Shown: piece by piece, positions 1 to 64,000 of the stretch | Layout of the letters: each line of letters begins with the position of its first letter | How positions within the stretch are numbered: the stretch's first letter is position 1 | Source of the DNA: Chryseobacterium sp. KACC 21268 | Lineage (GTDB): Bacteria; Bacteroidota; Bacteroidia; Flavobacteriales; Weeksellaceae | Length of the DNA: 64,000 nucleotides | NCBI GenBank assembly: GCA_028736075.1 | Contig: CP117875.1 | Span: forward strand, 3,162,001-3,226,000 | Direction: 5' to 3' | Notes under the pieces: generated by a model | Told to the model about the DNA's origin: nothing | Seen by the model: the letters and a program-made list of their open reading frames with translations, nothing else | Databases searched by the model: none | Translations under genes and position numbers: made by a program

Positions 1-78
1 AATTATGAGTCTAATGTAATTTCACGTTTGCTTTAGAATGACAAAATTTAATTCTGATAACAAATCGTGTTTTGTGTA

Positions 79-170
79 GAATCTGCAGCCCGACTTGAGT
101 GGAAATCCTTTTTTGTGGGTGGAAAAGCTAAGGCAAAAAGATTGGGAACGGAAGGCGGATAAAGCTGCCC
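79..170 (+). repeat. Dispersed repeat, copy 1
   Basis: This roughly 90 bp stretch begins AATCTGCAGCCCGACTTGAG and ends in GGGAACGGAAGGCGG plus about ten bases. A second copy in the same orientation lies at 46330-46419. The two share the CTGCAGCCCGACTT block, GGAAAAGCTAAGGCAAAAA and GGGAACGGAAGGCGG. It lies just upstream of rbfA, so the longer open frame that begins at 95 is repeat sequence joined in frame to rbfA. I do not know the family. Confidence 0.75.
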
Positions 171-256
171 TAATAAATATTAATCTTCAAAGCTTACTTG
201 CAACGCCAAAATTGCTTCCCAAAAATCCAAACAAAAACACTAAATTTGCAGCATTT

Positions 257-616
257 ATGGAAAGTAACAGACAACGCAAAGTAGCACAGATCATTCAGGA
301 AGATATGGCGGAGATCTTCCGCAAGCAGGCATCAGAAAGCAAACAGAGCTTTTTGGTTTCGGTTTCTGACGTGAAAGTGACAGCCGATCTCAGCATCGCA
401 AAAATATACCTCAGCATTTTCCCTGCAGAATTGAGACAGCCAATTATGAAGGAGATCAATACGAACAACGCTTACTACAGGAATTACATCGGGCAAAAGA
501 TGGCCAAGCAAGTGCGTATCATTCCGCAATTGGCATTCTACATCGATACAAGTCTTGATGATGTTGAACGCATCGAAAAAGAGTTGAAAGGCGAAGGTGA
601 TAATCCAATTCTTTAA
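257..616 (+). CDS. rbfA: 30S ribosome-binding factor RbfA
   Basis: RbfA binds the 30S subunit and helps the late maturation of 16S rRNA, in the cytoplasm. The 119-residue protein starts MESNRQRKVAQIIQEDMAEI, the typical RbfA opening, and goes on through a compact KH-like fold with a central VSVSDVKVTADLSIAKIYLS stretch; the family is usually 115-130 residues. The open frame extends 54 codons further upstream, but that part is the dispersed repeat at 79-170, so the ATG at 257 is the better start. The next gene, an ABC permease, starts 12 bases after the stop and is probably cotranscribed. Identity is fairly certain. Confidence 0.9.
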   Translation: MESNRQRKVAQIIQEDMAEIFRKQASESKQSFLVSVSDVKVTADLSIAKIYLSIFPAELRQPIMKEINTNNAYYRNYIGQKMAKQVRIIPQLAFYIDTSLDDVERIEKELKGEGDNPIL

Positions 617-628
617 TTTTTCAGACGA

Positions 629-1831
629 TTGAAAAATGCTTTTTACATAGCATCACGCTACCTTATTTCTAAAAAAGGAAGTACGGCGGTCACGTTTATC
701 ACGTGGCTCGCGGCATTTGCTATGGTGGCTGCAGTGGCTGCGATGTTTATCATCATTTCGGTTTTTTCTGGTTTGGAGGAACTGAATAAAGATATGATCG
801 CCAATCTGCACGCAGACCTCACCATAAAAAGCAGATCGGGAAAAGTCCTTCCTGACATCGATAAATTGGAAAGATCACTCAGAAGTAATTCTGATGTTGC
901 CAATTTCTCCAAAGTGATCGAGGAAAAAGTTTATCTAGGCTATAAGGACAACGGCGAAATTGCTTATCTGCGAGGTGTGGATTCTGCTTACATCCACGTG
1001 AACCCTATCAATGAAAGTATTTTTTACGGGAAATATCCGGACTTCAAATATAACAATGAAGTCATTATGGAAAATGGTCTGGACAACAGACTTTCGCTTC
1101 CTGTGAACTCCAGTCAGGATTTTGCGACAATACTGATGCCGAAACCCGGGAAAGGAATCATCCAACAGGAAAATGATATCTTCAACAAAAAAGACATCTA
1201 CGTCAGCGGTATTTTCCCTGGAAATGACCAACTTGATAACTACATCATAGCGCCTATCGAACTTGCTCAGGAACTTCTCGGGCTTCCAAAGTCGGCTTGT
1301 TATCAGATTGTCATCAAACTAAAAAAATCTGTCAATCCGGAATTGGTAAAGGCCGACCTCATTAAAGCATTTGGTGATAAGATTGTTGTCAATACCAAAT
1401 CTGAAGAAAATGCGGCATTTTGGAAAATGATCAACACCGAAAAACTGATGATCTATTTGATCTTTGGATTAGTGATCTTTATTACAACCTTCAACTTGGC
1501 TGGCGCGATCACGATCCTTCAGCTTGATAAGAAAGAACAGGCAAAAGCCTTGATCGCTTTGGGATTCAATAAGACAGACCTTAGATTGACCTATTTCTTC
1601 ACCGGATTATTGATTGTGTTTTTCGGTGTGGTTTGTGGATTGCTGATTGGCTCCGCTATCTGTTTTACACAGATCCAGACAGGTTTCTTCAAAGCGAGTG
1701 AGAATTTAGCTTTCCCAGTGAGGATTGAAATGTTCAATTATATTGTGGTTTCAGCGGTTGCTTTATTTTTCGGCCTTATTATTTCTTTGTTATTTTCTAA
1801 AGTCAACAAGCGTTACCTTATTGAAAAATAG
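629..1831 (+). CDS. ABC transporter permease, LolC/LolE (FtsX) type
   Basis: Inner-membrane subunit of a MacB/Lol-type ABC system, a family that in other bacteria moves lipoproteins or other envelope substrates. The 400-residue protein has one membrane helix near residues 20-48 (FITWLAAFAMVAAVAAMFII), a large periplasmic MacB-PCD-like domain, and three helices near 270-297, 317-345 and 368-392, which is the FtsX layout. The start is a TTG at 629, reading MKNAFYIASRYLISKK; there is no ATG near it. No ATPase gene is adjacent. It follows rbfA after 12 bases, an arrangement also seen in other flavobacteria as far as I recall. The substrate is unknown. Confidence 0.8.
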   Translation: MKNAFYIASRYLISKKGSTAVTFITWLAAFAMVAAVAAMFIIISVFSGLEELNKDMIANLHADLTIKSRSGKVLPDIDKLERSLRSNSDVANFSKVIEEKVYLGYKDNGEIAYLRGVDSAYIHVNPINESIFYGKYPDFKYNNEVIMENGLDNRLSLPVNSSQDFATILMPKPGKGIIQQENDIFNKKDIYVSGIFPGNDQLDNYIIAPIELAQELLGLPKSACYQIVIKLKKSVNPELVKADLIKAFGDKIVVNTKSEENAAFWKMINTEKLMIYLIFGLVIFITTFNLAGAITILQLDKKEQAKALIALGFNKTDLRLTYFFTGLLIVFFGVVCGLLIGSAICFTQIQTGFFKASENLAFPVRIEMFNYIVVSAVALFFGLIISLLFSKVNKRYLIEK

Positions 1832-2030
1832 TGAGATCTTTATTACATTCAGTCTTCTGTATCCAGCTGTGAAATACGATTTGAAGCATCTTACACTTTT
1901 GTCGATTATTCCTACTAAGTCCATAATTTAATTGACAAAAATTTGCTTAATCTTAAATTTTACTTAAAATTTAAATAAAGGATTACAAATCAAAAAAAAT
2001 AAATATAACTTTACGCCCTAATTTTTTGAA

Positions 2031-3107
2031 ATGAAAAAATCTATCCTTATTCTATTTGTTGGTATTTTTGGGTTTGCAAATGCCCAGGAGCCAGCAGGTT
2101 ATTACAGTACCGCAAACGGACTTACCGGATATGCGCTTAAAACAAAACTGGGAGAAATCATTACCGCTGGTTATCAAACCAAAAGTTATGACGCGCTTTA
2201 CACAGCTTACCCGACGACTGACACAGACAAATTTTACGAAAATGACGGTTCTGTTTTGGACATCTATTCTGAAAATCCTGCCGGCGCAGATCCTTACAAC
2301 TATCAGCACGGTGTGAAAAAATGTGGAAACTACTCAAACGAAGGTGATTGCTACAACAGAGAGCACACTGTTCCTCAGAGTCTTTTCAATGAAGCTAGTC
2401 CAATGGTTTCTGACGTACTTCACATCTTGCCAACGGACGGTAAAGTCAATGGAATGAGAAGCAATTATCCTTTTGGGAAAGTGACCAACCCATCTTGGAC
2501 TTCCAAAAATGGTTCTAAGGTAGGAAGCAATACTGTAGGAAGTTATTCTGGTACTGTTTTCGAGCCAATCAATGAGTTCAAAGGTGATATTGCGAGATGT
2601 CTTTTGTATTTTGTCACAAGATATCAAACAAGATTATCAGGTTTCTCTAGCGGCAATATTCTTAATACAAGCAATGTCAACCAAGGATTGCAAACTTGGG
2701 AACTGAATCTTCTTCTACTTTGGCACCAGCAAGATCCGGTTTCTGAAAGAGAAATCGTGAGAAACAACGGTGCATACGCGCATCAGAAAAACAGAAATCC
2801 ATTTGTAGATCATCCAGAATGGGTAACTGCAATTTGGGGTAGCTCTCCTCTAGCTGTAGATGACGCGAATTTTTCTAAAAATCTAAGCATCGCTCCAAAT
2901 CCTGTGAAAGGAAATGTGATCAACATTACTGGTGATAAGGATCTGAAGAAATTCAAAACAGCAATGATCTATAATATGGTTGGTCAAAATGTTCAGACGG
3001 TTGAGAATCCTTTCCAAAACGGAAATACAATTACTTTGAACAATTTACCTAAGGGCGTTTACATCCTAAAAACAGGAGAATTAAACACCAAGTTCATTAT
3101 AGAATAA
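2031..3107 (+). CDS. Secreted endonuclease I family nuclease with T9SS sorting domain (copy 1)
   Basis: Probable extracellular nuclease of the endonuclease I family (PF04231; relatives EndA and NucM), which cuts DNA or RNA non-specifically. The 358-residue protein has a signal peptide ending near residue 18 (GFANAQ), a catalytic domain at about 20-265 with the CYNREHTVPQSLF and HILPTDGKVNGMRSNYPFGK motifs (His and Asn active-site positions of this family), and a C-terminal domain from about 285 with SIAPNPVKGN and the ending PKGVYILKTGELNTKFIIE, a type A sorting signal for the type IX secretion system. A paralog follows at 3301. The C-terminal domains of the two are almost identical while the catalytic domains differ more. 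Confidence 0.88.
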   Translation: MKKSILILFVGIFGFANAQEPAGYYSTANGLTGYALKTKLGEIITAGYQTKSYDALYTAYPTTDTDKFYENDGSVLDIYSENPAGADPYNYQHGVKKCGNYSNEGDCYNREHTVPQSLFNEASPMVSDVLHILPTDGKVNGMRSNYPFGKVTNPSWTSKNGSKVGSNTVGSYSGTVFEPINEFKGDIARCLLYFVTRYQTRLSGFSSGNILNTSNVNQGLQTWELNLLLLWHQQDPVSEREIVRNNGAYAHQKNRNPFVDHPEWVTAIWGSSPLAVDDANFSKNLSIAPNPVKGNVINITGDKDLKKFKTAMIYNMVGQNVQTVENPFQNGNTITLNNLPKGVYILKTGELNTKFIIE

Positions 3108-3130
3108 TTAACATAAAGATATTATACTTA

Positions 3131-3161
3131 AAAGACAGGAATTATTTTCTGTCTTTTTTTT
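3131..3161 (+). terminator. Rho-independent terminator after endonuclease copy 1
   Basis: AGACAG at 3133-3138 pairs with CTGTCT at 3149-3154 and a run of T follows. It separates the two nuclease genes into two transcription units. Confidence 0.75.
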
Positions 3162-3253
3162 ATTTACGATTACAAAACTCTGTTTATAATTCATAATTCG
3201 AAAATAATATTTCTTTGACTATTATTTTAACTTTCGTGTTAAAAACTTATTGT

Positions 3254-3282
3254 TTTGTGTTTTAATATATTTAATACCTTTG
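3254..3282 (+). promoter_or_regulatory. Bacteroidota-type promoter of endonuclease copy 2
   Basis: TTTG at 3254-3257, a 17 bp spacer and TACCTTTG at 3275-3282 fit the flavobacterial -33/-7 consensus (TTTG and TAnnTTTG). The ATG of the second nuclease is 18 bases downstream. Confidence 0.6.
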
Positions 3283-3300
3283 CCATCCTAATTAATTTTA

Positions 3301-4365
3301 ATGAAAAAAATAACTCTTCTTTTAGGACTTGCGATTTCCTCTTTAGGATTTTCCCAAGCTCCAACCGGCTACTACGACGGAACTACAGGACTTACCGGTT
3401 TTGCATTGAAAACCAAGATAAGCCAGATCATCACTTCCGGACATCAGGACAAAGGCTACAATTGGACTGTATTTGCTTCTGCTGACAGAGATAAATATTA
3501 TGAGAATGACAACAGTGTTTTGGATATCTATTCCGAAAATCCAACTGGTGTAGATCCTTATAAATATACTATTGGGACCAACCAATGTGGAAACTACAGT
3601 GGTGAGGCGTCTTGCTACAACAGAGAGCACACGATCCCAAAATCTACTTTTGATGACAAAACACCGATGCACAACGATTACAACCACTTGTTACCAACAG
3701 ATGGCTATGTAAATGGGAAAAGAAGTAACTATCCTTACGGAGAAGTTGGAACGGCGAGCTGGACTTCAAAAAATGGTTCAAAGTTAGGTTCAAGCAAATT
3801 GAATGGTTATGGCGGAACAGTTTTCGAGCCGATCAATGAGTTCAAAGGTGATATTGCGAGAATCTATTTCTACTTTGCAACACGTTACGAAAACAACATC
3901 CAAAGTTTTGTTTATGATATGTATGACGGATCTAAGACCAAAGTGTTTGCAGAGCCTTTCTTAGCAATGCTTTTGAAATGGAATCAGCAAGATCCAGTTT
4001 CTCAAAAGGAAATCGACAGAAACACTGCTGTTTATAATTACCAAGGAAACAGAAATCCATACATCGATCATCCTGAGTGGATTACAACAATCTGGGGTGC
4101 TGCACCATTGGCTGTAGATGATGCTTCTTTCTCCAAAAATCTTACCATTGCACCAAATCCTGTAAAAGGAAATGTAATCGCTGTGACTGGAGACAAAGAT
4201 TTGAAACAATTCAAAAAAGCGATGATCTACAATATGGTTGGACAAAATGTTCAGACCATAGATAATCCTTTCCAAAATGGAAACACGATCACGCTAAATA
4301 ATTTGCCTAAAGGAATTTATATCCTTAAAACTGGCGAATTGAACACGAAATTTATTGTCGATTAA
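3301..4365 (+). CDS. Secreted endonuclease I family nuclease with T9SS sorting domain (copy 2)
   Basis: Paralog of the gene at 2031, with the same order of parts: signal peptide (LGLAISSLGFSQA), endonuclease I domain with CYNREHTIPKSTF and HLLPTDGYVNGKRSNYPYGE, and a type A T9SS C-terminal domain (TIAPNPVKGN, ending PKGIYILKTGELNTKFIVD). At 354 residues it is the same size as copy 1. It probably acts outside the cell on environmental or extracellular DNA, for nutrient scavenging; that role is inferred from the family. It has its own promoter and terminator, so both copies can be expressed independently. Confidence 0.88.
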   Translation: MKKITLLLGLAISSLGFSQAPTGYYDGTTGLTGFALKTKISQIITSGHQDKGYNWTVFASADRDKYYENDNSVLDIYSENPTGVDPYKYTIGTNQCGNYSGEASCYNREHTIPKSTFDDKTPMHNDYNHLLPTDGYVNGKRSNYPYGEVGTASWTSKNGSKLGSSKLNGYGGTVFEPINEFKGDIARIYFYFATRYENNIQSFVYDMYDGSKTKVFAEPFLAMLLKWNQQDPVSQKEIDRNTAVYNYQGNRNPYIDHPEWITTIWGAAPLAVDDASFSKNLTIAPNPVKGNVIAVTGDKDLKQFKKAMIYNMVGQNVQTIDNPFQNGNTITLNNLPKGIYILKTGELNTKFIVD

Positions 4366-4392
4366 GACTCTTAATAAATTATAAAGTTCAGA

Positions 4393-4421
4393 AAACAGTT
4401 GTCATTGGCAACTGTTTTTTT
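4393..4421 (+). terminator. Rho-independent terminator after endonuclease copy 2
   Basis: AAACAGTTG (4393-4401) pairs with CAACTGTTT (4409-4417), followed by T residues. Confidence 0.8.
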
Positions 4422-4450
4422 GTACCTTGAAATCTCAAAACAATTATATA

Positions 4451-5113
4451 ATGAGACCTAATCGATTATTCAAATTTTTATTCTTAGCCTTCATTTTCAA
4501 CTCTCTCCTATTCTTTAGTCAGGACAAACCATATTGGAAAGAGATCCAGGAATTCAAACAACTTGATCAGAAAAACGGAATTCCGAAGAAACCAATCCTG
4601 TTGGTAGGCAGTTCATCTTTCACAAAATGGACTGACGTCAGCGATTATTTCCCAGGAAAAACAATTGTTAACAGAGCGTTTGGTGGATCAAGATTATTGG
4701 ACCTCAATAATTATTCTAATGAATTACTGGATCCATACAAACCAAAACAGATCATCATATATTGTGGTGAAAATGACGTTGCAATGGATAATCCAACTGC
4801 TGAAGAAGTTTTCGGAAGATTCAAAACATTCTTTGAAACAATCAGAGCAAAATATCCGAAAGTTCCGGTAGCTTATGTTTCCATCAAATATTCACCAAGC
4901 CGAGAACAATTTTGGCCAATCTTAACAGAAGTGAATCAACTAATAGAATCTTATCTTAAAACTCAAAAAAGAACCGATTACATTGACATTACAAAAGTGA
5001 TGAACGACGAAAACGGAAAAGTTAGAACAGATATTTTCTTAGAAGATATGTTGCATATGAAACCGGAAGGCTACAAACTTTGGACAAAAGTAATGGCGCC
5101 TTATCTAAAATAG
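4451..5113 (+). CDS. SGNH/GDSL hydrolase family protein
   Basis: Probable exported esterase or lipase of the SGNH superfamily (lysophospholipase L1-like). The 220-residue protein starts MRPNRLFKFLFLAFIFNSLL, an N-terminal hydrophobic segment that looks like a signal peptide ending near FFSQ. The four SGNH blocks are visible: PILLVGSSSFTKW (catalytic Ser), RAFGGSRL (block II Gly), IIYCGENDVA (block III GxND) and LEDMLHMKPEGYKLW (block V DxxH). A TTG eight codons upstream (4427) is an alternative start but lies in the shadow of the preceding terminator, so the ATG at 4451 is preferred. The natural substrate cannot be told from sequence. Confidence 0.82.
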   Translation: MRPNRLFKFLFLAFIFNSLLFFSQDKPYWKEIQEFKQLDQKNGIPKKPILLVGSSSFTKWTDVSDYFPGKTIVNRAFGGSRLLDLNNYSNELLDPYKPKQIIIYCGENDVAMDNPTAEEVFGRFKTFFETIRAKYPKVPVAYVSIKYSPSREQFWPILTEVNQLIESYLKTQKRTDYIDITKVMNDENGKVRTDIFLEDMLHMKPEGYKLWTKVMAPYLK

Positions 5114-5114
5114 C

Positions 5115-5201
5115 CTTCGAGAATCTCAACTGTAATTCTAAATGCTTCGAGAGCCTCAGACTGACAAATTAGAATGTCACGCTGAGGCTCTCGAAGCATT
5201 T
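5115..5201. repeat. Long palindrome of the CTTCGA/CTCAG family
   Basis: The 20 bases at 5140-5159 (AAATGCTTCGAGAGCCTCAG) are perfectly complementary to 5182-5201, and an inner TGACA/TGTCA pair extends the stem. A partial copy (CTTCGAGAATCTCAACTG) lies just before, at 5116-5133. A second full member is at 37401-37460 and a half member at 37761-37775. This looks like a dispersed REP-like palindrome that may also serve as terminator for the SGNH gene. Confidence 0.8.
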
Positions 5202-5220
5202 GTTAAATTTTTATTTTCTA

Positions 5221-5251
5221 TTTGTATTTATTCTAAATTAATTTATATTTG
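5221..5251 (+). promoter_or_regulatory. Promoter of the Cys-rich small protein
   Basis: TTTG (5221-5224), a 19 bp spacer and TATATTTG (5244-5251) match the flavobacterial consensus exactly. The ATG at 5257 is only five bases past the -7 box, so the message would be leaderless or nearly so. Confidence 0.65.
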
Positions 5252-5256
5252 CAGAT

Positions 5257-5409
5257 ATGAATCAGCCAGTTATCGCATTTAGAATTGCACCTCTCGCACC
5301 AGCATTTGGAAATACAGAAGAGATGTATTGTGGAAAAAAGACCTGTTGTAAGAAATTCAAAAAAGGAAAACGCTGCAAAAAGTGTCCTGGCCGCGAAAAA
5401 ATCAGTTAA
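5257..5409 (+). CDS. Small Cys- and Lys-rich protein, 50 residues
   Basis: Unrecognised small protein reading [20 protein letters not shown], then a basic tail with four cysteines and a fifth near residue 25 ([21 protein letters not shown]). The cysteine spacing suggests metal binding or disulfides. A consensus promoter lies directly upstream, which supports expression. Its stop overlaps the end of the convergent J-domain gene by eight bases. No function can be assigned. Confidence 0.6.
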
Positions 5410-6046
5410 GCATCAGCCAGATGATCATAGCAGCCAATGCTAAAAATATAATCAAGGAAACCAATCTTTTAGATTTGGTTTCTTTTTTTTGCGCTTTCGG
5501 GAAAGATTCGGATGGATTGCTCAATGATTCTTTTTGGTCAGGATTTGATTCGTTTTCTGCCAATTCTGTAATGGTAATCCCTTGAACAATTGTTTTGTGA
5601 AGGATTGTGTTTGTTGCGTGAAGTAAGATCTGAAATTTACCATTAGAATCAAATTCCTTAATTCTAATGGTTCGTTCACCATTCGGTTTTTCCAATCCGA
5701 AAGGGACGATTTTCACCAGGTCCGCATCATACGTATTCCAATAGATCGTGATTTCCTCATCTTTCTGAGCGCGGATCTTACTGGCAGAAAAGTTCTTGAT
5801 CTTCGGAGGCAAAATACTTTTGACATTGCGTTGCTGGCTATTAAGATTCTGGTCGTAAATTCTCTTTCTCTGAGGATCAGTAAGCGTTTCGTAAGCTTCC
5901 TTCACTTCCTTGAAACGATCGGAGAAGTAGTCATCGTTCTCATTTTTGTCCGGATGGTATTTCAAAGACAATTTCCGATAGGCTTTTTTGATGTCTTCAG
6001 CAGAGGCATTTTGAGGAATCCCGAGAAAGTAATAATAGTCCTTCAC
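5402..6046 (-). CDS. J-domain (DnaJ-like) membrane-anchored protein
   Basis: A 214-residue protein with an N-terminal J domain at residues 1-66, including the HPD motif ([15 protein letters not shown]) needed to stimulate the ATPase of DnaK/Hsp70. There is no G/F-rich, zinc-finger or C-terminal substrate domain of true DnaJ, so it is a type III J protein. The middle (about 80-165) is a beta-rich segment of unknown fold, and the last 20 residues ([19 protein letters not shown]) form one membrane helix, giving a tail-anchored topology. It probably recruits DnaK to the membrane. Its 3' end overlaps the small Cys-rich gene on the other strand. Confidence 0.82.
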
Positions 6047-6081
6047 AAAACAAATTTAACGATTTCGACCGTTCAAAAACA

Positions 6082-6111
6082 AAAAACGGAAAGCATAACT
6101 TCCCGTTTTTT
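6082..6111 (-). terminator. Terminator after the 86-residue protein gene
   Basis: AAAAACGG and CCGTTTTT flank an AAAG/CTTC extension; read on the minus strand the hairpin ends in a T run. It lies between the 6125-6385 gene and the J-domain gene. Confidence 0.6.
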
Positions 6112-6124
6112 CTAACAATTTAAT

Positions 6125-6385
6125 TTAATTTCCTAAAAATTGCTCCGCTTCCGCAGTTCTGCGCTGGCAGCAACCTCTTCCGAATTGCGTTCTCACTTTC
6201 TCTTTCAGCGAGTTGTACTCCTCGTCGTTCATCGTTCTGATCCTGTCTGCGAATCCGAATGGTGTTCTTTCCTTCACATCATATTCGTCAAAAATCCCTC
6301 TTACGAATGCTTTTCTTTTCTGTGCTTTTTTTGCGATGATGGCGATGGCGGCCAAACCTGCGATCGCTAAAATTCCTTTTTTCAT
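6125..6385 (-). CDS. Hypothetical protein, 86 residues, N-terminal membrane segment
   Basis: Not recognised. It starts MKKGILAIAGLAAIAIIAKK, a single hydrophobic segment, followed by a charged, mostly helical region (EYNSLKEKVRTQFG) and a short Cys pair (RGCCQRR). It may be a small inner-membrane protein with a cytoplasmic tail. It lies upstream of the J-domain gene on the same strand but is separated by a hairpin. The coding frame is clean and the start is unambiguous. Confidence 0.6.
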   Translation of the reverse strand: MKKGILAIAGLAAIAIIAKKAQKRKAFVRGIFDEYDVKERTPFGFADRIRTMNDEEYNSLKEKVRTQFGRGCCQRRTAEAEQFLGN

Positions 6386-6650
6386 TTTATTTAAAATTTT
6401 ACGTTTTACATTTAGGAAGACGCAAAGTGACTTTGTTTACCTTAAATACTTTTTTGGGAGCCTTTATACATCTTCCACTCCCGCTTTTTTCTGATTGCGA
6501 AAGAAACGAACCATTCAATTGAACATCTCAAAAATCGCAATCACAAAAAGAGCTCCGTTCAAGCCGGGGCGCGCTTCGCAGAGTTGAAGGTTTTGTCGTA
6601 GATTTGAGAGTTTAATTTATTTAGATTTGAATTCGCGAAACTTTAATCAT
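6386..6650. other. Intergenic stretch with short inverted repeat
   Basis: No gene seen. GATTGCGA (6493-6500) and TCGCAATC (6535-6542) form an inverted repeat, followed by a GC-rich patch (GCCGGGGCGCGCTTCGCAGAG) unlike the surroundings, possibly the remnant of a repeat element. TAGATTTG at 6622-6629 could be the -7 box for the following gene. Confidence 0.4.
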
Positions 6651-7163
6651 ATGAAAATAATTTCATCCATTATCATAGTACTTTTTAATACTATTAGTAA
6701 TAACCTTTTTTCGCAAAACTTAAGACTTTTTGAACCAATATTAATAGCGAATGCTAAGGACACAGTAATTGATGGTAATAGAATTAATAAAGTAATTGCA
6801 GATTATTACAATCCAGATTTTAAAAAGATGAATAAAGAATATCTGAGATATAATTCCAAATCTCAAATTGTCGAAATCTATGATAAAAAATCAAGTGCTT
6901 TCAAATCTTTCATCAATCTAAATTTCCAAGGTGAAACTAAAGAAAATTATTTTGGTGTTTTTAAATATTTTAAAATAACTCAGAGAATAGATAATGAATT
7001 TAAAATCTCTCCAACGAGTGGTAATTTCCCTAATCACTTTCAAAAAATTAATTCTATTGATATTTTACAAAAAGAGAAAAACTACATCATTGTAAAATTT
7101 AACTATTCAGATATATATGGTTTCAAAGGTTATGGAGTTCTGAACTTAACAGATTTTCAATAA
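6651..7163 (+). CDS. Hypothetical secreted protein, 170 residues
   Basis: Not recognised. The ATG at 6651 gives MKIISSIIIVLFNTISNNLF followed by SQN, a plausible signal peptide. The rest is rich in Lys, Asn and Phe with alternating hydrophobic residues, suggesting a beta-rich exported protein. A TTG eight codons upstream (6627) overlaps the putative -7 box and is unlikely as start. It is clearly more AT-rich than the neighbouring housekeeping genes. It faces the VOC/SRPBCC operon with a shared bidirectional terminator. Confidence 0.6.
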   Translation: MKIISSIIIVLFNTISNNLFSQNLRLFEPILIANAKDTVIDGNRINKVIADYYNPDFKKMNKEYLRYNSKSQIVEIYDKKSSAFKSFINLNFQGETKENYFGVFKYFKITQRIDNEFKISPTSGNFPNHFQKINSIDILQKEKNYIIVKFNYSDIYGFKGYGVLNLTDFQ

Positions 7164-7177
7164 AATTACAAAAACAA

Positions 7178-7203
7178 AAAAGCTTTGCAATTGCAAAGCT
7201 TTT
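7178..7203. terminator. Bidirectional terminator
   Basis: Perfect 13 bp palindrome: AAAAGCTTTGCAA at 7178-7190 and its complement at 7191-7203, between convergent genes. Confidence 0.85.
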
Positions 7204-7206
7204 ATT

Positions 7207-7650
7207 CTAATTCGTTTTCATAAAGTCGAAAGCGCCTTTTCGCAGATGAATTCCATATTCCAGCCAGGCTTTCATGCAGGCGAGGAAATTGGACCAACCT
7301 TCGGTTTGTCCGATTGCCCATTTTACGCCCTTCTCATCCATTTCGTGACCTTCTTCTGACACTTTTATAACGGTATCATTTTCAGAAAGTTTCTGTAGTT
7401 CTATGGTTACAACAGACTTTGGATCCCAGACAAAAACAATCTTTTCATTTGCGATGATTTCCTTTGTTGTCAATGGATAAGAACCTTCAAACTCTGGAAA
7501 TGCCCAGAAAATTTCTTTTCCAACTTCCATTCTTGCGGAACCTTTGGAAATGAAATAATTCTGCATTTTCTCAGGATCAATGATTGCTTCAAAAATTTCT
7601 GAAACAGCTTTCTGAATTCCGATGGATGCTTTCGCAGTGAGTTTTTCCAT
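7207..7650 (-). CDS. SRPBCC (AHSA1-like) domain protein
   Basis: The 147-residue protein is one START/SRPBCC hydrophobic-pocket domain of the activator-of-Hsp90-homolog type. Typical signs are the N-terminal KASIGIQKAVSEIFEAIIDPEKMQNYF helix-strand pattern, a middle FVWDPKSVVTIEL strand, and the C-terminal GQTEGWSNFLACMKAWLEYG helix. Proteins of this type often bind small hydrophobic ligands; the ligand here is unknown. It is the last gene of a seven-gene minus-strand run and starts 11 bases after the preceding VOC gene. Confidence 0.8.
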   Translation of the reverse strand: MEKLTAKASIGIQKAVSEIFEAIIDPEKMQNYFISKGSARMEVGKEIFWAFPEFEGSYPLTTKEIIANEKIVFVWDPKSVVTIELQKLSENDTVIKVSEEGHEMDEKGVKWAIGQTEGWSNFLACMKAWLEYGIHLRKGAFDFMKTN

Positions 7651-7661
7651 AAAGCTAAATT

Positions 7662-8099
7662 TTATCCTTCGTAGCCAGAATCTTTACTGAAATTTACCAT
7701 CCAGTAAACTCCGAATTTATCTTTGAAGCTTCCGAAATAATCGCCCCAAAACTGGTCTTCCATAGGCATTTCTACTTCACCACCAGCTGACAGTGAATTG
7801 AAAATACGGTCTGCTTCTTCCCTGCTATCCGGAAAAATAGAAATGTAATTTCCATTGCCTTGATTGAGCTTGTGTCCCATAGACGGAACAATATCAGAAG
7901 CCATTAATAAGTCTTTTCCGATTGGCAACGCAATATGCATCACCCGGTTTTTCTCGTCCTCAGATAGGTTTTCAGTTCCGGGTGCATTTCCCATTTTCAT
8001 CACGCCGCCGATGAATTCGCCACCGAAAACGGATTGATAAAATTTGAACGCTTCCTCAGCCGTTCCATCAAAATTGAGGTATGGATTTAATTTTGGCAT
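7662..8099 (-). CDS. VOC family protein (PhnB-like), 145 residues
   Basis: Vicinal oxygen chelate fold protein of the PhnB/glyoxalase-like group. It begins MPKLNPYLNFDGTAEEAFKF and contains the YQSVFGGEF and DQFWGDYFGSFKDKFGVYWMVNF motifs typical of PhnB-type proteins. Such proteins may bind a metal, but the active-site residues of true glyoxalases are not all kept, so no reaction is claimed. It is related to the next gene at 8247 and to both halves of the 9713 protein, which points to duplication within the operon. Confidence 0.8.
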   Translation of the reverse strand: MPKLNPYLNFDGTAEEAFKFYQSVFGGEFIGGVMKMGNAPGTENLSEDEKNRVMHIALPIGKDLLMASDIVPSMGHKLNQGNGNYISIFPDSREEADRIFNSLSAGGEVEMPMEDQFWGDYFGSFKDKFGVYWMVNFSKDSGYEG

Positions 8100-8246
8100 A
8101 ACTTGAATTAATTATTAGTAATTATTAATCTGTAATTAAAAAATGTTTGTAAATTTTAATAAAGAAAAAAGTCTCGCAGATCAAGCTGATTTTGCAGATT
8201 TATTTCAAAAAATCTGTTTAATCGGCGAAATTAGCAAGTGAAATCT

Positions 8247-8693
8247 TTAATGTGCCTGAGTCTTCTCTGGATCGTCATAATTTATCATCCATTGGATTCC
8301 GAATTTGTCTTCCCACATCCCAAAATAAGCACCCCAGAAAGTATCCTGAAGTTCCATTGTCACTTTACCGCCTTCGGAAAGTTTTGAGAAAAGATTCAAG
8401 GCTTCTTCTCTGGAATCGGTATTGATGGAGACAGAAAAGTCGTTTCCGTTTTTATATTCACCCATTCCAGGAAGTGAATCGCTGCCCATTAAAGTTGTTT
8501 CCTTAGAAATCGGAAGTGAGACGTGCATTATTTGGTTTTTGTACTCATCTGCCAAAGGCGGCATCCCTTCCGTCGGTGGCATATCGCCAAATCTTCCCCA
8601 AAAAGGAACTTTGGCCCCAAATGCAGATTCATAAAATTTAAAAGCTTCTTCGCACTGGCCGTGGAAAGTAAGATAAGGATTGACTGTTGCCAT
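8247..8693 (-). CDS. VOC family protein (PhnB-like), 148 residues
   Basis: Same PhnB-like VOC family as its neighbour: MATVNPYLTFHGQCEEAFKF at the start, YESAFGAK, a HVSLPISKETTLMGSDSLPGM middle, and DTFWGAYFGMWEDKFGIQWM near the end. The 147 bp before the next gene (8100-8246) is the longest gap in the operon and might hold an internal promoter; I see no clear one. Function unknown; the paralogs suggest either related ligands or dosage. Confidence 0.8.
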   Translation of the reverse strand: MATVNPYLTFHGQCEEAFKFYESAFGAKVPFWGRFGDMPPTEGMPPLADEYKNQIMHVSLPISKETTLMGSDSLPGMGEYKNGNDFSVSINTDSREEALNLFSKLSEGGKVTMELQDTFWGAYFGMWEDKFGIQWMINYDDPEKTQAH

Positions 8694-8720
8694 TTATATA
8701 GTTTTTTTTAAGTTTAATTT

Positions 8721-9245
8721 TTAATATTTCAAATCTGTATCGAAGTCGTATTTCATTCCTTCGTACCCGAGAATTTTTCTCATCAACCCGATTTGCCCGC
8801 AGAGATAATCTTCTCTTCCGATGCACATTCCTACGAAATTGAGAACGTTTTCCGGAAAGAAATCGATGTTCATTCCCATCTGGAAATCTTTATCTAAATC
8901 CTCATCCGTCATTTCCAAAAGTCTTTTGTAAACCAATGGCGAGATGTGATGAAAACTATCTTTCAGTTCTTCCAAAGTTGGATAGATAAAATTTTCGTCC
9001 AGTGCCTTTCCCTGAAAGAAGAGTTCGCCTTGGGGATTTTTCTCATCCAATCCGAGCACATTTCCCAATGCGTACCGCATATCCAGAAAATTACCCGCCA
9101 TCCACACCACGTGATTGGTTTTTCCTTCGATCCTTTTCTTTGCATCCTCTTCCGAAATACCATCCAAAACCAGTAAAAAGTTTTGAGAATGACCACGAAA
9201 TGCAGGAATGATAATGTCAAGTTTCTTTGATTTTGGTGTATCCAT
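8721..9245 (-). CDS. DinB-like four-helix protein
   Basis: The 174-residue protein starts MDTPKSKKLDIIIPAFRGHS. The pattern NHVVWMAGNFLDMRYALGNVLG and a late CIGREDYLCGQIGLMRKILGY match the DinB/YfiT four-helix metal-binding superfamily, although only the first His (NHVVW) is obvious and the full His triad is not evident. The open frame runs 30 codons further upstream, but that part overlaps the preceding SRPBCC gene in another frame, so the ATG at 9245 is chosen. It is embedded in the VOC/SRPBCC operon. Confidence 0.7.
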   Translation of the reverse strand: MDTPKSKKLDIIIPAFRGHSQNFLLVLDGISEEDAKKRIEGKTNHVVWMAGNFLDMRYALGNVLGLDEKNPQGELFFQGKALDENFIYPTLEELKDSFHHISPLVYKRLLEMTDEDLDKDFQMGMNIDFFPENVLNFVGMCIGREDYLCGQIGLMRKILGYEGMKYDFDTDLKY

Positions 9246-9255
9246 TATTGGTGTT

Positions 9256-9699
9256 TTAATTTTTCTCTGACAATTCTTTGATGATTTCCAGGCCTTTTTT
9301 GAAGCCGTTGTCAAACATATCTTTGAAGCTGTCATCAGAATCCACTTCTATTTTCAATGTGATTTTTCCGTTGTTTTCTTCCAGATAATAAGCTTCTTTT
9401 CCTCCACTCCAGACTTTAACCTTTTCACTTTCGGTGTCTTCTACTCCATCTTTGATCTCACCCAGGTGTTTGAAAACTAAAAATTTATTTTCTTCGATCT
9501 TATCAATTGTACTTACCATTCCGTTCTTTTTACTGGAATCTGTAAAATAAGTTTTACCACCAACTTGCCAATCTGTTACCATATTGGAATCCGGACTGAA
9601 GAAGTATGTCCATTTGGAATAAGTATTTTCATTCCACAAAACATCCCAGACTTTTTCTGCAGATGCATTAATTTCTGTTTGATACTTTAATGTTTCCAT
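9256..9699 (-). CDS. SRPBCC domain protein, 147 residues
   Basis: Single START/SRPBCC domain. It begins METLKYQTEINASAEKVWDV, the usual first strand and helix of this fold, and ends with a long helix (DSFKDMFDNGFKKGLEIIKEL). The W-rich early segment (WNENTYSKWTYFF) is common in the group. It lies 10 bases upstream of the DinB-like gene and 13 bases after the double VOC gene, so tight cotranscription is likely. Ligand unknown. Confidence 0.78.
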   Translation of the reverse strand: METLKYQTEINASAEKVWDVLWNENTYSKWTYFFSPDSNMVTDWQVGGKTYFTDSSKKNGMVSTIDKIEENKFLVFKHLGEIKDGVEDTESEKVKVWSGGKEAYYLEENNGKITLKIEVDSDDSFKDMFDNGFKKGLEIIKELSEKN

Positions 9700-9712
9700 A
9701 ACTTTTTTGATT

Positions 9713-10564
9713 TTAAGAATTTGCGGCGTCTTCGATTTCTTGGATGATGATCTTTTTCATCTTCAGCATTGCATCGAAGGCTTTTTTATTTTTTTCAGGA
9801 TTATCGGTATTCGTAAGTTCAATCAATCGTTTTGGCGTGATCTGCCAGCTGAATCCGTATTGATCCTTTAGCCAACCGCACATACTTTCTTCGCCATCTG
9901 CCGTGAGCTTGTTCCAATAAAAATCGGTTTCATCCTGATTGTCCGTCATCACCACCATCGATGTTCCTTCCGAAAAATTGAATTGATGTTGATGGGAACT
10001 GTCCATCGCTATCATCGTGTAGCCATCGATTACAAATTGAGAATGCCCGATGTTGCCTTCTGGTTCGCCTTGTCCGGCTGGATAATTCATAATACCTTCA
10101 ATTTTGGAATTGGGGAAAATTGAAGTGTAATATTGTAAGGCTTCCCGGCACTTTCCGTTGTTCTTTCCAGTGAACATCAGTACGGGTGAGAATTTCTGAC
10201 TGAACTTTTCTTTGCTGTAGTAAAGTTGCCACGAGATACCAAACTGGTCTTCTATCCAAGCATATTTTTCGCTCCAGGGATAAGAATCTAATTCCATCAT
10301 CACTTTTCCGTTTTCAGAAAGTTTTTGATAGTATCCTTCGACTTCATCTTTCGATTCACACATCATCATCAGAGAAACCGTGAGATTGGGTTGAAACTGA
10401 GGGCCTGCATCCAGGAACATCAGCTTTTGACCTTCAATCTCAATATTGATGACCATAGAATTATCCATCGTTATCTTTGAATTTCTGAAAATCGACGTGT
10501 AAAATTTCGCAGCCTCACTTCCCTGTTGGTTGAACCAAATGCAGGGAAAAATATCATTATTCAT
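9713..10564 (-). CDS. Double VOC (PhnB-like) protein
   Basis: The 283-residue protein holds two PhnB-like VOC domains in tandem: residues about 1-120 (FPCIWFNQQGSEAAKFYTSIF, with AWIEDQFGISWQLYY) and about 122-265 (PVLMFTGKNNGKCREALQYY, with CGWLKDQYGFSWQITPKRL). The second domain carries the PKRL tail typical of proteins often labelled 3-demethylubiquinone-9 3-methyltransferase, a name that is probably misleading. The single-domain relatives at 7662 and 8247 suggest fusion or splitting within this operon. Confidence 0.82.
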   Translation of the reverse strand: MNNDIFPCIWFNQQGSEAAKFYTSIFRNSKITMDNSMVINIEIEGQKLMFLDAGPQFQPNLTVSLMMMCESKDEVEGYYQKLSENGKVMMELDSYPWSEKYAWIEDQFGISWQLYYSKEKFSQKFSPVLMFTGKNNGKCREALQYYTSIFPNSKIEGIMNYPAGQGEPEGNIGHSQFVIDGYTMIAMDSSHQHQFNFSEGTSMVVMTDNQDETDFYWNKLTADGEESMCGWLKDQYGFSWQITPKRLIELTNTDNPEKNKKAFDAMLKMKKIIIQEIEDAANS

Positions 10565-10620
10565 AATAGAGAATTTAAAGATTAGAATTAAAGACTAGAG
10601 TAATTCTTAAGCAATATCAA

Positions 10621-11034
10621 TCAAACACTCTCAGCATATTTCTTAAAGTTATCCAAGATTGCCTGCCAACCATCTTTTTGAAAGTCCAAAGGATTCTGAT
10701 TTTCCGGGTCGAAATTTTCTGTCACTTTGGTTTTATCTTCGGAAAGTTTTTCAAAAATCACCTCGATGTTCCTGCCATCTTCAAAGTGGTATTTTAAACT
10801 TTGATTTTCATTCACCTCATCATAAATACCGACAAGATCGAAGCCAAAACTGCCATCTTTTGCCTGCATTCTTACTTCCAATTTTCCGCCAACCTTCAAA
10901 TCGTTTTTTGCCGATGGGCATTCCCAACTTTCGTGCGCGAAGTTCCAATTGGTGACGTGTTTTGGATCATTAAAGAAATCCCAGACATCGTTTATTGATT
11001 TGTTAATTTCCGTAGTGACTGTCAGTTTTTGCAT
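10621..11034 (-). CDS. SRPBCC domain protein, first gene of the operon
   Basis: A 137-residue SRPBCC protein starting MQKLTVTTEINKSINDVWDF and ending with the helix DFQKDGWQAILDNFKKYAES. The GGKLEVRMQAKDGSFGF and ENFDPENQNPLDFQKDGWQAIL stretches match the AHSA1 group. As the 5' gene of the minus-strand run 11034-7207 it probably carries the operon promoter in the 11035-11120 gap. Three SRPBCC, three VOC and one DinB-like gene in one run is an unusual concentration of these families. Confidence 0.78.
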   Translation of the reverse strand: MQKLTVTTEINKSINDVWDFFNDPKHVTNWNFAHESWECPSAKNDLKVGGKLEVRMQAKDGSFGFDLVGIYDEVNENQSLKYHFEDGRNIEVIFEKLSEDKTKVTENFDPENQNPLDFQKDGWQAILDNFKKYAESV

Positions 11035-11114
11035 TTTTAATTGTTTTGAATTGTTTATTTCAAAGTTAAAATTCTTCTGGAATTACCAACTTGTCATAAG
11101 GCAATATCTTTTCA

Positions 11115-11148
11115 ACAAAACAAAAATCACTCATAAAAGAGTGATTTT
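11115..11148 (-). terminator. Terminator of the DUF3108 gene
   Basis: AAAATCACTC (11123-11132) pairs with GAGTGATTTT (11139-11148); on the minus strand it is followed by a T-rich tail. Confidence 0.75.
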
Positions 11149-11156
11149 CAATATTA

Positions 11157-11927
11157 TTATTTTTCAAATTTGATAGGATATTTGACATTTGTAAAACTAT
11201 CTATGCTTGCCTTGAGCGATCCTACTGCGAGTTCTGCTTTTATCAGGACCGGCACTTTATTTTGATCATTGGTGACCCACATCGTCACGCCTTCTTTATC
11301 CTTAAAAACCCTTCCACTTACAACGGAAGGAATAATTTTTAGACAATTGACTTTACCAAATTTTGTAGAGATCTTCTCTGTTCCGACCACTTTCAATTGA
11401 AATGGGAACAATTCGTCATCGATCCAGACACTCATTTTCAGTACACTTCCTACTTTTAAATTGTCAACGCTTCTCAAATAGTAGAAACAAGATAAAATGT
11501 CCTGAACATCGTTTGGAACTTTCACCGTTTTCGCTGGTCTGTCCGTGTGTTTCTTATCGACCAGAACCAAAGTATTGTTATTTGTGTTGAACGTGCTTTG
11601 AAGATGCTGTGTGTAGCTACCTTCCGAAACATTCCTTACATAGAACAAAGGCTCCTTCTTTTCACTGATATAACTTTCGTAAACATCTTCTACCTTGAAA
11701 AAGGCCTTCGCAGCACCGCTGGTTTTTCCAACGCCTCTTACGTAGAATGCAGGCTGACCTTTATATGAAGTTTTGGTTGTAGATAAAGTAGCGTTACCGG
11801 CAGTGATGAATCCGTAATGAATTCTGAAACTGATGGTCTCTCCAGCATTGATATTATCAAACTGCGCAGAAAGTGCAGAGAACAGGAAAACACCGATAAA
11901 TAAAAATAGATTCTTCATTAAACTCAT
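11157..11927 (-). CDS. DUF3108 domain exported protein
   Basis: A 256-residue exported protein with a signal peptide (LFLFIGVFLFSALSAQF) and a DUF3108 fold over most of its length. Recognisable pieces are GETISFRIHYGFITAGNATLS near residue 30 and the late VWIDDELFPFQLKVVGTEKI and EGVTMWVTNDQNKVPVLIKAEL, which are the hallmark strands of the family. The role is unknown; members are periplasmic. It sits between the VOC/SRPBCC operon and the glycogen operon with a terminator on each side, so it is probably monocistronic. Confidence 0.75.
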   Translation of the reverse strand: MSLMKNLFLFIGVFLFSALSAQFDNINAGETISFRIHYGFITAGNATLSTTKTSYKGQPAFYVRGVGKTSGAAKAFFKVEDVYESYISEKKEPLFYVRNVSEGSYTQHLQSTFNTNNNTLVLVDKKHTDRPAKTVKVPNDVQDILSCFYYLRSVDNLKVGSVLKMSVWIDDELFPFQLKVVGTEKISTKFGKVNCLKIIPSVVSGRVFKDKEGVTMWVTNDQNKVPVLIKAELAVGSLKASIDSFTNVKYPIKFEK

Positions 11928-11970
11928 TTGAAATCTTGTAAGACAAATTATTTGCCAAAATTAAAAAACA

Positions 11971-11995
11971 AAAACCCTTCTAGGCGAAGGGTTTT
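11971..11995 (-). terminator. Terminator of the glg operon
   Basis: AAAACCCTTC (11971-11980) pairs with GAAGGGTTTT (11986-11995), with a minus-strand T tail, 18 bases past the glgC stop. Confidence 0.8.
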
Positions 11996-12012
11996 ATAAA
12001 AAGATATTAATA

Positions 12013-13281
12013 TTACATAATATTGGTTCCATCTGGGATTACTGCATTTTTCTTAATCACCACGATTCCTTCTTTGATCGAGTGTGTATCGTAGTCGCCG
12101 TCTGGATGATGTTTTCCACCAATGATCCTTACGTTGTTTCCGATGTAGCAGTTCTTGTCCAAGATCGCTTTGTCTATATAACAATATTTTCCAATGCCCA
12201 TACTTGTGATGCCATCTGCTTCATTTTGTACCACTTGCTGAGCGGTTTGATAGTAATCTGCTCCCATCACATAGGAATTCACAATTGTAGAACCGCGATC
12301 GATCCTAGTTCTATTGCCAATGATGCAATTCTCCACTTTGTCTGCCATAATGATACAACCATCTCCAATAATCGTCTTACTCACGTAAGAACCATTGATC
12401 TTCGACGGCGGAAGCATTCTAGCTCTTGTATAGATTGGATTGGAACTGAACAGATTGAATTGTGGAAGATCCTGAGCAAGATCTAGGTTTGCTTCATAAA
12501 AAGATTCGATAGTACCGATGTCTGTCCAATAGCCATCGTATTGATAACTCAAAACACTGTAGTTTCCAATGGCCGCCGGAATGAAATCTTTACCGAAATC
12601 ATCACCTTCGTGCTCATCAAACAGTTTTCTCAAGACATTTTTTGTAAAGACGTAGATTCCCATCGACGCAAGATATTCCTTGCCTTTTGATTTGCTTTCG
12701 TCACTAACCTCGGATTTCCAGTCATTCAAGACCTCGTAACCTGGTTTTTCTGTGAAAGAGGTGATATTTCCCTCTTCATCGGCTTTCATAATTCCAAATC
12801 CAGTTGCATCTTTTGCATTCACAGGAATGGTTGCAATGGTAATATCGCCACCTTGTTCCTTATGAAAATCTATCATTTGTTGGAAATCCATCTGATAAAG
12901 CTGGTCTCCGGAAAGGATTAAGATATATTCATATTCATATTTTTCCAAATGCTTCATCGTCTGGCGAACCGCATCTGCTGTCCCTTGATACCAATTTTCG
13001 TTCTCCACATTTTGCTCAGCAGCTAGAATATCTACAAAGCCTTTGCTGAAGATATCGAAGTGATAAGAATTTTTGATGTGAGAATTGAGTGATGCAGAAT
13101 TGAACTGGGTCAAAACCAAAATTCTGTTAAGTCCAGAATTAAGGCAATTAGAAATTGGAATATCTACCAAACGGTATTTTCCTGCAATTGGAACTGCTGG
13201 TTTTGATCTTGTATTGGTCAATGGAAATAATCGGCTTCCTCTTCCGCCTCCTAAGACAATGGAGATTACACTTTCTTTCAT
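12013..13281 (-). CDS. glgC: Glucose-1-phosphate adenylyltransferase
   Basis: GlgC makes ADP-glucose from glucose 1-phosphate and ATP, the committed step of bacterial glycogen synthesis. The 422-residue protein has the nucleotidyltransferase signature at the start (SIVLGGGRGSRLFPLTNTRSKPAVPIAGKYRLVDIPISNC), the ILSGDQLYQMDF substrate site near residue 125, and a C-terminal left-handed beta-helix with repeated I/V-G-N/D turns (CIIGNRTRIDRGSTIVNS). Length is normal for the family. It is the last gene of the glgB-glgA-glgC run; the gap to glgA is 86 bp. Confidence 0.95.
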   Translation of the reverse strand: MKESVISIVLGGGRGSRLFPLTNTRSKPAVPIAGKYRLVDIPISNCLNSGLNRILVLTQFNSASLNSHIKNSYHFDIFSKGFVDILAAEQNVENENWYQGTADAVRQTMKHLEKYEYEYILILSGDQLYQMDFQQMIDFHKEQGGDITIATIPVNAKDATGFGIMKADEEGNITSFTEKPGYEVLNDWKSEVSDESKSKGKEYLASMGIYVFTKNVLRKLFDEHEGDDFGKDFIPAAIGNYSVLSYQYDGYWTDIGTIESFYEANLDLAQDLPQFNLFSSNPIYTRARMLPPSKINGSYVSKTIIGDGCIIMADKVENCIIGNRTRIDRGSTIVNSYVMGADYYQTAQQVVQNEADGITSMGIGKYCYIDKAILDKNCYIGNNVRIIGGKHHPDGDYDTHSIKEGIVVIKKNAVIPDGTNIM

Positions 13282-13367
13282 AAATGAGTTTTGGTTATTT
13301 TATGATTTTGTTATCGATTAAAGTTAATCATTCTTTGCCAATATTACGCCAATGTGAATCGAAATCA

Positions 13368-14774
13368 TTAATAATTATAAAGATTTTCATAATTTTTAGC
13401 CGACTTTTCCCAAGAGAAATCAAATGACATATTATTATAGATCAATCCCTTCATCAGATTCTTTTGGCTGTAGATATGCAAAGCCCGTTTGATGGCGTGC
13501 ACGGCATCTTCTGCACCGGCATTGGTGAAATTAAGTCCACTTCCGCCACTGGATATATCCTGAACTGTATCTCGCAGACCGCCTGTATATCTTACAATCG
13601 GAACAGTTCCGTATCGCATCGAGTACATTTGGTTGAGTCCACAAGGCTCTACTCTGCTTGGCATCAGTAAGAAATCTGCCGACGCATAGATCTGATGAGA
13701 CAAATATTCTTTGTAACCCAAATCGATTGCGAAGTTGACATTGAATTTGTATTGCAATTCTTTCAGTTTGTTTTCGATATCCTGATTTCCGGAACCTAAG
13801 ACTATGATATTCAAAGCGCCATTAGTTTCCTGGATGCTTCGTTCTACAATCTCTGGCAAAAGGTCTGCTCCTTTTTCGCCTGCAAAACGGCCGATGAATC
13901 CGAAGAGTGGAAGATTAGGATTAAGGCCGTACTCGGCACAGATCACCCTTTTGTTTTCCCATTTGCCTTCCTCTGCGTAATCTTTATTATAATTAAATTT
14001 AAGCATCTCGTCCTTCTCAGGATCCCAAACTTCGGTGTCAATTCCGTTAATAATCCCAAACGCTTTTTGACGTTCCTGATTCATCAACGGTTCCAAACCT
14101 TGGAAACTGTAGAACAATTCCTGCAAATAACCGCCGGAAACAGCATTGAAGGCATTACAACTCTTGATCATCGCTGCCATTGGATTGATTCTTCCGTTCC
14201 AATCCAAAATTCCAGATTTCCAACCATCGAAATGAGGTAAGAAGCTGGACATTTTCCAATCCATACTTCCCTGATATTCGCCATTGTGTATAGTTCCGAT
14301 GGTCTTAATGCCTTTCAGAAAGCTAAATTCATAACAGTTGTCGATCATAAACGGAACCAAACCTGTGTGATAATCGTGGCAATGGAAGACATCCGGACGG
14401 ATCTGCATCGCACTCAGCCAATGCAAAACACCGTGCTGGAAGGCAATGAACTGCTGACTCTCGTCCCAATAGCCATAGACACTTTCACGGTCCAAAAGTC
14501 CTGGAATCTTGACCAAATAAAGGTCGAAACCGAGAACATTGCTTTTCTCTTTGAAAACTTGGACCTGGTACATATTGAACGACTGATGGATAAAGCCATC
14601 AAAGACCACTTCAAAATCGTGGTTATAGAAAAATGGTTTGTTGTACCAAGGCATGATCACGCTGGCATCCAATCCCATCTGGTTTTGATATTTTGGTAGA
14701 GCTCCCACTACATCTGCCAGTCCACCGACTTTTGCAACAGGATAACATTCCATCGAGAGGTGAAATATCTTCAT
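13368..14774 (-). CDS. glgA: Glycogen synthase (ADP-glucose type)
   Basis: GlgA adds glucose from ADP-glucose to the growing alpha-1,4-glucan. The 468-residue GT5 enzyme has the N-terminal KVGGLADVVGALPK motif that binds ADP-glucose (residues about 16-29), the HCHDYHTGLVPF segment, and the C-terminal lobe with GFIGRFAGEKG and EPCGLNQMYSMRYGTVPIV, including the catalytic Glu. The start overlaps nothing; glgB ends two bases upstream, so the two are translationally close. Confidence 0.95.
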   Translation of the reverse strand: MKIFHLSMECYPVAKVGGLADVVGALPKYQNQMGLDASVIMPWYNKPFFYNHDFEVVFDGFIHQSFNMYQVQVFKEKSNVLGFDLYLVKIPGLLDRESVYGYWDESQQFIAFQHGVLHWLSAMQIRPDVFHCHDYHTGLVPFMIDNCYEFSFLKGIKTIGTIHNGEYQGSMDWKMSSFLPHFDGWKSGILDWNGRINPMAAMIKSCNAFNAVSGGYLQELFYSFQGLEPLMNQERQKAFGIINGIDTEVWDPEKDEMLKFNYNKDYAEEGKWENKRVICAEYGLNPNLPLFGFIGRFAGEKGADLLPEIVERSIQETNGALNIIVLGSGNQDIENKLKELQYKFNVNFAIDLGYKEYLSHQIYASADFLLMPSRVEPCGLNQMYSMRYGTVPIVRYTGGLRDTVQDISSGGSGLNFTNAGAEDAVHAIKRALHIYSQKNLMKGLIYNNMSFDFSWEKSAKNYENLYNY

Positions 14775-14776
14775 AT

Positions 14777-16726
14777 TTATTTTTTCTTTTTAATAAGAAC
14801 TTTGTTTTTTGATTTTTGTTTGATGACCTTGTTCTGTTTCAAAACCACACCAGACAATGGCGGCAATCTCAAAATGATTGAATTTTCCCGATTGTCCCAG
14901 CCTTCATCCAGTTCTTGAGAAATGACTGCTTCTACTCCGCTTCCGCTATATTGCGTATCATCAGAATTGAGAATCACTTCCCATTTTGTGTCTCTTTCTA
15001 CGCCAATTCTGTAGTCAAAACTATTGGGTGTAAGATTGAGAACTGTCATTAGAACTTCTTTATTTTCTTTACTTTTTCTAAGGAAAATAAAAATCGAGTT
15101 ATCTCTGTCATCAGCATTGATCCATTCGTATCCATTTGGTGAGAATTGCTGCTCGTACAATGCAGGATTTGATCTGTAAAGCAAATTGAGGTCTTTTACA
15201 AAATTCTGAAGGTCTTTGTGAACCGGATATTCCAGCAAATGCCAATCCAGCGACGTTGTGAAATTCCATTCGTTGGTTTGTGCAATCTCATCACCCATAA
15301 ACAATAATTTTGCGCCTGGATTTGTGAACATATAAACATACATCGCACGCAGGTTAGCAAACTTTTGCCACTCGTCTCCAGGCATTTTATAGATCAAACT
15401 ACTTTTACCGTGAACTACTTCATCGTGAGAAAGTGGCATCATATAATTTTCATTATACATATAAACACTTGTGAAAGTGATCTTGTTGTGATGATATTTT
15501 CTTGCGATTGGATCTTCCTTGAAATAATCCAGCGTATCGTGCATCCAGCCCATCATCCACTTCATTCCGAAACCAATACCATCTTCGTGGACAGGTTTCG
15601 TCAGCCTTGGAAAATCTGAACTTTCCTCGGCGATTGTCTGTACATCGGGAAATTCTCCATACACAGCGACATTAAAATCCTGAAGGAATTGTTTCGCTTC
15701 CAGATTCACATTTGTTCCGTAGATATTCGGTTCCCATTCGCCTTCGTTTCTGGAGTAATCCAGATGAAGCATCGATGTCACCGCATCGACCCGAAGTCCA
15801 TCGGCGTGATATCTATCAAGCCAAAAGATTGCATTTGAAATTAAAAATGATTTGACCTCTGGTCTTCCGTAATTGAAAATGTAAGACTTCCAATCTGGGT
15901 GAAAACCTTTTCTTGGATCTTCGTGCTCGTAGAGAAATGAACCATCGAAAAAGTGCAAGCCATTGGCATCACCCGGAAAATGGGATGGTACCCAATCCAG
16001 GAAAACGCCGATATTATTTTTATGAAGTTCGGAAATGAGATACATCAATTCCTGTGGTGAACCAAATCTGTTTGTAGCGGCGTAAAATCCAGTGATCTGA
16101 TAGCCCCAACTTGGGTCATAAGGATATTCCATCACGGGCATCAATTCTACGTGGGTGAAATTCATCGCCTTGAGATATGGAACTAATTTGTCTGCGATTT
16201 CACCATAGCTAAGATAGCGTTCTGGATTTCCAGGATCACGCATCCACGAGCCAAGATGGACTTCGTACACAGACATTGGCGATTCCAAACTGTTATGCTT
16301 TGCGCGATTTTTCATCCAATCTTCATCCTGCCATTCATACCAAGTGGTGCAAACGACAGAGCTGGCTTGTAGCGCTTTCTCAAAACATAGTGCATACGGA
16401 TCTGCTTTTTCTAGCAAAATTCCAGTATTGGTTCGGATGCCATATTTATAAACTTCACCAAAATCGAGACCTGGAATAAAACCTTCCCAAATCCCAGATT
16501 GGTCCCAGCGTCCTGCCAATTGATGTGAAAATGAATTCCATTGGTTGAAATTCCCGATCACGGAAACCTCTGTTGCCGTAGGTGCCCAAACTGAAAAATA
16601 AACGCCTGAAACGCCGTCCACTTCAACTTTGTGAGAGCCAAACTTCTCGTAGAGTCTGGTGTGTTTTCCCGAGCGGAAAAGATAAATATCAAAATCGGAA
16701 AATAGAGAATAAGGCTGAACGGTCAT
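14777..16726 (-). CDS. glgB: 1,4-alpha-glucan branching enzyme
   Basis: GlgB makes alpha-1,6 branches in glycogen. The 649-residue GH13 enzyme has a CBM48 domain (about 30-120, VSVIGNFNQWNSF), then the TIM barrel with the four GH13 regions: FLDWVPSHF, GLRVDAVTSMLHLDY (nucleophile Asp), TIAEESSDFP (acid Glu) and MPLSHDEVVHGK. A Lys-rich tail ends the protein. The open frame extends 15 codons upstream, but the ATG at 16726 (MTVQPYSLFSDFDIYLFRSG) gives the usual family start. It is the first gene of the glg operon. Confidence 0.94.
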   Translation of the reverse strand: MTVQPYSLFSDFDIYLFRSGKHTRLYEKFGSHKVEVDGVSGVYFSVWAPTATEVSVIGNFNQWNSFSHQLAGRWDQSGIWEGFIPGLDFGEVYKYGIRTNTGILLEKADPYALCFEKALQASSVVCTTWYEWQDEDWMKNRAKHNSLESPMSVYEVHLGSWMRDPGNPERYLSYGEIADKLVPYLKAMNFTHVELMPVMEYPYDPSWGYQITGFYAATNRFGSPQELMYLISELHKNNIGVFLDWVPSHFPGDANGLHFFDGSFLYEHEDPRKGFHPDWKSYIFNYGRPEVKSFLISNAIFWLDRYHADGLRVDAVTSMLHLDYSRNEGEWEPNIYGTNVNLEAKQFLQDFNVAVYGEFPDVQTIAEESSDFPRLTKPVHEDGIGFGMKWMMGWMHDTLDYFKEDPIARKYHHNKITFTSVYMYNENYMMPLSHDEVVHGKSSLIYKMPGDEWQKFANLRAMYVYMFTNPGAKLLFMGDEIAQTNEWNFTTSLDWHLLEYPVHKDLQNFVKDLNLLYRSNPALYEQQFSPNGYEWINADDRDNSIFIFLRKSKENKEVLMTVLNLTPNSFDYRIGVERDTKWEVILNSDDTQYSGSGVEAVISQELDEGWDNRENSIILRLPPLSGVVLKQNKVIKQKSKNKVLIKKKK

Positions 16727-17031
16727 AGAATATTGGTGATGATTGATAATTAATAAATGATTTTTGATCAAATATTACAACCTTACCAAGATAAAGAAAT
16801 TAATCGATACATAGTAATTTTTTTTGTTAATTTGATATTACGTGATAGATCGGAGGTGGTCTTAGTTACTTTGAAGTTAAATTCTTCATTATGACCAAAA
16901 TCATTTTGATGATAAACCAGTCCATCCTCAAGCAGATATCGTTCCATTGGTAAGAAGAATTTTGAAGTGGAAGGTTTTTGCGATGATAATATTGCTTTTT
17001 TCAAACTTAAAAAGAAGGATTTTTTTAAATA
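16727..17031. other. Gap upstream of glgB
   Basis: A 73-codon minus-strand frame (16783-17004) is present but reads as low-complexity, family-less protein and I do not accept it. The stretch next to 16726 probably carries the glgB promoter; no clean TTTG/TAnnTTTG pair is seen. Confidence 0.4.
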
Positions 17032-17754
17032 TCAGGGATTGACCGTTTGTGCCCACAGATAGGTTCCGACATTTTTTCCCGTCTTTTCGAGTTGTGTTTT
17101 GGTGGACTCAAAATCCAATGTTGCGATGATGAAAAGCCATTTTGTATTTTGTGGGATGCTAAAAGACCAATCTTGTGCTGGTACATTTTCTTTTTCTCTC
17201 AGCAATAGCGATAAGGACGAAAGCACTTCGACATCCACCACTTTAAAATTCAGATTGGTTGACACGGCGTAAAAATTAAGTTTTGCGGTGGTGGCATTTT
17301 TTGGTGCTCTTATCTGATCTCCCCAAGCTAAAGCAGGAAGGCCAATGCTCATTGTTTGATCTACAATTTCATTATATTTTGGATAGAAGTTGGTGTAACG
17401 CTGCCACTCTACTTTCGGGTTGAAGTTGAAGCCAATCATCGCTTCGGGATCTTGGAAACTAAGGAGCGTCGTTCCGCTTTCGGTGACTTTACTTGAAATC
17501 GTTTTGAGCAATCTTGTCTTGTGCTTTACTGCTTGATATTGATGGGAAACCAGACCTATTTTATCTTTCAAAAGATTTCTATACAGTTTTTCCTTCACTC
17601 CAGCCAAAGCAAACTTTTCGGCCTCTGCTTTAGTATTTTTGGTCTGTTTTGGTTTGTTTCCTTTTTCGCGGACGTAAACTCTATCGCCATCATTGACGAA
17701 AACCAGATTGCCTACGGCACCGCTCAAGTTGCCATTCTTTTTCAATCTTGCCAT
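17032..17754 (-). CDS. Hypothetical protein, 240 residues, DUF6266-like organisation
   Basis: Not firmly recognised. It begins MARLKKNGNLSGAVGNLVFV, similar in layout to DUF6266 proteins of flavobacteria that start with a Gly-rich segment followed by a beta-strand and a basic patch (NDGDRVYVREKGNKPKQ). A Lys-rich helical part (residues about 35-85) and a beta-rich C-terminal half follow. No signal peptide or membrane helix. It stands alone upstream of the glg operon. The family call is a resemblance, not an identification. Confidence 0.55.
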   Translation of the reverse strand: MARLKKNGNLSGAVGNLVFVNDGDRVYVREKGNKPKQTKNTKAEAEKFALAGVKEKLYRNLLKDKIGLVSHQYQAVKHKTRLLKTISSKVTESGTTLLSFQDPEAMIGFNFNPKVEWQRYTNFYPKYNEIVDQTMSIGLPALAWGDQIRAPKNATTAKLNFYAVSTNLNFKVVDVEVLSSLSLLLREKENVPAQDWSFSIPQNTKWLFIIATLDFESTKTQLEKTGKNVGTYLWAQTVNP

Positions 17755-18348
17755 TTTTTTGTGTTTTTAGGTTATGGTTTATGGTGGTACTGTTAACCCA
17801 CCGTTCGATTTTAGAGCAATGTAAAAGTAACAATAATCCGATACAGATGTAATATTTTATTGGACTTGTATTGGAGTTGTGATGGATCTGTATTGGAGAA
17901 GCTTCGTAGGAAATTCGGAATTGTGAGATTGATTGTCACGGTAGATAAAGTAAATGAATTTTTGGGATTCGTTTTCTTCTCAGCTTATAAAAATCTGAGA
18001 CCTTATTTGACTGCCCCCATTTTTCACAATCCAGCGTCAGGGCATCCCTAAAGGTCGGGAGATCTGGCAAGTACCAGGCTTTGTTGGTATTGCTTTACTT
18101 AGAAGATGGGATGCTTTGTGAAGTTCCTGTATCAATGCATTATCTTTTTCCAACGGATTCAAATGACGTTTTTGTCTCTATGATTTCCGAAGCTGAAATT
18201 GTATAAATCTAAATTCATCATTAAAAATATTGTTATTCGCATTTTCAATAGAAATAAACAGACCTAAAGCGACGAGGAGAAAAAATCTATTCATAATGCG
18301 AAGTATAAAAATAATAAAAAAAACTAATGATTTCACCTATTTGTTGAT
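17755..18348. other. Long noncoding stretch before the cassette array
   Basis: Apart from a decayed minus-strand frame (18037-18294) I see no intact gene. The part 17860-17900 has short direct repeats of TGTATTGGAG. No tyrosine recombinase remnant is visible on either strand, although this is where the integrase gene of an ordinary integron would be expected. Confidence 0.5.
18037..18294 (-). pseudogene. Decayed minus-strand ORF with in-frame TAG
   Basis: From the ATG at 18294 the frame reads MNRFFLLVALGLFISIENAN, a signal-peptide-like start, to a TAG at 18178-18180 after 38 residues. Reading through the TAG gives 46 more residues ending TCQISRPLGMP and a TGA at 18037. It may be a broken exported protein gene or chance. 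No domain recognised. Confidence 0.3.
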
Positions 18349-18396
18349 AATATCAAAATAATTTGTGGAATTGTTAGACTTTCGTATATTTGAGTG
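18349..18396 (+). promoter_or_regulatory. Array leader: promoter ending at the first cassette boundary
   Basis: AATATCAAAAT (18349-18359) is followed by TTTG (18362-18365), a 19 bp spacer and TATATTTG (18385-18392), a perfect flavobacterial promoter. Three bases later comes the GTT (18396) that begins cassette 1. The same arrangement recurs at 24060-24113. By position it corresponds to the attI site plus cassette promoter of an integron. The expected transcription start falls on or just past the boundary. Confidence 0.7.
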
Positions 18397-18425
18397 TTAC
18401 CTGCAATTTTCTAAAGACTGCATCC

Positions 18426-19046
18426 ATGAAAAATATTTGCAAGCTAATTTTAGTGTTTATTTTACCTATTTTGTTTGGATGTAAAGACGAACAAAAATTA
18501 CAGAGAAAAAAATTTCTAAAAACTGCAAAAATTTATTTTAGCGAAGAGTTAAAAAATAATGCAGACTATAAATCCTTAGACTCTTTGAGAATATTAAAAA
18601 TTGACACATTGTCTGATAAAGACGAATTATATCTATATATATGTCAATTATATAGATATAAAAATCATTTATTATCACAATCAAAATCGCCGAAAGATTT
18701 GTACGAATTAAAATATGGAACTGATGATTTTGATTCGCAAATGTATGAAGACTACTTAAATAAGTTAGAATATAAGTCTGTAAAAGAAAAAGAAGCAAAA
18801 TTTAATGTTCTGAGTGATTCTATTGACATTATTAAAAAACAAATAAAACATTATGAACAAATATTAGTCAAAAAAGATAGTTTAAATTTAAGTATGTATG
18901 AAGTTGAATATATTTATCAAATAACAAATAAAAATATGATTACTGGAAAAGGTGTGACATATTTATTATTTACAAAGGATATGAAAATAATTGAAAATAA
19001 ATATCTGGAAATAAAAAATCTTCAAAAATTTCCATTTATTAAATAG
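18426..19046 (+). CDS. Cassette 1: hypothetical lipoprotein, 206 residues
   Basis: Not recognised. The ATG at 18426 gives MKNICKLILVFILPILFGC, a clear lipoprotein signal with lipobox LFGC, followed by a Lys/Asp/Tyr-rich, largely helical domain with a likely coiled coil (SIDIIKKQIKHYEQILVKKD). It would be an outer- or inner-membrane lipoprotein facing the periplasm or surface. The frame is open 12 codons further up but that crosses the cassette boundary. It lies 30 bases after the array promoter, so it should be the best-expressed cassette gene. Confidence 0.65.
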   Translation: MKNICKLILVFILPILFGCKDEQKLQRKKFLKTAKIYFSEELKNNADYKSLDSLRILKIDTLSDKDELYLYICQLYRYKNHLLSQSKSPKDLYELKYGTDDFDSQMYEDYLNKLEYKSVKEKEAKFNVLSDSIDIIKKQIKHYEQILVKKDSLNLSMYEVEYIYQITNKNMITGKGVTYLLFTKDMKIIENKYLEIKNLQKFPFIK

Positions 19047-19052
19047 AAAAAC

Positions 19053-19190
19053 TGCAGATAACAAGGGTTTTGCAATAGTGGGGCGAAACTGTAAGGTTCA
19101 ACGACAGTTCTTCGGTTCAACTTTTGTGCAAAATTGAAGATTTGTGCTTCGATTGCCCCACCATCGCAAAGCCCCAAAACGTTAGTGGCA
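19053..19190 (+). repeat. attC-like site 1
   Basis: Opens TGCAGATAAC, then AAGGGTTTTGCAATAGTGGGGC, which pairs imperfectly with GCCCCACCATCGCAAAGCCCC, and ends ACGTTAGTGGCA. Outer arm matches the start of cassette 1 (GTTACCTGCA at 18396) in 9 of 10 positions. Confidence 0.8.
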
Positions 19191-19267
19191 ATTTTAAACA
19201 AAGCAACGCTAAACTAAAAAATACAATAAAATTAAACTATTAGATTATAATAAAATAAACGACAAAT

Positions 19268-19666
19268 ATGAGTTGGGATGTTGTTTTAGTAAAAGAAAGA
19301 TTTGAATTAGAAAACAATAATGACTATTCACCACCTTATCTTGGTAAAAGAGATGAAATAATTGACGCACTATTGAAAATTTTCCCGAATTTGGACTACA
19401 CTGATGAAAGTTGGGGTATTTTGAATGAGGCAGATTTTTCAATAGAATTTAATACGGGTAATGAAGAAATTGTGGATTCAATAATGCTTCATATAAGAGG
19501 CGGTGGAAATCCATTGAATGTAATAAAACTAATTATAAAAGAAATGAATTGGGAAGCTTTGGACTGTTCTACAACTGAATTTATAGAAATTGACGAAGAC
19601 AATCTTGAAAGTTGGACTGAGTTTCAAAAATATAGAGATAGTGTTTTGAAAAGAAATAAGGACTAA
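19268..19666 (+). CDS. Cassette 2: hypothetical protein, 132 residues
   Basis: A soluble acidic protein beginning MSWDVVLVKERFELENNND. The pattern MSWDVVL, a central WGILNEADFSIEFNTG, and MLHIRGGGNPLNVIKLI is one I associate with a widespread small hypothetical family in bacteria, sometimes found near toxin-immunity loci; this is a recollection, not a search. No signal peptide. The leader from the cassette boundary (19181) to the ATG is 87 bp, the longest among the cassettes. Function unknown. Confidence 0.65.
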   Translation: MSWDVVLVKERFELENNNDYSPPYLGKRDEIIDALLKIFPNLDYTDESWGILNEADFSIEFNTGNEEIVDSIMLHIRGGGNPLNVIKLIIKEMNWEALDCSTTEFIEIDEDNLESWTEFQKYRDSVLKRNKD

Positions 19667-19732
19667 AACTTTGAAACTTATTTAAGAAATAAACCAAGCA
19701 AATTATTTTGAACAAACTGAGTGAAAAAAAAC

Positions 19733-19870
19733 TGCCACTAACAAGGGTTTTGCAATAGTGGGGCGAAACTGCAAAGTTCAACGGTTGTTCTTCGGTTCAA
19801 CTTCTGTGCAAAATTGAAGTTTTGTGCTTCGATTGCCCCACCATCGCAAAGCCCCGAAACGTTAGCCGAA
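19733..19870 (+). repeat. attC-like site 2
   Basis: Opens TGCCACTAAC and ends ACGTTAGCCGAA. The opening arm is the exact complement of GTTAGTGGCA at 19181, the start of its own cassette, and with one A/C mismatch the pairing continues to 14 of 15. Confidence 0.82.
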
Positions 19871-19885
19871 ATATTACCCTACAAT

Positions 19886-20776
19886 ATGTCAGAAAAAGAA
19901 TTTATTCCAGAAAAAAGGTTATCCGAATTAACAATAAAACTTGTCAAAAAAATATTTCTTGCTCTCATCGCAATAATTACATATTATCAATTTTATGAGT
20001 ATCTAATAGAAAAAATCCCAGTTAATATTGAGATAACTAATTCAATAAATAAAAAATCATTTATTGAAACTGAATTTATATTTAATAATAGTAATTCTGC
20101 TATAGAAGAAAGTGACTTCACAAAACCTATTGAGATTGCATTATCTAATAAAATACAAAAAATCATATTTGATAAAAATCAAAAAGCAGTGCCAACATTT
20201 AAAATTGACGGCAACAAACTCCTTTTTCAGTTTGATTTGTTAAATAAAAATGAAAAAATAATCTTTAAGACTATAAGCGCTGATATAATAGAAATTAAAT
20301 CAATTAATTTTCGAATAAAAGACGTTGATAATATTGAATTTTATCACTACTTGAAAAAACCAAAACCATTACAAAGGTTGACCACTTTTTGGTTGATAGT
20401 TTTTGGTTTATCAATAATATTATTTTTTGATGCTTTAATTTTAATACTAAAGGATGCAAAACTAACTGAAATGAAATATTTGGTTAGAGATTATCCTTTA
20501 AATGAAAGTAATAAGTATGATTTTATGGAAAAATACAGGCAACTGTACAAAGATTATAAAGTTAGATTTAAACTTCCTGAAAAATATTTAATTGATTTTA
20601 AGGTTAAAAATCTTCTAGATATATATAAACAATATACAAAAAAAGATAGAGAGTTCATTAAATATATGATAAATATGAATACAGAGTTCGCAATATTATA
20701 TCGAACTAGAACTATATTTATTATTATCTCTCCAATTTTTATTTTAGTTTCACTGATTGGAATAATATTTAATTAA
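19886..20776 (+). CDS. Cassette 3: membrane protein, 296 residues
   Basis: Not recognised. The ATG at 19886 gives a short charged start, a first membrane helix near residues 22-42 (LVKKIFLALIAIITYYQFYE), an extracytoplasmic beta-rich domain of about 125 residues, a second helix (FWLIVFGLSIILFFDALILI), a charged helical cytoplasmic part and a third helix at the C-terminus (IFIIISPIFILVSLIGIIF). The leader is only 25 bases after the cassette boundary at 19861, leaving no room for a promoter, so it depends on upstream transcription. The frame before the ATG runs through attC-like site 2 and is not coding. Confidence 0.65.
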   Translation: MSEKEFIPEKRLSELTIKLVKKIFLALIAIITYYQFYEYLIEKIPVNIEITNSINKKSFIETEFIFNNSNSAIEESDFTKPIEIALSNKIQKIIFDKNQKAVPTFKIDGNKLLFQFDLLNKNEKIIFKTISADIIEIKSINFRIKDVDNIEFYHYLKKPKPLQRLTTFWLIVFGLSIILFFDALILILKDAKLTEMKYLVRDYPLNESNKYDFMEKYRQLYKDYKVRFKLPEKYLIDFKVKNLLDIYKQYTKKDREFIKYMINMNTEFAILYRTRTIFIIISPIFILVSLIGIIFN

Positions 20777-21069
20777 TTCTATTACGACTTTTCGATCCTA
20801 CATAAAATACCATTAGAATTAATCAATACTTATTTATTGAGAGCTTTTCTATTTTTGGCTATAATAATGATTATTTTCCCTCGTAAGTCTATGAATATAT
20901 TGTTCATAAAAAATAGTAAAAATGCGGTGAAATTTTAATACTTCGGCTAACAAGGGCTTTGCAATAGTGGGGCGAAACTGCAAAATTCAACAGTTGTTCT
21001 TCGGTTCAACTTTTGTACAAAATTGAGGTTTTGTGCTTCGATTGCCCCACCATCGCAAAGCCCCGAAAC
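20777..21069. other. Cassette 3 tail and site 3, no gene
   Basis: About 165 bp of AT-rich sequence follows the cassette 3 stop before the attC-like site starts at 20942. This is the longest untranslated tail in the array. I see no ORF or hairpin with T run in it. Confidence 0.5.
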
Positions 21070-21079
21070 GTTAGCGGTC
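20942..21079 (+). repeat. attC-like site 3
   Basis: Opens TTCGGCTAAC, body near-identical to sites 1 and 2, ends ACGTTAGCGGT. The arm TAATACTTCGGCTAAC matches the complement of the cassette 3 start at 19861 in 15 of 16 positions, the best example in the array. Confidence 0.85.
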
Positions 21080-21116
21080 ATTGTAAAGACAAGACGTAAA
21101 GACAAACAGAACTGAA

Positions 21117-21503
21117 ATGGAACCAACTTTTAGATGTGGAACGAGGAAAGCAATTGACGAGTTAGCTGTAGAACTAAATCTACCTAACGAGAGTTGGATG
21201 CAAGATTGGCCAATTGAAGTCATAGTTCCTACTGACATCAAAATTTATCTTAACCATTACGAAAAGCTTACTGACGATGACAAAAAGTTTGTACTAATGG
21301 AAGGAATATTGGATGCAATAGAATATCAACCAACGGAAGAACTCTTTTTAAAATATTGGAATAGGGTTAAAGAAATTTTAGATAAAGACTTTGCAATACA
21401 CGAATATACAATATATTATTGGGCGTGCTTTGGCAATGAAAATCTTGACGATTGTTGGAAAATTACAACTCTAATGCGAAAATTATGGGTAGACAAAAAA
21501 TGA
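21117..21503 (+). CDS. Cassette 4, first gene: hypothetical protein, 128 residues
   Basis: Not recognised. An acidic soluble protein starting MEPTFRCGTRKAIDELAVEL, rich in Trp (WMQDWPIEV, YYWACFGNENLDDCWKI) and helical. No signal peptide or membrane segment. The stop overlaps the start of the next gene (ATGA at 21500-21503), so the two are translationally coupled and travel together in one cassette. Such paired small genes in one cassette could be a toxin-antitoxin or enzyme-inhibitor pair, but nothing in the sequence proves that. Confidence 0.6.
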   Translation: MEPTFRCGTRKAIDELAVELNLPNESWMQDWPIEVIVPTDIKIYLNHYEKLTDDDKKFVLMEGILDAIEYQPTEELFLKYWNRVKEILDKDFAIHEYTIYYWACFGNENLDDCWKITTLMRKLWVDKK

Positions 21504-21766
21504 CAGACAAGGAAAAAATATTGTACAAAGCAATTGATGAAATTCTATGGAAAGATTGGGATCCAATTGGACTAAATGACATAGAAGAAGTTCGAGACGA
21601 ATATCAAAGTTACACACCTCACATTTTTAGTTTGACAATTCAAGGTGCGGACAAAATAAAAATTGCAAAACATCTTTATGAAATTGAAACAGTAAATATG
21701 GGAATGAATTGTAATAAAATTCATTGCGAACAGATTGCTGAAAAAATATTAAAACAAATTGAATAA
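21500..21766 (+). CDS. Cassette 4, second gene: hypothetical protein, 88 residues
   Basis: Not recognised. It reads MTDKEKILYKAIDEILWKDW with PIGLNDIEEVRDEYQSYTPHIFSL following; similar small proteins occur in many bacteria as far as I recall, often without assigned function. Soluble, acidic, mostly helical. The ATG at 21500 overlaps the stop of the upstream gene by four bases. An open stretch of 16 codons before this ATG lies inside the first gene and is not used. Confidence 0.6.
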   Translation: MTDKEKILYKAIDEILWKDWDPIGLNDIEEVRDEYQSYTPHIFSLTIQGADKIKIAKHLYEIETVNMGMNCNKIHCEQIAEKILKQIE

Positions 21767-21776
21767 CAAACAACGA

Positions 21777-21913
21777 ACCGCTAACAAGGGTTTTGCAATA
21801 GTGGGGCGAAACTACAAAGTTCAACGGTAGTTCTTCGATTCAACTTTTGTGGAAAATTGAAGATTTGCGCTTCGATTGCCCCACCATCGCCAAGCCCCAA
21901 ACCGTTGGTGGCA
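21777..21913 (+). repeat. attC-like site 4
   Basis: Opens ACCGCTAAC, complement of GTTAGCGGT at 21070 in 9 of 9 positions, body as in sites 1-3 with GCCAAGCCCC, ends CCGTTGGTGGCA. Confidence 0.8.
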
Positions 21914-21946
21914 ATATTAACCGAACAGACCTTAAAAACAGAAAAA

Positions 21947-22465
21947 ATGGAATTACCGAAATTTAAATACAGTCCTAACGCATTCGAACTTGACATTTTC
22001 GAAAATGTAGAAGGAACCTGTTCTGTCTGCAATGAAAAAAGACAAATCAAATATACAAGTTCATTTTATAGCGTTGACGAACCCGAATATATTTGTCCTT
22101 GGTGCATCGCAGACGGAAAAGCATCTGAAAAATACGAGGGAGAGTTCAATGATTATGAGGGAATTGAAAATTCAGAGAATATTGAAAAAGAACTTTTATT
22201 ACAAGCAAGTGAAAGAACGCCAAGTTATACAAGTTGGCAGCAACAAGTTTGGCTAACACATTGTAACGAACCTTGTGCTTTTGTTGGGTATGCTGACACA
22301 AAGACGATAGAGCCTCTAATGGAAGAATTAAATGACGATATTGAAAATAATGGCTATGACCCTGATTTTATAAAAAGTAGTTTAACAAAAGACGGAAGTT
22401 TAGTTGGCTATTTGTTTCAATGTGTAAACTGTTACCAACACCGACTTCACGTTGACTGTGACTAA
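21947..22465 (+). CDS. Cassette 5: CbrC family protein
   Basis: Member of the CbrC/UPF0167 family (E. coli CbrC is linked to colicin M tolerance). The 172-residue protein starts MELPKFKYSPNAFELDIFEN and shows the family marks: a Cys pair TCSVCNEKRQIKYTS, EYICPWCIADGKASEKYEGEF, the RTPSYTSWQQQVWLTHCNEP centre, and a late CVNCYQHRLHVDCD. The many CxxC pairs suggest zinc binding. The ATG at 21947 lies 43 bases after the cassette boundary. It is the only cassette gene with a named family of suggested toxin-resistance role. Confidence 0.85.
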   Translation: MELPKFKYSPNAFELDIFENVEGTCSVCNEKRQIKYTSSFYSVDEPEYICPWCIADGKASEKYEGEFNDYEGIENSENIEKELLLQASERTPSYTSWQQQVWLTHCNEPCAFVGYADTKTIEPLMEELNDDIENNGYDPDFIKSSLTKDGSLVGYLFQCVNCYQHRLHVDCD

Positions 22466-22479
22466 ATGAATAAAAATAC

Positions 22480-22616
22480 TGCCACCAACAAGGTTTTGCA
22501 ATAGTGGGGCGAAACTACAAAGTTCAACAGTTGTTCCGCGGTTCAACTTTTGTGCAAAATTGAAGTTTTGTGCTTCTTTTGCCCCACCATCGCAAAGCCC
22601 CGAAACGTTATCTGCA
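22480..22616 (+). repeat. attC-like site 5
   Basis: Opens TGCCACCAAC, exact complement of GTTGGTGGCA at 21904 (10 of 10; 14 of 15 when extended past one A/C mismatch), ends ACGTTATCTGCA. Confidence 0.83.
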
Positions 22617-22638
22617 AGCGCACCAAAATACTTTTAAA

Positions 22639-23127
22639 ATGAAATCGAAATTTACATTCAAATCCTATTTTTTACTAGTTTTAATTGTTGCATTTGGATT
22701 TCTCATTTGGTATGTTGTCCCAGCTTTTTTTAACAATCCATATTATGATGAAAATTTATTTCCAAAAATTTTCGTTCCCTCAATAACCATTTTTAGTTTT
22801 ATAATGTTATTTTTTGGTGAATTAAGAACTAAAAGAATAAATATAAACTTAAATAAAAATGAAATAATCGTTAAGAGGTTTTTTGGACTTATAACTGAAA
22901 ATTATAGACTATCAGAAATAGATGGTTGGAAATATTCACATTTGAGTTCCCGTGGTGGAACTTATGAATATTTATATTTAATAAAAGATGAAAAAAAAAC
23001 AGTAAAAATATCTCAGTTTTATCACAAAAATTATTTTAAATTAAAAAACGAAATCCAAGGAAAATTAAAATATTTGGGTTACGAAAATTTCTCTTTTTTA
23101 GATGAACTAAAGGAAACATTTACTTGA
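22639..23127 (+). CDS. Cassette 6: membrane protein with PH-like domain, 162 residues
   Basis: Not assigned to a named family. Two N-terminal membrane helices (YFLLVLIVAFGFLIWYVVPA and FVPSITIFSFIMLFFGEL) are followed by a cytoplasmic beta-rich domain of about 85 residues (INLNKNEIIVKRFFGLITEN, LSEIDGWKYSHL) that resembles the bacterial PH domains found after two-helix hairpins. The ATG at 22639 is 32 bases after the cassette boundary. The role is unknown. Confidence 0.62.
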   Translation: MKSKFTFKSYFLLVLIVAFGFLIWYVVPAFFNNPYYDENLFPKIFVPSITIFSFIMLFFGELRTKRININLNKNEIIVKRFFGLITENYRLSEIDGWKYSHLSSRGGTYEYLYLIKDEKKTVKISQFYHKNYFKLKNEIQGKLKYLGYENFSFLDELKETFT

Positions 23128-23134
23128 AAATGCC

Positions 23135-23272
23135 TGCAGATAACAAGGGTTTTGCAATAGTGGGGCGAAACTGCAAAGTTCAAAAGTATTTCTTAGATTG
23201 AACTTTTGTGCAAAATTGAAGTTTTGTGCTTCTTTTGCCCCACCATCGCCAAGCCCCGAAACGTTAGCAGAA
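23135..23272 (+). repeat. attC-like site 6
   Basis: Opens TGCAGATAAC, exact complement of GTTATCTGCA at 22607, ends ACGTTAGCAGAA. The inner arms AAAGTTCAA and TTGAACTTT are perfectly complementary here, which shows that the internal part of the element also folds. Confidence 0.82.
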
Positions 23273-23295
23273 ATAGTAAAAAAATACGTTATAAA

Positions 23296-23949
23296 ATGAA
23301 AAAAATAATATTTATCGGGTTTTTAAATTTTCTATTTACATTTTCATATGGACAAATAAACACCGATTTGATTAAGAAAAATGTAACTGAAAATCCTAAT
23401 GAAAATTTTTACAAACTTTTAGAAATTTTCAAATCAAATCCTTCTGAATTAACACAGGAGCAGCTAAATCAACTTTATTACGGAAGTAAATTTTTGAAAA
23501 TTGATTACACTATTGGAAATTACAATAGTGAATCAGGAACATTTTGGAAACCTGCGCACCGAAAATTATCTAAAAGTAAGGCAGAAAAAATCGTGAAAGA
23601 AGCAGAATTAAAATATTTGAAAAATCCACTTAATAAAAGTCTGTTAGATGATATGATTAATATTTACAGCGCATTAGATGAAAATCAAAAAGTAGATCTA
23701 TGTTACAAACAGAAAGATTTACTAATACAAACTGTAAAAAAGAGTGGAGACGGAAAAAGCGAGGAAACGGCAATCTGTGTTTTAACGGCAGGAGAAGTTT
23801 TACAACAACTTGAAAAATTAATACAATCAGGACCAAGAGCACAATTTGACCAAAAAATGAAGCAACTTTCAGATGGAAGTGTATTAACAATTTATAAGAT
23901 TGGAGATAGAGAAGTCTTTGTAAAATTAGTTGGCGGATATTTTCTGTAA
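23296..23949 (+). CDS. Cassette 7: DUF4919 family exported protein
   Basis: A 217-residue exported protein with a signal peptide (KIIFIGFLNFLFTFSYGQ). The mature part has the DUF4919 pattern: NPNENFYKLLEIFKSNPSEL, LNQLYYGSKFLKIDYT, and GSVLTIYKIGDREVFVKLVG at the end. The family is common in Bacteroidota and has no known function that I can name. The ATG at 23296 lies 33 bases after the boundary at 23263. The upstream open frame crosses site 6 and is not coding. Confidence 0.75.
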   Translation: MKKIIFIGFLNFLFTFSYGQINTDLIKKNVTENPNENFYKLLEIFKSNPSELTQEQLNQLYYGSKFLKIDYTIGNYNSESGTFWKPAHRKLSKSKAEKIVKEAELKYLKNPLNKSLLDDMINIYSALDENQKVDLCYKQKDLLIQTVKKSGDGKSEETAICVLTAGEVLQQLEKLIQSGPRAQFDQKMKQLSDGSVLTIYKIGDREVFVKLVGGYFL

Positions 23950-23953
23950 AAAA

Positions 23954-24000
23954 CTACTGCTTCTAACAAGGGTTTTGCTATAGTGGGGCGAAACTGCAAA
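23954..24000 (+). repeat. attC-like site 7, right half missing
   Basis: Opens CTACTGCTTCTAAC and carries AAGGGTTTTGCTATAGTGGGGC and CGAAACTGCAAA, then the similarity stops at 24000 where leader-like sequence begins. The arm matches the cassette 7 start (23263) in 11 of 14 positions. Confidence 0.75.
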
Positions 24001-24012
24001 CCAAAAAAAACA

Positions 24013-24047
24013 ACGAATCGTAAATGAAACGCTACGAATTGTAAATG
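24013..24047 (+). repeat. Direct repeats in the internal leader
   Basis: ACGAATCGTAAATG (24013-24026) and ACGAATTGTAAATG (24034-24047) match in 13 of 14 positions at a 21 bp period, two helical turns, upstream of the second leader promoter. Confidence 0.6.
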
Positions 24048-24059
24048 GTTTTGATTTTC

Positions 24060-24113
24060 AATATCAAAATTTTTAGATTTGAATCATTGAAATAAATGGC
24101 GCATATTTGAGAG
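24060..24113 (+). promoter_or_regulatory. Second array leader, inside the array
   Basis: AATATCAAAAT (24060-24070), TTTG (24078-24081), a 20 bp spacer and CATATTTG (24102-24109), then three bases and the GTT of cassette 8 at 24113. The first leader has the same AATATCAAAAT, the same ATATTTGAG and the same 3-base distance to GTT. It probably is a second promoter and a second attI-like junction. Confidence 0.6.
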
Positions 24114-24146
24114 TTGTGCGATATGCCAAACCAACATTATGCATAA

Positions 24147-24917
24147 ATGAAAAAATTATCAGACAGACCATTAAACGATTTTAACGAAGATGACCCTGAA
24201 ACATATTTTTGGACTGATGGAAAAAAAGTGTTTCATCAAAAAAGTTTGCTAAGAGGAGCAAATCCTGAGACCTTTTTATTCGATGGAATTTTTGCAAAAG
24301 ACGACAGTAAATGTTTTTGTGGGGAAAGTTGGTTAAAAGATGCAGAGGTTGAAACATTCAAAACATTAAACTTCACTTACGCCATTGATAAAAACAATGT
24401 TTACACTATTACAGGCAAAGTGAATAATGCCGACATTGAAACATTTAAAGTTTTAGATGATGGTAACGGTTTACTGGGATATAATAAGATTGGAATTCCA
24501 GAATATACATTTAATAGTTATGCAAAGGATAAAAACAATGTTTATTATCACAATTATGACGGAAAACCAAAAATTATAAAGAATGCTGATGTAAATACTT
24601 TTATTTCTCTATACGATGGATATTTTGCAAAAGACAAAAATCACATATACGGAAACGGCAAAATAATAAAAAATGCTGATGTAAAAAGTTGGGATAGTAT
24701 ATCTAAAATCTCAAACTCTTATTACTCTAAAGACTGTAAAAGAATATTTTATGGTTTTTGGGAAATAAAGGCAGACTATGAAACTTTTCAACTCGAAATT
24801 CAGAAAAATGCAAAATCTGTAACTTATCAACTTGCAAGAGACAAAGACAATTTTTATAGAAATGGAGAAATCATTACTAAAGAAGAGTTTGAAAAGTATA
24901 GTCGGAAAACAAATTAA
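24147..24917 (+). CDS. Cassette 8: DKNYY repeat protein, 256 residues
   Basis: A soluble protein made of repeats of the DKNYY family (PF13644), whose unit carries D-K-N-x-V-Y followed by an A-D-x-x-T/S-F segment: AIDKNNVYTI, AKDKNNVYYH, AKDKNHIYGN and ARDKDNFYRN are visible, with ADIETF, ADVNTF and ADYETF between. The family is found in many Bacteroidota and some Proteobacteria and has no established function. No signal peptide. It is 34 bases after the internal leader and is therefore probably well expressed. Confidence 0.8.
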   Translation: MKKLSDRPLNDFNEDDPETYFWTDGKKVFHQKSLLRGANPETFLFDGIFAKDDSKCFCGESWLKDAEVETFKTLNFTYAIDKNNVYTITGKVNNADIETFKVLDDGNGLLGYNKIGIPEYTFNSYAKDKNNVYYHNYDGKPKIIKNADVNTFISLYDGYFAKDKNHIYGNGKIIKNADVKSWDSISKISNSYYSKDCKRIFYGFWEIKADYETFQLEIQKNAKSVTYQLARDKDNFYRNGEIITKEEFEKYSRKTN

Positions 24918-24930
24918 CCAAACTAAATAA

Positions 24931-25077
24931 GCACAATCGCACAACAAGGGTTTTGCGATTTGGGGCGAAACTGCAAAGTTCAACGCCAGTTCTTCGATTG
25001 AACTTTTTTGCAAAATTCAACATTTGCGCTTCGATTTCCGCCACATCGCCAAGCCGTAAACCATTGTACGACATTTT
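24931..25077 (+). repeat. attC-like site 8
   Basis: Opens GCACAATCGCACAAC, whose last ten bases are the exact complement of GTTGTGCGAT at 24113, body related but shorter, ends with the altered core ACCATTGTACGAC. Confidence 0.75.
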
Positions 25078-25111
25078 AACCAAACTACCGTCAATTATTA
25101 AAATTTGATAT

Positions 25112-25579
25112 ATGAAAATATTTAAATTATTTACAATTCTATGTTCATTGAATTTATTTTTGTCTTGTGGTGTTTGTCTTCCTAAAAATCTTGAATTTAA
25201 AAACATTCAGTATTTCACACCAAAATCTTTAGAAAACATTGACACAAATTCTGAGTATGTCTGTACCAATATTTATGAAGCGGATAGTAATTTTAAAAAA
25301 TTAGGCGAATCTTGGGATTCATCATCGAAAAGAACTATGAAATTTAATAAAAATGGTTTTATTGAAGGAGTTGGAATGCCAATAAACAATAAAAATGAAC
25401 AAGCAATAATTTATACAAAAAATGGAAAACTCTTAATTGATAAAATTGGCGCCACTCAAGACCACTGCAAATTTATTGACACATACAAAGTCAAAGTCAT
25501 TGGAAATAAAATTTATTTACTGCAATTTAGCGGAATAACAAATCGAAAAATGTGCTTTGAATTTCAAAAAAATATTTAG
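25112..25579 (+). CDS. Cassette 9: hypothetical lipoprotein, 155 residues
   Basis: Not recognised. It starts MKIFKLFTILCSLNLFLSCG, a lipoprotein signal with lipobox LFLSC, followed by a beta-rich domain (MKFNKNGFIEGVGMPINN, YTKNGKLLIDKIG) that resembles lipocalin-like lipoproteins in pattern only. The ATG is 49 bases after the boundary at 25063. It ends 8 bases before its own site begins. Confidence 0.62.
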   Translation: MKIFKLFTILCSLNLFLSCGVCLPKNLEFKNIQYFTPKSLENIDTNSEYVCTNIYEADSNFKKLGESWDSSSKRTMKFNKNGFIEGVGMPINNKNEQAIIYTKNGKLLIDKIGATQDHCKFIDTYKVKVIGNKIYLLQFSGITNRKMCFEFQKNI

Positions 25580-25587
25580 AATAAAAA

Positions 25588-25764
25588 ACATCGCACAACA
25601 TTGGCAAAATGCGGGGTTTAGGGAAGTTTAACTTTTAATAATATTTATCCGCCGCTGCTTTTCAATTCCAGATTTTAAGTAATTTAGTTCAATTCCAAAA
25701 CATCAGCTTCGTTGTTCAATTTAGCCCGCACTTCGCCTATACTTTTTCGTTAGCAGAAATATTA
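25588..25764 (+). repeat. attC-like site 9, divergent in sequence
   Basis: Opens ACATCGCACAAC and ends TTCGTTAGCAGAA, but the body is unlike the other sites: GGCAAAATGCGGGG pairs with GCCCGCACTTCGCC across a 90-base centre. The arm matches the cassette 9 start (25063) in 11 of 15 positions. Confidence 0.7.
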
Positions 25765-25776
25765 AAAAAATACCCT

Positions 25777-26628
25777 ATGAAGAGAATTTTATCAATAATT
25801 ACAATTGTACTTTTTTTAGCAAGTCCTAAAGTATTTTCACAAATTGACAAAAATGGAAACCCAATTTTTAATAGTTTACATATTGAGAAATTTAAATTTG
25901 AAAACATCGAAATAGTTTCAAATTATTATACAATAAAAAATAATATTGACAATCAATCTTCTTCTGTTTTCATTAGTGAAAAACCAACTTCGGAAGACTA
26001 TATAAATTTCTCAACCAAGCTACCATCCTATTTTTTTATGATTGTTGACAAAGGAAATGTTCTTGGAATGGCAATGCTGATTCCTAAAATTGAAGATGAT
26101 TCATTTTTCTATAACGTAGTAATTCCAAGTGAAAATTCAAATTTTCAAGTTTCATCTCAACTGAAAGGAAAAATAACCGAACATCGAGCAAAAGAAATAT
26201 TAGATATAACAAATGCTGAAGCAAAAATTAAGAAGACAGTTTTGAATTATAATGACAGGAATTTCGAAATACTGAAATATGACCAAATTATAGCAGAATT
26301 AAAAAATATTGTTTTAGCAAAAATTACTTCTGAAAAAAACGTAGAGAAGAATAATATAGAAGAATATATCAAAACAGAATCGAAAGAAGGAGGAAAACTT
26401 GACTTCAAAAATGCAGTCGAAAAATATGATGGAGCTTTGGTTGGTTTCGATGGAGTTATGTATAATAAGAAAGATTTTACAATTTTAATGTGGGGAGCTT
26501 CTGTAAATCAAGTTGGAATAAAAGATTTTGCGAAAACTCAAGCTCTGTGGGAAGAGATTAATAATAGAAAACTAACAGAACCTGAATTAAAAGCCTTAAA
26601 AAAAGGATTTGAAACAAAACTCAAATAA
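25777..26628 (+). CDS. Cassette 10: hypothetical exported protein, 283 residues
   Basis: Not recognised. A signal peptide (ILSIITIVLFLASPKVFSQ) is followed by a 260-residue domain with no family that I know. A middle helical part (TEHRAKEILDITNAEAKIKK) and a C-terminal segment (TILMWGASVNQVGIKDFAKT) stand out. The ATG is 28 bases after the boundary at 25749. Ends right before its attC-like site. Confidence 0.6.
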   Translation: MKRILSIITIVLFLASPKVFSQIDKNGNPIFNSLHIEKFKFENIEIVSNYYTIKNNIDNQSSSVFISEKPTSEDYINFSTKLPSYFFMIVDKGNVLGMAMLIPKIEDDSFFYNVVIPSENSNFQVSSQLKGKITEHRAKEILDITNAEAKIKKTVLNYNDRNFEILKYDQIIAELKNIVLAKITSEKNVEKNNIEEYIKTESKEGGKLDFKNAVEKYDGALVGFDGVMYNKKDFTILMWGASVNQVGIKDFAKTQALWEEINNRKLTEPELKALKKGFETKLK

Positions 26629-26770
26629 ATACTTCTGCTAACAAGGGCTTGGCAATAGAAGGCGGAACGTCTAAATTCACGCTTTGTGCCTCGGTTAAAG
26701 TTTGTATTTTAGTTGAAAGTGTGGGCTTCGGTTTTCCCACCATCGCCAAGCACAAAAATGTAAGCACCAA
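26627..26770 (+). repeat. attC-like site 10
   Basis: Opens AAATACTTCTGCTAAC, matching the complement of the cassette 10 start in 14 of 16 positions. The body diverges (GGGCTTGGCAATAGAAGGCGG and CCACCATCGCCAAGC) and the 3' core is GTAAGC rather than GTTAGC, a base change in the otherwise constant GTT. Confidence 0.75.
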
Positions 26771-26777
26771 TTATAGA

Positions 26778-27731
26778 ATGACAAGACTAAAACAGAATTA
26801 TGGACTTTTAATAATCGGAATTGCAATTGGTATCGCATACGGACTTGCGACAAGGTTGGTATTCGGACAAGAAGCAACTCTGGCTTCCGTGACATACTTA
26901 TTTATCATTCCTACAATTTTGGGAATTATTCCTTTAATGTTTGTTGACAATGACAAACTAAAATCGTATCGTAATATAATTTTCATTCCTTGGCTGACTG
27001 TTGCGACTTTTTTCTTTACAATGTTTTTATTTGGAATAGAAGACTTTATTTGCTTATTAGTTCTTGCAGCTCCTTTTTTTATTCTGGGAACCGTTGGTGC
27101 TTTGATTTATAGATTTGTGCAAATCAATAGACAAAAGAGCAAAGGAAAACTTCTGACATTAGTATTGTTGCCTTTTCTATTCGCATCAATCGAAGAATAT
27201 ATACAAAGTCCTTCTGACACTTTTAATGTGAAAAGTGAAGTTATTATCGATGCAAAGCCTCAATTAGTATGGGACAACATTGTTGAAGTTGAAACAATCC
27301 ACCAAGATGAATATAATTCCGGTTTTTTCAATTCAATTGGAATTCCAAGACCTATAAGTGCGACAGTTGATAGAAAAGAACTTGGTGGACAAAGAATAGG
27401 AAACTTTGAAGGCGGTTTAAAGTTTATTGAAACAATTACCGAATATGAAGAAAACAAGAAAGTTTCATTTGACATAAAAATTGACCCAACGACCGTTAGA
27501 CAAAAAGTATTTGACCAACACGTTTTGAACGGCAACTATTTCACATTTGTTGACGCAACTTACGAACTGACTGTGTTGAAAAATGGACACGTAAAATTGG
27601 CACTTTATTCAAGTTATCAGCTGACTTCAACTATCAACTTTTACGGCAAATTTTGGGGTGACATAATTCTAACAGACTTTCAAGACAGGCTTTTAAATGT
27701 AATTGAAAACAGATGTGAAACGAAAGAATAA
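26778..27731 (+). CDS. Cassette 11: membrane protein with C-terminal SRPBCC domain
   Basis: A 317-residue protein from the ATG at 26778 (MTRLKQNYGLLIIGIAIGIA). Four membrane helices occupy about residues 8-135 (GLLIIGIAIGIAYGL, TYLFIIPTILGIIPLMF, FIPWLTVATFFFTMFL, FICLLVLAAPFFILGTVGAL), and the rest (about 155-315) is a SRPBCC domain beginning VKSEVIIDAKPQLVWDNIVE. The membrane-SRPBCC combination is known in Bacteroidota hypotheticals. It may bind a hydrophobic ligand at the membrane. The long upstream frame crosses site 10 and is not coding. Confidence 0.72.
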   Translation: MTRLKQNYGLLIIGIAIGIAYGLATRLVFGQEATLASVTYLFIIPTILGIIPLMFVDNDKLKSYRNIIFIPWLTVATFFFTMFLFGIEDFICLLVLAAPFFILGTVGALIYRFVQINRQKSKGKLLTLVLLPFLFASIEEYIQSPSDTFNVKSEVIIDAKPQLVWDNIVEVETIHQDEYNSGFFNSIGIPRPISATVDRKELGGQRIGNFEGGLKFIETITEYEENKKVSFDIKIDPTTVRQKVFDQHVLNGNYFTFVDATYELTVLKNGHVKLALYSSYQLTSTINFYGKFWGDIILTDFQDRLLNVIENRCETKE

Positions 27732-27757
27732 CTGATGCTAACAGGTTTTGCGTGGTC
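27730..27757 (+). repeat. attC-like site 11, truncated; end of the array
   Basis: Opens AACTGATGCTAAC and AGGTTTTGCG, then the similarity stops. The arm matches the start of cassette 11 (26760) in 12 of 15 positions. The missing right half marks the distal end of the array. Confidence 0.65.
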
Positions 27758-27955
27758 ACTTAGTGCTTGGTTTTGATATATCTCTTTACAAATGCTAATG
27801 ATTAATGCATTTTTGAATATCCAATTAAAATTTTATCTTAACTTTATTAATAATAATTGATGACGATTTTCGCCGACAGCAATTTTCAAAGTGACGATTG
27901 ACGTAATAATCTTTCATTAATTATTAAAAATTTGAAACATTTTAAACACAACGAG

Positions 27956-28387
27956 ATGGAAAAAACTAATACTATACTAAGAGGTTTAGCGACCATCAGC
28001 TTCTTTGCTGAAAATTTGCAGGATGCAACAAACTGGTACACCGAACTTTTAGGCATCGAACCTTACTACACTTTTCCAGACAAGGAAAATCCTGCTTATG
28101 TTGAGTTTCGTATTGGAGATTTCGAGCACGAATTGGGCATCATCGACAAGAAATATCAACCCAAACTTGCTTCGGGCAAAATTGGTGGCGCAGTTGCCTT
28201 TTGGCACGTGGACGATATTCGACAGGTTCTTAAAAAATTAATAAAAATGGAGGCGAAAGAATACGAAAAAATCACCGAAAGAGAAGACGGATTTGTTACG
28301 GCCTCTGTGATAGACCCGTTTGGTAACATCTTAGGAATTATGCACAATCCCCATTATTTGGAAATTTTAAAATTATTGAACAAATAA
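27956..28387 (+). CDS. VOC family (glyoxalase-like) protein
   Basis: A 143-residue VOC domain protein from the ATG at 27956: RGLATISFFAENLQDATNWY at the start, a FEHELGIIDKKYQP middle and VTASVIDPFGNILGIMHNPHY at the end, which are glyoxalase/bleomycin resistance-type motifs. Resistance cannot be deduced. It is not close to the PhnB-like proteins at 7662-10564. It is the first gene past the array and lacks an attC-like site after it. Confidence 0.78.
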   Translation: MEKTNTILRGLATISFFAENLQDATNWYTELLGIEPYYTFPDKENPAYVEFRIGDFEHELGIIDKKYQPKLASGKIGGAVAFWHVDDIRQVLKKLIKMEAKEYEKITEREDGFVTASVIDPFGNILGIMHNPHYLEILKLLNK

Positions 28388-28472
28388 AAACGGTAGTGCA
28401 AAAATGGTTATCAACAAACCGTTAAAACATTTCATTTATCAAGATCATTAACAACAATAAAAAACACACATT

Positions 28473-29096
28473 ATGATTATTTTTGGAACAAGAGCCAGAA
28501 CATTGGTACCAAAGGAAAACAAATCCTACGACTGCGATTACTGTCAGACGAAAGGCAGTGTCACATTTGCTTTTATCGCGCGCTATTTTCATATTTTTTG
28601 GATTCCGATTTTTCCAATCTCGAAAAAAGGAATCAGCCAATGTAGCCACTGCAAACAAGTGCTGTACGAAAATGAAATGAGCCCAAGGATGAAGCAAGAT
28701 TACGCCAATGCATCTGCGAGCGCAAAAAGACCGATTACCCACTATTTTGGACTGTTCATTATTGGCTTAATTTTCTGCACCGTCATCTACGGCATTACCA
28801 CCAACTCTATCAATGAATCCAAATATTTAGCCGAGCCGAAGGTGAATGATGTTTATGAAATCGAGAAAAATGGTTCTTACACACTTTACAAAATTTCGGA
28901 GGTAAAAGGTGACACCTTGATTTTCAAACCGCACAATATGATGGCGGAGAAATATATTAAACTTTCCGAATTGCAGAAGAAACATAAAAATGACTATTCC
29001 GACGAAACGATAAAATTCACCAAAGCTCAAATAAATTCGATGAAAGAAAGTTCTAAAAGTGATTTTGGAAAGATTTATAGTATTAAACGCGAATAG
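28473..29096 (+). CDS. Zinc-ribbon membrane protein, 207 residues
   Basis: The N-terminus carries a zinc ribbon with two Cys pairs (YDCDYCQTKG near residue 21 and ISQCSHCKQVLYEN near 55) around a FHIFWIPIFPISKKG strand, the zinc_ribbon_15 pattern. One membrane helix follows near residues 91-110 (FGLFIIGLIFCTVIYGIT), then a charged domain with KVNDVYEIEKNGSYTLYKI. Probably a membrane protein with a cytoplasmic zinc ribbon; function unknown. Confidence 0.7.
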   Translation: MIIFGTRARTLVPKENKSYDCDYCQTKGSVTFAFIARYFHIFWIPIFPISKKGISQCSHCKQVLYENEMSPRMKQDYANASASAKRPITHYFGLFIIGLIFCTVIYGITTNSINESKYLAEPKVNDVYEIEKNGSYTLYKISEVKGDTLIFKPHNMMAEKYIKLSELQKKHKNDYSDETIKFTKAQINSMKESSKSDFGKIYSIKRE

Positions 29097-29119
29097 CGTA
29101 TTTATTTAGATTGTAATCC

Positions 29120-29641
29120 TTGATTGAAATCAATTTTAAAAGAAGCGCTTTCAACACAAGCATTAGTCTTTGTGTTGGCGCGATTCTTATTTGTTCCTAT
29201 TTAATCTACAAAGAATACAACATTCCTGAAAGAATTGCACTGAGTTTGTTTCTTGTTGCTAATTTATTTGTCTTAATATTTAGATTAAAACAATTCTACA
29301 AAATGTATAGTTCAGGAAATAATGTTGCGTTGAAAACTGATGAATTCGGTATTGAAAACAATACACAGGCTAAAAGTTATTTCATCAGCTGGAGTGAGAT
29401 TAGCGCCTTTGAAATCGGACATTTCAGAATCCGCCAAATCTACATTAAACCAATAAATCCAAATCACTTTCCGCGGAAAAAATATTTTGGACTTTACTTC
29501 ACCTCAAAGCCTGAACCTTTGTGGATAGACAGCGATATGATTGATATTAAACGAGATGAGTTAATTAACATTTTAAATAGAGAACTTCATAATTACAATA
29601 AAAAAAGTAACAATAATTCCTTTAAAACAAATCAATCATAA
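29120..29641 (+). CDS. STM3941-like membrane protein, 173 residues
   Basis: Two N-terminal membrane helices (SISLCVGAILICSYLIYKEY and IALSLFLVANLFVLIF) and a PH-like beta domain with YFISWSEISAFEIGHF and RIRQIYIKPINP. The layout matches the STM3941 family of unknown function. The start is a TTG at 29120, with no ATG that keeps the first helix. It lies 23 bases after the zinc-ribbon gene and 18 bases before the next gene, so a small operon is likely. It resembles cassette 6 in layout. Confidence 0.62.
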   Translation: MIEINFKRSAFNTSISLCVGAILICSYLIYKEYNIPERIALSLFLVANLFVLIFRLKQFYKMYSSGNNVALKTDEFGIENNTQAKSYFISWSEISAFEIGHFRIRQIYIKPINPNHFPRKKYFGLYFTSKPEPLWIDSDMIDIKRDELINILNRELHNYNKKSNNNSFKTNQS

Positions 29642-29659
29642 AAACTCAAACATCAAGAG

Positions 29660-30154
29660 ATGAAAAAACTACTACTAACTTTATTTTTTACAATCAGTAT
29701 TTTCGCTTCTGCACAAGAATTGCCAACCGAACCAGCAAAAGGTTTTGCCTTCCCTATCGGAACAAAGTTTACAATCAAACTACATCCTACAGACTCTACG
29801 AATTTTGATTTTTCAATCATCGAATTTGAACCATTTCAAGAAATAATCGATAGTTGGGAAAAAAGTAAACTGTTTAAGGAAAAAGGCCTGGATGGAACGA
29901 TAGAATTTTACTTTTGTTTAGGAACACACGGCAAGACCGAAGAAGAGAAACAAAAAAATATGAAAGTGTTGCTTGTGATGAAGAACAGGACAAAATATGC
30001 TCTTTCGTACAAATCAGATATCCAGACTGTTGAGGATGGAGAATTCAAAGAAACTTCAAATGTCGGAACTTTTCCCAATGCACAAGGAACAGAAATTTGG
30101 CCCTATATGATTCAGCAAATTGGTTTGCACGATTTCGCGATAATGAAGCAGTAA
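29660..30154 (+). CDS. Hypothetical exported protein, 164 residues
   Basis: Not recognised. The signal peptide is clear (LLLTLFFTISIFASAQ), followed by a small beta-rich domain (PIGTKFTIKLHPTDSTNFDF, YFCLGTHGKTEEEKQKNMKV). Probably periplasmic or secreted. It shares a likely transcript with the preceding 29120 gene. Confidence 0.6.
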   Translation: MKKLLLTLFFTISIFASAQELPTEPAKGFAFPIGTKFTIKLHPTDSTNFDFSIIEFEPFQEIIDSWEKSKLFKEKGLDGTIEFYFCLGTHGKTEEEKQKNMKVLLVMKNRTKYALSYKSDIQTVEDGEFKETSNVGTFPNAQGTEIWPYMIQQIGLHDFAIMKQ

Positions 30155-30240
30155 AATAATTTTCCAGAAGAAAATTCTTCAAATATTGCCAGGACAAACA
30201 ATCCCATTCTTGGAAAGCATTTTGCTGTTCATTTCCCAAA

Positions 30241-30870
30241 ATGAAAGTTATGAGAATCCTTTGTTTTTCAATTCTATTTTTAGCAATCACCTCTTGCGCG
30301 ACGAAAAAATACACCAAAGCCAACTTACTTCCAAAAGGCATAAAATCTGCGACGGAAGAAGTCTATGACATTTCAAATGCTCAGAGAAAACTTCTCCAGA
30401 AAAAGGAAATGGGATTCACCAAAAATGGACGAATCAAATCTTCCAAAACTGTAGATTCTGGCGGAAAGCTTTTGCAAACCACCGAAAAGAAACTTTGGTT
30501 CACGGTGGAAAGATATCCCGACAAAGATTCATACTATTGCAAAACGCGATGGAAACCGAATCAGCGGGAACGCATCAGTTGCTACACGCAAAAGCAATAC
30601 AAACAAAACGAAAGCATCTACCATTACAACAAAAACGGAAGCATCGACAAAATAGTTGATAATTTTGACACCTTCTACACGCGTCAATTTCATTATGCTA
30701 ATGATGAACTTTCCAAGATTGTCGTCACAGGAAAAGACAATGAAAAGATTGATGAGCTATCAATAAAATGCATCTCAAAAGACGAAAAAGGTACTTGCCT
30801 GAAACAAACCAGAACTTCTACAAAATCAAACAAAAAGGAAGAGATTTTGATTAATCCGAAATACGATTAA
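30241..30870 (+). CDS. Hypothetical lipoprotein, 209 residues
   Basis: Lipoprotein signal MRILCFSILFLAITSCATKK with lipobox ITSC. The mature part is basic with repeated Lys/Tyr-rich strands (NESIYHYNKNGSIDKIVDN) that resemble short toxin-antitoxin-system YwqK-like or RHS-type repeats in pattern only. The start could be 30241 (MKVMRIL) or 30250. It ends just before the MITE-like copy at 30868. Confidence 0.6.
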   Translation: MKVMRILCFSILFLAITSCATKKYTKANLLPKGIKSATEEVYDISNAQRKLLQKKEMGFTKNGRIKSSKTVDSGGKLLQTTEKKLWFTVERYPDKDSYYCKTRWKPNQRERISCYTQKQYKQNESIYHYNKNGSIDKIVDNFDTFYTRQFHYANDELSKIVVTGKDNEKIDELSIKCISKDEKGTCLKQTRTSTKSNKKEEILINPKYD

Positions 30871-31023
30871 TAGCCAGTTTAAAAATGATTTAAAAATAAA
30901 ATTTTCAAAACGTTTTTCGTTCCCCTGACCCTAAAGGGTGGAAAAACGCATTGAGAATTTCATCAAAATTACTCCCTTTAGGGTTGGGGAAATAATTTTG
31001 ATGAAATTTAAACAGGCTCTAAG
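30868..31023. mobile_element. MITE-like repeat, copy A
   Basis: About 155 bp with terminal inverted repeats (TAGCCAGTTTAAAAATGA and the complement of AGAGCCTGTTTAAATTTC). It encodes no protein. An internal pair AATTTCATCAAAATTA and TAATTTTGATGAAATT gives a strong stem around CCCTTTAGGG. Copy B (34383-34536) is inverted relative to it with roughly 85-90 percent identity by eye. Confidence 0.75.
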
Positions 31024-31031
31024 TTTAACTA

Positions 31032-32510
31032 TTAAAATTTAAACAAACTCTTGATAAAATCCTTGTTCAAAAACTTGTCCAACGGATAGATTTTCAGGAA
31101 GTAATTTCCAATGAAAAGCAGAATCAAAACGACGCTTGGTTTGTAGAAAAGATTCAAAATATTATGTTCAAAATCCGGCAACAGAATCGCCACATTGATT
31201 GACAGAAATCCCAAAATCAAAGCGTACATCATCTCGATTCCCAATGGAAAAACTTTGAACTTAACGTAGTTGAAAACGATTTTGATGATATTAAACAATG
31301 ACAACGAAATCGCGTAAGCAACAGCAATTCCGAGAATTCCCAAGTCTGTGTAAGTCAGGAAAATCATATTAAGGCTAATTGTAAGAACCGCCAAAATCAA
31401 CATCACCACAATATTGAATTTGTAAAACTTCGACAACGAAATGATATGACCGTTGAAACCCGTCGCCAAGTCAAACAACATCGCAAATCCTAAAATCCAA
31501 AGAACTGGCTCAGCACTTCGTAAATCCTCGCCATTCTTCATAAAATCTGCCAGGTAAGGAAATCCTACAACGATGCAACAAAACAAAACCAAGCCTAAGA
31601 AAAACAGACTGAGCGAGGTTTTCTTATGAAATCTGTCCAGCTCGTCGTAATCGCCGTTCGCCAGAACTTTGTTGATGATAGGCGCAGAAATATTGAAAAG
31701 TCCCATTTGAGGAACCACGATAATGGAGATGATTGAAAAAATATTGCTGTAAATCCCGTTTTCCTCGAAACTGATGTACTCGCCAATCATAAAATTATCA
31801 ATTCTGATAGCGATGTAATTCCCGATATTCCCAAGAAATCCGAATAAACTGTAAGTGAAAATCTCACTGTAAAACTTGTCTTTTTTAAAATAATCCAAAT
31901 TAAAATCCGGTTTGATTTTCTCCAAGCGATTGGTGTAAAATCCGTATCCGAGTAGCGAAATCACGAACATCATAAAGAAAAATCCATAAGCCGATTTTTC
32001 TGCAAATCCCATAAAAAAGAAAAGGCAAAACGCGCCAAGATTGGCAATCTTCGGAACAAAGTTTTCGAAGATATTGGGAACTACTATTCGCTTGTAATTG
32101 GTCAGAAATTTATTGAAAATCGAGGATAAAGCCAAAACCAAAACCATTGGCAAAATCAGACGTTTCATTTCCCAAAGTCGGCTTTCCTTGAGACTTGGAA
32201 AGAGATAATTGAGTAAAAAGTAAGCGCCGATAAAAATCGCAAAATTGATGAAAATCGCCAGCAAACTAAGCGACAACATATTGTGGTGTTTCCCATCAGC
32301 ATTCACTTTGCTGAAGAATTTGACGTTGGAAAAACTGAGTCCAAAAACTACGATTGGAACTATCATTTCGGCAGTTGGCAAAATGTAACGGAGCTTTCCA
32401 TAAAACTCCATATCGTACGGAAAAATGAAAATCGCCGAAAACGTTCCCAGCAAAAAACCGAGATAACCAATGATGGAATATTTTATACCTTGTCTTGCAA
32501 CGACACTCAT
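31032..32510 (-). CDS. Polysaccharide flippase (Wzx/MATE-like)
   Basis: A 492-residue membrane protein with about 12-14 helices over its whole length, beginning MSVVARQGIKYSIIGYLGFL, the common start of oligosaccharide flippases in this phylum (family of Wzx, polysaccharide_synt and polysaccharide_synt_C). It probably flips a lipid-linked sugar across the inner membrane for capsule or lipopolysaccharide assembly. The gene ends 9 bases from copy A of the MITE-like repeat. Downstream of the FkbM gene by 10 bases, so the two are one operon. Confidence 0.82.
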   Translation of the reverse strand: MSVVARQGIKYSIIGYLGFLLGTFSAIFIFPYDMEFYGKLRYILPTAEMIVPIVVFGLSFSNVKFFSKVNADGKHHNMLSLSLLAIFINFAIFIGAYFLLNYLFPSLKESRLWEMKRLILPMVLVLALSSIFNKFLTNYKRIVVPNIFENFVPKIANLGAFCLFFFMGFAEKSAYGFFFMMFVISLLGYGFYTNRLEKIKPDFNLDYFKKDKFYSEIFTYSLFGFLGNIGNYIAIRIDNFMIGEYISFEENGIYSNIFSIISIIVVPQMGLFNISAPIINKVLANGDYDELDRFHKKTSLSLFFLGLVLFCCIVVGFPYLADFMKNGEDLRSAEPVLWILGFAMLFDLATGFNGHIISLSKFYKFNIVVMLILAVLTISLNMIFLTYTDLGILGIAVAYAISLSLFNIIKIVFNYVKFKVFPLGIEMMYALILGFLSINVAILLPDFEHNILNLFYKPSVVLILLFIGNYFLKIYPLDKFLNKDFIKSLFKF

Positions 32511-32519
32511 AGTTTCAAT

Positions 32520-33365
32520 TTAAAGTTCTAAGTTTTTGTCAGCCTGTGGTTCTTGAAGACTTGGTAAAAATATGATGTTATTGATGTAATCTTTGTAATT
32601 CTTCACATTGTCAGGATTTTGCTGATTCAGGAATTCTTCTGTCAACGTTTTCAACTTTAGAGATTCTCTGTCGAGATATTTGACGGAATAACCCCAATCG
32701 GCAATTTCGGAAATCAACGTCCATAGATTGTCGTCGTGATGGCGTTGTTCCATTTCCACCATCAAAATAGGCTTGAATTTTTCAATCGTTCTTTTCGCGC
32801 CACGCAAAGTTTGCATCTCATTGCCTTCCACATCAATTTTGATAAAATCGAGCTTTTGAAACTTAAAATTGTCATTCTGAGCGGAGTCGAAGACCAAGTC
32901 ATCCAAAGGCTTCACCTCCACTTTTTGAAGAATCGTTTTCTCCTCATTTTTCTCTTTGATGGAAGTCTGCAAAGTTCCTCTCGTATGGATTTTCTCACCA
33001 TTGATGACAGGAATTTTGAATTCGGCGATTGTTGAAATATCAGACAAAGCAACCGACGACAAAATGACTTTCGGGAATAATCGTCCCAATCTTTTGAACA
33101 ATTGTGGATTGGGTTCGAAAGCGTAAATATTTTCTGGTTTCAAATGGTTTTCCAAAGTGAAAAGATAGGCGCCGACATTGGCTCCAACATCCATAAAAAC
33201 AGCATCTTTTGCCAGAATATTTTTAATCCAAAGAAACTCAGGTTCCACTTTCCTCGCCAACAGATTATGAGCATCCAGACCTTTCAGTTTTTTGAAAAAT
33301 CGGCTTTTGTAGAAGATTGGCGAAATGTATTGTAGATTCTCAGCAAGCTTACTGTAAACGCTCAT
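32520..33365 (-). CDS. FkbM family methyltransferase
   Basis: A 281-residue protein with the SAM-binding motif FMDVGANVGAYLFTLENHL near residue 58 and FIKIDVEGNEMQTLRGAKRT near 175, both diagnostic of FkbM methyltransferases, which methylate sugars or other hydroxyl groups. It lies upstream of the flippase, so a role in modifying a surface polysaccharide is the reasonable inference. The cytoplasmic location follows from the lack of a signal. Confidence 0.85.
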   Translation of the reverse strand: MSVYSKLAENLQYISPIFYKSRFFKKLKGLDAHNLLARKVEPEFLWIKNILAKDAVFMDVGANVGAYLFTLENHLKPENIYAFEPNPQLFKRLGRLFPKVILSSVALSDISTIAEFKIPVINGEKIHTRGTLQTSIKEKNEEKTILQKVEVKPLDDLVFDSAQNDNFKFQKLDFIKIDVEGNEMQTLRGAKRTIEKFKPILMVEMEQRHHDDNLWTLISEIADWGYSVKYLDRESLKLKTLTEEFLNQQNPDNVKNYKDYINNIIFLPSLQEPQADKNLEL

Positions 33366-33461
33366 AAAGTTGTTTCATAAAGAAATGAACGGCAAAGAAA
33401 AGGGATTTATTTTACAAATCATAAAATTTTGTTAAAATAATAAAGTCGAAGCAGTGACCAT

Positions 33462-34328
33462 TTATTTGAAAAAATTATTTTTTGCGATGTAATCTGTACT
33501 GATTTTCAAGCTTTCGAACATATCCTTATCGCTGGAATCCTGTTCTACAAACCAATGTTTCAGTCCAGCTTTTTCTCTCGCTTCAAAAATAGTTTTGAAG
33601 TCAATCGTTCCGTTTCCTATTTCCGTAAAATCTTTGGTTCCAGCTTTCAAATCCTTCACGTGCCACAGTGGAAATCTTTTGGGATATTTTTCAAAATATG
33701 TAAGCGGATTCAATCCCGCTTTCGCCATCCAATAAAGGTCGAGTTCCATTTTGACCAAATCGGGAGACGTATTTTCTAAAATGAAATCATAAACAGTTAT
33801 ATCATCTAACTTTTCAAATTCAAAATCGTGGTTGTGATACGCAAATTGGATTCCTGCTTTCTTGGTTATTTCGCCAGATTGATTGAGCAATTCGGGCAGT
33901 TTTTTGTAATGTTCCAAAGTCCTTTCTTCCTCGAAAAGATAAGAACAAACCATATATTTGGAACCGATGAAGTGCAAATCTTCGACAGATTTTTCCCAAT
34001 TGTTGAGCAAAGTTCCTTTGGTATTCTGAACAATTCCCGTAGTGTGATGCGAGCTGATGATTTCCAAACCAACATTCTTCAGAATCGTTAGAAATTCCGT
34101 TCTGGTTTTTCCAAAGAAAGTGCCGTCGTAGCCGTAAATTTCGACTTGACTAAATCCCAACTTTGCTAACTTTTCCAACGCTTTTTCCAAGTTCTCAGAA
34201 ATCGCATCCCGAACCGTGTACAATTGGATGGCTAAAGGTTTTCTAATGTTCATCATATTTGAAGTTCCACAAGCATACAATCCTAAAAATCCCAACGAAG
34301 ACAAGGCGATAAAATCTTTTCGGTTCAT
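33462..34328 (-). CDS. Sugar phosphate isomerase/epimerase (TIM barrel), lipoprotein-like start
   Basis: A 288-residue xylose-isomerase-like TIM barrel (AP endonuclease 2 superfamily): LAIQLYTVRDAISENLEKAL, GFSQVEIYGYDG, FAYHNHDFEF and VKMELDLYWMAKAG are the usual strands, with metal-binding Glu, His and Asp residues. It begins MNRKDFIALSSLGFLGLYAC, a signal with lipobox LYAC, so it is probably exported, as known for many Bacteroidota relatives. The substrate is unknown. It is close to copy B of the MITE-like repeat. Confidence 0.8.
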   Translation of the reverse strand: MNRKDFIALSSLGFLGLYACGTSNMMNIRKPLAIQLYTVRDAISENLEKALEKLAKLGFSQVEIYGYDGTFFGKTRTEFLTILKNVGLEIISSHHTTGIVQNTKGTLLNNWEKSVEDLHFIGSKYMVCSYLFEEERTLEHYKKLPELLNQSGEITKKAGIQFAYHNHDFEFEKLDDITVYDFILENTSPDLVKMELDLYWMAKAGLNPLTYFEKYPKRFPLWHVKDLKAGTKDFTEIGNGTIDFKTIFEAREKAGLKHWFVEQDSSDKDMFESLKISTDYIAKNNFFK

Positions 34329-34382
34329 TATCGATTTTAAATTTGATTAAAGATATTTATATTTTTCGAAGTATTAATCAAC

Positions 34383-34536
34383 TTAGAGCCTGTTTAAATT
34401 TCATCAAAATTATTTCCCCGAACCTAAAGGGAGTAATTTTGATGAAATTTTCAAGGCGTTTTTCCACCTTTTAGGGCTGGGGAAAGAAAAATGCTTTGAA
34501 AATTTTATTTTTAATCATTTTTATACAGGCTCTTAA
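34383..34536. mobile_element. MITE-like repeat, copy B, inverted
   Basis: The complement of copy A at 30868. Ends are TTAGAGCCTGTTTAAATTTC and ATACAGGCTCTTAA, so AGAGCCTGT forms terminal inverted repeats. The inner stem AATTTCATCAAAATTA (34397-34412) and its complement (34434-34449) is perfect. Confidence 0.75.
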
Positions 34537-34657
34537 TAATTCCAGAATTTTAATAATCATCCTCATAGACAGATTTGTAAAAAATCACATTACAAATCCC
34601 CAAACTTGTTTTAAATTTGATTTTTAAATTGTCTTTAAAAAAATTTAAATTACTTTT

Positions 34658-35191
34658 ATGAAATACCTACTTATAATTATGTTTTCACTTTTCGGATTTT
34701 CAAAAAACAAAGCGCAGGCAAAATCGATTCACAGTTTCAAAGTAGAAGCCTTGGATGGCTCTACGATTGACTTTTCTAAGTTCAAAGGCAAAAAAATATT
34801 GGTTGTGAATACGGCCTCGGAATGTGGTTTTACACCGCAATACAAAGATTTGCAAAAATTGGCGGACACTTATAAAAATAAATTGGTGGTCGTAGGTTTT
34901 CCAGCGAACAATTTTGGAGGACAAGAACCTGGCTCTAACAAAGAAATTGCAACATTCTGCCAAAGAAACTATGGTGTGGATTTCCCGATGGCTTCTAAGA
35001 TTTCTGTAAAAGGTGACGACATCGCGCCCATCTACAAATTCTTGACAGACAAGAAAGAAAACGGTGTGAAAAACACAAAAATCCTTTGGAACTTCACCAA
35101 GATTTTGCTTGATGAAAAAGGAAATGTGATTGACAGTTTCATCAGCACCACCAACCCAACGAGCGAAAGCATCACGAAATATTTGAAATAG
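34658..35191 (+). CDS. Glutathione peroxidase family protein
   Basis: Peroxidase that reduces hydroperoxides with thiols (in bacteria usually thioredoxin). The 177-residue protein has the active-site Cys at residue 56 (NTASECGFTPQY), the FPANNFGGQEPG motif with the conserved Gln, and WNFTKILL with the conserved Trp/Asn; the Cys is used instead of selenocysteine. An N-terminal hydrophobic stretch (LLIIMFSLFGFS) indicates export. It ends with a bidirectional terminator shared with the next gene. Confidence 0.9.
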   Translation: MKYLLIIMFSLFGFSKNKAQAKSIHSFKVEALDGSTIDFSKFKGKKILVVNTASECGFTPQYKDLQKLADTYKNKLVVVGFPANNFGGQEPGSNKEIATFCQRNYGVDFPMASKISVKGDDIAPIYKFLTDKKENGVKNTKILWNFTKILLDEKGNVIDSFISTTNPTSESITKYLK

Positions 35192-35227
35192 ACGGACGTC
35201 GGATGATGGAAGTCAGAATTCAAAAAA

Positions 35228-35255
35228 GAAAGCGTTCAAATTATTGAACGCTTTC
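35228..35255. terminator. Bidirectional terminator
   Basis: GAAAGCGTTCAA (35228-35239) and TTGAACGCTTTC (35244-35255), flanked by A and T runs, between convergent genes. Confidence 0.85.
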
Positions 35256-35261
35256 TTTTTT

Positions 35262-35732
35262 TTAATCAATTCTCAAAAAATTTCCATTTTTGTCGAATTC
35301 CAAGTCGATGTCATTATTTAAATCAACTTTGATTTTATTTTTCTCTTTGTCAATGGCCTCTACTTTGGCGCCTCTGTATTTTTTATCAACATAAGCTTTT
35401 ATTTTTACAGGAATCAAAGCCGTCGGAACGCCTTGTTTATCGCTGATTTCTTCCCAATTGCCATTTTTATCGAAGTCGATTTCTGCCCCGTTGTTCAGCT
35501 TTACTTCGTACTTTCTACCGACAAGCGTGTTCTTGGATTCGTATTTTGCAACTGTCGCTTTTGGATAATATTTCGCCAAAAAGCTTTTGATATTTGCTGG
35601 CATTTGCTGGAAAGGCACAGAAATATTGGTTGAATTTACTTCCAAATTTAAAGAAACTTCTTTCTTCTCAACGGCTTGAAAAAGCATTGCTCCAGAGAAC
35701 AACAGGACTAAACTTAGTTTATTTGATTTCAT
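35262..35732 (-). CDS. PepSY-like (DUF2874) exported protein
   Basis: A 156-residue protein with a signal peptide and two PepSY-like repeats: FLAKYYPKATVAKYESKN with GRKYEVKLNNGAEIDFDKNG, and AYVDKKYRGAKVEAIDKEKN with DLNNDIDLEFDKNG. Family members are small periplasmic proteins; some resemble protease inhibitors in fold. Function is not established. Next to it, gcvT is on the same strand but has its own terminator. Confidence 0.8.
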   Translation of the reverse strand: MKSNKLSLVLLFSGAMLFQAVEKKEVSLNLEVNSTNISVPFQQMPANIKSFLAKYYPKATVAKYESKNTLVGRKYEVKLNNGAEIDFDKNGNWEEISDKQGVPTALIPVKIKAYVDKKYRGAKVEAIDKEKNKIKVDLNNDIDLEFDKNGNFLRID

Positions 35733-35777
35733 AATTAATTATTTTTCTGAAATTAACTAAATTATTGACAATCAAAA

Positions 35778-35798
35778 AAGCGACCAAAATAGTCGCTT
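35778..35798 (-). terminator. Terminator of gcvT
   Basis: AAGCGACC and AGTCGCTT around AAAAT, T run on the minus strand. Confidence 0.7.
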
Positions 35799-35823
35799 GT
35801 ATTATTTTAAAATCTAAATAGAT

Positions 35824-36903
35824 TTAAACAAAAGGCAATTTCACCACTTTCGCAGGAATGTCCTTATTTCTAATTCTGATGAAAATCTCTGAATCGAGTT
35901 TGAAATTCGGTTTGTCCACGTAAGCCAATCCTATTCCGACTTTCTTCATTGGTGACATCGTTCCGGAAGTTACTTTTCCGATGATTTTTCCTTCTGCATC
36001 CACCACTTCATAATCGTGTCTTGGAATTGCTTTTTCTAACATTTCGAAACCTACTAATTTTTTAGTAATTCCTTCAGCTTTTTGATTTTCCAAAAATGCT
36101 TTATTCACAAAATCTTTATCAAATTTCGTAATCCAACCTAATCCCGCTTCAAGTGGAGACGTTGTATCGTTGATGTCATTTCCGTAAAGACAAAATCCTT
36201 TTTCCAATCTCAAAGTGTCTCTGGAAGCCAATCCGCAAGGAATCAATCCGAAATCTTGTCCAGCTTCAGTTAGCGCGTCCCAGATTTTTTCTGCGTTGTC
36301 ATTATTAAAATAAATCTCAAAACCACCACTTCCCGTGTAACCTGTATTCGAAATGATGACATCAGAAAAACCAGCCACAGAACCCACTGTGAAATGATAA
36401 TATGGAATGCTTGACAAATCTGTCTCGGTCAGTTTTTGAAGAATCTCAGTTGCTTTTGGACCTTGGATGGCAATCAATGACATTTCGTCTGAAGCATTGG
36501 TCATCTTTGCCCCGAATTTCTCATTGTACTGTGCAATGTGGTTCCAGTCTTTATCGATGTTTGAAGCGTTTACGACGACGAAATATTTCTCATTTTCCAT
36601 TTTGTAAACAATCAAATCGTCTACAATTCCGCCAGTTTCGTTTGGCAAACAAGAATATTGTGCTTTTCCGTTCTCAAGCGCATCCACATTGTTGGAAGTT
36701 ACGAATTGCAAAAGGTCTTTCGCAGACGGACCTTCGATGAAAAATTGTCCCATATGAGACACATCGAACATTCCCGCTTTTTCGCGGACAGCAAAATGCT
36801 CCTCGTTGATTCCGGCATACTGAACAGGCATTTCGAAACCTGCAAAAGGAACAATCTTAGCTCCCAAAGAAACGTGTTTATCGAATAAAGCGGTCTTTTT
36901 CAT
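35824..36903 (-). CDS. gcvT: Aminomethyltransferase (glycine cleavage T protein)
   Basis: T protein of the glycine cleavage system; it transfers the methylene from the H-protein lipoyl arm to tetrahydrofolate and releases ammonia. The 359-residue protein starts [20 protein letters not shown] with the AGFEMPVQY motif, [12 protein letters not shown], the [12 protein letters not shown] block, and [15 protein letters not shown]. The length is normal for the family. The gene stands alone here; gcvH and gcvP are not in the window. Confidence 0.95.
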
Positions 36904-37048
36904 CTACTTTTTTATTAATTTATTTATTGCAAGCAAATCTAAAAATTTATTATGAGTTTTTGGTTATGAATGATAAGTTACATTTCCAAATTAATATCAT
37001 TTTTAGATTGCGACATTAATGTTAACTTTGCGACTCAAAATAAAAACT

Positions 37049-37381
37049 ATGAGCGACACGATTCTTTGCCCGAAATGCCAATCCGAATTCACCTACGAAC
37101 AAGATAATCTGCAGGTCTGTTCCCAATGTTTCTACGAATGGGACCCGGCAGAAGTATCTACGGAAGGGAAAATTTTCGATTCTCTTGGTAAGGAATTGCA
37201 AAATGGAGATTCTGTGATTGTCATCAAAGACCTTCCTGTAAAAGGCGCTCCGAAAGATATCAAGGCTGGAACGAAAGTGAAAAATATTAGACTAAGACCA
37301 GAAAGTGACCACAATATCGATTGCAAAATTGATGGTTTTGGGTCGATGGCTTTGAAGTCTGAGTTTGTGAGGAAAGCTTAG
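37049..37381 (+). CDS. yjdM: Zinc-ribbon protein YjdM (PhnA family)
   Basis: A 110-residue protein starting [20 protein letters not shown] with two Cys pairs of a zinc ribbon ([17 protein letters not shown]), then the PhnA domain ([41 protein letters not shown]). The family was once thought to be a phosphonoacetate hydrolase; that is not supported and the function is unclear. The preceding TAACTTTG (37023-37030) is a plausible -7 box. Confidence 0.88.
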
Positions 37382-37824
37382 TAAAAGATAGATAAAAACA
37401 CTTCGACTCCGCTCAGTGTGACAAGTTTAATACTAATTGTCAGGCTGAGCGGAGTCGAAGCCTTTTAGATATTAAACAAAAAAAGGAAAAATTTGGCAGG
37501 GTCGACTTTCAAAGACTTTGATTGCTTGCGCTAATTTCGGTCCTTAGGGGCAGAAAGAGAATTAACCAAAAATTTCCTGATGTATTTTCGTTTAGCAAAA
37601 TTAGAAATTATTTTTAATTCAACAAACTGGAAATCTATAAGTTATCCATATTTTATCCACAAAAAAAAATCCATTTAATTGTTGAGTGGGAATTTGAACG
37701 CAAAGTCCGCAAAGATTTTTTTGAAATTATTGAAAATATTTTAAGGTTCGCAAAAGCACTTCGACAAGCTCAGTATAAACTGCAAACTCATCAAAGTTTA
37801 TAATTAATCAGGTAATATAATTAA
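37382..37824. other. Noncoding stretch with palindromes
   Basis: No gene. A long palindrome (CTTCGACTCCGCTCAG at 37401-37416 with its complement at 37445-37460, inner TGACA/TGTCA) belongs to the family at 5140, and a half member, CTTCGACAAGCTCAG, is at 37761-37775. The rest is AT-rich with a GC-richer patch near 37500-37560. Confidence 0.7.
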
Positions 37825-38760
37825 TTATAAAAATTTAAGATTCACTTTTCCTTCAAGAAATTCATCTGTATAAATAATGATTGGCTTATCATTAATCAAT
37901 AACTTGTTTCGGTAATGAGAACCGGCGAAACGGCTGTCAGAAACGGTTGCCTCTACTCCACTTTCAGCAATTTTGATTTGATGTGGGAAGTAATTGGTTT
38001 TCTTTAAATTCAATTGAGACTTTTCTACTTCCGTGAAAATATTGACTTCGCCGAGAAGCCTTGCAACGTAATCATTGTAAGGATTTTCGTAGGTTTCTTT
38101 CGGCGAATCATTTTGAATTAATCGTCCTTGTTGCAAAACCACGATTTTGTCCGCCCAAGGTAAAACTTCTTCCAAATTGTGTGTTGAAATAATCAAACTG
38201 AGATTATATTCTTTGACATAATTAAAAAGCTTTTCCCTCAACTCAAATTTTCTGGAAAAATCCAAGTTGCTGAAAGGCTCATCGAGCAAAAGCATTTTTG
38301 GAAGAACCGCCAAAACCCGTGCAATCGCAACTCTTTGCTGTTGTCCGCCACTCAGATTCTTTGGAATCACTTTTGCGAATTCCGTCAAACCAACAACATC
38401 CAGCAATTCTTCAACTTTCGCTTTTTTCTCTTTGAGATTGATGTTGGAAATGAATTTTCCTACGTTGTCATAAACAGTTCCGTACGGCATCAAATCGTAG
38501 TTTTGCGCTACAAATTTCATTTGAGATTCGCCTGGAACGAGATTGCCTTTTGGTCCGAATAGTTTTTCGCCTTCAAACAAAATGTCGCCACTTTGCCAAT
38601 CTATCAAACCATAAATCAAACTCAACAAAGTCGATTTTCCACAGCCACTTTCGCCAACCAAAGCGATGATTTGTCCTTCATCCACATTTAGATTAAGATT
38701 TTGAAACAATGGTTTATCGGTCTGATAATTGAAATACAGGTTTTTAACTTCTAACAACAT
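37825..38760 (-). CDS. ABC transporter ATP-binding protein
   Basis: A 311-residue ATPase subunit. Walker A (GESGCGKSTLL) near residue 36, a Q-loop FVAQNYDLMPYG, the signature LSGGQQQRVAIARVLA, Walker B (MLLLDEPFSNLD) and the H-loop (ISTHNLEE) are all there, so it should be an active ATPase. A C-terminal extension of about 90 residues may be a regulatory TOBE-like domain. The membrane partner is not next to it. The substrate is unknown. Confidence 0.88.
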   Translation of the reverse strand: MLLEVKNLYFNYQTDKPLFQNLNLNVDEGQIIALVGESGCGKSTLLSLIYGLIDWQSGDILFEGEKLFGPKGNLVPGESQMKFVAQNYDLMPYGTVYDNVGKFISNINLKEKKAKVEELLDVVGLTEFAKVIPKNLSGGQQQRVAIARVLAVLPKMLLLDEPFSNLDFSRKFELREKLFNYVKEYNLSLIISTHNLEEVLPWADKIVVLQQGRLIQNDSPKETYENPYNDYVARLLGEVNIFTEVEKSQLNLKKTNYFPHQIKIAESGVEATVSDSRFAGSHYRNKLLINDKPIIIYTDEFLEGKVNLKFL

Positions 38761-38843
38761 CTTGCAAAATTAGTGGTTGAAATCGTAATAATTTTATTAT
38801 TTTAGCAAAAACACAAATTTAGACATTATTTAAAAATTTCATT

Positions 38844-39503
38844 ATGAAAAAGACAACTTTAATCTCCGCCATTTTATTGATTTCCGCTTCGGTTTTCATC
38901 ATTTCTTGTGGAAAAGACAAACCTGTGACCAGCGAAAGCAATGAAGTTTTGACAACATCCGACGGACAAGTTTATGTTGTGGACACGCTAAATAGTAAAG
39001 CAGAATGGAAAGGTTTCAAAGTTGTAAAGTCTGACAACACCAGCCACATCGGACATTTGAAATTCGAAAGTGGCGAAGTGACGGTGAAAGATAATAAGTT
39101 GGAAAGTGGGCAATTCGTGATTGATATGAACTCCATCACAAACGAAGATTTGAAAGAAGCTGAATCGAATGGAAAACTTCTTGGACATTTGAAAAGTGCA
39201 GATTTCTTTGATGCTACAAAATTCCCGACCGCTTCATACGAGATCACCAAAGTGTCGGAAGGACTTGCAGGAAGCGATTACAACACAGTTCTGGACGGAA
39301 ATCTTACTTTGAAAGGAATCACAAAACCTTTCACTTTCAATGCCAATGTAAAAGTTGACAAAGGCGAATTGATGATCGCTACAGAGCCCAAAGACATCAA
39401 CAGAGATGAGTTTGGCGTGAAATTCCAAATGCCTGCCGCTGAAGGTCTGATCAAAAATGAGATCAATATCCAAGTTAAAATAAAGGCAATTGAAAAGAAA
39501 TAA
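38844..39503 (+). CDS. YceI family lipoprotein
   Basis: A 219-residue lipoprotein (signal with ISASVFIISCGKD) with a YceI lipocalin-like domain from about 45 to the end: VDTLNSKAEWKGFKVVKSDN, HIGHLKFESGEVTVKDNKLE, LTLKGITKPFTFNANV and INRDEFGVKFQ are the typical strands. YceI proteins bind isoprenoids or similar long-chain lipids in the periplasm. It has its own terminator before pheS. Confidence 0.87.
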   Translation: MKKTTLISAILLISASVFIISCGKDKPVTSESNEVLTTSDGQVYVVDTLNSKAEWKGFKVVKSDNTSHIGHLKFESGEVTVKDNKLESGQFVIDMNSITNEDLKEAESNGKLLGHLKSADFFDATKFPTASYEITKVSEGLAGSDYNTVLDGNLTLKGITKPFTFNANVKVDKGELMIATEPKDINRDEFGVKFQMPAAEGLIKNEINIQVKIKAIEKK

Positions 39504-39549
39504 CTTGAAGAAACAATAGACAAGACTTGATCATCAAGATTAAAAATTG

Positions 39550-39580
39550 AAATCTGCTTTCCAAAAAGGCAGATTTTTTT
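39550..39580 (+). terminator. Terminator after YceI gene
   Basis: AAATCTGC (39550-39557) pairs with GCAGATTT (39569-39576), T run follows. Confidence 0.8.
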
Positions 39581-39623
39581 ATTTTAAAATCGTATTTTTG
39601 CAATCTATATTTTATATATAACA

Positions 39624-40634
39624 ATGCTAGAGAAAATTGATGACCTATTGGTAGAAGTACAGAATTTCCAGTCTTCCACCAAAGATGAAACAGAACAGTT
39701 CCGACTAAAATTCAATGGTAAAAAAGGGATCATGAATGATTTCTATGACGCTTTGAAGCAAATTCCCAATGAGCAGAAGAAAGATTTTGGACAGAAGATC
39801 AACATCTTGAGAAACGCTGTGAATGAAAAGCTGGAAGAACTAAAATCTTCTGCAGAAAGCAAGATCATTCTTGAAAAAGAAGACCTTACCAGACCAGGTT
39901 TTCCTCTGGAATTAGGTTCTCGTCATCCAATCAATCTGGTTAAAAATAGAATTATCGAAATCTTCAAATCCATTGGTTTTGCTGTTGCAGACGGACCTGA
40001 GATAGAGGACGATTGGCACAACTTCACCGCATTGAACCTTCCGGAATATCATCCTGCGAGGGATATGCAGGACACATTTTTCATTGAGCAAAATCCTGAT
40101 GTTTTACTGAGAACGCACACTTCGTCTGTGCAGATTCGATATATGGAGGAGAACGAACCGCCGATGAGAATTTTGGCGCCAGGAAGGGTTTTCAGAAACG
40201 AGGCCGTTTCTTCCCGTTCACACTGTATTTTCCATCAGATCGAAGGACTTTACATTGATGAGAATGTTAGTTTTGCTGACCTTAAGCAAACTATTCAATT
40301 CTTTACGACCGAACTTTTTGGAAAGTCGAAAATCAGAATGAGACCTTCATATTTCCCTTTCACAGAGCCAAGTGCGGAAGTTGATGTGTATTGGGGATTG
40401 AACTCCGAAACCGACTACCGAATCACAAAGGGAACAGGCTGGTTGGAAATTATGGGTTGCGGAATGGTAGATCCTGCCGTTCTTAAAAACGTGAACATCG
40501 ACCCAGACAAATTCTCAGGCTATGCTTTCGGAATGGGAATCGAGAGAATCGTAATGCTGCTTTACCAAATGAGCGACATCCGTATGTTCTTTGAAAATGA
40601 CAAAAGAATGTTGGAACAATTCAAGAGTTTATAA
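39624..40634 (+). CDS. pheS: Phenylalanyl-tRNA synthetase alpha subunit
   Basis: Charges tRNA-Phe as part of the alpha2-beta2 enzyme. The 336-residue protein has the N-terminal coiled-coil tRNA-binding part (to about residue 80), motif 2 (FRNEAVSSRSHCIFHQIEGLYI) and motif 3 (GYAFGMGIERIVMLLYQMSDIRMFF) of class II synthetases and the RHPINLVKNRIIEIFKSIGF entry. A TATTTTTG box (39593-39600) lies 23 bases upstream. The beta subunit gene is not adjacent, as is usual in this phylum. Confidence 0.96.
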   Translation: MLEKIDDLLVEVQNFQSSTKDETEQFRLKFNGKKGIMNDFYDALKQIPNEQKKDFGQKINILRNAVNEKLEELKSSAESKIILEKEDLTRPGFPLELGSRHPINLVKNRIIEIFKSIGFAVADGPEIEDDWHNFTALNLPEYHPARDMQDTFFIEQNPDVLLRTHTSSVQIRYMEENEPPMRILAPGRVFRNEAVSSRSHCIFHQIEGLYIDENVSFADLKQTIQFFTTELFGKSKIRMRPSYFPFTEPSAEVDVYWGLNSETDYRITKGTGWLEIMGCGMVDPAVLKNVNIDPDKFSGYAFGMGIERIVMLLYQMSDIRMFFENDKRMLEQFKSL

Positions 40635-40655
40635 TCACTTTATTAAAAAATATTA

Positions 40656-40690
40656 AAATCCTGTGAAAAACCAATTCACAGGATTTTTTT
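40656..40690 (+). terminator. Terminator of pheS
   Basis: AAATCCTGTGAA (40656-40667) and TTCACAGGATTT (40675-40686), then a T run. A similar hairpin (TCCTGTGAA) recurs at 44362-44390. Confidence 0.85.
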
Positions 40691-40852
40691 TCTTATTTTT
40701 ATAACATAACTTCTATTAAATAACATTTTATAGTAAAATACTTATCAAAAAATTTAGTTGATAAAGCAATATCTTTATGATATTCATTAATTTTGCGGCT
40801 TATAAATATTATTTATATAGTGCTTATATTAAAAAAACTTAACCAAACACAA

Positions 40853-42598
40853 ATGACCTCTAATAAAGATCACTTCAAATCCTCAAGATTTAAATTTCGA
40901 AAAATTGTTCATTATTCTTTGATCGTTTGCATTCTATTGATTCAGTTGATTATAGCTGGATATTTTTATAATGAATTCAAAAATCAGAAAAACGTAGCAT
41001 TCATTGAAAATCAGTTAAAAGATGTTCACGCTCTGGAGCATCTGACAGACAAATCCAGAAAAGAACTTCTGACGGCACAGGACTATTTTCAAAAATATAT
41101 AATGAGTAACGATGACAAATATTTGGATTCGTACTTCCAATCTGTGAATGTTCTTACGAAAAACCTGGACAGCATCAATGATTTGAAGGACAAAAATCCG
41201 AGATTAAAAAAAATCATCACTTTACAAAAAACAGACTCCGCAGAGATCAAAAATTTTAAGATCTTGACGGATTCTTCGTATCAGGTTTCCGCAAAATCCA
41301 ATATGAAGTTGCGTGACATCGCCATTCCACAATTCAAAAAGTACGAGTTCAAATACGACTTTGACAAATTTGATATAAAAACCGAAACCAAATCTGACAC
41401 CGTAAAGAAAAAAGGATTGTTCGGAAGATTAGGTGATGCTATTGCGGGCGTGGAAAATGTTCGAAAAGAAAGCACAATCATCACTGTAGAAAAAACCAAA
41501 AAGGATGGTCTTGCCAAAATGAAGCGCGAGCTCGACAGTATTTTCAAAAATATGAATACCTACTACTCTACAGAAATCCAGAAAGTACGTGTGAATGTGG
41601 TAAAAAACAAAGATATCAGCACCAATAGGAATAAACTGTTTGAATCTTTTAACAGTCTGATGGTTTACAGCAATAATCTAATGAGTGTCTATGAAGTTGC
41701 AATCAAGGATTCCAAATCTGAGCTGGAAAATGAGTTGGATAAACAGAATTCTGCTAGTAATAAGATCAGAACATATCTCATTTTTGGTGCGATGATTTTG
41801 ATGTTCGTCGTGTCGATCTTGATTATGTACTTTACAAGGATTGCATTTATTTATGAAAAAAGACTCAACTCTGCCAACAAACAGATCAAGGAAAATCTAA
41901 ATTTCAAAAACAGAATTTTGGGAATGCTGAGTCACGAACTTAGATCACCGCTAAAAATAATTGGAATCTTTATCAAAAGAATCAACAAGAAAACCGATGA
42001 TGAGAAAATCAAGGAATATCTAAAATCAATCAGTTTTACAAATGATACGCTATTGATGCAGGCCAATCAAATCTTGGAGTACACCAAAAATCAGCAGGTT
42101 CAAAACAAGTTGAATCCAAGTGTTTTCAATCTCAACAATGAGATTGAATCTATATTAACAGCAATCGAACCTTATATTGAAACCAGGAATAATAAATTTG
42201 TCATTAATAAAAATATTGACGAGAATATAATGGTCAATTCAGATTGTACGAAGATCAACCAGATTTTTATGAATATTCTGGGGAATGCGAATAAATTTAC
42301 AGAAAACGGACAAATCACAGTAAAGACTTCGGCAAAATATCTGGATGAAAACACCGTTACCTTATCTACAGAAATAATGGATACCGGCGCAGGAATTTCG
42401 AAATCCGACCTGGAAAAAATCTTCGAACCTTACTACCAAGGCGTATTGTCGGAAGATGTGGAAAATCTGGGTGCAGGTCTGGGACTGAGTCTTTGTAAGG
42501 AGATTATAGAATTATATTCCGGAAAAATCTCTGTAGAAAGTGAGCTGAACGAAGGAACAACCGTAAGTTTCTCTATTAATTTGAATGTTAATAAATGA
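40853..42598 (+). CDS. Sensor histidine kinase
   Basis: A 581-residue membrane kinase. Membrane helices at about residues 19-38 (IVHYSLIVCILLIQLIIAGY) and 310-330 (YLIFGAMILMFVVSILIMYF) enclose a periplasmic helical sensor of about 270 residues. The phosphoacceptor His is at 361 (MLSHELRSPL); the N box is INQIFMNILGNANKF, G1 DTGAGIS, F box IFEPYYQG, G2 GAGLGLSLC. The gene is upstream of a LuxR-type regulator, overlapping by 4 bases, so they are a pair. The start at 40853 follows AACACAAATG. The signal is not known. Confidence 0.87.
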   Translation: MTSNKDHFKSSRFKFRKIVHYSLIVCILLIQLIIAGYFYNEFKNQKNVAFIENQLKDVHALEHLTDKSRKELLTAQDYFQKYIMSNDDKYLDSYFQSVNVLTKNLDSINDLKDKNPRLKKIITLQKTDSAEIKNFKILTDSSYQVSAKSNMKLRDIAIPQFKKYEFKYDFDKFDIKTETKSDTVKKKGLFGRLGDAIAGVENVRKESTIITVEKTKKDGLAKMKRELDSIFKNMNTYYSTEIQKVRVNVVKNKDISTNRNKLFESFNSLMVYSNNLMSVYEVAIKDSKSELENELDKQNSASNKIRTYLIFGAMILMFVVSILIMYFTRIAFIYEKRLNSANKQIKENLNFKNRILGMLSHELRSPLKIIGIFIKRINKKTDDEKIKEYLKSISFTNDTLLMQANQILEYTKNQQVQNKLNPSVFNLNNEIESILTAIEPYIETRNNKFVINKNIDENIMVNSDCTKINQIFMNILGNANKFTENGQITVKTSAKYLDENTVTLSTEIMDTGAGISKSDLEKIFEPYYQGVLSEDVENLGAGLGLSLCKEIIELYSGKISVESELNEGTTVSFSINLNVNK

Positions 42599-43236
42599 AT
42601 CAATTAGATAAGTCCATCAATTTTTTATTGGCGGATGACCACAGTTTGATAAGGCAAGGTATTGTTTTTCTTTTAGAAGAGATGGAGATAGAATGTGAGA
42701 TTTTTCACGCTTCAACTCTGCAAAAAGTTTTGGAATCTGTACAAGTTAATCCAATTGATATTGCCATTATAGATGCTCATTTTCCGGATGGAAACAGCCT
42801 ATCCATCATATCTGATATCAAAAACATAAGACCTGAGACCAAAATTCTTATTTTCTCCGGAATTGATGAAAATACACAATCGCTAAAATTCATTAATGCA
42901 GGTGCGAATGGTTTTCTTAGTAAGTTGAGCGAAGAAGAAGAAGTTCAAAAAGCAATATTGAAGATGATAAACGAGGGAGAATATATTTCTCCGGCAACAC
43001 AGGCGCTGCTGGTGAACTCCTTCCGAAACAAAAACCTCATCAATCCACTTTTCTCATTGACAGAGAGAGAATTGGAAATTGCCGAAATGTATGCCGAAGG
43101 TCTAGGGAATCTGGAAATTGCCAACAGACTGGACATCAAGCAAAACACGGTTAGCACACTCAAAAAAAGAATCTTTGATAAACTGAACATTGAAAATATC
43201 GTTGAACTGGTAGAAGTGATGAAGGATCATTCCTAA
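42595..43236 (+). CDS. Response regulator, NarL/LuxR type
   Basis: A 213-residue DNA-binding regulator. Receiver domain with acidic pocket near residues 13-14 (LLADDHSLIRQG), the phosphoacceptor Asp at 60 (IAIIDAHFPDG), conserved Thr/Ser and Lys near 87-108 (ILIFSGIDEN, NGFLSKLSEEEE), then a LuxR-type helix-turn-helix (LTERELEIAEMYAEGLGNLE, NRLDIKQNTVSTLKKRIFDK). Overlaps the histidine kinase by 4 bases (ATGA). A terminator follows, so it ends the operon. Confidence 0.88.
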   Translation: MNQLDKSINFLLADDHSLIRQGIVFLLEEMEIECEIFHASTLQKVLESVQVNPIDIAIIDAHFPDGNSLSIISDIKNIRPETKILIFSGIDENTQSLKFINAGANGFLSKLSEEEEVQKAILKMINEGEYISPATQALLVNSFRNKNLINPLFSLTERELEIAEMYAEGLGNLEIANRLDIKQNTVSTLKKRIFDKLNIENIVELVEVMKDHS

Positions 43237-43261
43237 ATATCAAAAATATTCCCCTATAAAT

Positions 43262-43293
43262 AAGACTGATTTTTCGAGATCAGTCTTTTTTTT
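43262..43293 (+). terminator. Terminator of the kinase/regulator operon
   Basis: AAGACTGAT (43262-43270) and ATCAGTCTT (43279-43287), followed by a T run. Confidence 0.85.
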
Positions 43294-43358
43294 GTAGATA
43301 AATATCTACAAGCTCATCGACATATATCGAAGCTATTTAAAGCAATTATATTAATGAT

Positions 43359-43378
43359 CTTGGTATTTTTGTACCAAG
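43359..43378. promoter_or_regulatory. Palindrome over a TAnnTTTG box
   Basis: CTTGGTA (43359-43365) and TACCAAG (43372-43378) form a perfect 7 bp inverted repeat, with TATTTTTG (43364-43371) as a possible -7 box inside it. It could be an operator site over a promoter. The -33 box is weak. Confidence 0.4.
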
Positions 43379-43690
43379 ATAATCGACAATAAAAGACACA
43401 AAGAAAATAGTAAATCTAATTGGTTCTGAAAACACAAATGATGAAACCAAAATTGTTGAAGATTCTAAAAAACAACTGATGAAACAGTATCAATTACAAA
43501 GTTGAGGAATAATGTAATAGATACGAAAGGGCAAAAACACAAACACAAAAAGATTCTAAAATTACAAATGAAGAATCACGTATCAGAAATGATGCAAAAA
43601 GAAAAAAGATTCAAAAACACAAAATGATGACATCTTTTAAAATCATAATTGCAGAGTCTTACAGATTCTGTAATTGTGATTTTTCTTTTG
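43376..43690 (+). ncRNA. Candidate noncoding RNA of about 310 nt
   Basis: Starts past the TATTTTTG box and ends in a strong hairpin: AATCATAATTGCAGA (43641-43655) pairs with TCTGTAATTGTGATT (43667-43681), with two G-U pairs, then TTTTCTTTT. No ORF of note is present. The stretch has degenerate repeats: AAACACAAA at least four times, AAGATTC(T)AAAA three times, TGATGAAAC twice. The HK operon terminator and the next gene's start delimit it. Evidence is only structural, so the call is tentative. Confidence 0.4.
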
Positions 43691-43828
43691 AATCAGAACT
43701 TTTAAATTGCGATTATCATACTTAAAAATAGATTTTAATAGATATATGACAGAGAATAATAAAATATACTAAATTAAATAATTGTAATTCAATTTATTTA
43801 TTTAACTTTATAGAAACACAAATGGATA

Positions 43829-44290
43829 ATGAAAATCAACAATCAAAGAGAGATCGCTATTGCGATGTACGGATTCTTCCTCCTTATTCTTCTGGATCTA
43901 ATATTTCTTTTTTTAGCAAAAACAATCTTTATAATTCCTAATACAGTCCTTTACAGCACTTTTTTGGTAATTCTATGTTTTTCTATATGGCGAATAGTTA
44001 CTTTGAAAATATTCTCAATGGAAGTTTCCGAACACATTTGCACAGTGAAGTACAGACATCCACTGATGAAGTTTCGACAACCTGTTCTTGAGGTTCCTTT
44101 ACAAAAAGTCATTTCTTTAAAAACAGAAAAAGGTATTGTCAATTACATTCTGGTTATTGGGATTATTACTAAAAGAGGCATTAGAAATTTTTATTACAGA
44201 CTTGGACGACTTCCTCAAAATCAACCTGATAAAATTAAAAAAATAACGGAATTCATAGCCTCTTCGCGAATCAAAACTGAGGTTGCATAA
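43829..44290 (+). CDS. Membrane protein with PH-like domain, 153 residues
   Basis: Two membrane helices (AMYGFFLLILLDLIFLFLAK, VLYSTFLVILCFSIWRIVTL) and a C-terminal beta domain (EVSEHICTVKYRHPLMKFRQ, EVPLQKVISLKTEKGI). It has the PH-like layout found in several small membrane proteins of this window (22639, 29120). The start at 43829 is the likely one, because a near ATG at 43822 is in another frame. Function unknown. Confidence 0.6.
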   Translation: MKINNQREIAIAMYGFFLLILLDLIFLFLAKTIFIIPNTVLYSTFLVILCFSIWRIVTLKIFSMEVSEHICTVKYRHPLMKFRQPVLEVPLQKVISLKTEKGIVNYILVIGIITKRGIRNFYYRLGRLPQNQPDKIKKITEFIASSRIKTEVA

Positions 44291-44361
44291 TCAAATTTAT
44301 CAGATAAGTTATTCAATATTTAAACATCAATTATATCCATAAGGAATTTAACCTTTCCTGG

Positions 44362-44390
44362 TCCTGTGAATTATTTCACAGGATTTTTTT
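44362..44390 (+). terminator. Terminator after the 153-residue protein gene
   Basis: TCCTGTGAA (44362-44370) and TTCACAGGA (44375-44383), T run follows. Confidence 0.8.
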
Positions 44391-44496
44391 GTTTAATGAT
44401 GAGCGGGCATCGAAAATATCCTACATCAATTTCCAGCAGACCTGCTTTGTCTAATTTTGAAAAATAAATAATTGCTAACTTTAAAAAAATAAAATT

Positions 44497-44814
44497 ATGA
44501 AAACAGAATTCGAATCTATTCCTCTGGTAAAAAACGAATCCAAAAAACGTTTTGAGATAGAGATTGATGGCCATTTTGCGTTTATCAATTACGGCGAAAC
44601 CGATAATCAAATTGCATTGGTACACACAGAAGCTGAACCAGAATTGGCAGGAACCGGCGCTGCAGCAGCTGTTGTAGAAAAGACTTTGGAATTCATCAAA
44701 GAAAGTGGTAAAAAACTATTACCATTCTGTCCCTACGTTTTTGCATTCATCAAAAAACATCCGGAATGGAAAGCCATCGTAGATGAAAAATTTGGCGCTT
44801 ACGACAAACTTTAA
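44497..44814 (+). CDS. GNAT-like acetyltransferase (YjdJ type), 105 residues
   Basis: A minimal GNAT domain of the YjdJ/NAT_10-like group: IDGHFAFINYGETDNQIALV, HTEAEPELAGTGAAAAVVEK (the acetyl-CoA loop, with Gly-Thr-Gly) and LLPFCPYVFAFIKKHPEWK. Such proteins lack the usual catalytic part. First gene of a five-gene plus-strand group (44497-46264); the next gene is 23 bases downstream. A similar 93-residue protein ends the group. Acceptor unknown. Confidence 0.78.
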   Translation: MKTEFESIPLVKNESKKRFEIEIDGHFAFINYGETDNQIALVHTEAEPELAGTGAAAAVVEKTLEFIKESGKKLLPFCPYVFAFIKKHPEWKAIVDEKFGAYDKL

Positions 44815-44837
44815 AACCTAAAAAATCAACTCAAACT

Positions 44838-45365
44838 ATGAAAATATTTGCATTCGCAGGAAGCAATTCCTCCACTTCCATCAACAAAGAATTGGTGAAA
44901 TTCGTCTTGAAAAGTTTTCCAAATGCGGAAATCACCCTGATTGACCTTAATGATTATCTGATGCCGGTTTTCTCTGTGGACCTGGAAAAAAATGGTTTTC
45001 CAGAAGAAGCCCATCGGTTTTTAAAAAACATAGAAGATTCTGACGTCATCGTCTGCTCTTTGGCAGAGAACAACCGTTCGTACAGCGCTGCTTTCAAGAA
45101 TATCTTTGACTGGGCTTCCAGAATCAATGTGAAAGTGTTCCAAGATAAACCAATGTTCCTGATGACGACTTCGCCAGGCGGATACGGCGGTGGAAATGTG
45201 ATGGCAGAAGCGTCAAAATTCTTTCCGCAATTTGGTGCAGACATCAAGGAAACTTTTTCTTTGCCTAAGTTCTATGAGAATTTTGATTTGGAAAATGGAG
45301 TCGTAGAACCAGAATTATTGAACACCATCAATTCGAAAATTGAAAACTTTAAAAGTCAACTATAA
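44838..45365 (+). CDS. NADPH-dependent FMN reductase family protein
   Basis: A 175-residue flavodoxin-like reductase. The FMN-binding loop is FAGSNSSTSINKELVKF at the start, DVIVCSLAENNRSYSAAFKN binds the flavin and gives the DWASR stretch, and a late TTSPGGYGGGNVM is the usual Gly-rich loop. The family (PF03358) includes quinone, azo and chromate reductases; the substrate cannot be told. Its stop TAA (45363-45365) overlaps the next ATG by one base. Confidence 0.85.
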   Translation: MKIFAFAGSNSSTSINKELVKFVLKSFPNAEITLIDLNDYLMPVFSVDLEKNGFPEEAHRFLKNIEDSDVIVCSLAENNRSYSAAFKNIFDWASRINVKVFQDKPMFLMTTSPGGYGGGNVMAEASKFFPQFGADIKETFSLPKFYENFDLENGVVEPELLNTINSKIENFKSQL

Positions 45366-45577
45366 TGGACACACACGAATATAACGCTGGCGAAATCACC
45401 ATTCTCTGGAAACCGAAAGTCTGCATCCACGCAGGCGTTTGCGTAAAGATGTTGCCACAGGTTTACAATCCGAAAGACAGACCTTGGATAAAACCCGATA
45501 ATGCGACTACAGAAGAACTTAAAAATCAAATCGAAAATTGTCCGTCTGGCGCATTAAGCTATCAATTAAATTCATAA
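45365..45577 (+). CDS. YjdI-like 4Fe-4S mono-cluster protein, 70 residues
   Basis: A small iron-sulfur protein of the divergent Fer4_19 family (E. coli YjdI). The cysteines are KVCIHAGVCVKMLPQVYN and ENCPSGALSY, that is C-x5-C and a later C-P. The family is often next to GNAT proteins such as YjdJ, as here. The ATG overlaps the preceding stop, so translation is coupled. It may be an electron carrier for the neighbouring reductase. Confidence 0.83.
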   Translation: MDTHEYNAGEITILWKPKVCIHAGVCVKMLPQVYNPKDRPWIKPDNATTEELKNQIENCPSGALSYQLNS

Positions 45578-45581
45578 GAAA

Positions 45582-45977
45582 ATGGGTGTAAAAGTAAAAG
45601 CCACGCTGGGAACAGAAAAATATTACACTGAGGTCATTGCCGGAGAAAATACATTGATAACAGATGAACCTGTTGACAAAGGCGGTGGAAACAAAGGTTT
45701 CAATCCTTTTGAGATTCTCGCCACCTCGCTTGCAAGCTGTACTGCTGCGACCCTGCGAATGTACATCGATAGAAAAGGCTGGGACATCCCGACCATCAAT
45801 GTGGAAGTGGACCTGGAAAATTTTCCGCAGACCAAAACGGCACAATTTTGTAGAGTTATCGATTTTGGGACGACCGAAATAAGCGAGGATATCAAGGATA
45901 AACTTTTCAAAATCGCGGACGCTTGTCCTATTCATAAAATCTTGACCAATAATATTGACATCTTAACCAAAATCTAA
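45582..45977 (+). CDS. OsmC family peroxiredoxin-like protein
   Basis: A 131-residue OsmC/Ohr-type protein that reduces organic hydroperoxides using two cysteines. Both are present: TSLASCTAATLRMYIDRKG (first Cys) and ADACPIHKIL (second Cys). The length and the KGGGNKGFNPFEIL stretch fit the OsmC-like group (not Ohr). It follows the YjdI-like gene after 4 bases and precedes the second GNAT gene by 5 bases. Together these hint at an oxidative stress operon. Confidence 0.87.
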   Translation: MGVKVKATLGTEKYYTEVIAGENTLITDEPVDKGGGNKGFNPFEILATSLASCTAATLRMYIDRKGWDIPTINVEVDLENFPQTKTAQFCRVIDFGTTEISEDIKDKLFKIADACPIHKILTNNIDILTKI

Positions 45978-45982
45978 ATCAT

Positions 45983-46264
45983 ATGTTAGAAATAAAACAA
46001 AACAACAAAGAGACAAAAGGCGAATTCATAGCATTTCTGGATGGGAAACAGGCCGGACTGATGACCTACTCCTGGGCAGGCGCAGAGAAATTCATCATCG
46101 ACCATACAGAAGTCGAATCAGAGTTCAATGGCAAAGGTGTTGGTAAAGAATTGGTCTACAAAGCTGTCGAATTTGCGAGAGAAAACAATCTGAAAATCAT
46201 TCCGCTTTGTCCTTTCGCAACTGCAACTTTTAAAAAGAATGAAGAAATCAGAGATGTGCTTTAA
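45983..46264 (+). CDS. GNAT-like acetyltransferase (YjdJ type), 93 residues
   Basis: Second minimal GNAT in the group: AFLDGKQAGLMTYSWAGAEK, EVESEFNGKGVGKELVYKAV (the acetyl-CoA loop G-K-G-V-G-K) and LKIIPLCPFATATFKKNEEI. It matches E. coli YjdJ in length and layout (about 90 residues). It is the last gene of the five-gene group, with a terminator after it. Confidence 0.83.
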   Translation: MLEIKQNNKETKGEFIAFLDGKQAGLMTYSWAGAEKFIIDHTEVESEFNGKGVGKELVYKAVEFARENNLKIIPLCPFATATFKKNEEIRDVL

Positions 46265-46292
46265 TGATAAGTGATAAGTTTTGATTTATACT

Positions 46293-46326
46293 AAAACCCG
46301 TTTCTGTAAAGTGAAATGGGTTTTAT
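46293..46326 (+). terminator. Terminator after the yjdI/osmC group
   Basis: AAAACCCGTTTC (46293-46304) and GAAATGGGTTTT (46313-46324) form a stem with one G-T pair. Confidence 0.75.
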
Positions 46327-46329
46327 GTT

Positions 46330-46419
46330 GAATCTGCAGCCCGACTTAAGTGGAGCTCTTTTTTGCAGCTGGAAAAGCTAAGGCAAAAAAAGCGGGAACG
46401 GAAGGCGGAAAAGCTACCC
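46330..46419 (+). repeat. Dispersed repeat, copy 2
   Basis: Begins AATCTGCAGCCCGACTTAAG and ends in GGGAACGGAAGGCGG plus AAAAGCTACCC. Same orientation as copy 1 at 79-170. Confidence 0.75.
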
Positions 46420-46424
46420 AAATT

Positions 46425-48842
46425 CTAAAACCAATTCTTAACTCTGTTGTAATCCAGGAAATAGGTCACTCGAAGCGAAAGATTGTTAATCATCGGTGCA
46501 TCAAAAAGTTCGTTGAAGTTATTTTTGAATCGCATTCTGGAAACTTCCAGATAATTGCTGGTCGCATTTCTGTAAAGCAAAGTCAACTGACTGCCCGGCG
46601 CAAACCACCACGAATAACGCAAATCCACGTTCCAGGAGTTGTAGGTTCCGGCAAGATTTGGATTGTAGGCTGTATTCCCGTTCAGGCTTCCATCGTTGTT
46701 TAGACTGTAAAATTGTTTGTAAGTGACATCGGAAAAATAATGGCGGAAAGCCAATGACAGCGCCATTTTGTTGTTGAAAGTATATTGTCCCGTCACGGAG
46801 TTCTCATAGGTATTTCGCTGACGTCTTCCCATATAAATCTGGTCGGCATTTCTCCCTGCAAAACCAACTTCGTTGTTACTAAAAACCGGATTGAATTTCC
46901 AAATGAGATTCAGTTTGTCGGACGCTCTGTAACGCAGATATAGTGACGGAATCACCTGATTTCTGCCTTTCTGGTCGTAAGCATAATAATCGATTGAAAC
47001 ATTGTACTGCAGTTTTTTCCGGCTGTCACTTTCGAAGAACAACCAGCTGTCAAAATAACCCGGAACGTTGAGATATCTTCCGAAAGTTCTTGGTTCGTAG
47101 ATATCCTTTTCTCCATATGGCGTGAACTCTACGCCGCCTCCAAAACTTTGAAACTTCTTGTTGGTGAATGAGTTGTTGTGATTGAAAACCAATTTTTGAT
47201 TCAGGAACGGTTCCAATCTGTGGTAATAATTGAGATTGAAATTGAGATACATATTGTTAAGATTTCCTTTGGGCTGGAGGATTCTGTAACCGTACCAGGC
47301 GTTGTGGTTTCCATAATTCGTGAGCGTCGAAAATCCCAAATCATTGATGTCCCAATTTTTATCTACCAAATTCGCATTGACCTCGAAGCGGTGATTTCCT
47401 GAAAATTTTCCAATCCCAGCGCTTCCTCTCGCTCCAAAAGTAGTTCCGTCCTCTTTTACCCAACTGCCTTTGATGTTTCCGTAGTAATTGTACGTATTCT
47501 TTTTGTTGGCAATATTCCAGAGCAATCCCGTCGCGTTGGCATCACGGAAATTCCCCATTCTAATTGTGCTTGTATTGACCAAAGTGATGGAAGAATTGCC
47601 GCCAAACCGCTGGTCGAAAACCAAAACATTGTAATTGGTCCAAGGTTCTACCGTTTCTTTTCTAGTTACTCCGGTTTCATTGCTTTGAATGGTCGCTTCC
47701 ATTTTCTCGGTCACACCATTGAAAATCCCGATTCCCAAACCTTTCTTAGTTCTCCCAGAAATTTTGAAAGCGTTGAACAATTTCACTTTTCCCGGATATT
47801 CTGTCAAGGTTTCATTCTCTGCGATTGTTGGATAAATGGAAGGTTCGCCGCCTACTCTTCTGGAATAGAACATATCACCTTTGCTGAAAAGTTCCGTGCC
47901 TTCCATAAAAAATGAACGCTGCTCGGAAAATTGTTGTTCGAATGGTGTTAAATTGAGAATCGAATTATCAAAATTAGCCTGACCAAAATCCGGGACCAAA
48001 GTCATATCAAAAGTGAAAGCGTCATTGATTCCATATTTCAAATCCATTCCGCCGTTGACATTCATCTCGGTCTTGCCATCAAAATTGTTGACGTAGGTTG
48101 AAAAGTAAGGTGTGAAAGAAAGTCTGGTCGGGGTTTTTACGTTTTCGATTCCATTGAGGATTCCGTCATACAAAGTGAAACTTCCTTTTGTATTATCGAT
48201 GTGATTCCAGGCGAGTTTTTTGCGTTCTCTCTGGATATTTCGGAAGAAGTTGACGCCCCATTTTTGAACATTGTCCTTTGGAAATCTTAATTCAAAATAA
48301 GGGATTTTCATTTCGACATTCCAGCCTTTATCTGTGATTTTCACGGCGCTGTACCAGATTCCGTTCCAGGTATCATCTTCGCCATTATCATTGGTCGCTT
48401 TGGCATCAAACTGAACGCCAGCCGCCGTGACTATGAATTCGTAACTCTGCTGTTTGTCATTATAACCATTGATGAAAACGCCGAAAAAATCATCATTGTT
48501 GATGACGTCCCGTTCTGTGAGTTGTCTTGCGATTTTATCTGGTTCATTGTCATAAAGTGTCGCTGCAATGTAAATTCCCGTATTGTCATATAAAACTTTT
48601 ACTACACTTTTTTGATTCTCAGATTCCGGTTTTCCATTTGCAGGTTGGAACTCGATGAATTTGTCTGCGATGGAGGCATTTTCCCAAGCTTCTTCGTCTA
48701 TGACGCCGTCAATTTTGATGGATTTATCGGTTCGTACAGCATTCATTTGTCGTCTGACGATGCTGTCTGAAGCGATTACTTTTTGAGCAGAAATATGTCC
48801 AAAAAAAAGAATCAGTCCGAGAATGCCAAGTTTAGTTTTCAT
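46425..48842 (-). CDS. DUF5916 outer membrane protein with CBM9-like domain
   Basis: An 805-residue outer-membrane protein. Signal peptide near 1-20 (LGILGLILFFGHISAQ), a CBM9-like beta sandwich at about 45-210 (IKIDGVIDEEAWENASIADK, VLYDNTGIYIAATLYD, FFGVFINGYNDKQQSYEFIV), and a DUF5916 domain to the end that should form an outer-membrane barrel with many aromatic strands, ending RVTYFLDYNRVKNWF. Family function unknown. The ATG at 48842 gives the proper signal; the 11 codons before it are not coding. Confidence 0.84.
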   Translation of the reverse strand: MKTKLGILGLILFFGHISAQKVIASDSIVRRQMNAVRTDKSIKIDGVIDEEAWENASIADKFIEFQPANGKPESENQKSVVKVLYDNTGIYIAATLYDNEPDKIARQLTERDVINNDDFFGVFINGYNDKQQSYEFIVTAAGVQFDAKATNDNGEDDTWNGIWYSAVKITDKGWNVEMKIPYFELRFPKDNVQKWGVNFFRNIQRERKKLAWNHIDNTKGSFTLYDGILNGIENVKTPTRLSFTPYFSTYVNNFDGKTEMNVNGGMDLKYGINDAFTFDMTLVPDFGQANFDNSILNLTPFEQQFSEQRSFFMEGTELFSKGDMFYSRRVGGEPSIYPTIAENETLTEYPGKVKLFNAFKISGRTKKGLGIGIFNGVTEKMEATIQSNETGVTRKETVEPWTNYNVLVFDQRFGGNSSITLVNTSTIRMGNFRDANATGLLWNIANKKNTYNYYGNIKGSWVKEDGTTFGARGSAGIGKFSGNHRFEVNANLVDKNWDINDLGFSTLTNYGNHNAWYGYRILQPKGNLNNMYLNFNLNYYHRLEPFLNQKLVFNHNNSFTNKKFQSFGGGVEFTPYGEKDIYEPRTFGRYLNVPGYFDSWLFFESDSRKKLQYNVSIDYYAYDQKGRNQVIPSLYLRYRASDKLNLIWKFNPVFSNNEVGFAGRNADQIYMGRRQRNTYENSVTGQYTFNNKMALSLAFRHYFSDVTYKQFYSLNNDGSLNGNTAYNPNLAGTYNSWNVDLRYSWWFAPGSQLTLLYRNATSNYLEVSRMRFKNNFNELFDAPMINNLSLRVTYFLDYNRVKNWF

Positions 48843-48902
48843 AGTAAAGGTTATTCTTGAGATTAGACAAAACAAAGAACAACTCTATTACATCAAAACA
48901 AA

Positions 48903-48928
48903 AAAAATCAGACAAAAGCCTGATTTTT
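48903..48928 (-). terminator. Terminator of glnS
   Basis: AAAAATCAG (48903-48911) pairs with CTGATTTTT (48920-48928); minus-strand T run. Confidence 0.75.
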
Positions 48929-48957
48929 TAATTTATTAATTTAAATTATTTTATTAA

Positions 48958-50628
48958 TTACGGTTTGTAACCATCTTTCAAAGTCACCGTTCTGTTGAAC
49001 ACCAAAGTTTCATCAGAAGAATCTCTGTCCTTCATATAATAACCAATTCTTTGGAACTGGAAATGGTCGTCCAAAGTGGCATCTTTCAAGCTTGGTTCAG
49101 CAAATCCGTGCGTTACGTTCAACGATTGTGGATTGATGAATTGGATGAAATCCACATCTTTCTCAGCATCCGGCTGTTCTGTGGTGAACAATCTTTCGTA
49201 AGTTCTGATTTCGATTGGCAATGCGTGTTTTGCAGAAACCCAATGTAGTGTCCCTTTAACTTTTCTAAGACTCGCCTCAGTCCCACTTCCAGACCTTGAA
49301 TCTTCGTCATAAGTTGCAAAAATAGTGGTGATCTCGCCATTCGCATCTTTCTCAACACGTTCTGCTTTGATGATGTACCCTGCTTTCAAGCGCACTTCTC
49401 CATCCAATTTCAGACGGAAGAATTTCTTATCCGCTTCTTCTTTGAAATCTTCTCTTTCGATGTAGATCTCTCTGGAGAAAGGCACTTGTCTTGTCCCAGC
49501 GTTTTCGTCTTCAGGATTGTTTTCCGTTTCCAACCATTCTTCTTTATCTTCTGGATAATTTTCAATGATCAGTTTCACAGGATTTACGACCGCCATCACA
49601 CGCGTTGCCACTTTGTTCAGGTCTTCTCTTACACAAAATTCCAACAATTGGATATCGATCAAGTTTTCACGTTTTGCAACACCCACTTTTTCAATGAAAT
49701 TTTTGATGGCCGTCGGCGTGTAACCTTTTCTTCTGAGTCCAGAGATGGTCGGCATTCTTGGATCATCCCAACCTGTTGTGATATTTTCCTGAACCAATCT
49801 TTGAAGTTTCCTTTTGGAGGTCACCATATAAGAAACGTTCATCCTTGCAAATTCTCTCTGTTTTGGCGCAACACTTTCGTTATCATAAACCTGATCCAAA
49901 TACCATTCGTACAACGGACGGTGGTTTTCAAACTCTAATGAACAAAGGGAATGCGAAATCTGTTCGATATAATCGGATTCTCCGTGTGCCCAATCGTACA
50001 TTGGATAGATCTTCCACTTTTCGCCGGTTCTGTGGTGCGGTTCTTTTAGGATCCTGTACATCACAGGGTCACGCATATTCATATTCGGAGAAGCCATATC
50101 GATTTTCGCACGCAAGCTCATCGCACCTTTATCGAATTCACCATTCTTCATTCTCTCGAACAGATCAAGGCTTTCCTCAACCGGACGGTTTCTGAAAGGC
50201 GATTCTACACCTTCCTCAAAAGGTGTTTTTCTCTGAGCGGTGATATCTTCCGAAGATTGCTCATCTACATAAGCTTTACCTTGTTTGATGAGCTCTACAG
50301 CCCAATTGTAAAGTTGGTCGAAATAATCTGACGTGTAAAGTTCCTGATCATATTTGAAACCCAGCCAATCGATGTCTGCTTTTATAGAATCTACGAATTC
50401 CTGCTCTTCTTTAGCCGGATTGGTATCATCAAAACGAAGATTGACAGGCGCATTATATTTCTGCCCCAAACCAAAGTTGATGCAGATTGCTTTTGTATGA
50501 CCAATGTGAAGATAACCGTTTGGTTCCGGCGGAAATCTGAAACGCAATTGTGTTGCGTCCAAGCCGTTTTCCAAATCATCTTCTATAATTTGCTCGATAA
50601 AATTGAGTGATTTTTTTTCTTCTTCCAT
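48958..50628 (-). CDS. glnS: Glutaminyl-tRNA synthetase
   Basis: Charges tRNA-Gln directly with glutamine. The 556-residue class I enzyme has the HIGH motif (PNGYLHIGHTKAICINFGLG near residue 32), the KMSKS-type motif (MVTSKRKLQRLV), the GlnRS-specific YDWAHGESDYIEQISHSLCS and EFARMNVSYMV. The length is close to that of E. coli GlnRS (554). Its presence suggests the direct pathway for Gln-tRNA in this organism. Confidence 0.95.
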   Translation of the reverse strand: MEEEKKSLNFIEQIIEDDLENGLDATQLRFRFPPEPNGYLHIGHTKAICINFGLGQKYNAPVNLRFDDTNPAKEEQEFVDSIKADIDWLGFKYDQELYTSDYFDQLYNWAVELIKQGKAYVDEQSSEDITAQRKTPFEEGVESPFRNRPVEESLDLFERMKNGEFDKGAMSLRAKIDMASPNMNMRDPVMYRILKEPHHRTGEKWKIYPMYDWAHGESDYIEQISHSLCSLEFENHRPLYEWYLDQVYDNESVAPKQREFARMNVSYMVTSKRKLQRLVQENITTGWDDPRMPTISGLRRKGYTPTAIKNFIEKVGVAKRENLIDIQLLEFCVREDLNKVATRVMAVVNPVKLIIENYPEDKEEWLETENNPEDENAGTRQVPFSREIYIEREDFKEEADKKFFRLKLDGEVRLKAGYIIKAERVEKDANGEITTIFATYDEDSRSGSGTEASLRKVKGTLHWVSAKHALPIEIRTYERLFTTEQPDAEKDVDFIQFINPQSLNVTHGFAEPSLKDATLDDHFQFQRIGYYMKDRDSSDETLVFNRTVTLKDGYKP

Positions 50629-50831
50629 AATCTGAAACTGAGGTGCAAATTTAACTTAATTTCCTCAAAAAAGGAAACGAATATCCTTTATAAATTTTAA
50701 CAATATTCAATATAAAAAAAGCCTCCGTAAACCCTCTTTATTAGCTTTTAAATGTTAAATTTGTGTGAACTTTAAACATTTGGTCATATAGAGTTCATTT
50801 TTTTTTAATTTTGACATATTAATAAATCGAA

Positions 50832-51509
50832 ATGAATCGTAAAAAAATCCTTTTAATTGATGATGAACAGGACATCTTGGAAATCATCTCTTATAATTTG
50901 GAAAAAGAAGGCTATCAGGTTTTCACTGCTGGTAACGGAAATGAAGGAATCGCAAAAGCAAAAGAGATTTTGCCGGATCTCATTCTACTAGACGTTATGA
51001 TGCCCGAAAAAGACGGCATCGAGACCTGCCAGGATCTTAGAAAGGTCAAAGAACTTCAAAAAACATTGATTGTATTCTTGTCTGCAAGAAGCGAGGAATT
51101 TTCTCAACTAGCTGGCTATCAAGCCGGAGCAAATGATTACATTGTCAAATTGATCAAACCAAAAGTTCTGATCTCCAAAGTAGCTGCTTTATTACAGCTA
51201 GGCGCCAACTCTCAGGAGAACTCCAACTACATCGAAATCGGCGACCTCATCATCGACAAAGACAACTTCAAAGTTTCCAAAGCGAAAGAAGAGTTTTTGC
51301 TCCCTAAAAAGGAATTTGACCTGCTTTACCTTTTAGCTTCCAACACAGAAAAGGTATTCAAAAGAGAAGAGATCTTGGAACGCGTTTGGGGCAACGATGT
51401 GATTGTAGGAGAAAGAACAATCGATGTACACATCCGTAGATTGAGAGAGAAACTTGGGATCAACACGATCCAGACACTCAAAGGAATTGGTTATAAATTA
51501 GTAGTATAA
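50832..51509 (+). CDS. Response regulator, OmpR/PhoB type
   Basis: A 225-residue regulator. Receiver with acidic pocket (LLIDDEQDILEIIS), the phosphoacceptor Asp at 54 (LILLDVMMPEKDG) and Lys in the VKLIKPKVL stretch, followed by an OmpR winged helix (LPKKEFDLLYLLASNTEKVF, ILERVWGNDVIVGERTIDVH, RLREKLGINTIQTLKGIGYK). It precedes the PhoR-like kinase by 31 bases, an arrangement like PhoB-PhoR. Confidence 0.9.
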   Translation: MNRKKILLIDDEQDILEIISYNLEKEGYQVFTAGNGNEGIAKAKEILPDLILLDVMMPEKDGIETCQDLRKVKELQKTLIVFLSARSEEFSQLAGYQAGANDYIVKLIKPKVLISKVAALLQLGANSQENSNYIEIGDLIIDKDNFKVSKAKEEFLLPKKEFDLLYLLASNTEKVFKREEILERVWGNDVIVGERTIDVHIRRLREKLGINTIQTLKGIGYKLVV

Positions 51510-51540
51510 GGTTTTCTGAAAAGAAAATCTTTTTTTTGAA

Positions 51541-52629
51541 ATGAGATTTAGAAATTCGGTGAAGATCAATTGGATATCGGTTGCAGCATCATTTTTATTG
51601 GTGGCTGTGGTTGGCGTCGTTGTCTTGCTCTTTGAGTTTTATACGGACGACATCTACTACAAAACTCGGGATTTCAATTATTTCCTCATTTTTACCCTTT
51701 GGTTTTTGTTTGTCATCAATTATTTTGTTCTGGAGTTTCTGTTTAGCTTTTACAGTAGAAATCAAATCAGAAGAATCACGAATATCCTTCCGGAAGACAT
51801 CATCCACGATTACGACACGGACCTTGGCTTCAAAGAACTCGGCGAAAAGATGCACGAGATGAATCAGCGAAATGCCGAGATGGACCTGATGAAAGAAATG
51901 GAAGATTACCGAAAAGAATATATCGGAAACGTTTCTCACGAGCTGAAAACGCCATTATTCTCCATTCAAGGTTACATCGAAACATTGCGTGATGGCGGTG
52001 TGGAAGATTTGAACGTGCGCGACAAATATTTGGAACGAATTGACAAGTCCGTAGAAAGACTTCTCAACATCGTGAAAGACCTGGATATGATCAACCGTTT
52101 TGAGGCAGGACAAATTGAACTGAAGTTCTCGACTTTTGATATCAACCATTTGATCCAGGAGGTTTTTGATCTTTTGGAAATGGAAGCGGAAAGACAATCT
52201 ATGACGATGCAGTTGCAGACCACGCAATCTCAGCTATTTGTTTTTGCGGATAAACAGAGAATCTCGCAGGTTTTGATCAACCTGATCTCCAATGCCGTGA
52301 AATATGCGAATCGCGAAGAGGCGCAGATCATCGTTTCTACAAGAGAAGGAATGAAAAGCATCCACATCTCTGTGGAAGACAACGGAATGGGAATCAAACC
52401 GGAAAATCTTCCCAGGATCTTTGAGCGTTTTTACCGCGTAGAATCCAGCAGAAACAGGAAAGAAGGAGGATCAGGACTTGGATTAGCGATTGTAAAACAC
52501 ATTATGGAAGCTCATAAACAAATGATCTCCGTAGAAAGTGTCTATCTTTCCGGAACTAAATTTAAGTTCAAATTGGCCAAATCTTCGATTGAAAAAATGA
52601 AGAAAATGAAAGCTAATTTCATCGAATAA
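51541..52629 (+). CDS. Sensor histidine kinase, PhoR-like
   Basis: A 362-residue kinase. Two membrane helices (ISVAASFLLVAVVGVVVLLF and FLIFTLWFLFVINYFVLEFL) near residues 12-65, a short linker, the H box with His133 (GNVSHELKTPLFSIQGYIET), the N box (ISQVLINLISNAVKYANREE), G1 (VEDNGMGIKPENL), F box and G2 (GGSGLGLAIVKHIMEAH). It pairs with the upstream regulator. A short sensor part suggests signal input through the membrane or partners. The likeness to PhoR is general, so phosphate control is not proved. Confidence 0.88.
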   Translation: MRFRNSVKINWISVAASFLLVAVVGVVVLLFEFYTDDIYYKTRDFNYFLIFTLWFLFVINYFVLEFLFSFYSRNQIRRITNILPEDIIHDYDTDLGFKELGEKMHEMNQRNAEMDLMKEMEDYRKEYIGNVSHELKTPLFSIQGYIETLRDGGVEDLNVRDKYLERIDKSVERLLNIVKDLDMINRFEAGQIELKFSTFDINHLIQEVFDLLEMEAERQSMTMQLQTTQSQLFVFADKQRISQVLINLISNAVKYANREEAQIIVSTREGMKSIHISVEDNGMGIKPENLPRIFERFYRVESSRNRKEGGSGLGLAIVKHIMEAHKQMISVESVYLSGTKFKFKLAKSSIEKMKKMKANFIE

Positions 52630-52759
52630 TTTTGATCCTGAAAACGCTGAATTTATAAAAAACTTTTTTGAAAAAAAATTTACTAGAAATTTTTATGGAA
52701 TTTCATTTGTTTTATATTTGCATCATTAATCAAGCTAATAAAGTTAAAGTAAAACAACA

Positions 52760-53344
52760 ATGGTTTATAAGATAAGAGTAATTCTAGACGCAAAGGATAC
52801 GATCTTCAGAGACATCGAGGTGAAAGGTAAACAGACACTTTGGAATCTGCAATTGGGTATCAAGAGCGCCTTCAATTTACCAGGTGAAGAGTTGTCTTCT
52901 TTTTATTTTTCTGATGATGAATGGAATGAAGGCCGCGCAATTCCTTTGGAAGATATGAGTGATGACGGCGACGGCGAAATAATGTCCGACATCTACCTGC
53001 CAGAAGGTTTCCCTGCAGTTGGAGAGAAAATGAGATTCCAATACGGATTCATAGAGCTTTGGGAATTTTTCTGCGAGCTATTGGAGATCGTGGATGAGAA
53101 ACCTGCTGTCAATTATCCGATCACGGTTTACAGATTTGGAAATGTTCCATTGAAAGCGCCTAGCAAAACAGGTTCTTCCAACGGAAAAAGCAAAAATTCT
53201 GTAATGCCTTTGTTGGACGATGATTTTGGAGACTTCGAATCGGAGTTCAAAGCGACAAGTTTTGAGGACGAAGATGATGACTTCAACGATGACGAGGAAG
53301 AAGACGGCTACAACGACGTTTTCGAAGAAGACGATGAAGATTAA
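52760..53344 (+). CDS. Plasmid pRiA4b ORF-3-like protein
   Basis: A 194-residue protein with a PRiA4_ORF3 domain (also called IS1096 element passenger TnpR family): MVYKIRVILDAKDTIFRDIE at the start, LGIKSAFNLPGEELSSFYFS, GEKMRFQYGFIELWEFFCEL. The tail from about residue 150 is very acidic (EDDDFNDDEEEDGYNDVFEE). Such proteins are widespread outside any plasmid and their role is unknown. No IS elements are next to it. TATATTTG (52713-52720) is a likely -7 box. Confidence 0.82.
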   Translation: MVYKIRVILDAKDTIFRDIEVKGKQTLWNLQLGIKSAFNLPGEELSSFYFSDDEWNEGRAIPLEDMSDDGDGEIMSDIYLPEGFPAVGEKMRFQYGFIELWEFFCELLEIVDEKPAVNYPITVYRFGNVPLKAPSKTGSSNGKSKNSVMPLLDDDFGDFESEFKATSFEDEDDDFNDDEEEDGYNDVFEEDDED

Positions 53345-53369
53345 GAATCTTTTCTGAAAAAATTAAAAG

Positions 53370-53392
53370 CCCGAGTTTTTCGGGTTTTTTTA
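53370..53392 (+). terminator. Terminator after the pRiA4b-like gene
   Basis: CCCGA (53370-53374) and TCGGG (53380-53384) with flanking A and T runs. Confidence 0.7.
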
Positions 53393-53737
53393 TGTTTAAA
53401 ATTCCAATTTTAAATATCTATACCATTTTTACAATTCAAAATTAGGCTTTAATGGCTTATCTCACTTTAATCATTTTATCAACAGAGAACCTGACTGTCA
53501 ATACATTAAAAATAATTATTAAATATTAAATAATATAATATTATGATTAATAATATTTCAAAATAAACATAAGATAATTTTTAAACTATTTACAAAAATT
53601 TAACAACATATATTTAATTATTTAAACAAATAAACAATATTATTATATTAATTATAAAAATAAATAATTTACGGTACGATTTTAGAATACATATAAACAA
53701 GTCGAATTAATTAAATTTTGACTCATTATATAATAAT
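53393..53737. other. AT-rich gap upstream of the DUF3494 gene
   Basis: No gene. The sequence is extremely A/T-rich (53500-53700) with many short inverted runs of A and T, then CGGTACGATTTTAG near 53671. A long leader or promoter region for the DUF3494 gene is the likely content; no clear consensus promoter. Confidence 0.5.
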
Positions 53738-55345
53738 ATGAAAAAATATCTAAAATTGGTAGCTTCTGTTGCCTTCGTGGGTCTTAACTCGTTAATGACC
53801 GCTCAGGCTCCTGCTCTTGGCACCACTTCCAACTTCGCCCTTTTTTCGAAAAATGGTGCTGTAACAAACACTGGGCTTTCTCACCTTACAGGAGATGTAG
53901 GAACTGCGAATGGCGCTGCCACCAACTTCGGGAATGTAGACGGTGTAATGCATGATTCCGACGGCGCTGCAGAAAGTGCTGCTGCTTCGTTAACAATCGC
54001 ATACAATCTGCTAAACGCTGCGACTCCTAATTTTTTCCCGGCACCACTTTTAGGGAATGGACAAACACTTACAGCCGGTACCTATTCAATCGGCCAAAGT
54101 GCAACGCTTGACAACACTTTGACGTTAGATGGCGGCGGTAGTGCAAATTCTGTTTTTATCATCCAGATTCAAGGTGCATTTTCTTCTACTTCAGGATCTA
54201 AGGTGATTCTTACAAATGGCGCTGTTGCATGTAACGTCTTCTGGAAAGTTGAAGGACTTGTAAATCTTGCCACCAATACAGAAATGAAAGGGACAATTGT
54301 CGCAAACAATGCAGCAATAGTTCTTAACGATGGTGTAAAACTTGAAGGTCGTGCACTTTCCACAACAGGGGCAATCTCAGTTTCTGGTGTCACAGTTACC
54401 AAACCAATCGGCTGTGGATCTGTAACTCTTACTGGACCATTGCAGCCTGCATTAAACTCTGTAGCGTGCTATACAATCTTTACAGGAAGCGGAACGGTTA
54501 CCAACTCTGGCGTCTCTTTAGTGACGGGCGATATTGGATCCAATGTTGGTCTTACAACTGGTTTTTCTGCACTTAATGTAACAGGGACCATCCATTCCAA
54601 TCCTGATATGTCAACCGCGACTTGTGCCACAGATCTTGGGACTGTTTATACTTATCTTAATATATTACCAACAGATATTGAGCTACTCTATCCTGCATCT
54701 TTCGGAAACGATCTTGTTTTGACGCCGCATACTTACCTTCTAAATGCTGCTACAGTTCTGAACGGAAATGTAATTCTAAATGCCCAAGGTAATGCAGACG
54801 CAGTTTTCGTTATCAAAATAGTTGGTGCTTTATCAACCAGCACTTATGCTTCAGTGATTTTACAGAACGGAGCTCAGGCAAAAAATGTCTTTTGGAAAGT
54901 GGATGGCGCAATCAGTTTGAACGACTACTCAAACTTTAAAGGAACTTTGATTGGCAACAACGGTGCAATCAATTTGAATACTGGCGTAAATATAGAAGGC
55001 CGCGTTCTTACCACAACTGGCGCTGTAGCAACTGCAAGCATTACTGCTGTGATGACCGCAGGATGTAATACAGGAACATTGGCAGTAGGCGCTTCAAATT
55101 TAGACAAACAAAATGCTAAGTTTTATCCAAATCCATTTACCTCAGTTCTAAATGTTAGTTTAAATGATACAAATTTAGGATCTAATCTGACAATTTACAA
55201 TGCAGCAGGATCAAGAGTGGTGAGCAAAGTTTTAAATGATAAGACAAATGCTTTACAAATGACTCTTCCTGCAGGAACATACTTCTACCAACTGAAATCC
55301 AAAAATGGTAAACAACAAACTGGTAAAATTATTTCCAAGCCATAG
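53738..55345 (+). CDS. Double DUF3494 (ice-binding-like) protein with T9SS sorting domain
   Basis: A 535-residue secreted protein: signal peptide (SVAFVGLNSLMTAQA), two DUF3494 domains in tandem (about 27-225, LGTTSNFALFSKNGAVTNTG, and about 240-440, CYTIFTGSGTVTNSGVSLVT), and a type A sorting domain (KFYPNPFTSVLNVSL, ending GTYFYQLKSKNGKQQTGK). DUF3494 is the fold of many ice-binding and ice-structuring proteins, but it also serves as adhesin, so antifreeze action is only a possibility. Both domains keep the Ala/Thr/Gly-rich beta-helix pattern. Secretion by T9SS to the surface or outside is likely. Confidence 0.85.
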   Translation: MKKYLKLVASVAFVGLNSLMTAQAPALGTTSNFALFSKNGAVTNTGLSHLTGDVGTANGAATNFGNVDGVMHDSDGAAESAAASLTIAYNLLNAATPNFFPAPLLGNGQTLTAGTYSIGQSATLDNTLTLDGGGSANSVFIIQIQGAFSSTSGSKVILTNGAVACNVFWKVEGLVNLATNTEMKGTIVANNAAIVLNDGVKLEGRALSTTGAISVSGVTVTKPIGCGSVTLTGPLQPALNSVACYTIFTGSGTVTNSGVSLVTGDIGSNVGLTTGFSALNVTGTIHSNPDMSTATCATDLGTVYTYLNILPTDIELLYPASFGNDLVLTPHTYLLNAATVLNGNVILNAQGNADAVFVIKIVGALSTSTYASVILQNGAQAKNVFWKVDGAISLNDYSNFKGTLIGNNGAINLNTGVNIEGRVLTTTGAVATASITAVMTAGCNTGTLAVGASNLDKQNAKFYPNPFTSVLNVSLNDTNLGSNLTIYNAAGSRVVSKVLNDKTNALQMTLPAGTYFYQLKSKNGKQQTGKIISKP

Positions 55346-55358
55346 GATAAATCCTAAT

Positions 55359-55460
55359 ATGATAGTAGAAATACTGAGTAGAGAATTTGGATTATTTGTT
55401 ACTGGTGTTATTTTAATATTATACTACGGGTCTAAAGCGAATAAAAGTAATGACAAGTAA
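55359..55460 (+). CDS. Possible small membrane protein, 33 residues
   Basis: ATG at 55359 gives MIVEILSREFGLFVTGVILI and a Lys/Asn-rich end (YYGSKANKSNDK), one predicted membrane helix. It starts 13 bases after the DUF3494 gene. It may be a real short ORF or chance; codon use gives no help at this length. Confidence 0.3.
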   Translation: MIVEILSREFGLFVTGVILILYYGSKANKSNDK

Positions 55461-55499
55461 ATCTATTTATAAACCATCGAAAATTAAACTTAAACAAAA

Positions 55500-55525
55500 A
55501 AAGTCCTGCCAATCGGTAGGACTTT
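55500..55525. terminator. Bidirectional terminator
   Basis: AAAGTCCTGCC (55500-55510) and GGTAGGACTTT (55515-55525) with one G-T pair, between convergent genes. Confidence 0.8.
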
Positions 55526-55564
55526 TTATTATTTAATATTGAGACAATTTATTATTGCTGCGGA

Positions 55565-56200
55565 TTAAAGACATTTTACAGCATCTCTCCTATCCTTATT
55601 CTTCATTAGCAAATCAAAATGCTTTTGTAATTCTGCAATAGAACAATTTTTCATTTCCTTATTCGGAACATTTTCAGATTTTGGATTGTTGGCAGATTTG
55701 GATTTCAAAGTATATTTTTTCTCCAAACATTGAATTGACTTACCATTCACAATATAGAAACGCTGCTCAGTCACATCATCTTTCGTCTCTGGCTTGTCTG
55801 CCGTTCCACCATCGAAACTCCAGACAGTTTCATCTTTAAAGACAAAATAAGGTTTTCCATCAATAACAAAATAATTTTCAGTCGATGAAAAATGACTGTC
55901 CGCCTGGAAATGTTTCACAACTTTTAGTGTACCGTTTTCGGAGTAATAAACCACATTACCCGAAATCTCATCACATTCATATTTAAAACCTACCGAATCC
56001 AAATCCTTCGCTACCAACTTAGAATTGACCAATTGATATTCTTGTCTTATTCCATTTACCGAATTTAAATCCTTACTCAAGCTGAGCGAATGCGATTTTA
56101 CTTTCGTACTGATGGCATCGGAAGAAACAGAGGCGTCTTCCTTTTCATTCTTACAGTTGAAAATTAAAACAAGGCCGATAAGTAAAAAAATATTTTTCAT
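55565..56200 (-). CDS. Hypothetical lipoprotein, 211 residues
   Basis: Signal with lipobox (NIFLLIGLVLIFNCKNEKED). The rest is a beta-rich domain (LDSVGFKYECDEISGNVVYY, FVIDGKPYFVFKDETVWSFD) with several Cys near the end (QCLEKKY, NCSIAEL, AVKCL). Not recognised. Its own strand run has no close neighbours. Confidence 0.6.
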   Translation of the reverse strand: MKNIFLLIGLVLIFNCKNEKEDASVSSDAISTKVKSHSLSLSKDLNSVNGIRQEYQLVNSKLVAKDLDSVGFKYECDEISGNVVYYSENGTLKVVKHFQADSHFSSTENYFVIDGKPYFVFKDETVWSFDGGTADKPETKDDVTEQRFYIVNGKSIQCLEKKYTLKSKSANNPKSENVPNKEMKNCSIAELQKHFDLLMKNKDRRDAVKCL

Positions 56201-56328
56201 AGAGTAAGTTCTTTAAATTTTGAAGATTACCAACAAAAAATGTGCAACAATCCCGAAAACGAAAAACGCCCACATTTCTGCAGACATTTTTCACTAACTA
56301 AAACTAAACTTAAAACTTAATATTATGC

Positions 56329-57120
56329 TTATGGATTCCCATACATATTGGATTCGCCACCGTCTATTGCAATCACCTGACCGGAAACATATCCGTTCTC
56401 ATCACTTAATAGGTAGGCAACCAGATTTCCAACATCTTTCGGATCACCCAATTTTCTGGTTGGGTTTCTTGATGCATATTCTGCTTCGGCAGCTTTAGGG
56501 TCTTGTGGATTGACTTGATTGAAAGCTTCTGCAACCATCGGCGTCAAAATCGCTCCTGGAGCAATAGCGTTGGTTAGGATATTATATTTACCATATTCCA
56601 AAGCGGCATTTTTCGTCATTCCGGCAACAGCGTGTTTCGTCGCGACATAAGCCGTTTGATTGGACACACCGCGAATTCCTCCTACTGAAGCGACGTTCAC
56701 AATCCTTCCACCACCATTTTTCTGAAGTTCCGGGATGATGTACTTCATTCCGTAATAAACACCTAAAAGATTGATATCAATAACTTTTTTAAAGACCTCG
56801 ATATCGTAATCTACCAGTGGTGCCTGCTTACCTTCGATTCCCGCATTATTGTAAAGTCCATCCACTTTGCCGAATGTCTTTACCGTTTCATCCACATAAT
56901 TTTTCACCTGTTCTTCTACGGACACATCCGCTTTGACAGTTAAGAATTTACTTTCTGGATATTTGGATTCCAGTTCTGACTTTGCTTTTTCCAATGCTTC
57001 AGAATTGTAATCTACCAATGTAAGATCTGCACCTTTGGAGGCGAGAGATTCTGCAGCAGCAAGGCCTAATCCCATTGCTGCACCTGTAACTATAATTGTT
57101 TTTCCTTTAAAATTTGACAT
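56329..57120 (-). CDS. SDR family oxidoreductase, 263 residues
   Basis: Classical short-chain dehydrogenase. NAD(P)-binding GAAMGLGLAAAE near residue 12, the NNAG motif (LYNNAGIEG near 91), the catalytic Ser and YxxxK (VASVGGIRGVSNQTAYVATK) and the late GGESNMYGNP. The length fits the family. The substrate is not predictable. Asp at VDYNS (after beta-2) suggests NAD+ preference. Confidence 0.88.
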   Translation of the reverse strand: MSNFKGKTIIVTGAAMGLGLAAAESLASKGADLTLVDYNSEALEKAKSELESKYPESKFLTVKADVSVEEQVKNYVDETVKTFGKVDGLYNNAGIEGKQAPLVDYDIEVFKKVIDINLLGVYYGMKYIIPELQKNGGGRIVNVASVGGIRGVSNQTAYVATKHAVAGMTKNAALEYGKYNILTNAIAPGAILTPMVAEAFNQVNPQDPKAAEAEYASRNPTRKLGDPKDVGNLVAYLLSDENGYVSGQVIAIDGGESNMYGNP

Positions 57121-57345
57121 GATATTGTATATTATTTCATTGCTTCATTATGCAACATTGATACCTATCTATTATTAAGAAATCTTAAAGTTTTGCTAAA
57201 TTTCACTCTAATGATATAGTTGAGAAATACCAAGCAATACTTTTATCAAACATTAACAAGGCCGAATTTCCCGGGCTTTTTTATTTTTATTACATTTACA
57301 GAATAGACAAAAAGAATTCATAAAATCAAGAGAAATTATTTTAGA

Positions 57346-58701
57346 ATGAAAAAACTGATTCTTATCCCGGCAATCGCCGCATTATTAGTATCGTGCAAAA
57401 CATTGAAACCTACCGAAAATACAACTATGGAACAACCGCAAGACTGGAAACGAACCACGAATATCTATGAAGTCAATGTAAGACAATATACGCAGGAAGG
57501 CACTTTCGAAGCTTTTGAAAAACACTTGCCAAGACTCAAAAAAATGGGCGTGAAGACACTTTGGTTTATGCCAATCACACCCATTGCGCAACTCAACAAA
57601 AAAGGAACTTTGGGAAGCCAATATGCGGCCTATGATTACACATCCATCAATCCTGAGTTCGGAACCTTGGACAACTTCAAACATTTGGTGGACGAAGCTC
57701 ACGAAATGGGTTTCAAAGTGATAATAGATTGGGTAGCAAACCACACAGGTTGGGATCACGTTTGGACCAAATCGCACCCAGAATATTATTTGAAGGACGA
57801 AGACGGAAGTTTCCACAAAGCCAGCGGAATGGATGACATTATCGAGCTGGACTTCACCAACAAAGAAATGCGTCTGGAAATGATCGAGGCAATGAAATAT
57901 TGGGTGAAAGAAACCAATATCGACGGTTTCCGTTGCGATCTTGCAAGCTGGGTAGAAGTTGACTTTTGGCAACAAGCAAGACCAGAAGTGGAAAAACTGA
58001 AACCAATGTTCTTCCTAGGAGAATTTGATGAGTTGGAATCACCCGAATATGGAAAGGTTTTCGATGCAAGCTACAGTTGGAAATGGATGCACCTGACCAA
58101 AGACTTCTATCAAAAACATTTGCCACTTTCAGATTTGAAAAACCTTTTGGAGCAATATTCAAAAATTGGAGACAATTCAATGAGAGCTTGGTTTACGAGC
58201 AATCACGACGAGAATTCTTGGAACGGAACCGAATACGAAAAGTACGGAGATCTTGCACCAGCTTTGGCCGTTTTCTCAGCAACTTGGAATGGCGTTCCAC
58301 TTTTGTACAACGGACAGGAATTGCCGATGAAAACCAAACGTCTGGAATTCTTTGAGAAAGATCCAATTCCGTGGACAGAAAAATTTGCGATGGAAGATTT
58401 TTATAAAATATTATTAAATCTAAAATCCGAAAATCCTGCACTGCGAGGTGGCGATCCAGCGGTAACGACGTTCTGGGTAAACACCACTGCGAACGATAAA
58501 ATCTTGGCTTACCTAAGAAAAAATGAAGACAGGGAAGTTTTGGTTTTGATCAACACGAGCAAAGATCCTGTCAATTTCAAATTGGAGGACGACCATTCTA
58601 TCGGAAGCTACAAGAATGTCTTCTCCAAATCCAAAGCTGAATTCACCAAAGGTTCTGACGTAAGCCTGAATGCTTATGGCTATTTGGTTTTTGAGAAATA
58701 G
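57346..58701 (+). CDS. Alpha-amylase family (GH13) lipoprotein
   Basis: A 451-residue GH13 enzyme anchored as lipoprotein (LIPAIAALLVSCKTLKPTEN). The four conserved regions: VIIDWVANHTG, GFRCDLASWVE (nucleophile Asp), FLGEFDE (acid Glu) and FTSNHDENSWNG. A C-terminal beta domain begins near residue 370. Probably degrades starch or other alpha-glucans at the cell surface or in the periplasm. It stands alone, far from the glg genes, and convergent with the next gene. Confidence 0.88.
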   Translation: MKKLILIPAIAALLVSCKTLKPTENTTMEQPQDWKRTTNIYEVNVRQYTQEGTFEAFEKHLPRLKKMGVKTLWFMPITPIAQLNKKGTLGSQYAAYDYTSINPEFGTLDNFKHLVDEAHEMGFKVIIDWVANHTGWDHVWTKSHPEYYLKDEDGSFHKASGMDDIIELDFTNKEMRLEMIEAMKYWVKETNIDGFRCDLASWVEVDFWQQARPEVEKLKPMFFLGEFDELESPEYGKVFDASYSWKWMHLTKDFYQKHLPLSDLKNLLEQYSKIGDNSMRAWFTSNHDENSWNGTEYEKYGDLAPALAVFSATWNGVPLLYNGQELPMKTKRLEFFEKDPIPWTEKFAMEDFYKILLNLKSENPALRGGDPAVTTFWVNTTANDKILAYLRKNEDREVLVLINTSKDPVNFKLEDDHSIGSYKNVFSKSKAEFTKGSDVSLNAYGYLVFEK

Positions 58702-58756
58702 GATGTAGATTTGAAGAAAATAGACTGATAGATGAAAGACTTTTCATCTCAACAGA

Positions 58757-58791
58757 AAACCCCTTCAGAGTTTTGAACTCTGAAGGGGTTT
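58757..58791. terminator. Bidirectional terminator
   Basis: AAACCCCTTCAGAGTT (58757-58772) is perfectly complementary to 58776-58791, between convergent genes. Confidence 0.88.
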
Positions 58792-58812
58792 ATTTTTGAT
58801 ATAATATAGATA

Positions 58813-59466
58813 TTAATAAGCGGCTGTAAAACGCTGTTTCACAAAGTTATTTTGCTCCAATTCATCCACCAAAGCCACGGCAACATCTTCAACGGACAAA
58901 ATACTTCTTCCATCCGCATCGAAGACTGGATTTTCCAAAGCCGTTCTGTAAGTTCCCGTTCTCACGCCAGCTGTTCCCTGATGCATTTCGATTGCTGGAG
59001 AGAAAAATGTCCAATCCAAAGTTTCGTTTTTCTTAATTTCATTCAGATAATCTCTGGCTGCCGTCGCACCTGGTTTGATGTCTGTAGGGAAATCTGGACC
59101 ATCCACCAATTGATTTCCATCAATGTACAAACTTCCAGCGCCACCAACTGTGATAAATCTCTTCACTCCTGATTTTTCAACTGCACTTTCAATGTTTTTA
59201 GAACCATTCAAAAAGTCATCATAAAGATTTGGGTTCGTCCATCCCGGATTGAAAGTATTGATCACAGCATCATTCCCTTCCAGAACTTTCGCCAATTCTT
59301 CCACATTGTTTACGTCCGCGCTGATGGCACTCACGTTGTCCTTCTCCTCCACTTTTGAACTGTCTCTTGCGATGGCGTTTACCACATAACCTCTGTTCGA
59401 CAACTCGTTTACGACTTGTTTCCCCACGAAGCCTGTTGCTCCGATCACTGCTACTTGTTTGCTCAT
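58813..59466 (-). CDS. NAD(P)-binding protein, NmrA/atypical SDR type
   Basis: A 217-residue Rossmann protein: VIGATGFVGKQVVNELSNRG at the start is the nucleotide-binding motif; NTFNPGWTNPNLYDDFLNGS and RFITVGGAGSLYIDG follow, as in the atypical SDRs that use NAD(P)H for sugar or quinone reduction. It lies 57 bp downstream of the Rrf2 gene on the same strand, and pairs of this kind are common in Bacteroidota and Firmicutes. The product is unknown. Confidence 0.82.
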   Translation of the reverse strand: MSKQVAVIGATGFVGKQVVNELSNRGYVVNAIARDSSKVEEKDNVSAISADVNNVEELAKVLEGNDAVINTFNPGWTNPNLYDDFLNGSKNIESAVEKSGVKRFITVGGAGSLYIDGNQLVDGPDFPTDIKPGATAARDYLNEIKKNETLDWTFFSPAIEMHQGTAGVRTGTYRTALENPVFDADGRSILSVEDVAVALVDELEQNNFVKQRFTAAY

Positions 59467-59523
59467 AATTTTTAAATTTAAACTAATTGTAATATTATTT
59501 GTTACATTTTATATAAAAATTTT

Positions 59524-59934
59524 TTAATCGAATTGATGGGTAAAATCTGACAATTTCTTACCCTCCAAAAACTGAAAAACCAAATCATCAGTTTCAGTAA
59601 ATAATTGATTTAGATTTTTATTAATGTCCTTCCCCACGCTACAAAGTGGATTTGGATTTTGATTTTTTTTGCCAAGAACTTCGGAATTTTTTATCGCTTC
59701 ATAGATTTCCGCAACGTTGACTTCTTCGGGATTTTTAGCAATCCTTACGCCTCCATCTTTTCCTTGTCGGCTTTCCACCAGACCAGATTTTTTCAGATTT
59801 CCCAATTCTTTACGAATGACCACAGGATTCACGTTGATGCTTCCTGCCAACCAATCAGATGTCAGCCATTCCTGCGGATCTTTCGCAAGAAGGGTCATAA
59901 TATGGATTGCCGTTGCAAATCTTGTGTTGCTCAT
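59524..59934 (-). CDS. Rrf2 family transcriptional regulator
   Basis: A 136-residue winged-helix regulator. It starts MSNTRFATAIHIMTLLAKDP, and RKELGNLKKSGLVESRQGKD is the recognition part with the wing (GGVRIAKNPEEV). A single Cys region (NPLCSVG) is left of the three Cys that bind an iron-sulfur cluster in IscR/NsrR, so a cluster is unlikely. It probably controls the NAD(P)-binding gene that follows. The ATG at 59934 is preferred over the one seven codons upstream. Confidence 0.85.
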   Translation of the reverse strand: MSNTRFATAIHIMTLLAKDPQEWLTSDWLAGSINVNPVVIRKELGNLKKSGLVESRQGKDGGVRIAKNPEEVNVAEIYEAIKNSEVLGKKNQNPNPLCSVGKDINKNLNQLFTETDDLVFQFLEGKKLSDFTHQFD

Positions 59935-60076
59935 AATAGTGCAAATGTAAAACAATTTTTAAATGTAACAAAAATAATTACAGTTAAATTTTTCTTAACT
60001 GTAATTATTCATTTAAGCTTCTTCTAAACTAATTTATAGATCTTTACAATCAGCTTAATCAGCGAGAGAAAATTAA

Positions 60077-61546
60077 CTATTGTTTAGTTTCAATCTCAAC
60101 AATCTTCTTTCCTTTTTCCCCAAGATATTGATCAAGAATCGATTCGTAAATTTTGTAACCATCATCAACATTCGTGAAAATCACAAGACCTTGTTTGGTT
60201 TTGGGTAAAATAAAAGCAATCGTGTTGACACCTTTGTCGGAACCACCGTGTGAAAGTGCGATTTCGTTGTTTCCCAAATCATAGATCTCAAAACCAAGTC
60301 CGAAATACTTGTTCTTTTTGGTTTCAACTTGTTTGGTTTTCATCGCTTCGAAAACTTCGGGGGAAAGCAATTCGTTGTTCATCACGCCGATCAAAAATTT
60401 ACTATAATCTTCTACCGATGTCATCAAATCATCTGCTGAGCTGGCTGTTTTATTTTTGACAATATCGTAAGGTTTTCCGCTTTTGTCGTAACCAATAACG
60501 ATTCTGTCTGCCATTTTTTTTTCATTCCAAATGTAACTTGTCTCATTCATATTCAAAGGTTGAAAGACATATTCTTTGGCTAATTGTTCCAAGTTTTTAT
60601 TAAATTTTTTCTCAATCGCTTTCCTTAAATATTCAAAACCTTCACCAGAATATTGATATTTCGTTCCGGGTTCAAATTCAAAATTGAGTTTGTTGTCCTT
60701 ATTCATCGAACGCCAATTGGGGAAACCGGTTTGATGACTTAAAACTAATCTTGTGGTCAACTTTTTATTTCGAGGATCATTCGCGATATCTGGATCTGTA
60801 AAATATTTGTAAAGCGGTTCATCCAGACTCCATTTTCCGAGACTTACCAAACGTAAAACCGTCATTGCGGTCACAGGTTTTGTTAATGACGCTACATTGA
60901 AAAGTGAATTATAGGAAACTAAAGTTTTATCATTTAATTTCCCGTAAACTTTTACTTGAGTCAATTTTCCGTCTTCGATCACGCCCAAACCTAAAGTTGG
61001 AATGTGGTTGTCTTTGATTAATTTTTCTAGATTGTCTGTCAATTTTGTTTGATTAGGATTGCCGTGGTCATAGCTTAAAACGTCACTCATCAACCAATTT
61101 CCGTTTTTCTTCGTCCAGACAGACGTGAATTTTGCCTGTCCGCCCAAAACATCTTCTTTACCTTTTTCACGGATAAAAAACTGATGTTCTCCGGTTTGAA
61201 TCGCGCCGTACAATTCGCCATTACTATACAACGGAAAAACTTCTAAACTGCTCTCAATCACTTTGCGAATCGGCTTTTGGTTTGGATTTCCGCAAATGTT
61301 TTGTTTCGTTCGTTCCATAAACAATTTCTTGTCTTGGAATCCGCCGTTGTCGTGGTAGAATTTCAGATTTTCGTCAATCGTTTTTTCTAAATAAGCGATG
61401 TCGCAATTATTAAAAGCACGTTCGAAAAACAGGCTGTCTTGTTTCTTGAGTTCTAAAAATAATGGGGAATTTTTATCAATCTGAGCTTGTAGATTTCCCA
61501 GAGAAAAGAAGAGAATGAAAATGCTAAAGTAGAACCTTGTTGCCAT
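60077..61546 (-). CDS. Serine hydrolase (beta-lactamase/class C-like) with N-terminal SnoaL-like domain
   Basis: A 489-residue exported protein. Signal (FSIFILFFSLGNLQAQ), an NTF2/SnoaL-like domain at about 20-155 (FFERAFNNCDIAYLEKTIDE, GQAKFTSVWTKKNGNWLMSD), then the beta-lactamase fold with SxxK (NVASLTKPVTAMTVLR), YxG-type (YQYSGEGFEYL) and HGG (ALSHGGSDKG). Probably a D-aminopeptidase/esterase-type hydrolase; beta-lactam resistance cannot be inferred. The start at 61546 gives the proper signal. Confidence 0.83.
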   Translation of the reverse strand: MATRFYFSIFILFFSLGNLQAQIDKNSPLFLELKKQDSLFFERAFNNCDIAYLEKTIDENLKFYHDNGGFQDKKLFMERTKQNICGNPNQKPIRKVIESSLEVFPLYSNGELYGAIQTGEHQFFIREKGKEDVLGGQAKFTSVWTKKNGNWLMSDVLSYDHGNPNQTKLTDNLEKLIKDNHIPTLGLGVIEDGKLTQVKVYGKLNDKTLVSYNSLFNVASLTKPVTAMTVLRLVSLGKWSLDEPLYKYFTDPDIANDPRNKKLTTRLVLSHQTGFPNWRSMNKDNKLNFEFEPGTKYQYSGEGFEYLRKAIEKKFNKNLEQLAKEYVFQPLNMNETSYIWNEKKMADRIVIGYDKSGKPYDIVKNKTASSADDLMTSVEDYSKFLIGVMNNELLSPEVFEAMKTKQVETKKNKYFGLGFEIYDLGNNEIALSHGGSDKGVNTIAFILPKTKQGLVIFTNVDDGYKIYESILDQYLGEKGKKIVEIETKQ

Positions 61547-61633
61547 TGAAATTATTTTTGACAAAGATTCAGAATTTGACAAATTAAATTCAAAAAAAGA
61601 ACCCGACAAAAACCCGACAATCGTCGGTTAAAT

Positions 61634-62239
61634 CTATATAATATTGAAATTCAGTCTATAGCGAAGACATTGTCTCTTATCAATTTTGTAAGCATTCCTC
61701 AAAATAATGAAAACGTTTGTGAGTGTTAAGCCAACCATCGTCATCATTACAGATGCAGAACCGAGTTTTAAGAAAGCAACAATCAGAAAAATAATAGGCG
61801 AAACAATGGCTAAAAATATTTGAATCGAAATGATTTCTTTGGAGATTTGGGATTTCTCTTTGGTAAAAATCATAATCAACAAAGGCGGTAGAAAATTGGC
61901 AATCGGAAACCACGCAAAAGGAAGTGAAGAAAGGTTGATGATTTTGATCACAGTTGAATTGAAAATTTCAAATTCTTCTACCGTTGAAATTTTTTTCTCA
62001 GTTTCAAATTCATTTATTAAAATAGGTTCTTCAATCTTAATTTCTTCTGTTTGAATAATTGGAGCCAACAAATCTTTTTCAGTAATATCAAGTGTTAAAG
62101 CCAAAGTTCTCAGCGTGTAACCTTTCGGTTCTGTTCCAGCTTCGATGCGTTGAATAGTTCGTACGGAAATCCCAGACTTTTCCGCCAATTCTTCCTGCGT
62201 TAGATTCTTTTCTTCCCGTATTTTCTTTAGTTCCGACAT
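61634..62239 (-). CDS. XRE-type helix-turn-helix protein with membrane helices
   Basis: A 201-residue protein. Residues 3-60 are a Cro/CI-type helix-turn-helix (KIREEKNLTQEELAEKSGIS, VRTIQRIEAGTEPKGYTLRT), then a linker and, from about 105, three to four membrane helices (SLPFAWFPIANFLPPLLIMI, IQIFLAIVSPIIFLIVAFLK, SVMMTMVGLTLTNVFIIL). A membrane-bound regulator of this kind is known in Firmicutes and Bacteroidota. Target unknown. Confidence 0.82.
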   Translation of the reverse strand: MSELKKIREEKNLTQEELAEKSGISVRTIQRIEAGTEPKGYTLRTLALTLDITEKDLLAPIIQTEEIKIEEPILINEFETEKKISTVEEFEIFNSTVIKIINLSSLPFAWFPIANFLPPLLIMIFTKEKSQISKEIISIQIFLAIVSPIIFLIVAFLKLGSASVMMTMVGLTLTNVFIILRNAYKIDKRQCLRYRLNFNII

Positions 62240-62339
62240 TAATGATAATCGATAATTGATTAATGATAAATGATTTCAAAAACAAATTTAGCAATTCGAA
62301 GAATGCCACAGAAATTTTTATCTCAACTCAACAAAAAAA

Positions 62340-62366
62340 CCTCTCTAAAAATAGAAAGGTTTAAAG
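62340..62366 (-). terminator. Terminator of the acyl-CoA dehydrogenase gene
   Basis: AAACCTCTCT and AGAAAGGTTT around AAAAAT form an imperfect hairpin; minus-strand T run. Confidence 0.6.
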
Positions 62367-62384
62367 TTTAATTTTATGAAATCC

Positions 62385-63527
62385 TTATTTCTTAGAAATC
62401 GCTCTGGAGATCACGATTTTCTGAATCTCGGAAGTTCCTTCGTAGATCTGAGTGATCTTCGCATCTCGCATCATTCTTTCCACGTGATATTCTTTCACAT
62501 AACCATAACCGCCGTGGATTTGAACTGCTTCTATCGTCGTGTCCATAGCCACTTGAGAAGCGTACAATTTTGCCATCGCACCACTTTCTGAGATGTCTTT
62601 TCCTTCATCTTTTTCAGCGGCTGCTTTGTAGATCAACATTCTAGCTGCCATAATATTCACGTGCATATCTGCCAGTTTGAAAGCAATCGCCTGATGGTTG
62701 ATAATCTCTGTACCGAAAGATTTTCTTTCTTTAGCGTATTTCAAGGACAGTTCGTAAGCACCGGCAGCAATTCCTAAAGCTTGAGAAGCAATCCCGATTC
62801 TACCGCCATTAAGAACCGCCATTGCAAACGCAAATCCGAAACCGTCTTCGCCAATTCTATTTTCCTTAGGCACTTTCACATCTGTGAACATCAAAGAGTG
62901 CGTATCACTTCCGCGGATTCCTAACTTATCTTCTTTCTTTCCAACCTGGAAACCTTCCCAACCTCTTTCTACGATGAAAGCGTTAATTCCTTTATGTTTT
63001 TTCTCTGGATCAGTTTGTGCGATCACAACATAATAAGTTGCGTTTCCGCCATTGGTGATCCAGTTTTTGGTTCCGTTCAATAAATAGTGATCACCTTTGT
63101 CTTCCGCAGTTGTTGACTGCGACGTTGCATCAGAACCTGCTTCTGGCTCGGATAATGCAAAGGCACCAATTACTTCACCACTTGCTAGCGGTACTAGATA
63201 TTTCATTTTTTGTTCTTCGCTGGCAAATTTCTCGATTCCTGCACACACCAAAGAGTTGTTGACCGACATTACCACTGCCGCTGATGCATCAATCTTGGCA
63301 ATCTCTTCCATTGCAAGAACGTAAGAAATGCTATCCAAACCAGCACCACCATATTTCGGGTCCACCATCATCCCCAAAAATCCCATCTCGCCCATCTTTT
63401 TCACGGCATCGTAAGGAAATTTCTGTTCGTTATCTCTTTCGATGACGCCTTGCAAAAGTTCTGCGTGAGCAAAGTCCCTTGCGGCCTGTTGTATCATTTG
63501 TTGCTCTTCTGTAAGATTGAAATCCAT
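62385..63527 (-). CDS. Acyl-CoA dehydrogenase
   Basis: FAD enzyme of fatty-acid beta-oxidation or amino-acid catabolism (oxidises acyl-CoA to enoyl-CoA). The 380-residue protein starts MDFNLTEEQQMIQQAARDFA and has GAFALSEPEAGSDA, the GTKNWITNGGNATYYVV stretch, and near the C-terminus IYEGTSEIQKIVISRAI with the catalytic Glu region (EGTSE). It is divergent from the acyl-CoA ligase gene at 63676, a functional pair. The ATG at 63527 is the family start; the frame is open 16 codons further upstream. Confidence 0.92.
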   Translation of the reverse strand: MDFNLTEEQQMIQQAARDFAHAELLQGVIERDNEQKFPYDAVKKMGEMGFLGMMVDPKYGGAGLDSISYVLAMEEIAKIDASAAVVMSVNNSLVCAGIEKFASEEQKMKYLVPLASGEVIGAFALSEPEAGSDATSQSTTAEDKGDHYLLNGTKNWITNGGNATYYVVIAQTDPEKKHKGINAFIVERGWEGFQVGKKEDKLGIRGSDTHSLMFTDVKVPKENRIGEDGFGFAFAMAVLNGGRIGIASQALGIAAGAYELSLKYAKERKSFGTEIINHQAIAFKLADMHVNIMAARMLIYKAAAEKDEGKDISESGAMAKLYASQVAMDTTIEAVQIHGGYGYVKEYHVERMMRDAKITQIYEGTSEIQKIVISRAISKK

Positions 63528-63675
63528 AAGTCTTTTTATTATATTTTTCGTCCGTAAATATAAACTTTTTGACAAAAAATCAAAGGAAAATGCGGGATTT
63601 TGTTATCTGAGAAAAAAAAATTATATTTACGATAATGTAAACTCAATTTTAATTTAATATTAACAACGATATTTT

Positions 63676-64000
63676 ATGAACGTTAAAAGAATATTTGATT
63701 TTTCTGCGCTGGCGTTGGAAAAATTCCCCAAAGAAGACTGCCTGGTGACCAAGAAAAATGGCAATTGGATGAAAACTTCTACGATGGAATTCGTGAATCA
63801 AGGGAATAAAATATCCCGTGGACTTTTAAAATTGGGCATCAAACCTGGCGATAAAATTGGACTTATCACAGCAAACAACAGAACAGAATGGGCGATAATG
63901 GATCTTGGGATCTCTCAAATCGGTGTTGTCACGGTTCCAGTTTACCCAACGATCTCTGAAGAAGATTATATTTACATCTTCAACAATTCTGAGATCAAAT
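63676..64000 (+). CDS. Long-chain acyl-CoA synthetase (AMP-binding), partial
   Basis: The start of an AMP-binding enzyme that runs off the window (108 residues seen): MNVKRIFDFSALALEKFPKE, then LLKLGIKPGDKIGLITANNR, and VVTVPVYPTISEEDYIYIFN, which match the N-terminal part of long-chain fatty-acid CoA ligases (FadD/FAA group). It would activate fatty acids for the acyl-CoA dehydrogenase encoded divergently 148 bp away. The catalytic motif lies outside the window. Confidence 0.82.
   Translation, partial: MNVKRIFDFSALALEKFPKEDCLVTKKNGNWMKTSTMEFVNQGNKISRGLLKLGIKPGDKIGLITANNRTEWAIMDLGISQIGVVTVPVYPTISEEDYIYIFNNSEIK

What the first reader, a model, noticed from the sequence alone, without database searches (positions are those of the whole stretch)
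18396..27757. Integron-like array of eleven gene cassettes in a Bacteroidota chromosome
Seen: eleven AT-rich plus-strand units, each with one or two unrelated small genes and a 135-145 bp imperfect palindrome that opens AAC and closes GTT. The palindromes keep AAGGG-TTTTGC-AATAGTGGGGC on the left and GCCCCACCATCGC-AAAGCCC on the right, with a 2-base versus 6-base asymmetric bulge between AAC/GTT and the GGG/CCC stem, as in attC sites (R box, unpaired spacer, L box). Known: integron attC sites are recombined as folded single strands and recognised by structure. Differences: the cores are GTTAGTG, GTTAGCC, GTTAGCG, GTTGGTG, GTTATCT, GTTGTGC rather than GTTRRRY, and no integrase is present. Inferred: a CALIN-like or a new integron class of flavobacteria.
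Basis: partly seen in the sequence, partly recalled or inferred. Interest (0 to 1): 0.95.

Follow-up and report, generated by a model that had tools for sequence, protein, structure and literature searches.

The report
Patch-less integron-like cassette system of Bacteroidota
This stretch of a flavobacterial chromosome is a row of eleven small gene cassettes next to the remains of a deleted recombinase gene; such rows sit beside related recombinases across the phylum Bacteroidota and likely work like integrons, although the enzyme lacks the extra segment that defines integron integrases.

Summary
The array is real. Eleven units run 18396-27740. A unit's first bases are a near-perfect reverse complement of its own last ones (over 126 units: 15 bases, with an A:C mismatch at position 11 in 104), far beyond chance and not shared with neighbours. 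In a close relative (L051) the same chromosomal place carries an intact 354-aa tyrosine recombinase, divergent from a 13-site array; sequence is near-identical up to the first GTT, then the cassettes differ, with one shared cassette (98.6%). The window keeps an attI-like site and a 5' remnant of that recombinase. So it is a CALIN-like array left after integrase loss. Homologous recombinases in other Bacteroidota have such arrays on a fixed side and orientation. The 20 examined lack the 37-42 residue IntI patch, only 4 of 126 cassette cores fit GTTRRRY, and canonical IntI passes its cut-off in 1 of 73 sampled genomes of the same class. It works like an integron but fails two defining tests of the family: a new patch-less variant. 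Recombination itself, and single-strand hairpin use, are inferred. One observation sits badly with a textbook integron: the hairpin after a shared cassette usually differs between genomes.

The parts
18029..18215 (-). remnant of the 5' end of the integrase gene, with stops; the rest of the gene is deleted and about 35 other bases stand in its place
   Evidence: window 18029-18215 aligns with the 5' end of the intact gene in L051, about 866 bp of L051 is missing; the three-frame translation shows stops
18336..18395 (+). attI-like site, ending CGTATATTTGAGT directly before the first cassette's GTT
   Evidence: near-identical to L051 up to GTTA; a close variant of the motif precedes the first cassette in L053, L054, L069, L199, L214
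18396..19062 (+). cassette 0 (ORF 18426-19046, 206 aa, no Pfam match)
19060..19183 (+). attC-like hairpin site S1
19181..19742 (+). cassette 1 (ORF 19268-19666)
19740..19863 (+). attC-like site S2
19861..20951 (+). cassette 2 (ORF 19886-20776)
20949..21072 (+). attC-like site S3
21070..21785 (+). cassette 3 (two ORFs, 21117-21503 and 21500-21766)
21783..21906 (+). attC-like site S4
21904..22489 (+). cassette 4 (ORF 21947-22465, UPF0167); the one cassette shared with L051, 98.6%
22487..22609 (+). attC-like site S5; 69.9% identical to the site after the same cassette in L051
22607..23144 (+). cassette 5 (ORF 22639-23127)
23142..23265 (+). attC-like site S6
23263..23967 (+). cassette 6 (ORF 23296-23949, DUF4919)
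23965..23998 (+). left half-site S7 (right half missing)
24100..24115 (+). second, internal attI-like sequence CGCATATTTGAGA followed by GTT
   Evidence: local alignment with the attI region scores 38, above all 500 shuffles (max 37)
24113..24945 (+). cassette 7 (ORF 24147-24917, DKNYY)
24943..25065 (+). attC-like site S8 (right core ATT)
25063..25599 (+). cassette 8 (ORF 25112-25579)
25597..25751 (+). divergent attC-like site S9
   Evidence: 27.9 bits with model R2
25749..26642 (+). cassette 9 (ORF 25777-26628)
26640..26762 (+). attC-like site S10 (right core GTA)
26760..27742 (+). cassette 10 (ORF 26778-27731)
27740..27752 (+). terminal left half-site S11; homology to the relative's 3' flank resumes at 27822

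Best explanation
This is the cassette array of a chromosomal integron-like system that has lost its recombinase gene by deletion; while that gene was intact, it likely captured, reordered and excised small gene cassettes at an attI-like site. In the inferred mechanism, a tyrosine recombinase (a 277-379 aa relative of IntI and Xer enzymes that lacks the IntI patch) joins attI to the GTT core of a hairpin site. The outer arms of the hairpin would pair fully only when a cassette is circular, because a cassette's two ends are complementary to each other. Crossover within GTT would leave each cassette starting at GTT and ending at AAC followed by its hairpin. Shown: the anatomy, the own-cassette end complementarity, the pairing hairpin, the recombinase-attI-array order in relatives, the different cassettes at the same locus, and the gene deletion here. 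Inferred: that the recombinase acts on these sites, that it uses a folded single strand, and that the crossover lies within GTT. The array in this genome is therefore predicted to be frozen unless a recombinase is supplied in trans.
For: Own-cassette ends: 79/99 vs 46.8 +/- 5.2 permuted; 596/777 vs 378 +/- 16 over 111 units from the window and 19 fetched loci; 715/882 vs 448 +/- 16, max 501 of 3000, within-genome permutation over 126 units. The complementarity covers positions 1-15 and drops to background at 16; at position 11 A faces C in 104 of 126. These arms were not paired in the model's structure. Orthologous locus with intact recombinase, identity ending at GTTA, one shared cassette. 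Recombinase loci found by protein only: sites lie downstream and co-directional in 114 of 115 hits for one group (the odd one is the opposite strand of a plus hit) and upstream and divergent in 14 of 14 for the L051 group, with none in 491 kb and 73 kb on the other sides; 19 of these 80 loci had given sites to that model. The model trained on the window alone gave the same pattern: by my reading of its 76 hits, 68 plus-strand downstream, 5 minus-strand upstream in the L051 group, 3 opposite-strand shadows. Start arm of the first cassette beside the recombinase: in 35 of 39 loci the best match to the first site's end arm is reached by at most 5% of shuffled arms, and in 34 of 39 it lies 61-196 nt into the fragment that starts at the recombinase end. 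Hairpin pairing: 745/1024 vs 484 +/- 14. Longest ORF on the array strand in 119 of 126 units. Recombinase-positive genomes have sites in 77 of 89, negative in 63 of 207 (Fisher p 7e-20).
Against: No recombination was observed. The hairpin does not travel faithfully with its cassette: for the shared cassette the body is 98.6% identical but the following hairpin 69.9% and the preceding one 89.0%; of 47 between-genome homology blocks (>=85% identity) that end inside arrays, 12 end at the AAC core, 25 in the left half of the hairpin, 8 at the GTT core and 2 elsewhere, and of 12 block starts inside arrays 1 lies within 5 nt of GTT in both (dominated by one dispersed element of G004, G014 and G002). 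In an integron the block should run to the next GTT. Folding z-scores are modest. Hairpin pairing is counted on sites that a structure model selected, so it leans towards the structure; 200 of 252 hits were given to that count and 26 of the 200 dropped. First-cassette arms are no better than shuffled ones in 4 of 39 loci: L053, L069, L120, L134. attI repeats stand out in 10 of 16 co-directional loci only. 11 of 36 co-directional loci with 1.5 kb or more downstream, and 1 of 7 L051-group loci with 2 kb or more upstream, show no site. Sites also occur in 63 of 207 genomes without a strong recombinase hit.
Confidence: 0.85

Rival explanations
1. An ordinary CALIN: cassettes of classical integrons, moved by a canonical patch-bearing IntI acting in trans or now lost.
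For: The array logic, attI-like site and hairpin sites resemble integrons. 85 of 296 genomes of the phylum have canonical IntI over the cut-off.
Against: The recombinase deleted here, judged by its intact orthologue, and the others examined next to arrays lack the patch (70-75 versus 112 residues). TIGR02249 is over its cut-off in 0 of 59 genomes of the neighbourhood, own included, and, by my count of rows, in 1 of 73 genomes of the same class. Only 4 of 126 cores fit GTTRRRY.
Confidence: 0.06
2. Non-mobile or MITE/REP-like hairpin repeats scattered between unrelated small genes, shuffled by homologous recombination between repeats.
For: Hairpins within a genome are alike, and hairpins turn over independently of cassette bodies, as gene conversion between repeats would give.
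Against: Repeat copying would not make a unit's two ends complementary to each other and not to its neighbours, nor put one recombinase class on a fixed side and orientation of the arrays, nor a cassette start at a near-fixed distance from the recombinase.
Confidence: 0.05
3. Hairpins are transcription terminators or structured RNA elements of small genes.
For: They follow genes on the coding strand; the top strand folds.
Against: No Rfam match up to E 1. It does not explain the upstream arm at the start of each unit or the recombinase linkage.
Confidence: 0.03

Closest known systems
Integrons with IntI, attI and attC cassettes (chromosomal or mobile)
   Same: recombinase gene, attI-like site, small cassettes mostly in one orientation, hairpin site per cassette, own-cassette end complementarity, apparent boundary at GTT, CALIN-like remnants
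   Different: recombinases examined lack the IntI patch; cores rarely fit GTTRRRY; the terminal arm is 15 bp with an A:C mismatch at position 11 instead of 7 bp (the 7 bp is recalled); hairpins turn over separately from cassettes; recombinase co-directional with the array in one group
Xer recombinases (XerA, XerC, XerD, XerH)
   Different: XerD-type rows form their own branch, 100/100; the new enzymes are linked to cassette arrays and their C-terminal end aligns with that of IntI4
'Integron-like' subgroup of simple tyrosine recombinases (PMC8138268, passages seen)
   Different: the passages seen describe no patch-less members tied to cassette arrays
Tyrosine recombinases beside IS91-family transposases
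   Same: related enzymes; the multi-copy element of G004 and G014 lies next to hairpin sites
   Different: own clade, 100/100, three rows; dispersed element

Membership tests
Integron | integron integrase with the IntI-specific additional domain (patch) | tested here: not met
   KG..K-R box to HxLRH: 112 aa in 5 canonical IntI, 70-75 aa in 20 recombinases of this class, 74-78 in two Xer; below the TIGR02249 cut-off in 10 of 10 tested and 59 of 59 genomes. This is the enzyme of relatives; the window's own gene is deleted
Integron | attC with R boxes RYYYAAC / GTTRRRY | tested here: not met
   GTT and AAC are present, but 4 of 126 cassette cores fit GTTRRRY (units were selected for having GTT and AAC)
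Integron | attC folds into an imperfect hairpin with conserved structure and variable sequence | tested here: met
   745 of 1024 cells paired vs 484 +/- 14 shuffled in 64 non-redundant sites; up to 4 Watson-Crick pair types per position (model-selected sites)
Integron | the two ends of one cassette complement each other, so that the site is complete only in the circle | tested here: met
Integron | attI next to the integrase gene, first cassette inserted there | tested here: met
   one orthologous pair differs from GTT onward; first-cassette arm above shuffled arms in 35 of 39 loci; shared attI motif in divergent loci
Integron | cassette carries its own attC as one mobile unit | tested here: inconclusive
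   shared cassette keeps its body (98.6%) but not its hairpin (69.9%); 37 of 47 block ends lie at AAC or in the left half, 8 at GTT
Integron | integrase recombines attI x attC with folded bottom strand | not testable with these tools
   needs an assay
CALIN | two or more attC sites without a nearby integrase | tested here: met
   8 clear sites in the window; integrase gene deleted; no recombinase of the class found elsewhere in the 4.07 Mb genome (best hits XerD 185 bits and XerC-like 88 bits). IntegronFinder itself was not run
MITE or REP repeat | repeat copies are self-contained: arms pair within one palindrome and not across the unit between two palindromes | tested here: not met
   unit ends pair with their own unit (79/99), not across the repeat (41/90)
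MITE or REP repeat | target-site duplication | not tested
   no empty site was compared for single hairpins

The most novel reading that the evidence does not exclude
Bacteroidota carry their own, so far undescribed kind of integron: an IntI/Xer-type recombinase without the IntI patch that collects gene cassettes through 15-bp self-complementary ends and a hairpin, phylum-wide, with at least two layouts and two enzyme sizes. It shows that folded-site cassette recombination does not need the patch held to be essential, and it may exchange the hairpin separately from the gene by cutting at either core.
Probability: 0.65. Interest if true: 0.95.

Novelty: new variant of a known kind. Interest (0 to 1): 0.9.

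Why it matters
The IntI patch is used to tell integron integrases from other integrases and to search for them (PMC9024848, PMC9668308, PMC2426708, passages seen), and one paper calls it essential for integron function (PMC8138268, passage seen). A patch-less class would be missed by such searches, which fits the report of one complete integron in Bacteroidetes proper in the 2022 IntegronFinder survey (PMC9024848, passage seen). If true, a whole phylum has a hidden cassette pool of mostly unknown genes, the mechanism of folded-site recombination can be tested without the patch, and a resistance gene, tet(X3), may have come from such a cassette.

Tried and rejected
Rfam search of the array: no match up to E 1. 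PADLOC on 10 of the 12 cassette proteins: no match. Pfam: 3 of 12 cassette proteins above a gathering cut-off, 9 without any match at E 0.01. No tRNA in 12000-34000. A regular expression for recombinases that was too strict found one and was replaced. I tested whether the site model marks canonical attC: R2 found no site in 10 IntI loci cut at about 3.5 kb, which is too little sequence to conclude. A 44-row tree with long branches was unclear; after dropping 5 rows (three other tyrosine recombinases, the own XerC, one IntI) the array-linked rows form one group with support 88/82, which is not strong, and a group of these plus IntI is not rejected (p-AU 0.193). The lone site at 125235-125366 of this genome has no convincing partner arm (10 of 13 at best). 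A fold search adds only that the enzyme is a tyrosine recombinase. Residues 1-60 form a beta-beta-alpha-beta-beta unit in the model; that it is an arm-binding domain is a guess, barely tested. The first attI arm count had no control and covered 14 of the 29 co-directional loci with sites; one search repeats it on all of them with shuffled arms. The first attI repeat test left out three loci that lacked the pattern by eye (L103, L118, L126); one search adds them and none stands out, so the count is 10 of 16; its position windows were chosen after seeing the sequences. Literature: listings show no paper on a patch-less or Bacteroidia integron class by title or abstract; the lists were shorter than the hits; subscription papers and preprints are not held.


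Full report
Observation. The array lies in a 4.07 Mb genome held as one contig. Eleven units were mapped. Each unit's start arm resembles the reverse complement of its own end arm: 79 of 99 bases versus 46.8 +/- 5.2 for permuted ends, 0 of 200,000; pairing the two sides of one palindrome gives 41 of 90. This is the logic of a cassette that was once a circle, and it is not what inserted repeats would show. Nine palindromes are whole (one divergent) and two are left halves.

Scale. A covariance model from the 8 clear sites (R1) found sites in 37 of 59 genomes, own included, and by my count of rows in 22 of 23 of the same genus. In 111 units from the window and 19 fetched loci the own-arm match is 596 of 777 versus 378 +/- 16, with a maximum of 462 in 5000 within-locus permutations (141 of the 176 hits were used, leaving out opposite-strand shadows, some cut hits and a few loci). 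In 126 units from 60 oriented loci it is 715 of 882 versus 448 +/- 16 (maximum 501 of 3000) when ends are permuted within a genome; 95 of 126 match at 6 or 7 of 7 variable positions. This set uses only sites with a clear AAC and GTT. Complementarity covers positions 1-15 and drops to background at 16; position 11 is mismatched, with A facing C in 104 of 126. Only 4 of 126 cores fit GTTRRRY. The longest ORF is on the array strand in 119 of 126 units.

The site. Of 252 hits were given to the pairing count; 26 were dropped because no AAC or GTT core was found or the hit was cut. Among the remaining 174, 64 are non-redundant. The stems pair at a fixed offset: 745 of 1024 cells versus 484 +/- 14 shuffled (maximum 531), with up to four pair types per position, and an A opposite C at pair 15/19 in 44 of 64. 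The sites were chosen by a structure model, which favours pairing; the cassette arms were not part of that structure.

Integrase and locus. In L051 (G003), window 17401-17993 and 27822-28500 align at 97.6% and 96.5%, and between them lies a 354-aa tyrosine recombinase facing away from a 13-site array. The window lacks about 866 bp of it, keeping 18029-18215 with stops. The 5' flank is near-identical up to TATTTGAGTGTTA and then the cassettes differ, so the boundary is at GTT. One cassette is shared, 98.6%. The recombinase alignment finds only XerD (185 bits), an XerC-like protein (88 bits) and two weaker hits in this genome. Flanks of the same locus recur in other species of the genus, among them L069, L199 and L213, whose recombinases are shorter.

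Linkage. A scan of named genomes with the recombinase alignment, blind to arrays, kept the best 80 of 551 loci, from many Bacteroidota and a few other labels. With model R2 (built from 132 matches; 19 of these 80 loci contributed) 36 of 80 loci have sites: 7 of 10 in the L051 group, 29 of 70 in the rest, and 0 of 22 in the rest where the contig ends within 600 bp. Side and orientation are fixed: 14 of 14 upstream and divergent in the L051 group, 114 of 115 downstream and co-directional in the rest, the exception being the reverse strand of a plus hit. R1, trained only on the window, gave the same pattern. In 35 of 39 loci the first cassette's start arm beside the recombinase beats at least 95% of shuffled arms; L053, L069, L120 and L134 do not; 34 of 39 lie 61-196 nt into the fragment. 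Before GTT, divergent loci share CGYAWATTTGRG-like motifs, and in 10 of 16 co-directional loci a lineage-specific 6-mer recurs inverted and direct at fixed places.

The enzyme. TIGR02249 (integron integrase) matches both ends of the protein but stays below its cut-off in 10 of 10 tested and in 59 of 59 genomes. Against IntI4 (2a3v) the alignment breaks where the patch is. From the KG box to HxLRH, 5 canonical IntI have 112 residues, 20 enzymes of this class 70-75, two Xer 74-78. In the tree IntI and the XerD-type rows each have 100/100 support, the array-linked rows 88/82. So the patch is absent, and whether it was lost or never gained is open.

Distribution. In 296 genomes of the phylum at 90% completeness or more, 140 have R2 sites, 89 the recombinase at E <= 1e-75, 85 a canonical IntI over its cut-off. 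By my count of rows, in the window's class (taken to be Bacteroidia) these are 55, 40 and 1 of 73 (for the first two). Recombinase-positive genomes have sites in 77 of 89, negative in 63 of 207 (Fisher p 7e-20). A Chryseobacterium plasmid carries a recombinase with four sites after it.

Against the reading. Nothing was seen to recombine. Hairpins do not follow their cassettes: 89.0% before and 69.9% after a 98.6% body; 45 of 47 block ends fall at sites (12 at AAC, 25 in the left half, 8 at GTT), but a textbook integron predicts the GTT. Exchange at either core, or gene conversion between hairpins, could explain this; I cannot tell which. Folding energies are modest.

Known work, passages seen only. 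The patch marks IntI off from other integrases, and IntegronFinder 2.0 knew one complete integron in Bacteroidetes proper, Salinibacter, besides Chlorobi and Ignavibacteriae (PMC9024848). Archaeal IntIs were described as having the same domain (PMC9668308). An early survey, which reported intI genes in the Bacteroidetes/Chlorobi group, kept only genes with the domain or patch (PMC2426708). Integron-like recombinases do not all keep the insertion (PMC8138268). Integrons are listed in Bacteroidota without detail (PMC8618304). Nine searches listed no paper on a patch-less class. I file it as integron-like: it works like an integron by anatomy, and is not a member by the patch and the core consensus.

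Noticed in passing
L169, L170, L171 (Acinetobacter plasmids NZ_CP104735.1, NZ_CP041297.1, NZ_CP090068.1): tet(X3) is preceded by a 221-aa recombinase that groups with this class (46% identity over 67% of the L051 enzyme; with L103 in the tree, 87/83) and followed by a left half-site, so it may be a truncated cassette of this system. R1 and R2 score 24.4 and 32.3 bits on L169; R1 finds nothing on L170 and L171, R2 nothing on L170. The GTT arm before the gene is no better than shuffled arms (10 of 13, 40% of shuffles reach it), and a stricter arm search found none. Two of nine listed papers were looked into by passages: they name xerD but not integrons or attC.
   Followed up: partly
L167 (Chryseobacterium sp. 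SNU WT5 plasmid, NZ_CP041688.1): plasmid-borne version: recombinase followed by mostly co-directional genes with four R2 sites
   Followed up: partly
window 24100-24115: second attI-like sequence inside the array, in place of the right half of site S7, as if two arrays had been fused
   Followed up: partly
L051, L055, L056, L204, L205, L232: shared cassettes and elements end at AAC or in the left half of the hairpin more often than at GTT; hairpins turn over independently of cassette bodies
   Followed up: partly
L055, L056, L204, L205 (G004, G014): a multi-copy element with a 276-293 aa tyrosine recombinase, close to one beside an IS91-family transposase in L166, lies about 140-250 bp before hairpin sites in L055
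   Followed up: partly
G000:C1:125235-125366 (L070), outside the window: lone site (72 bits R1, 96 bits R2), 1.5 kb from another tyrosine recombinase at 126865-127380
   Followed up: partly
L051 4303-5364, residues 1-60: the longer recombinases have an N-terminal beta-beta-alpha-beta-beta unit in the model that the 277-279 aa ones lack; function unknown
   Followed up: no
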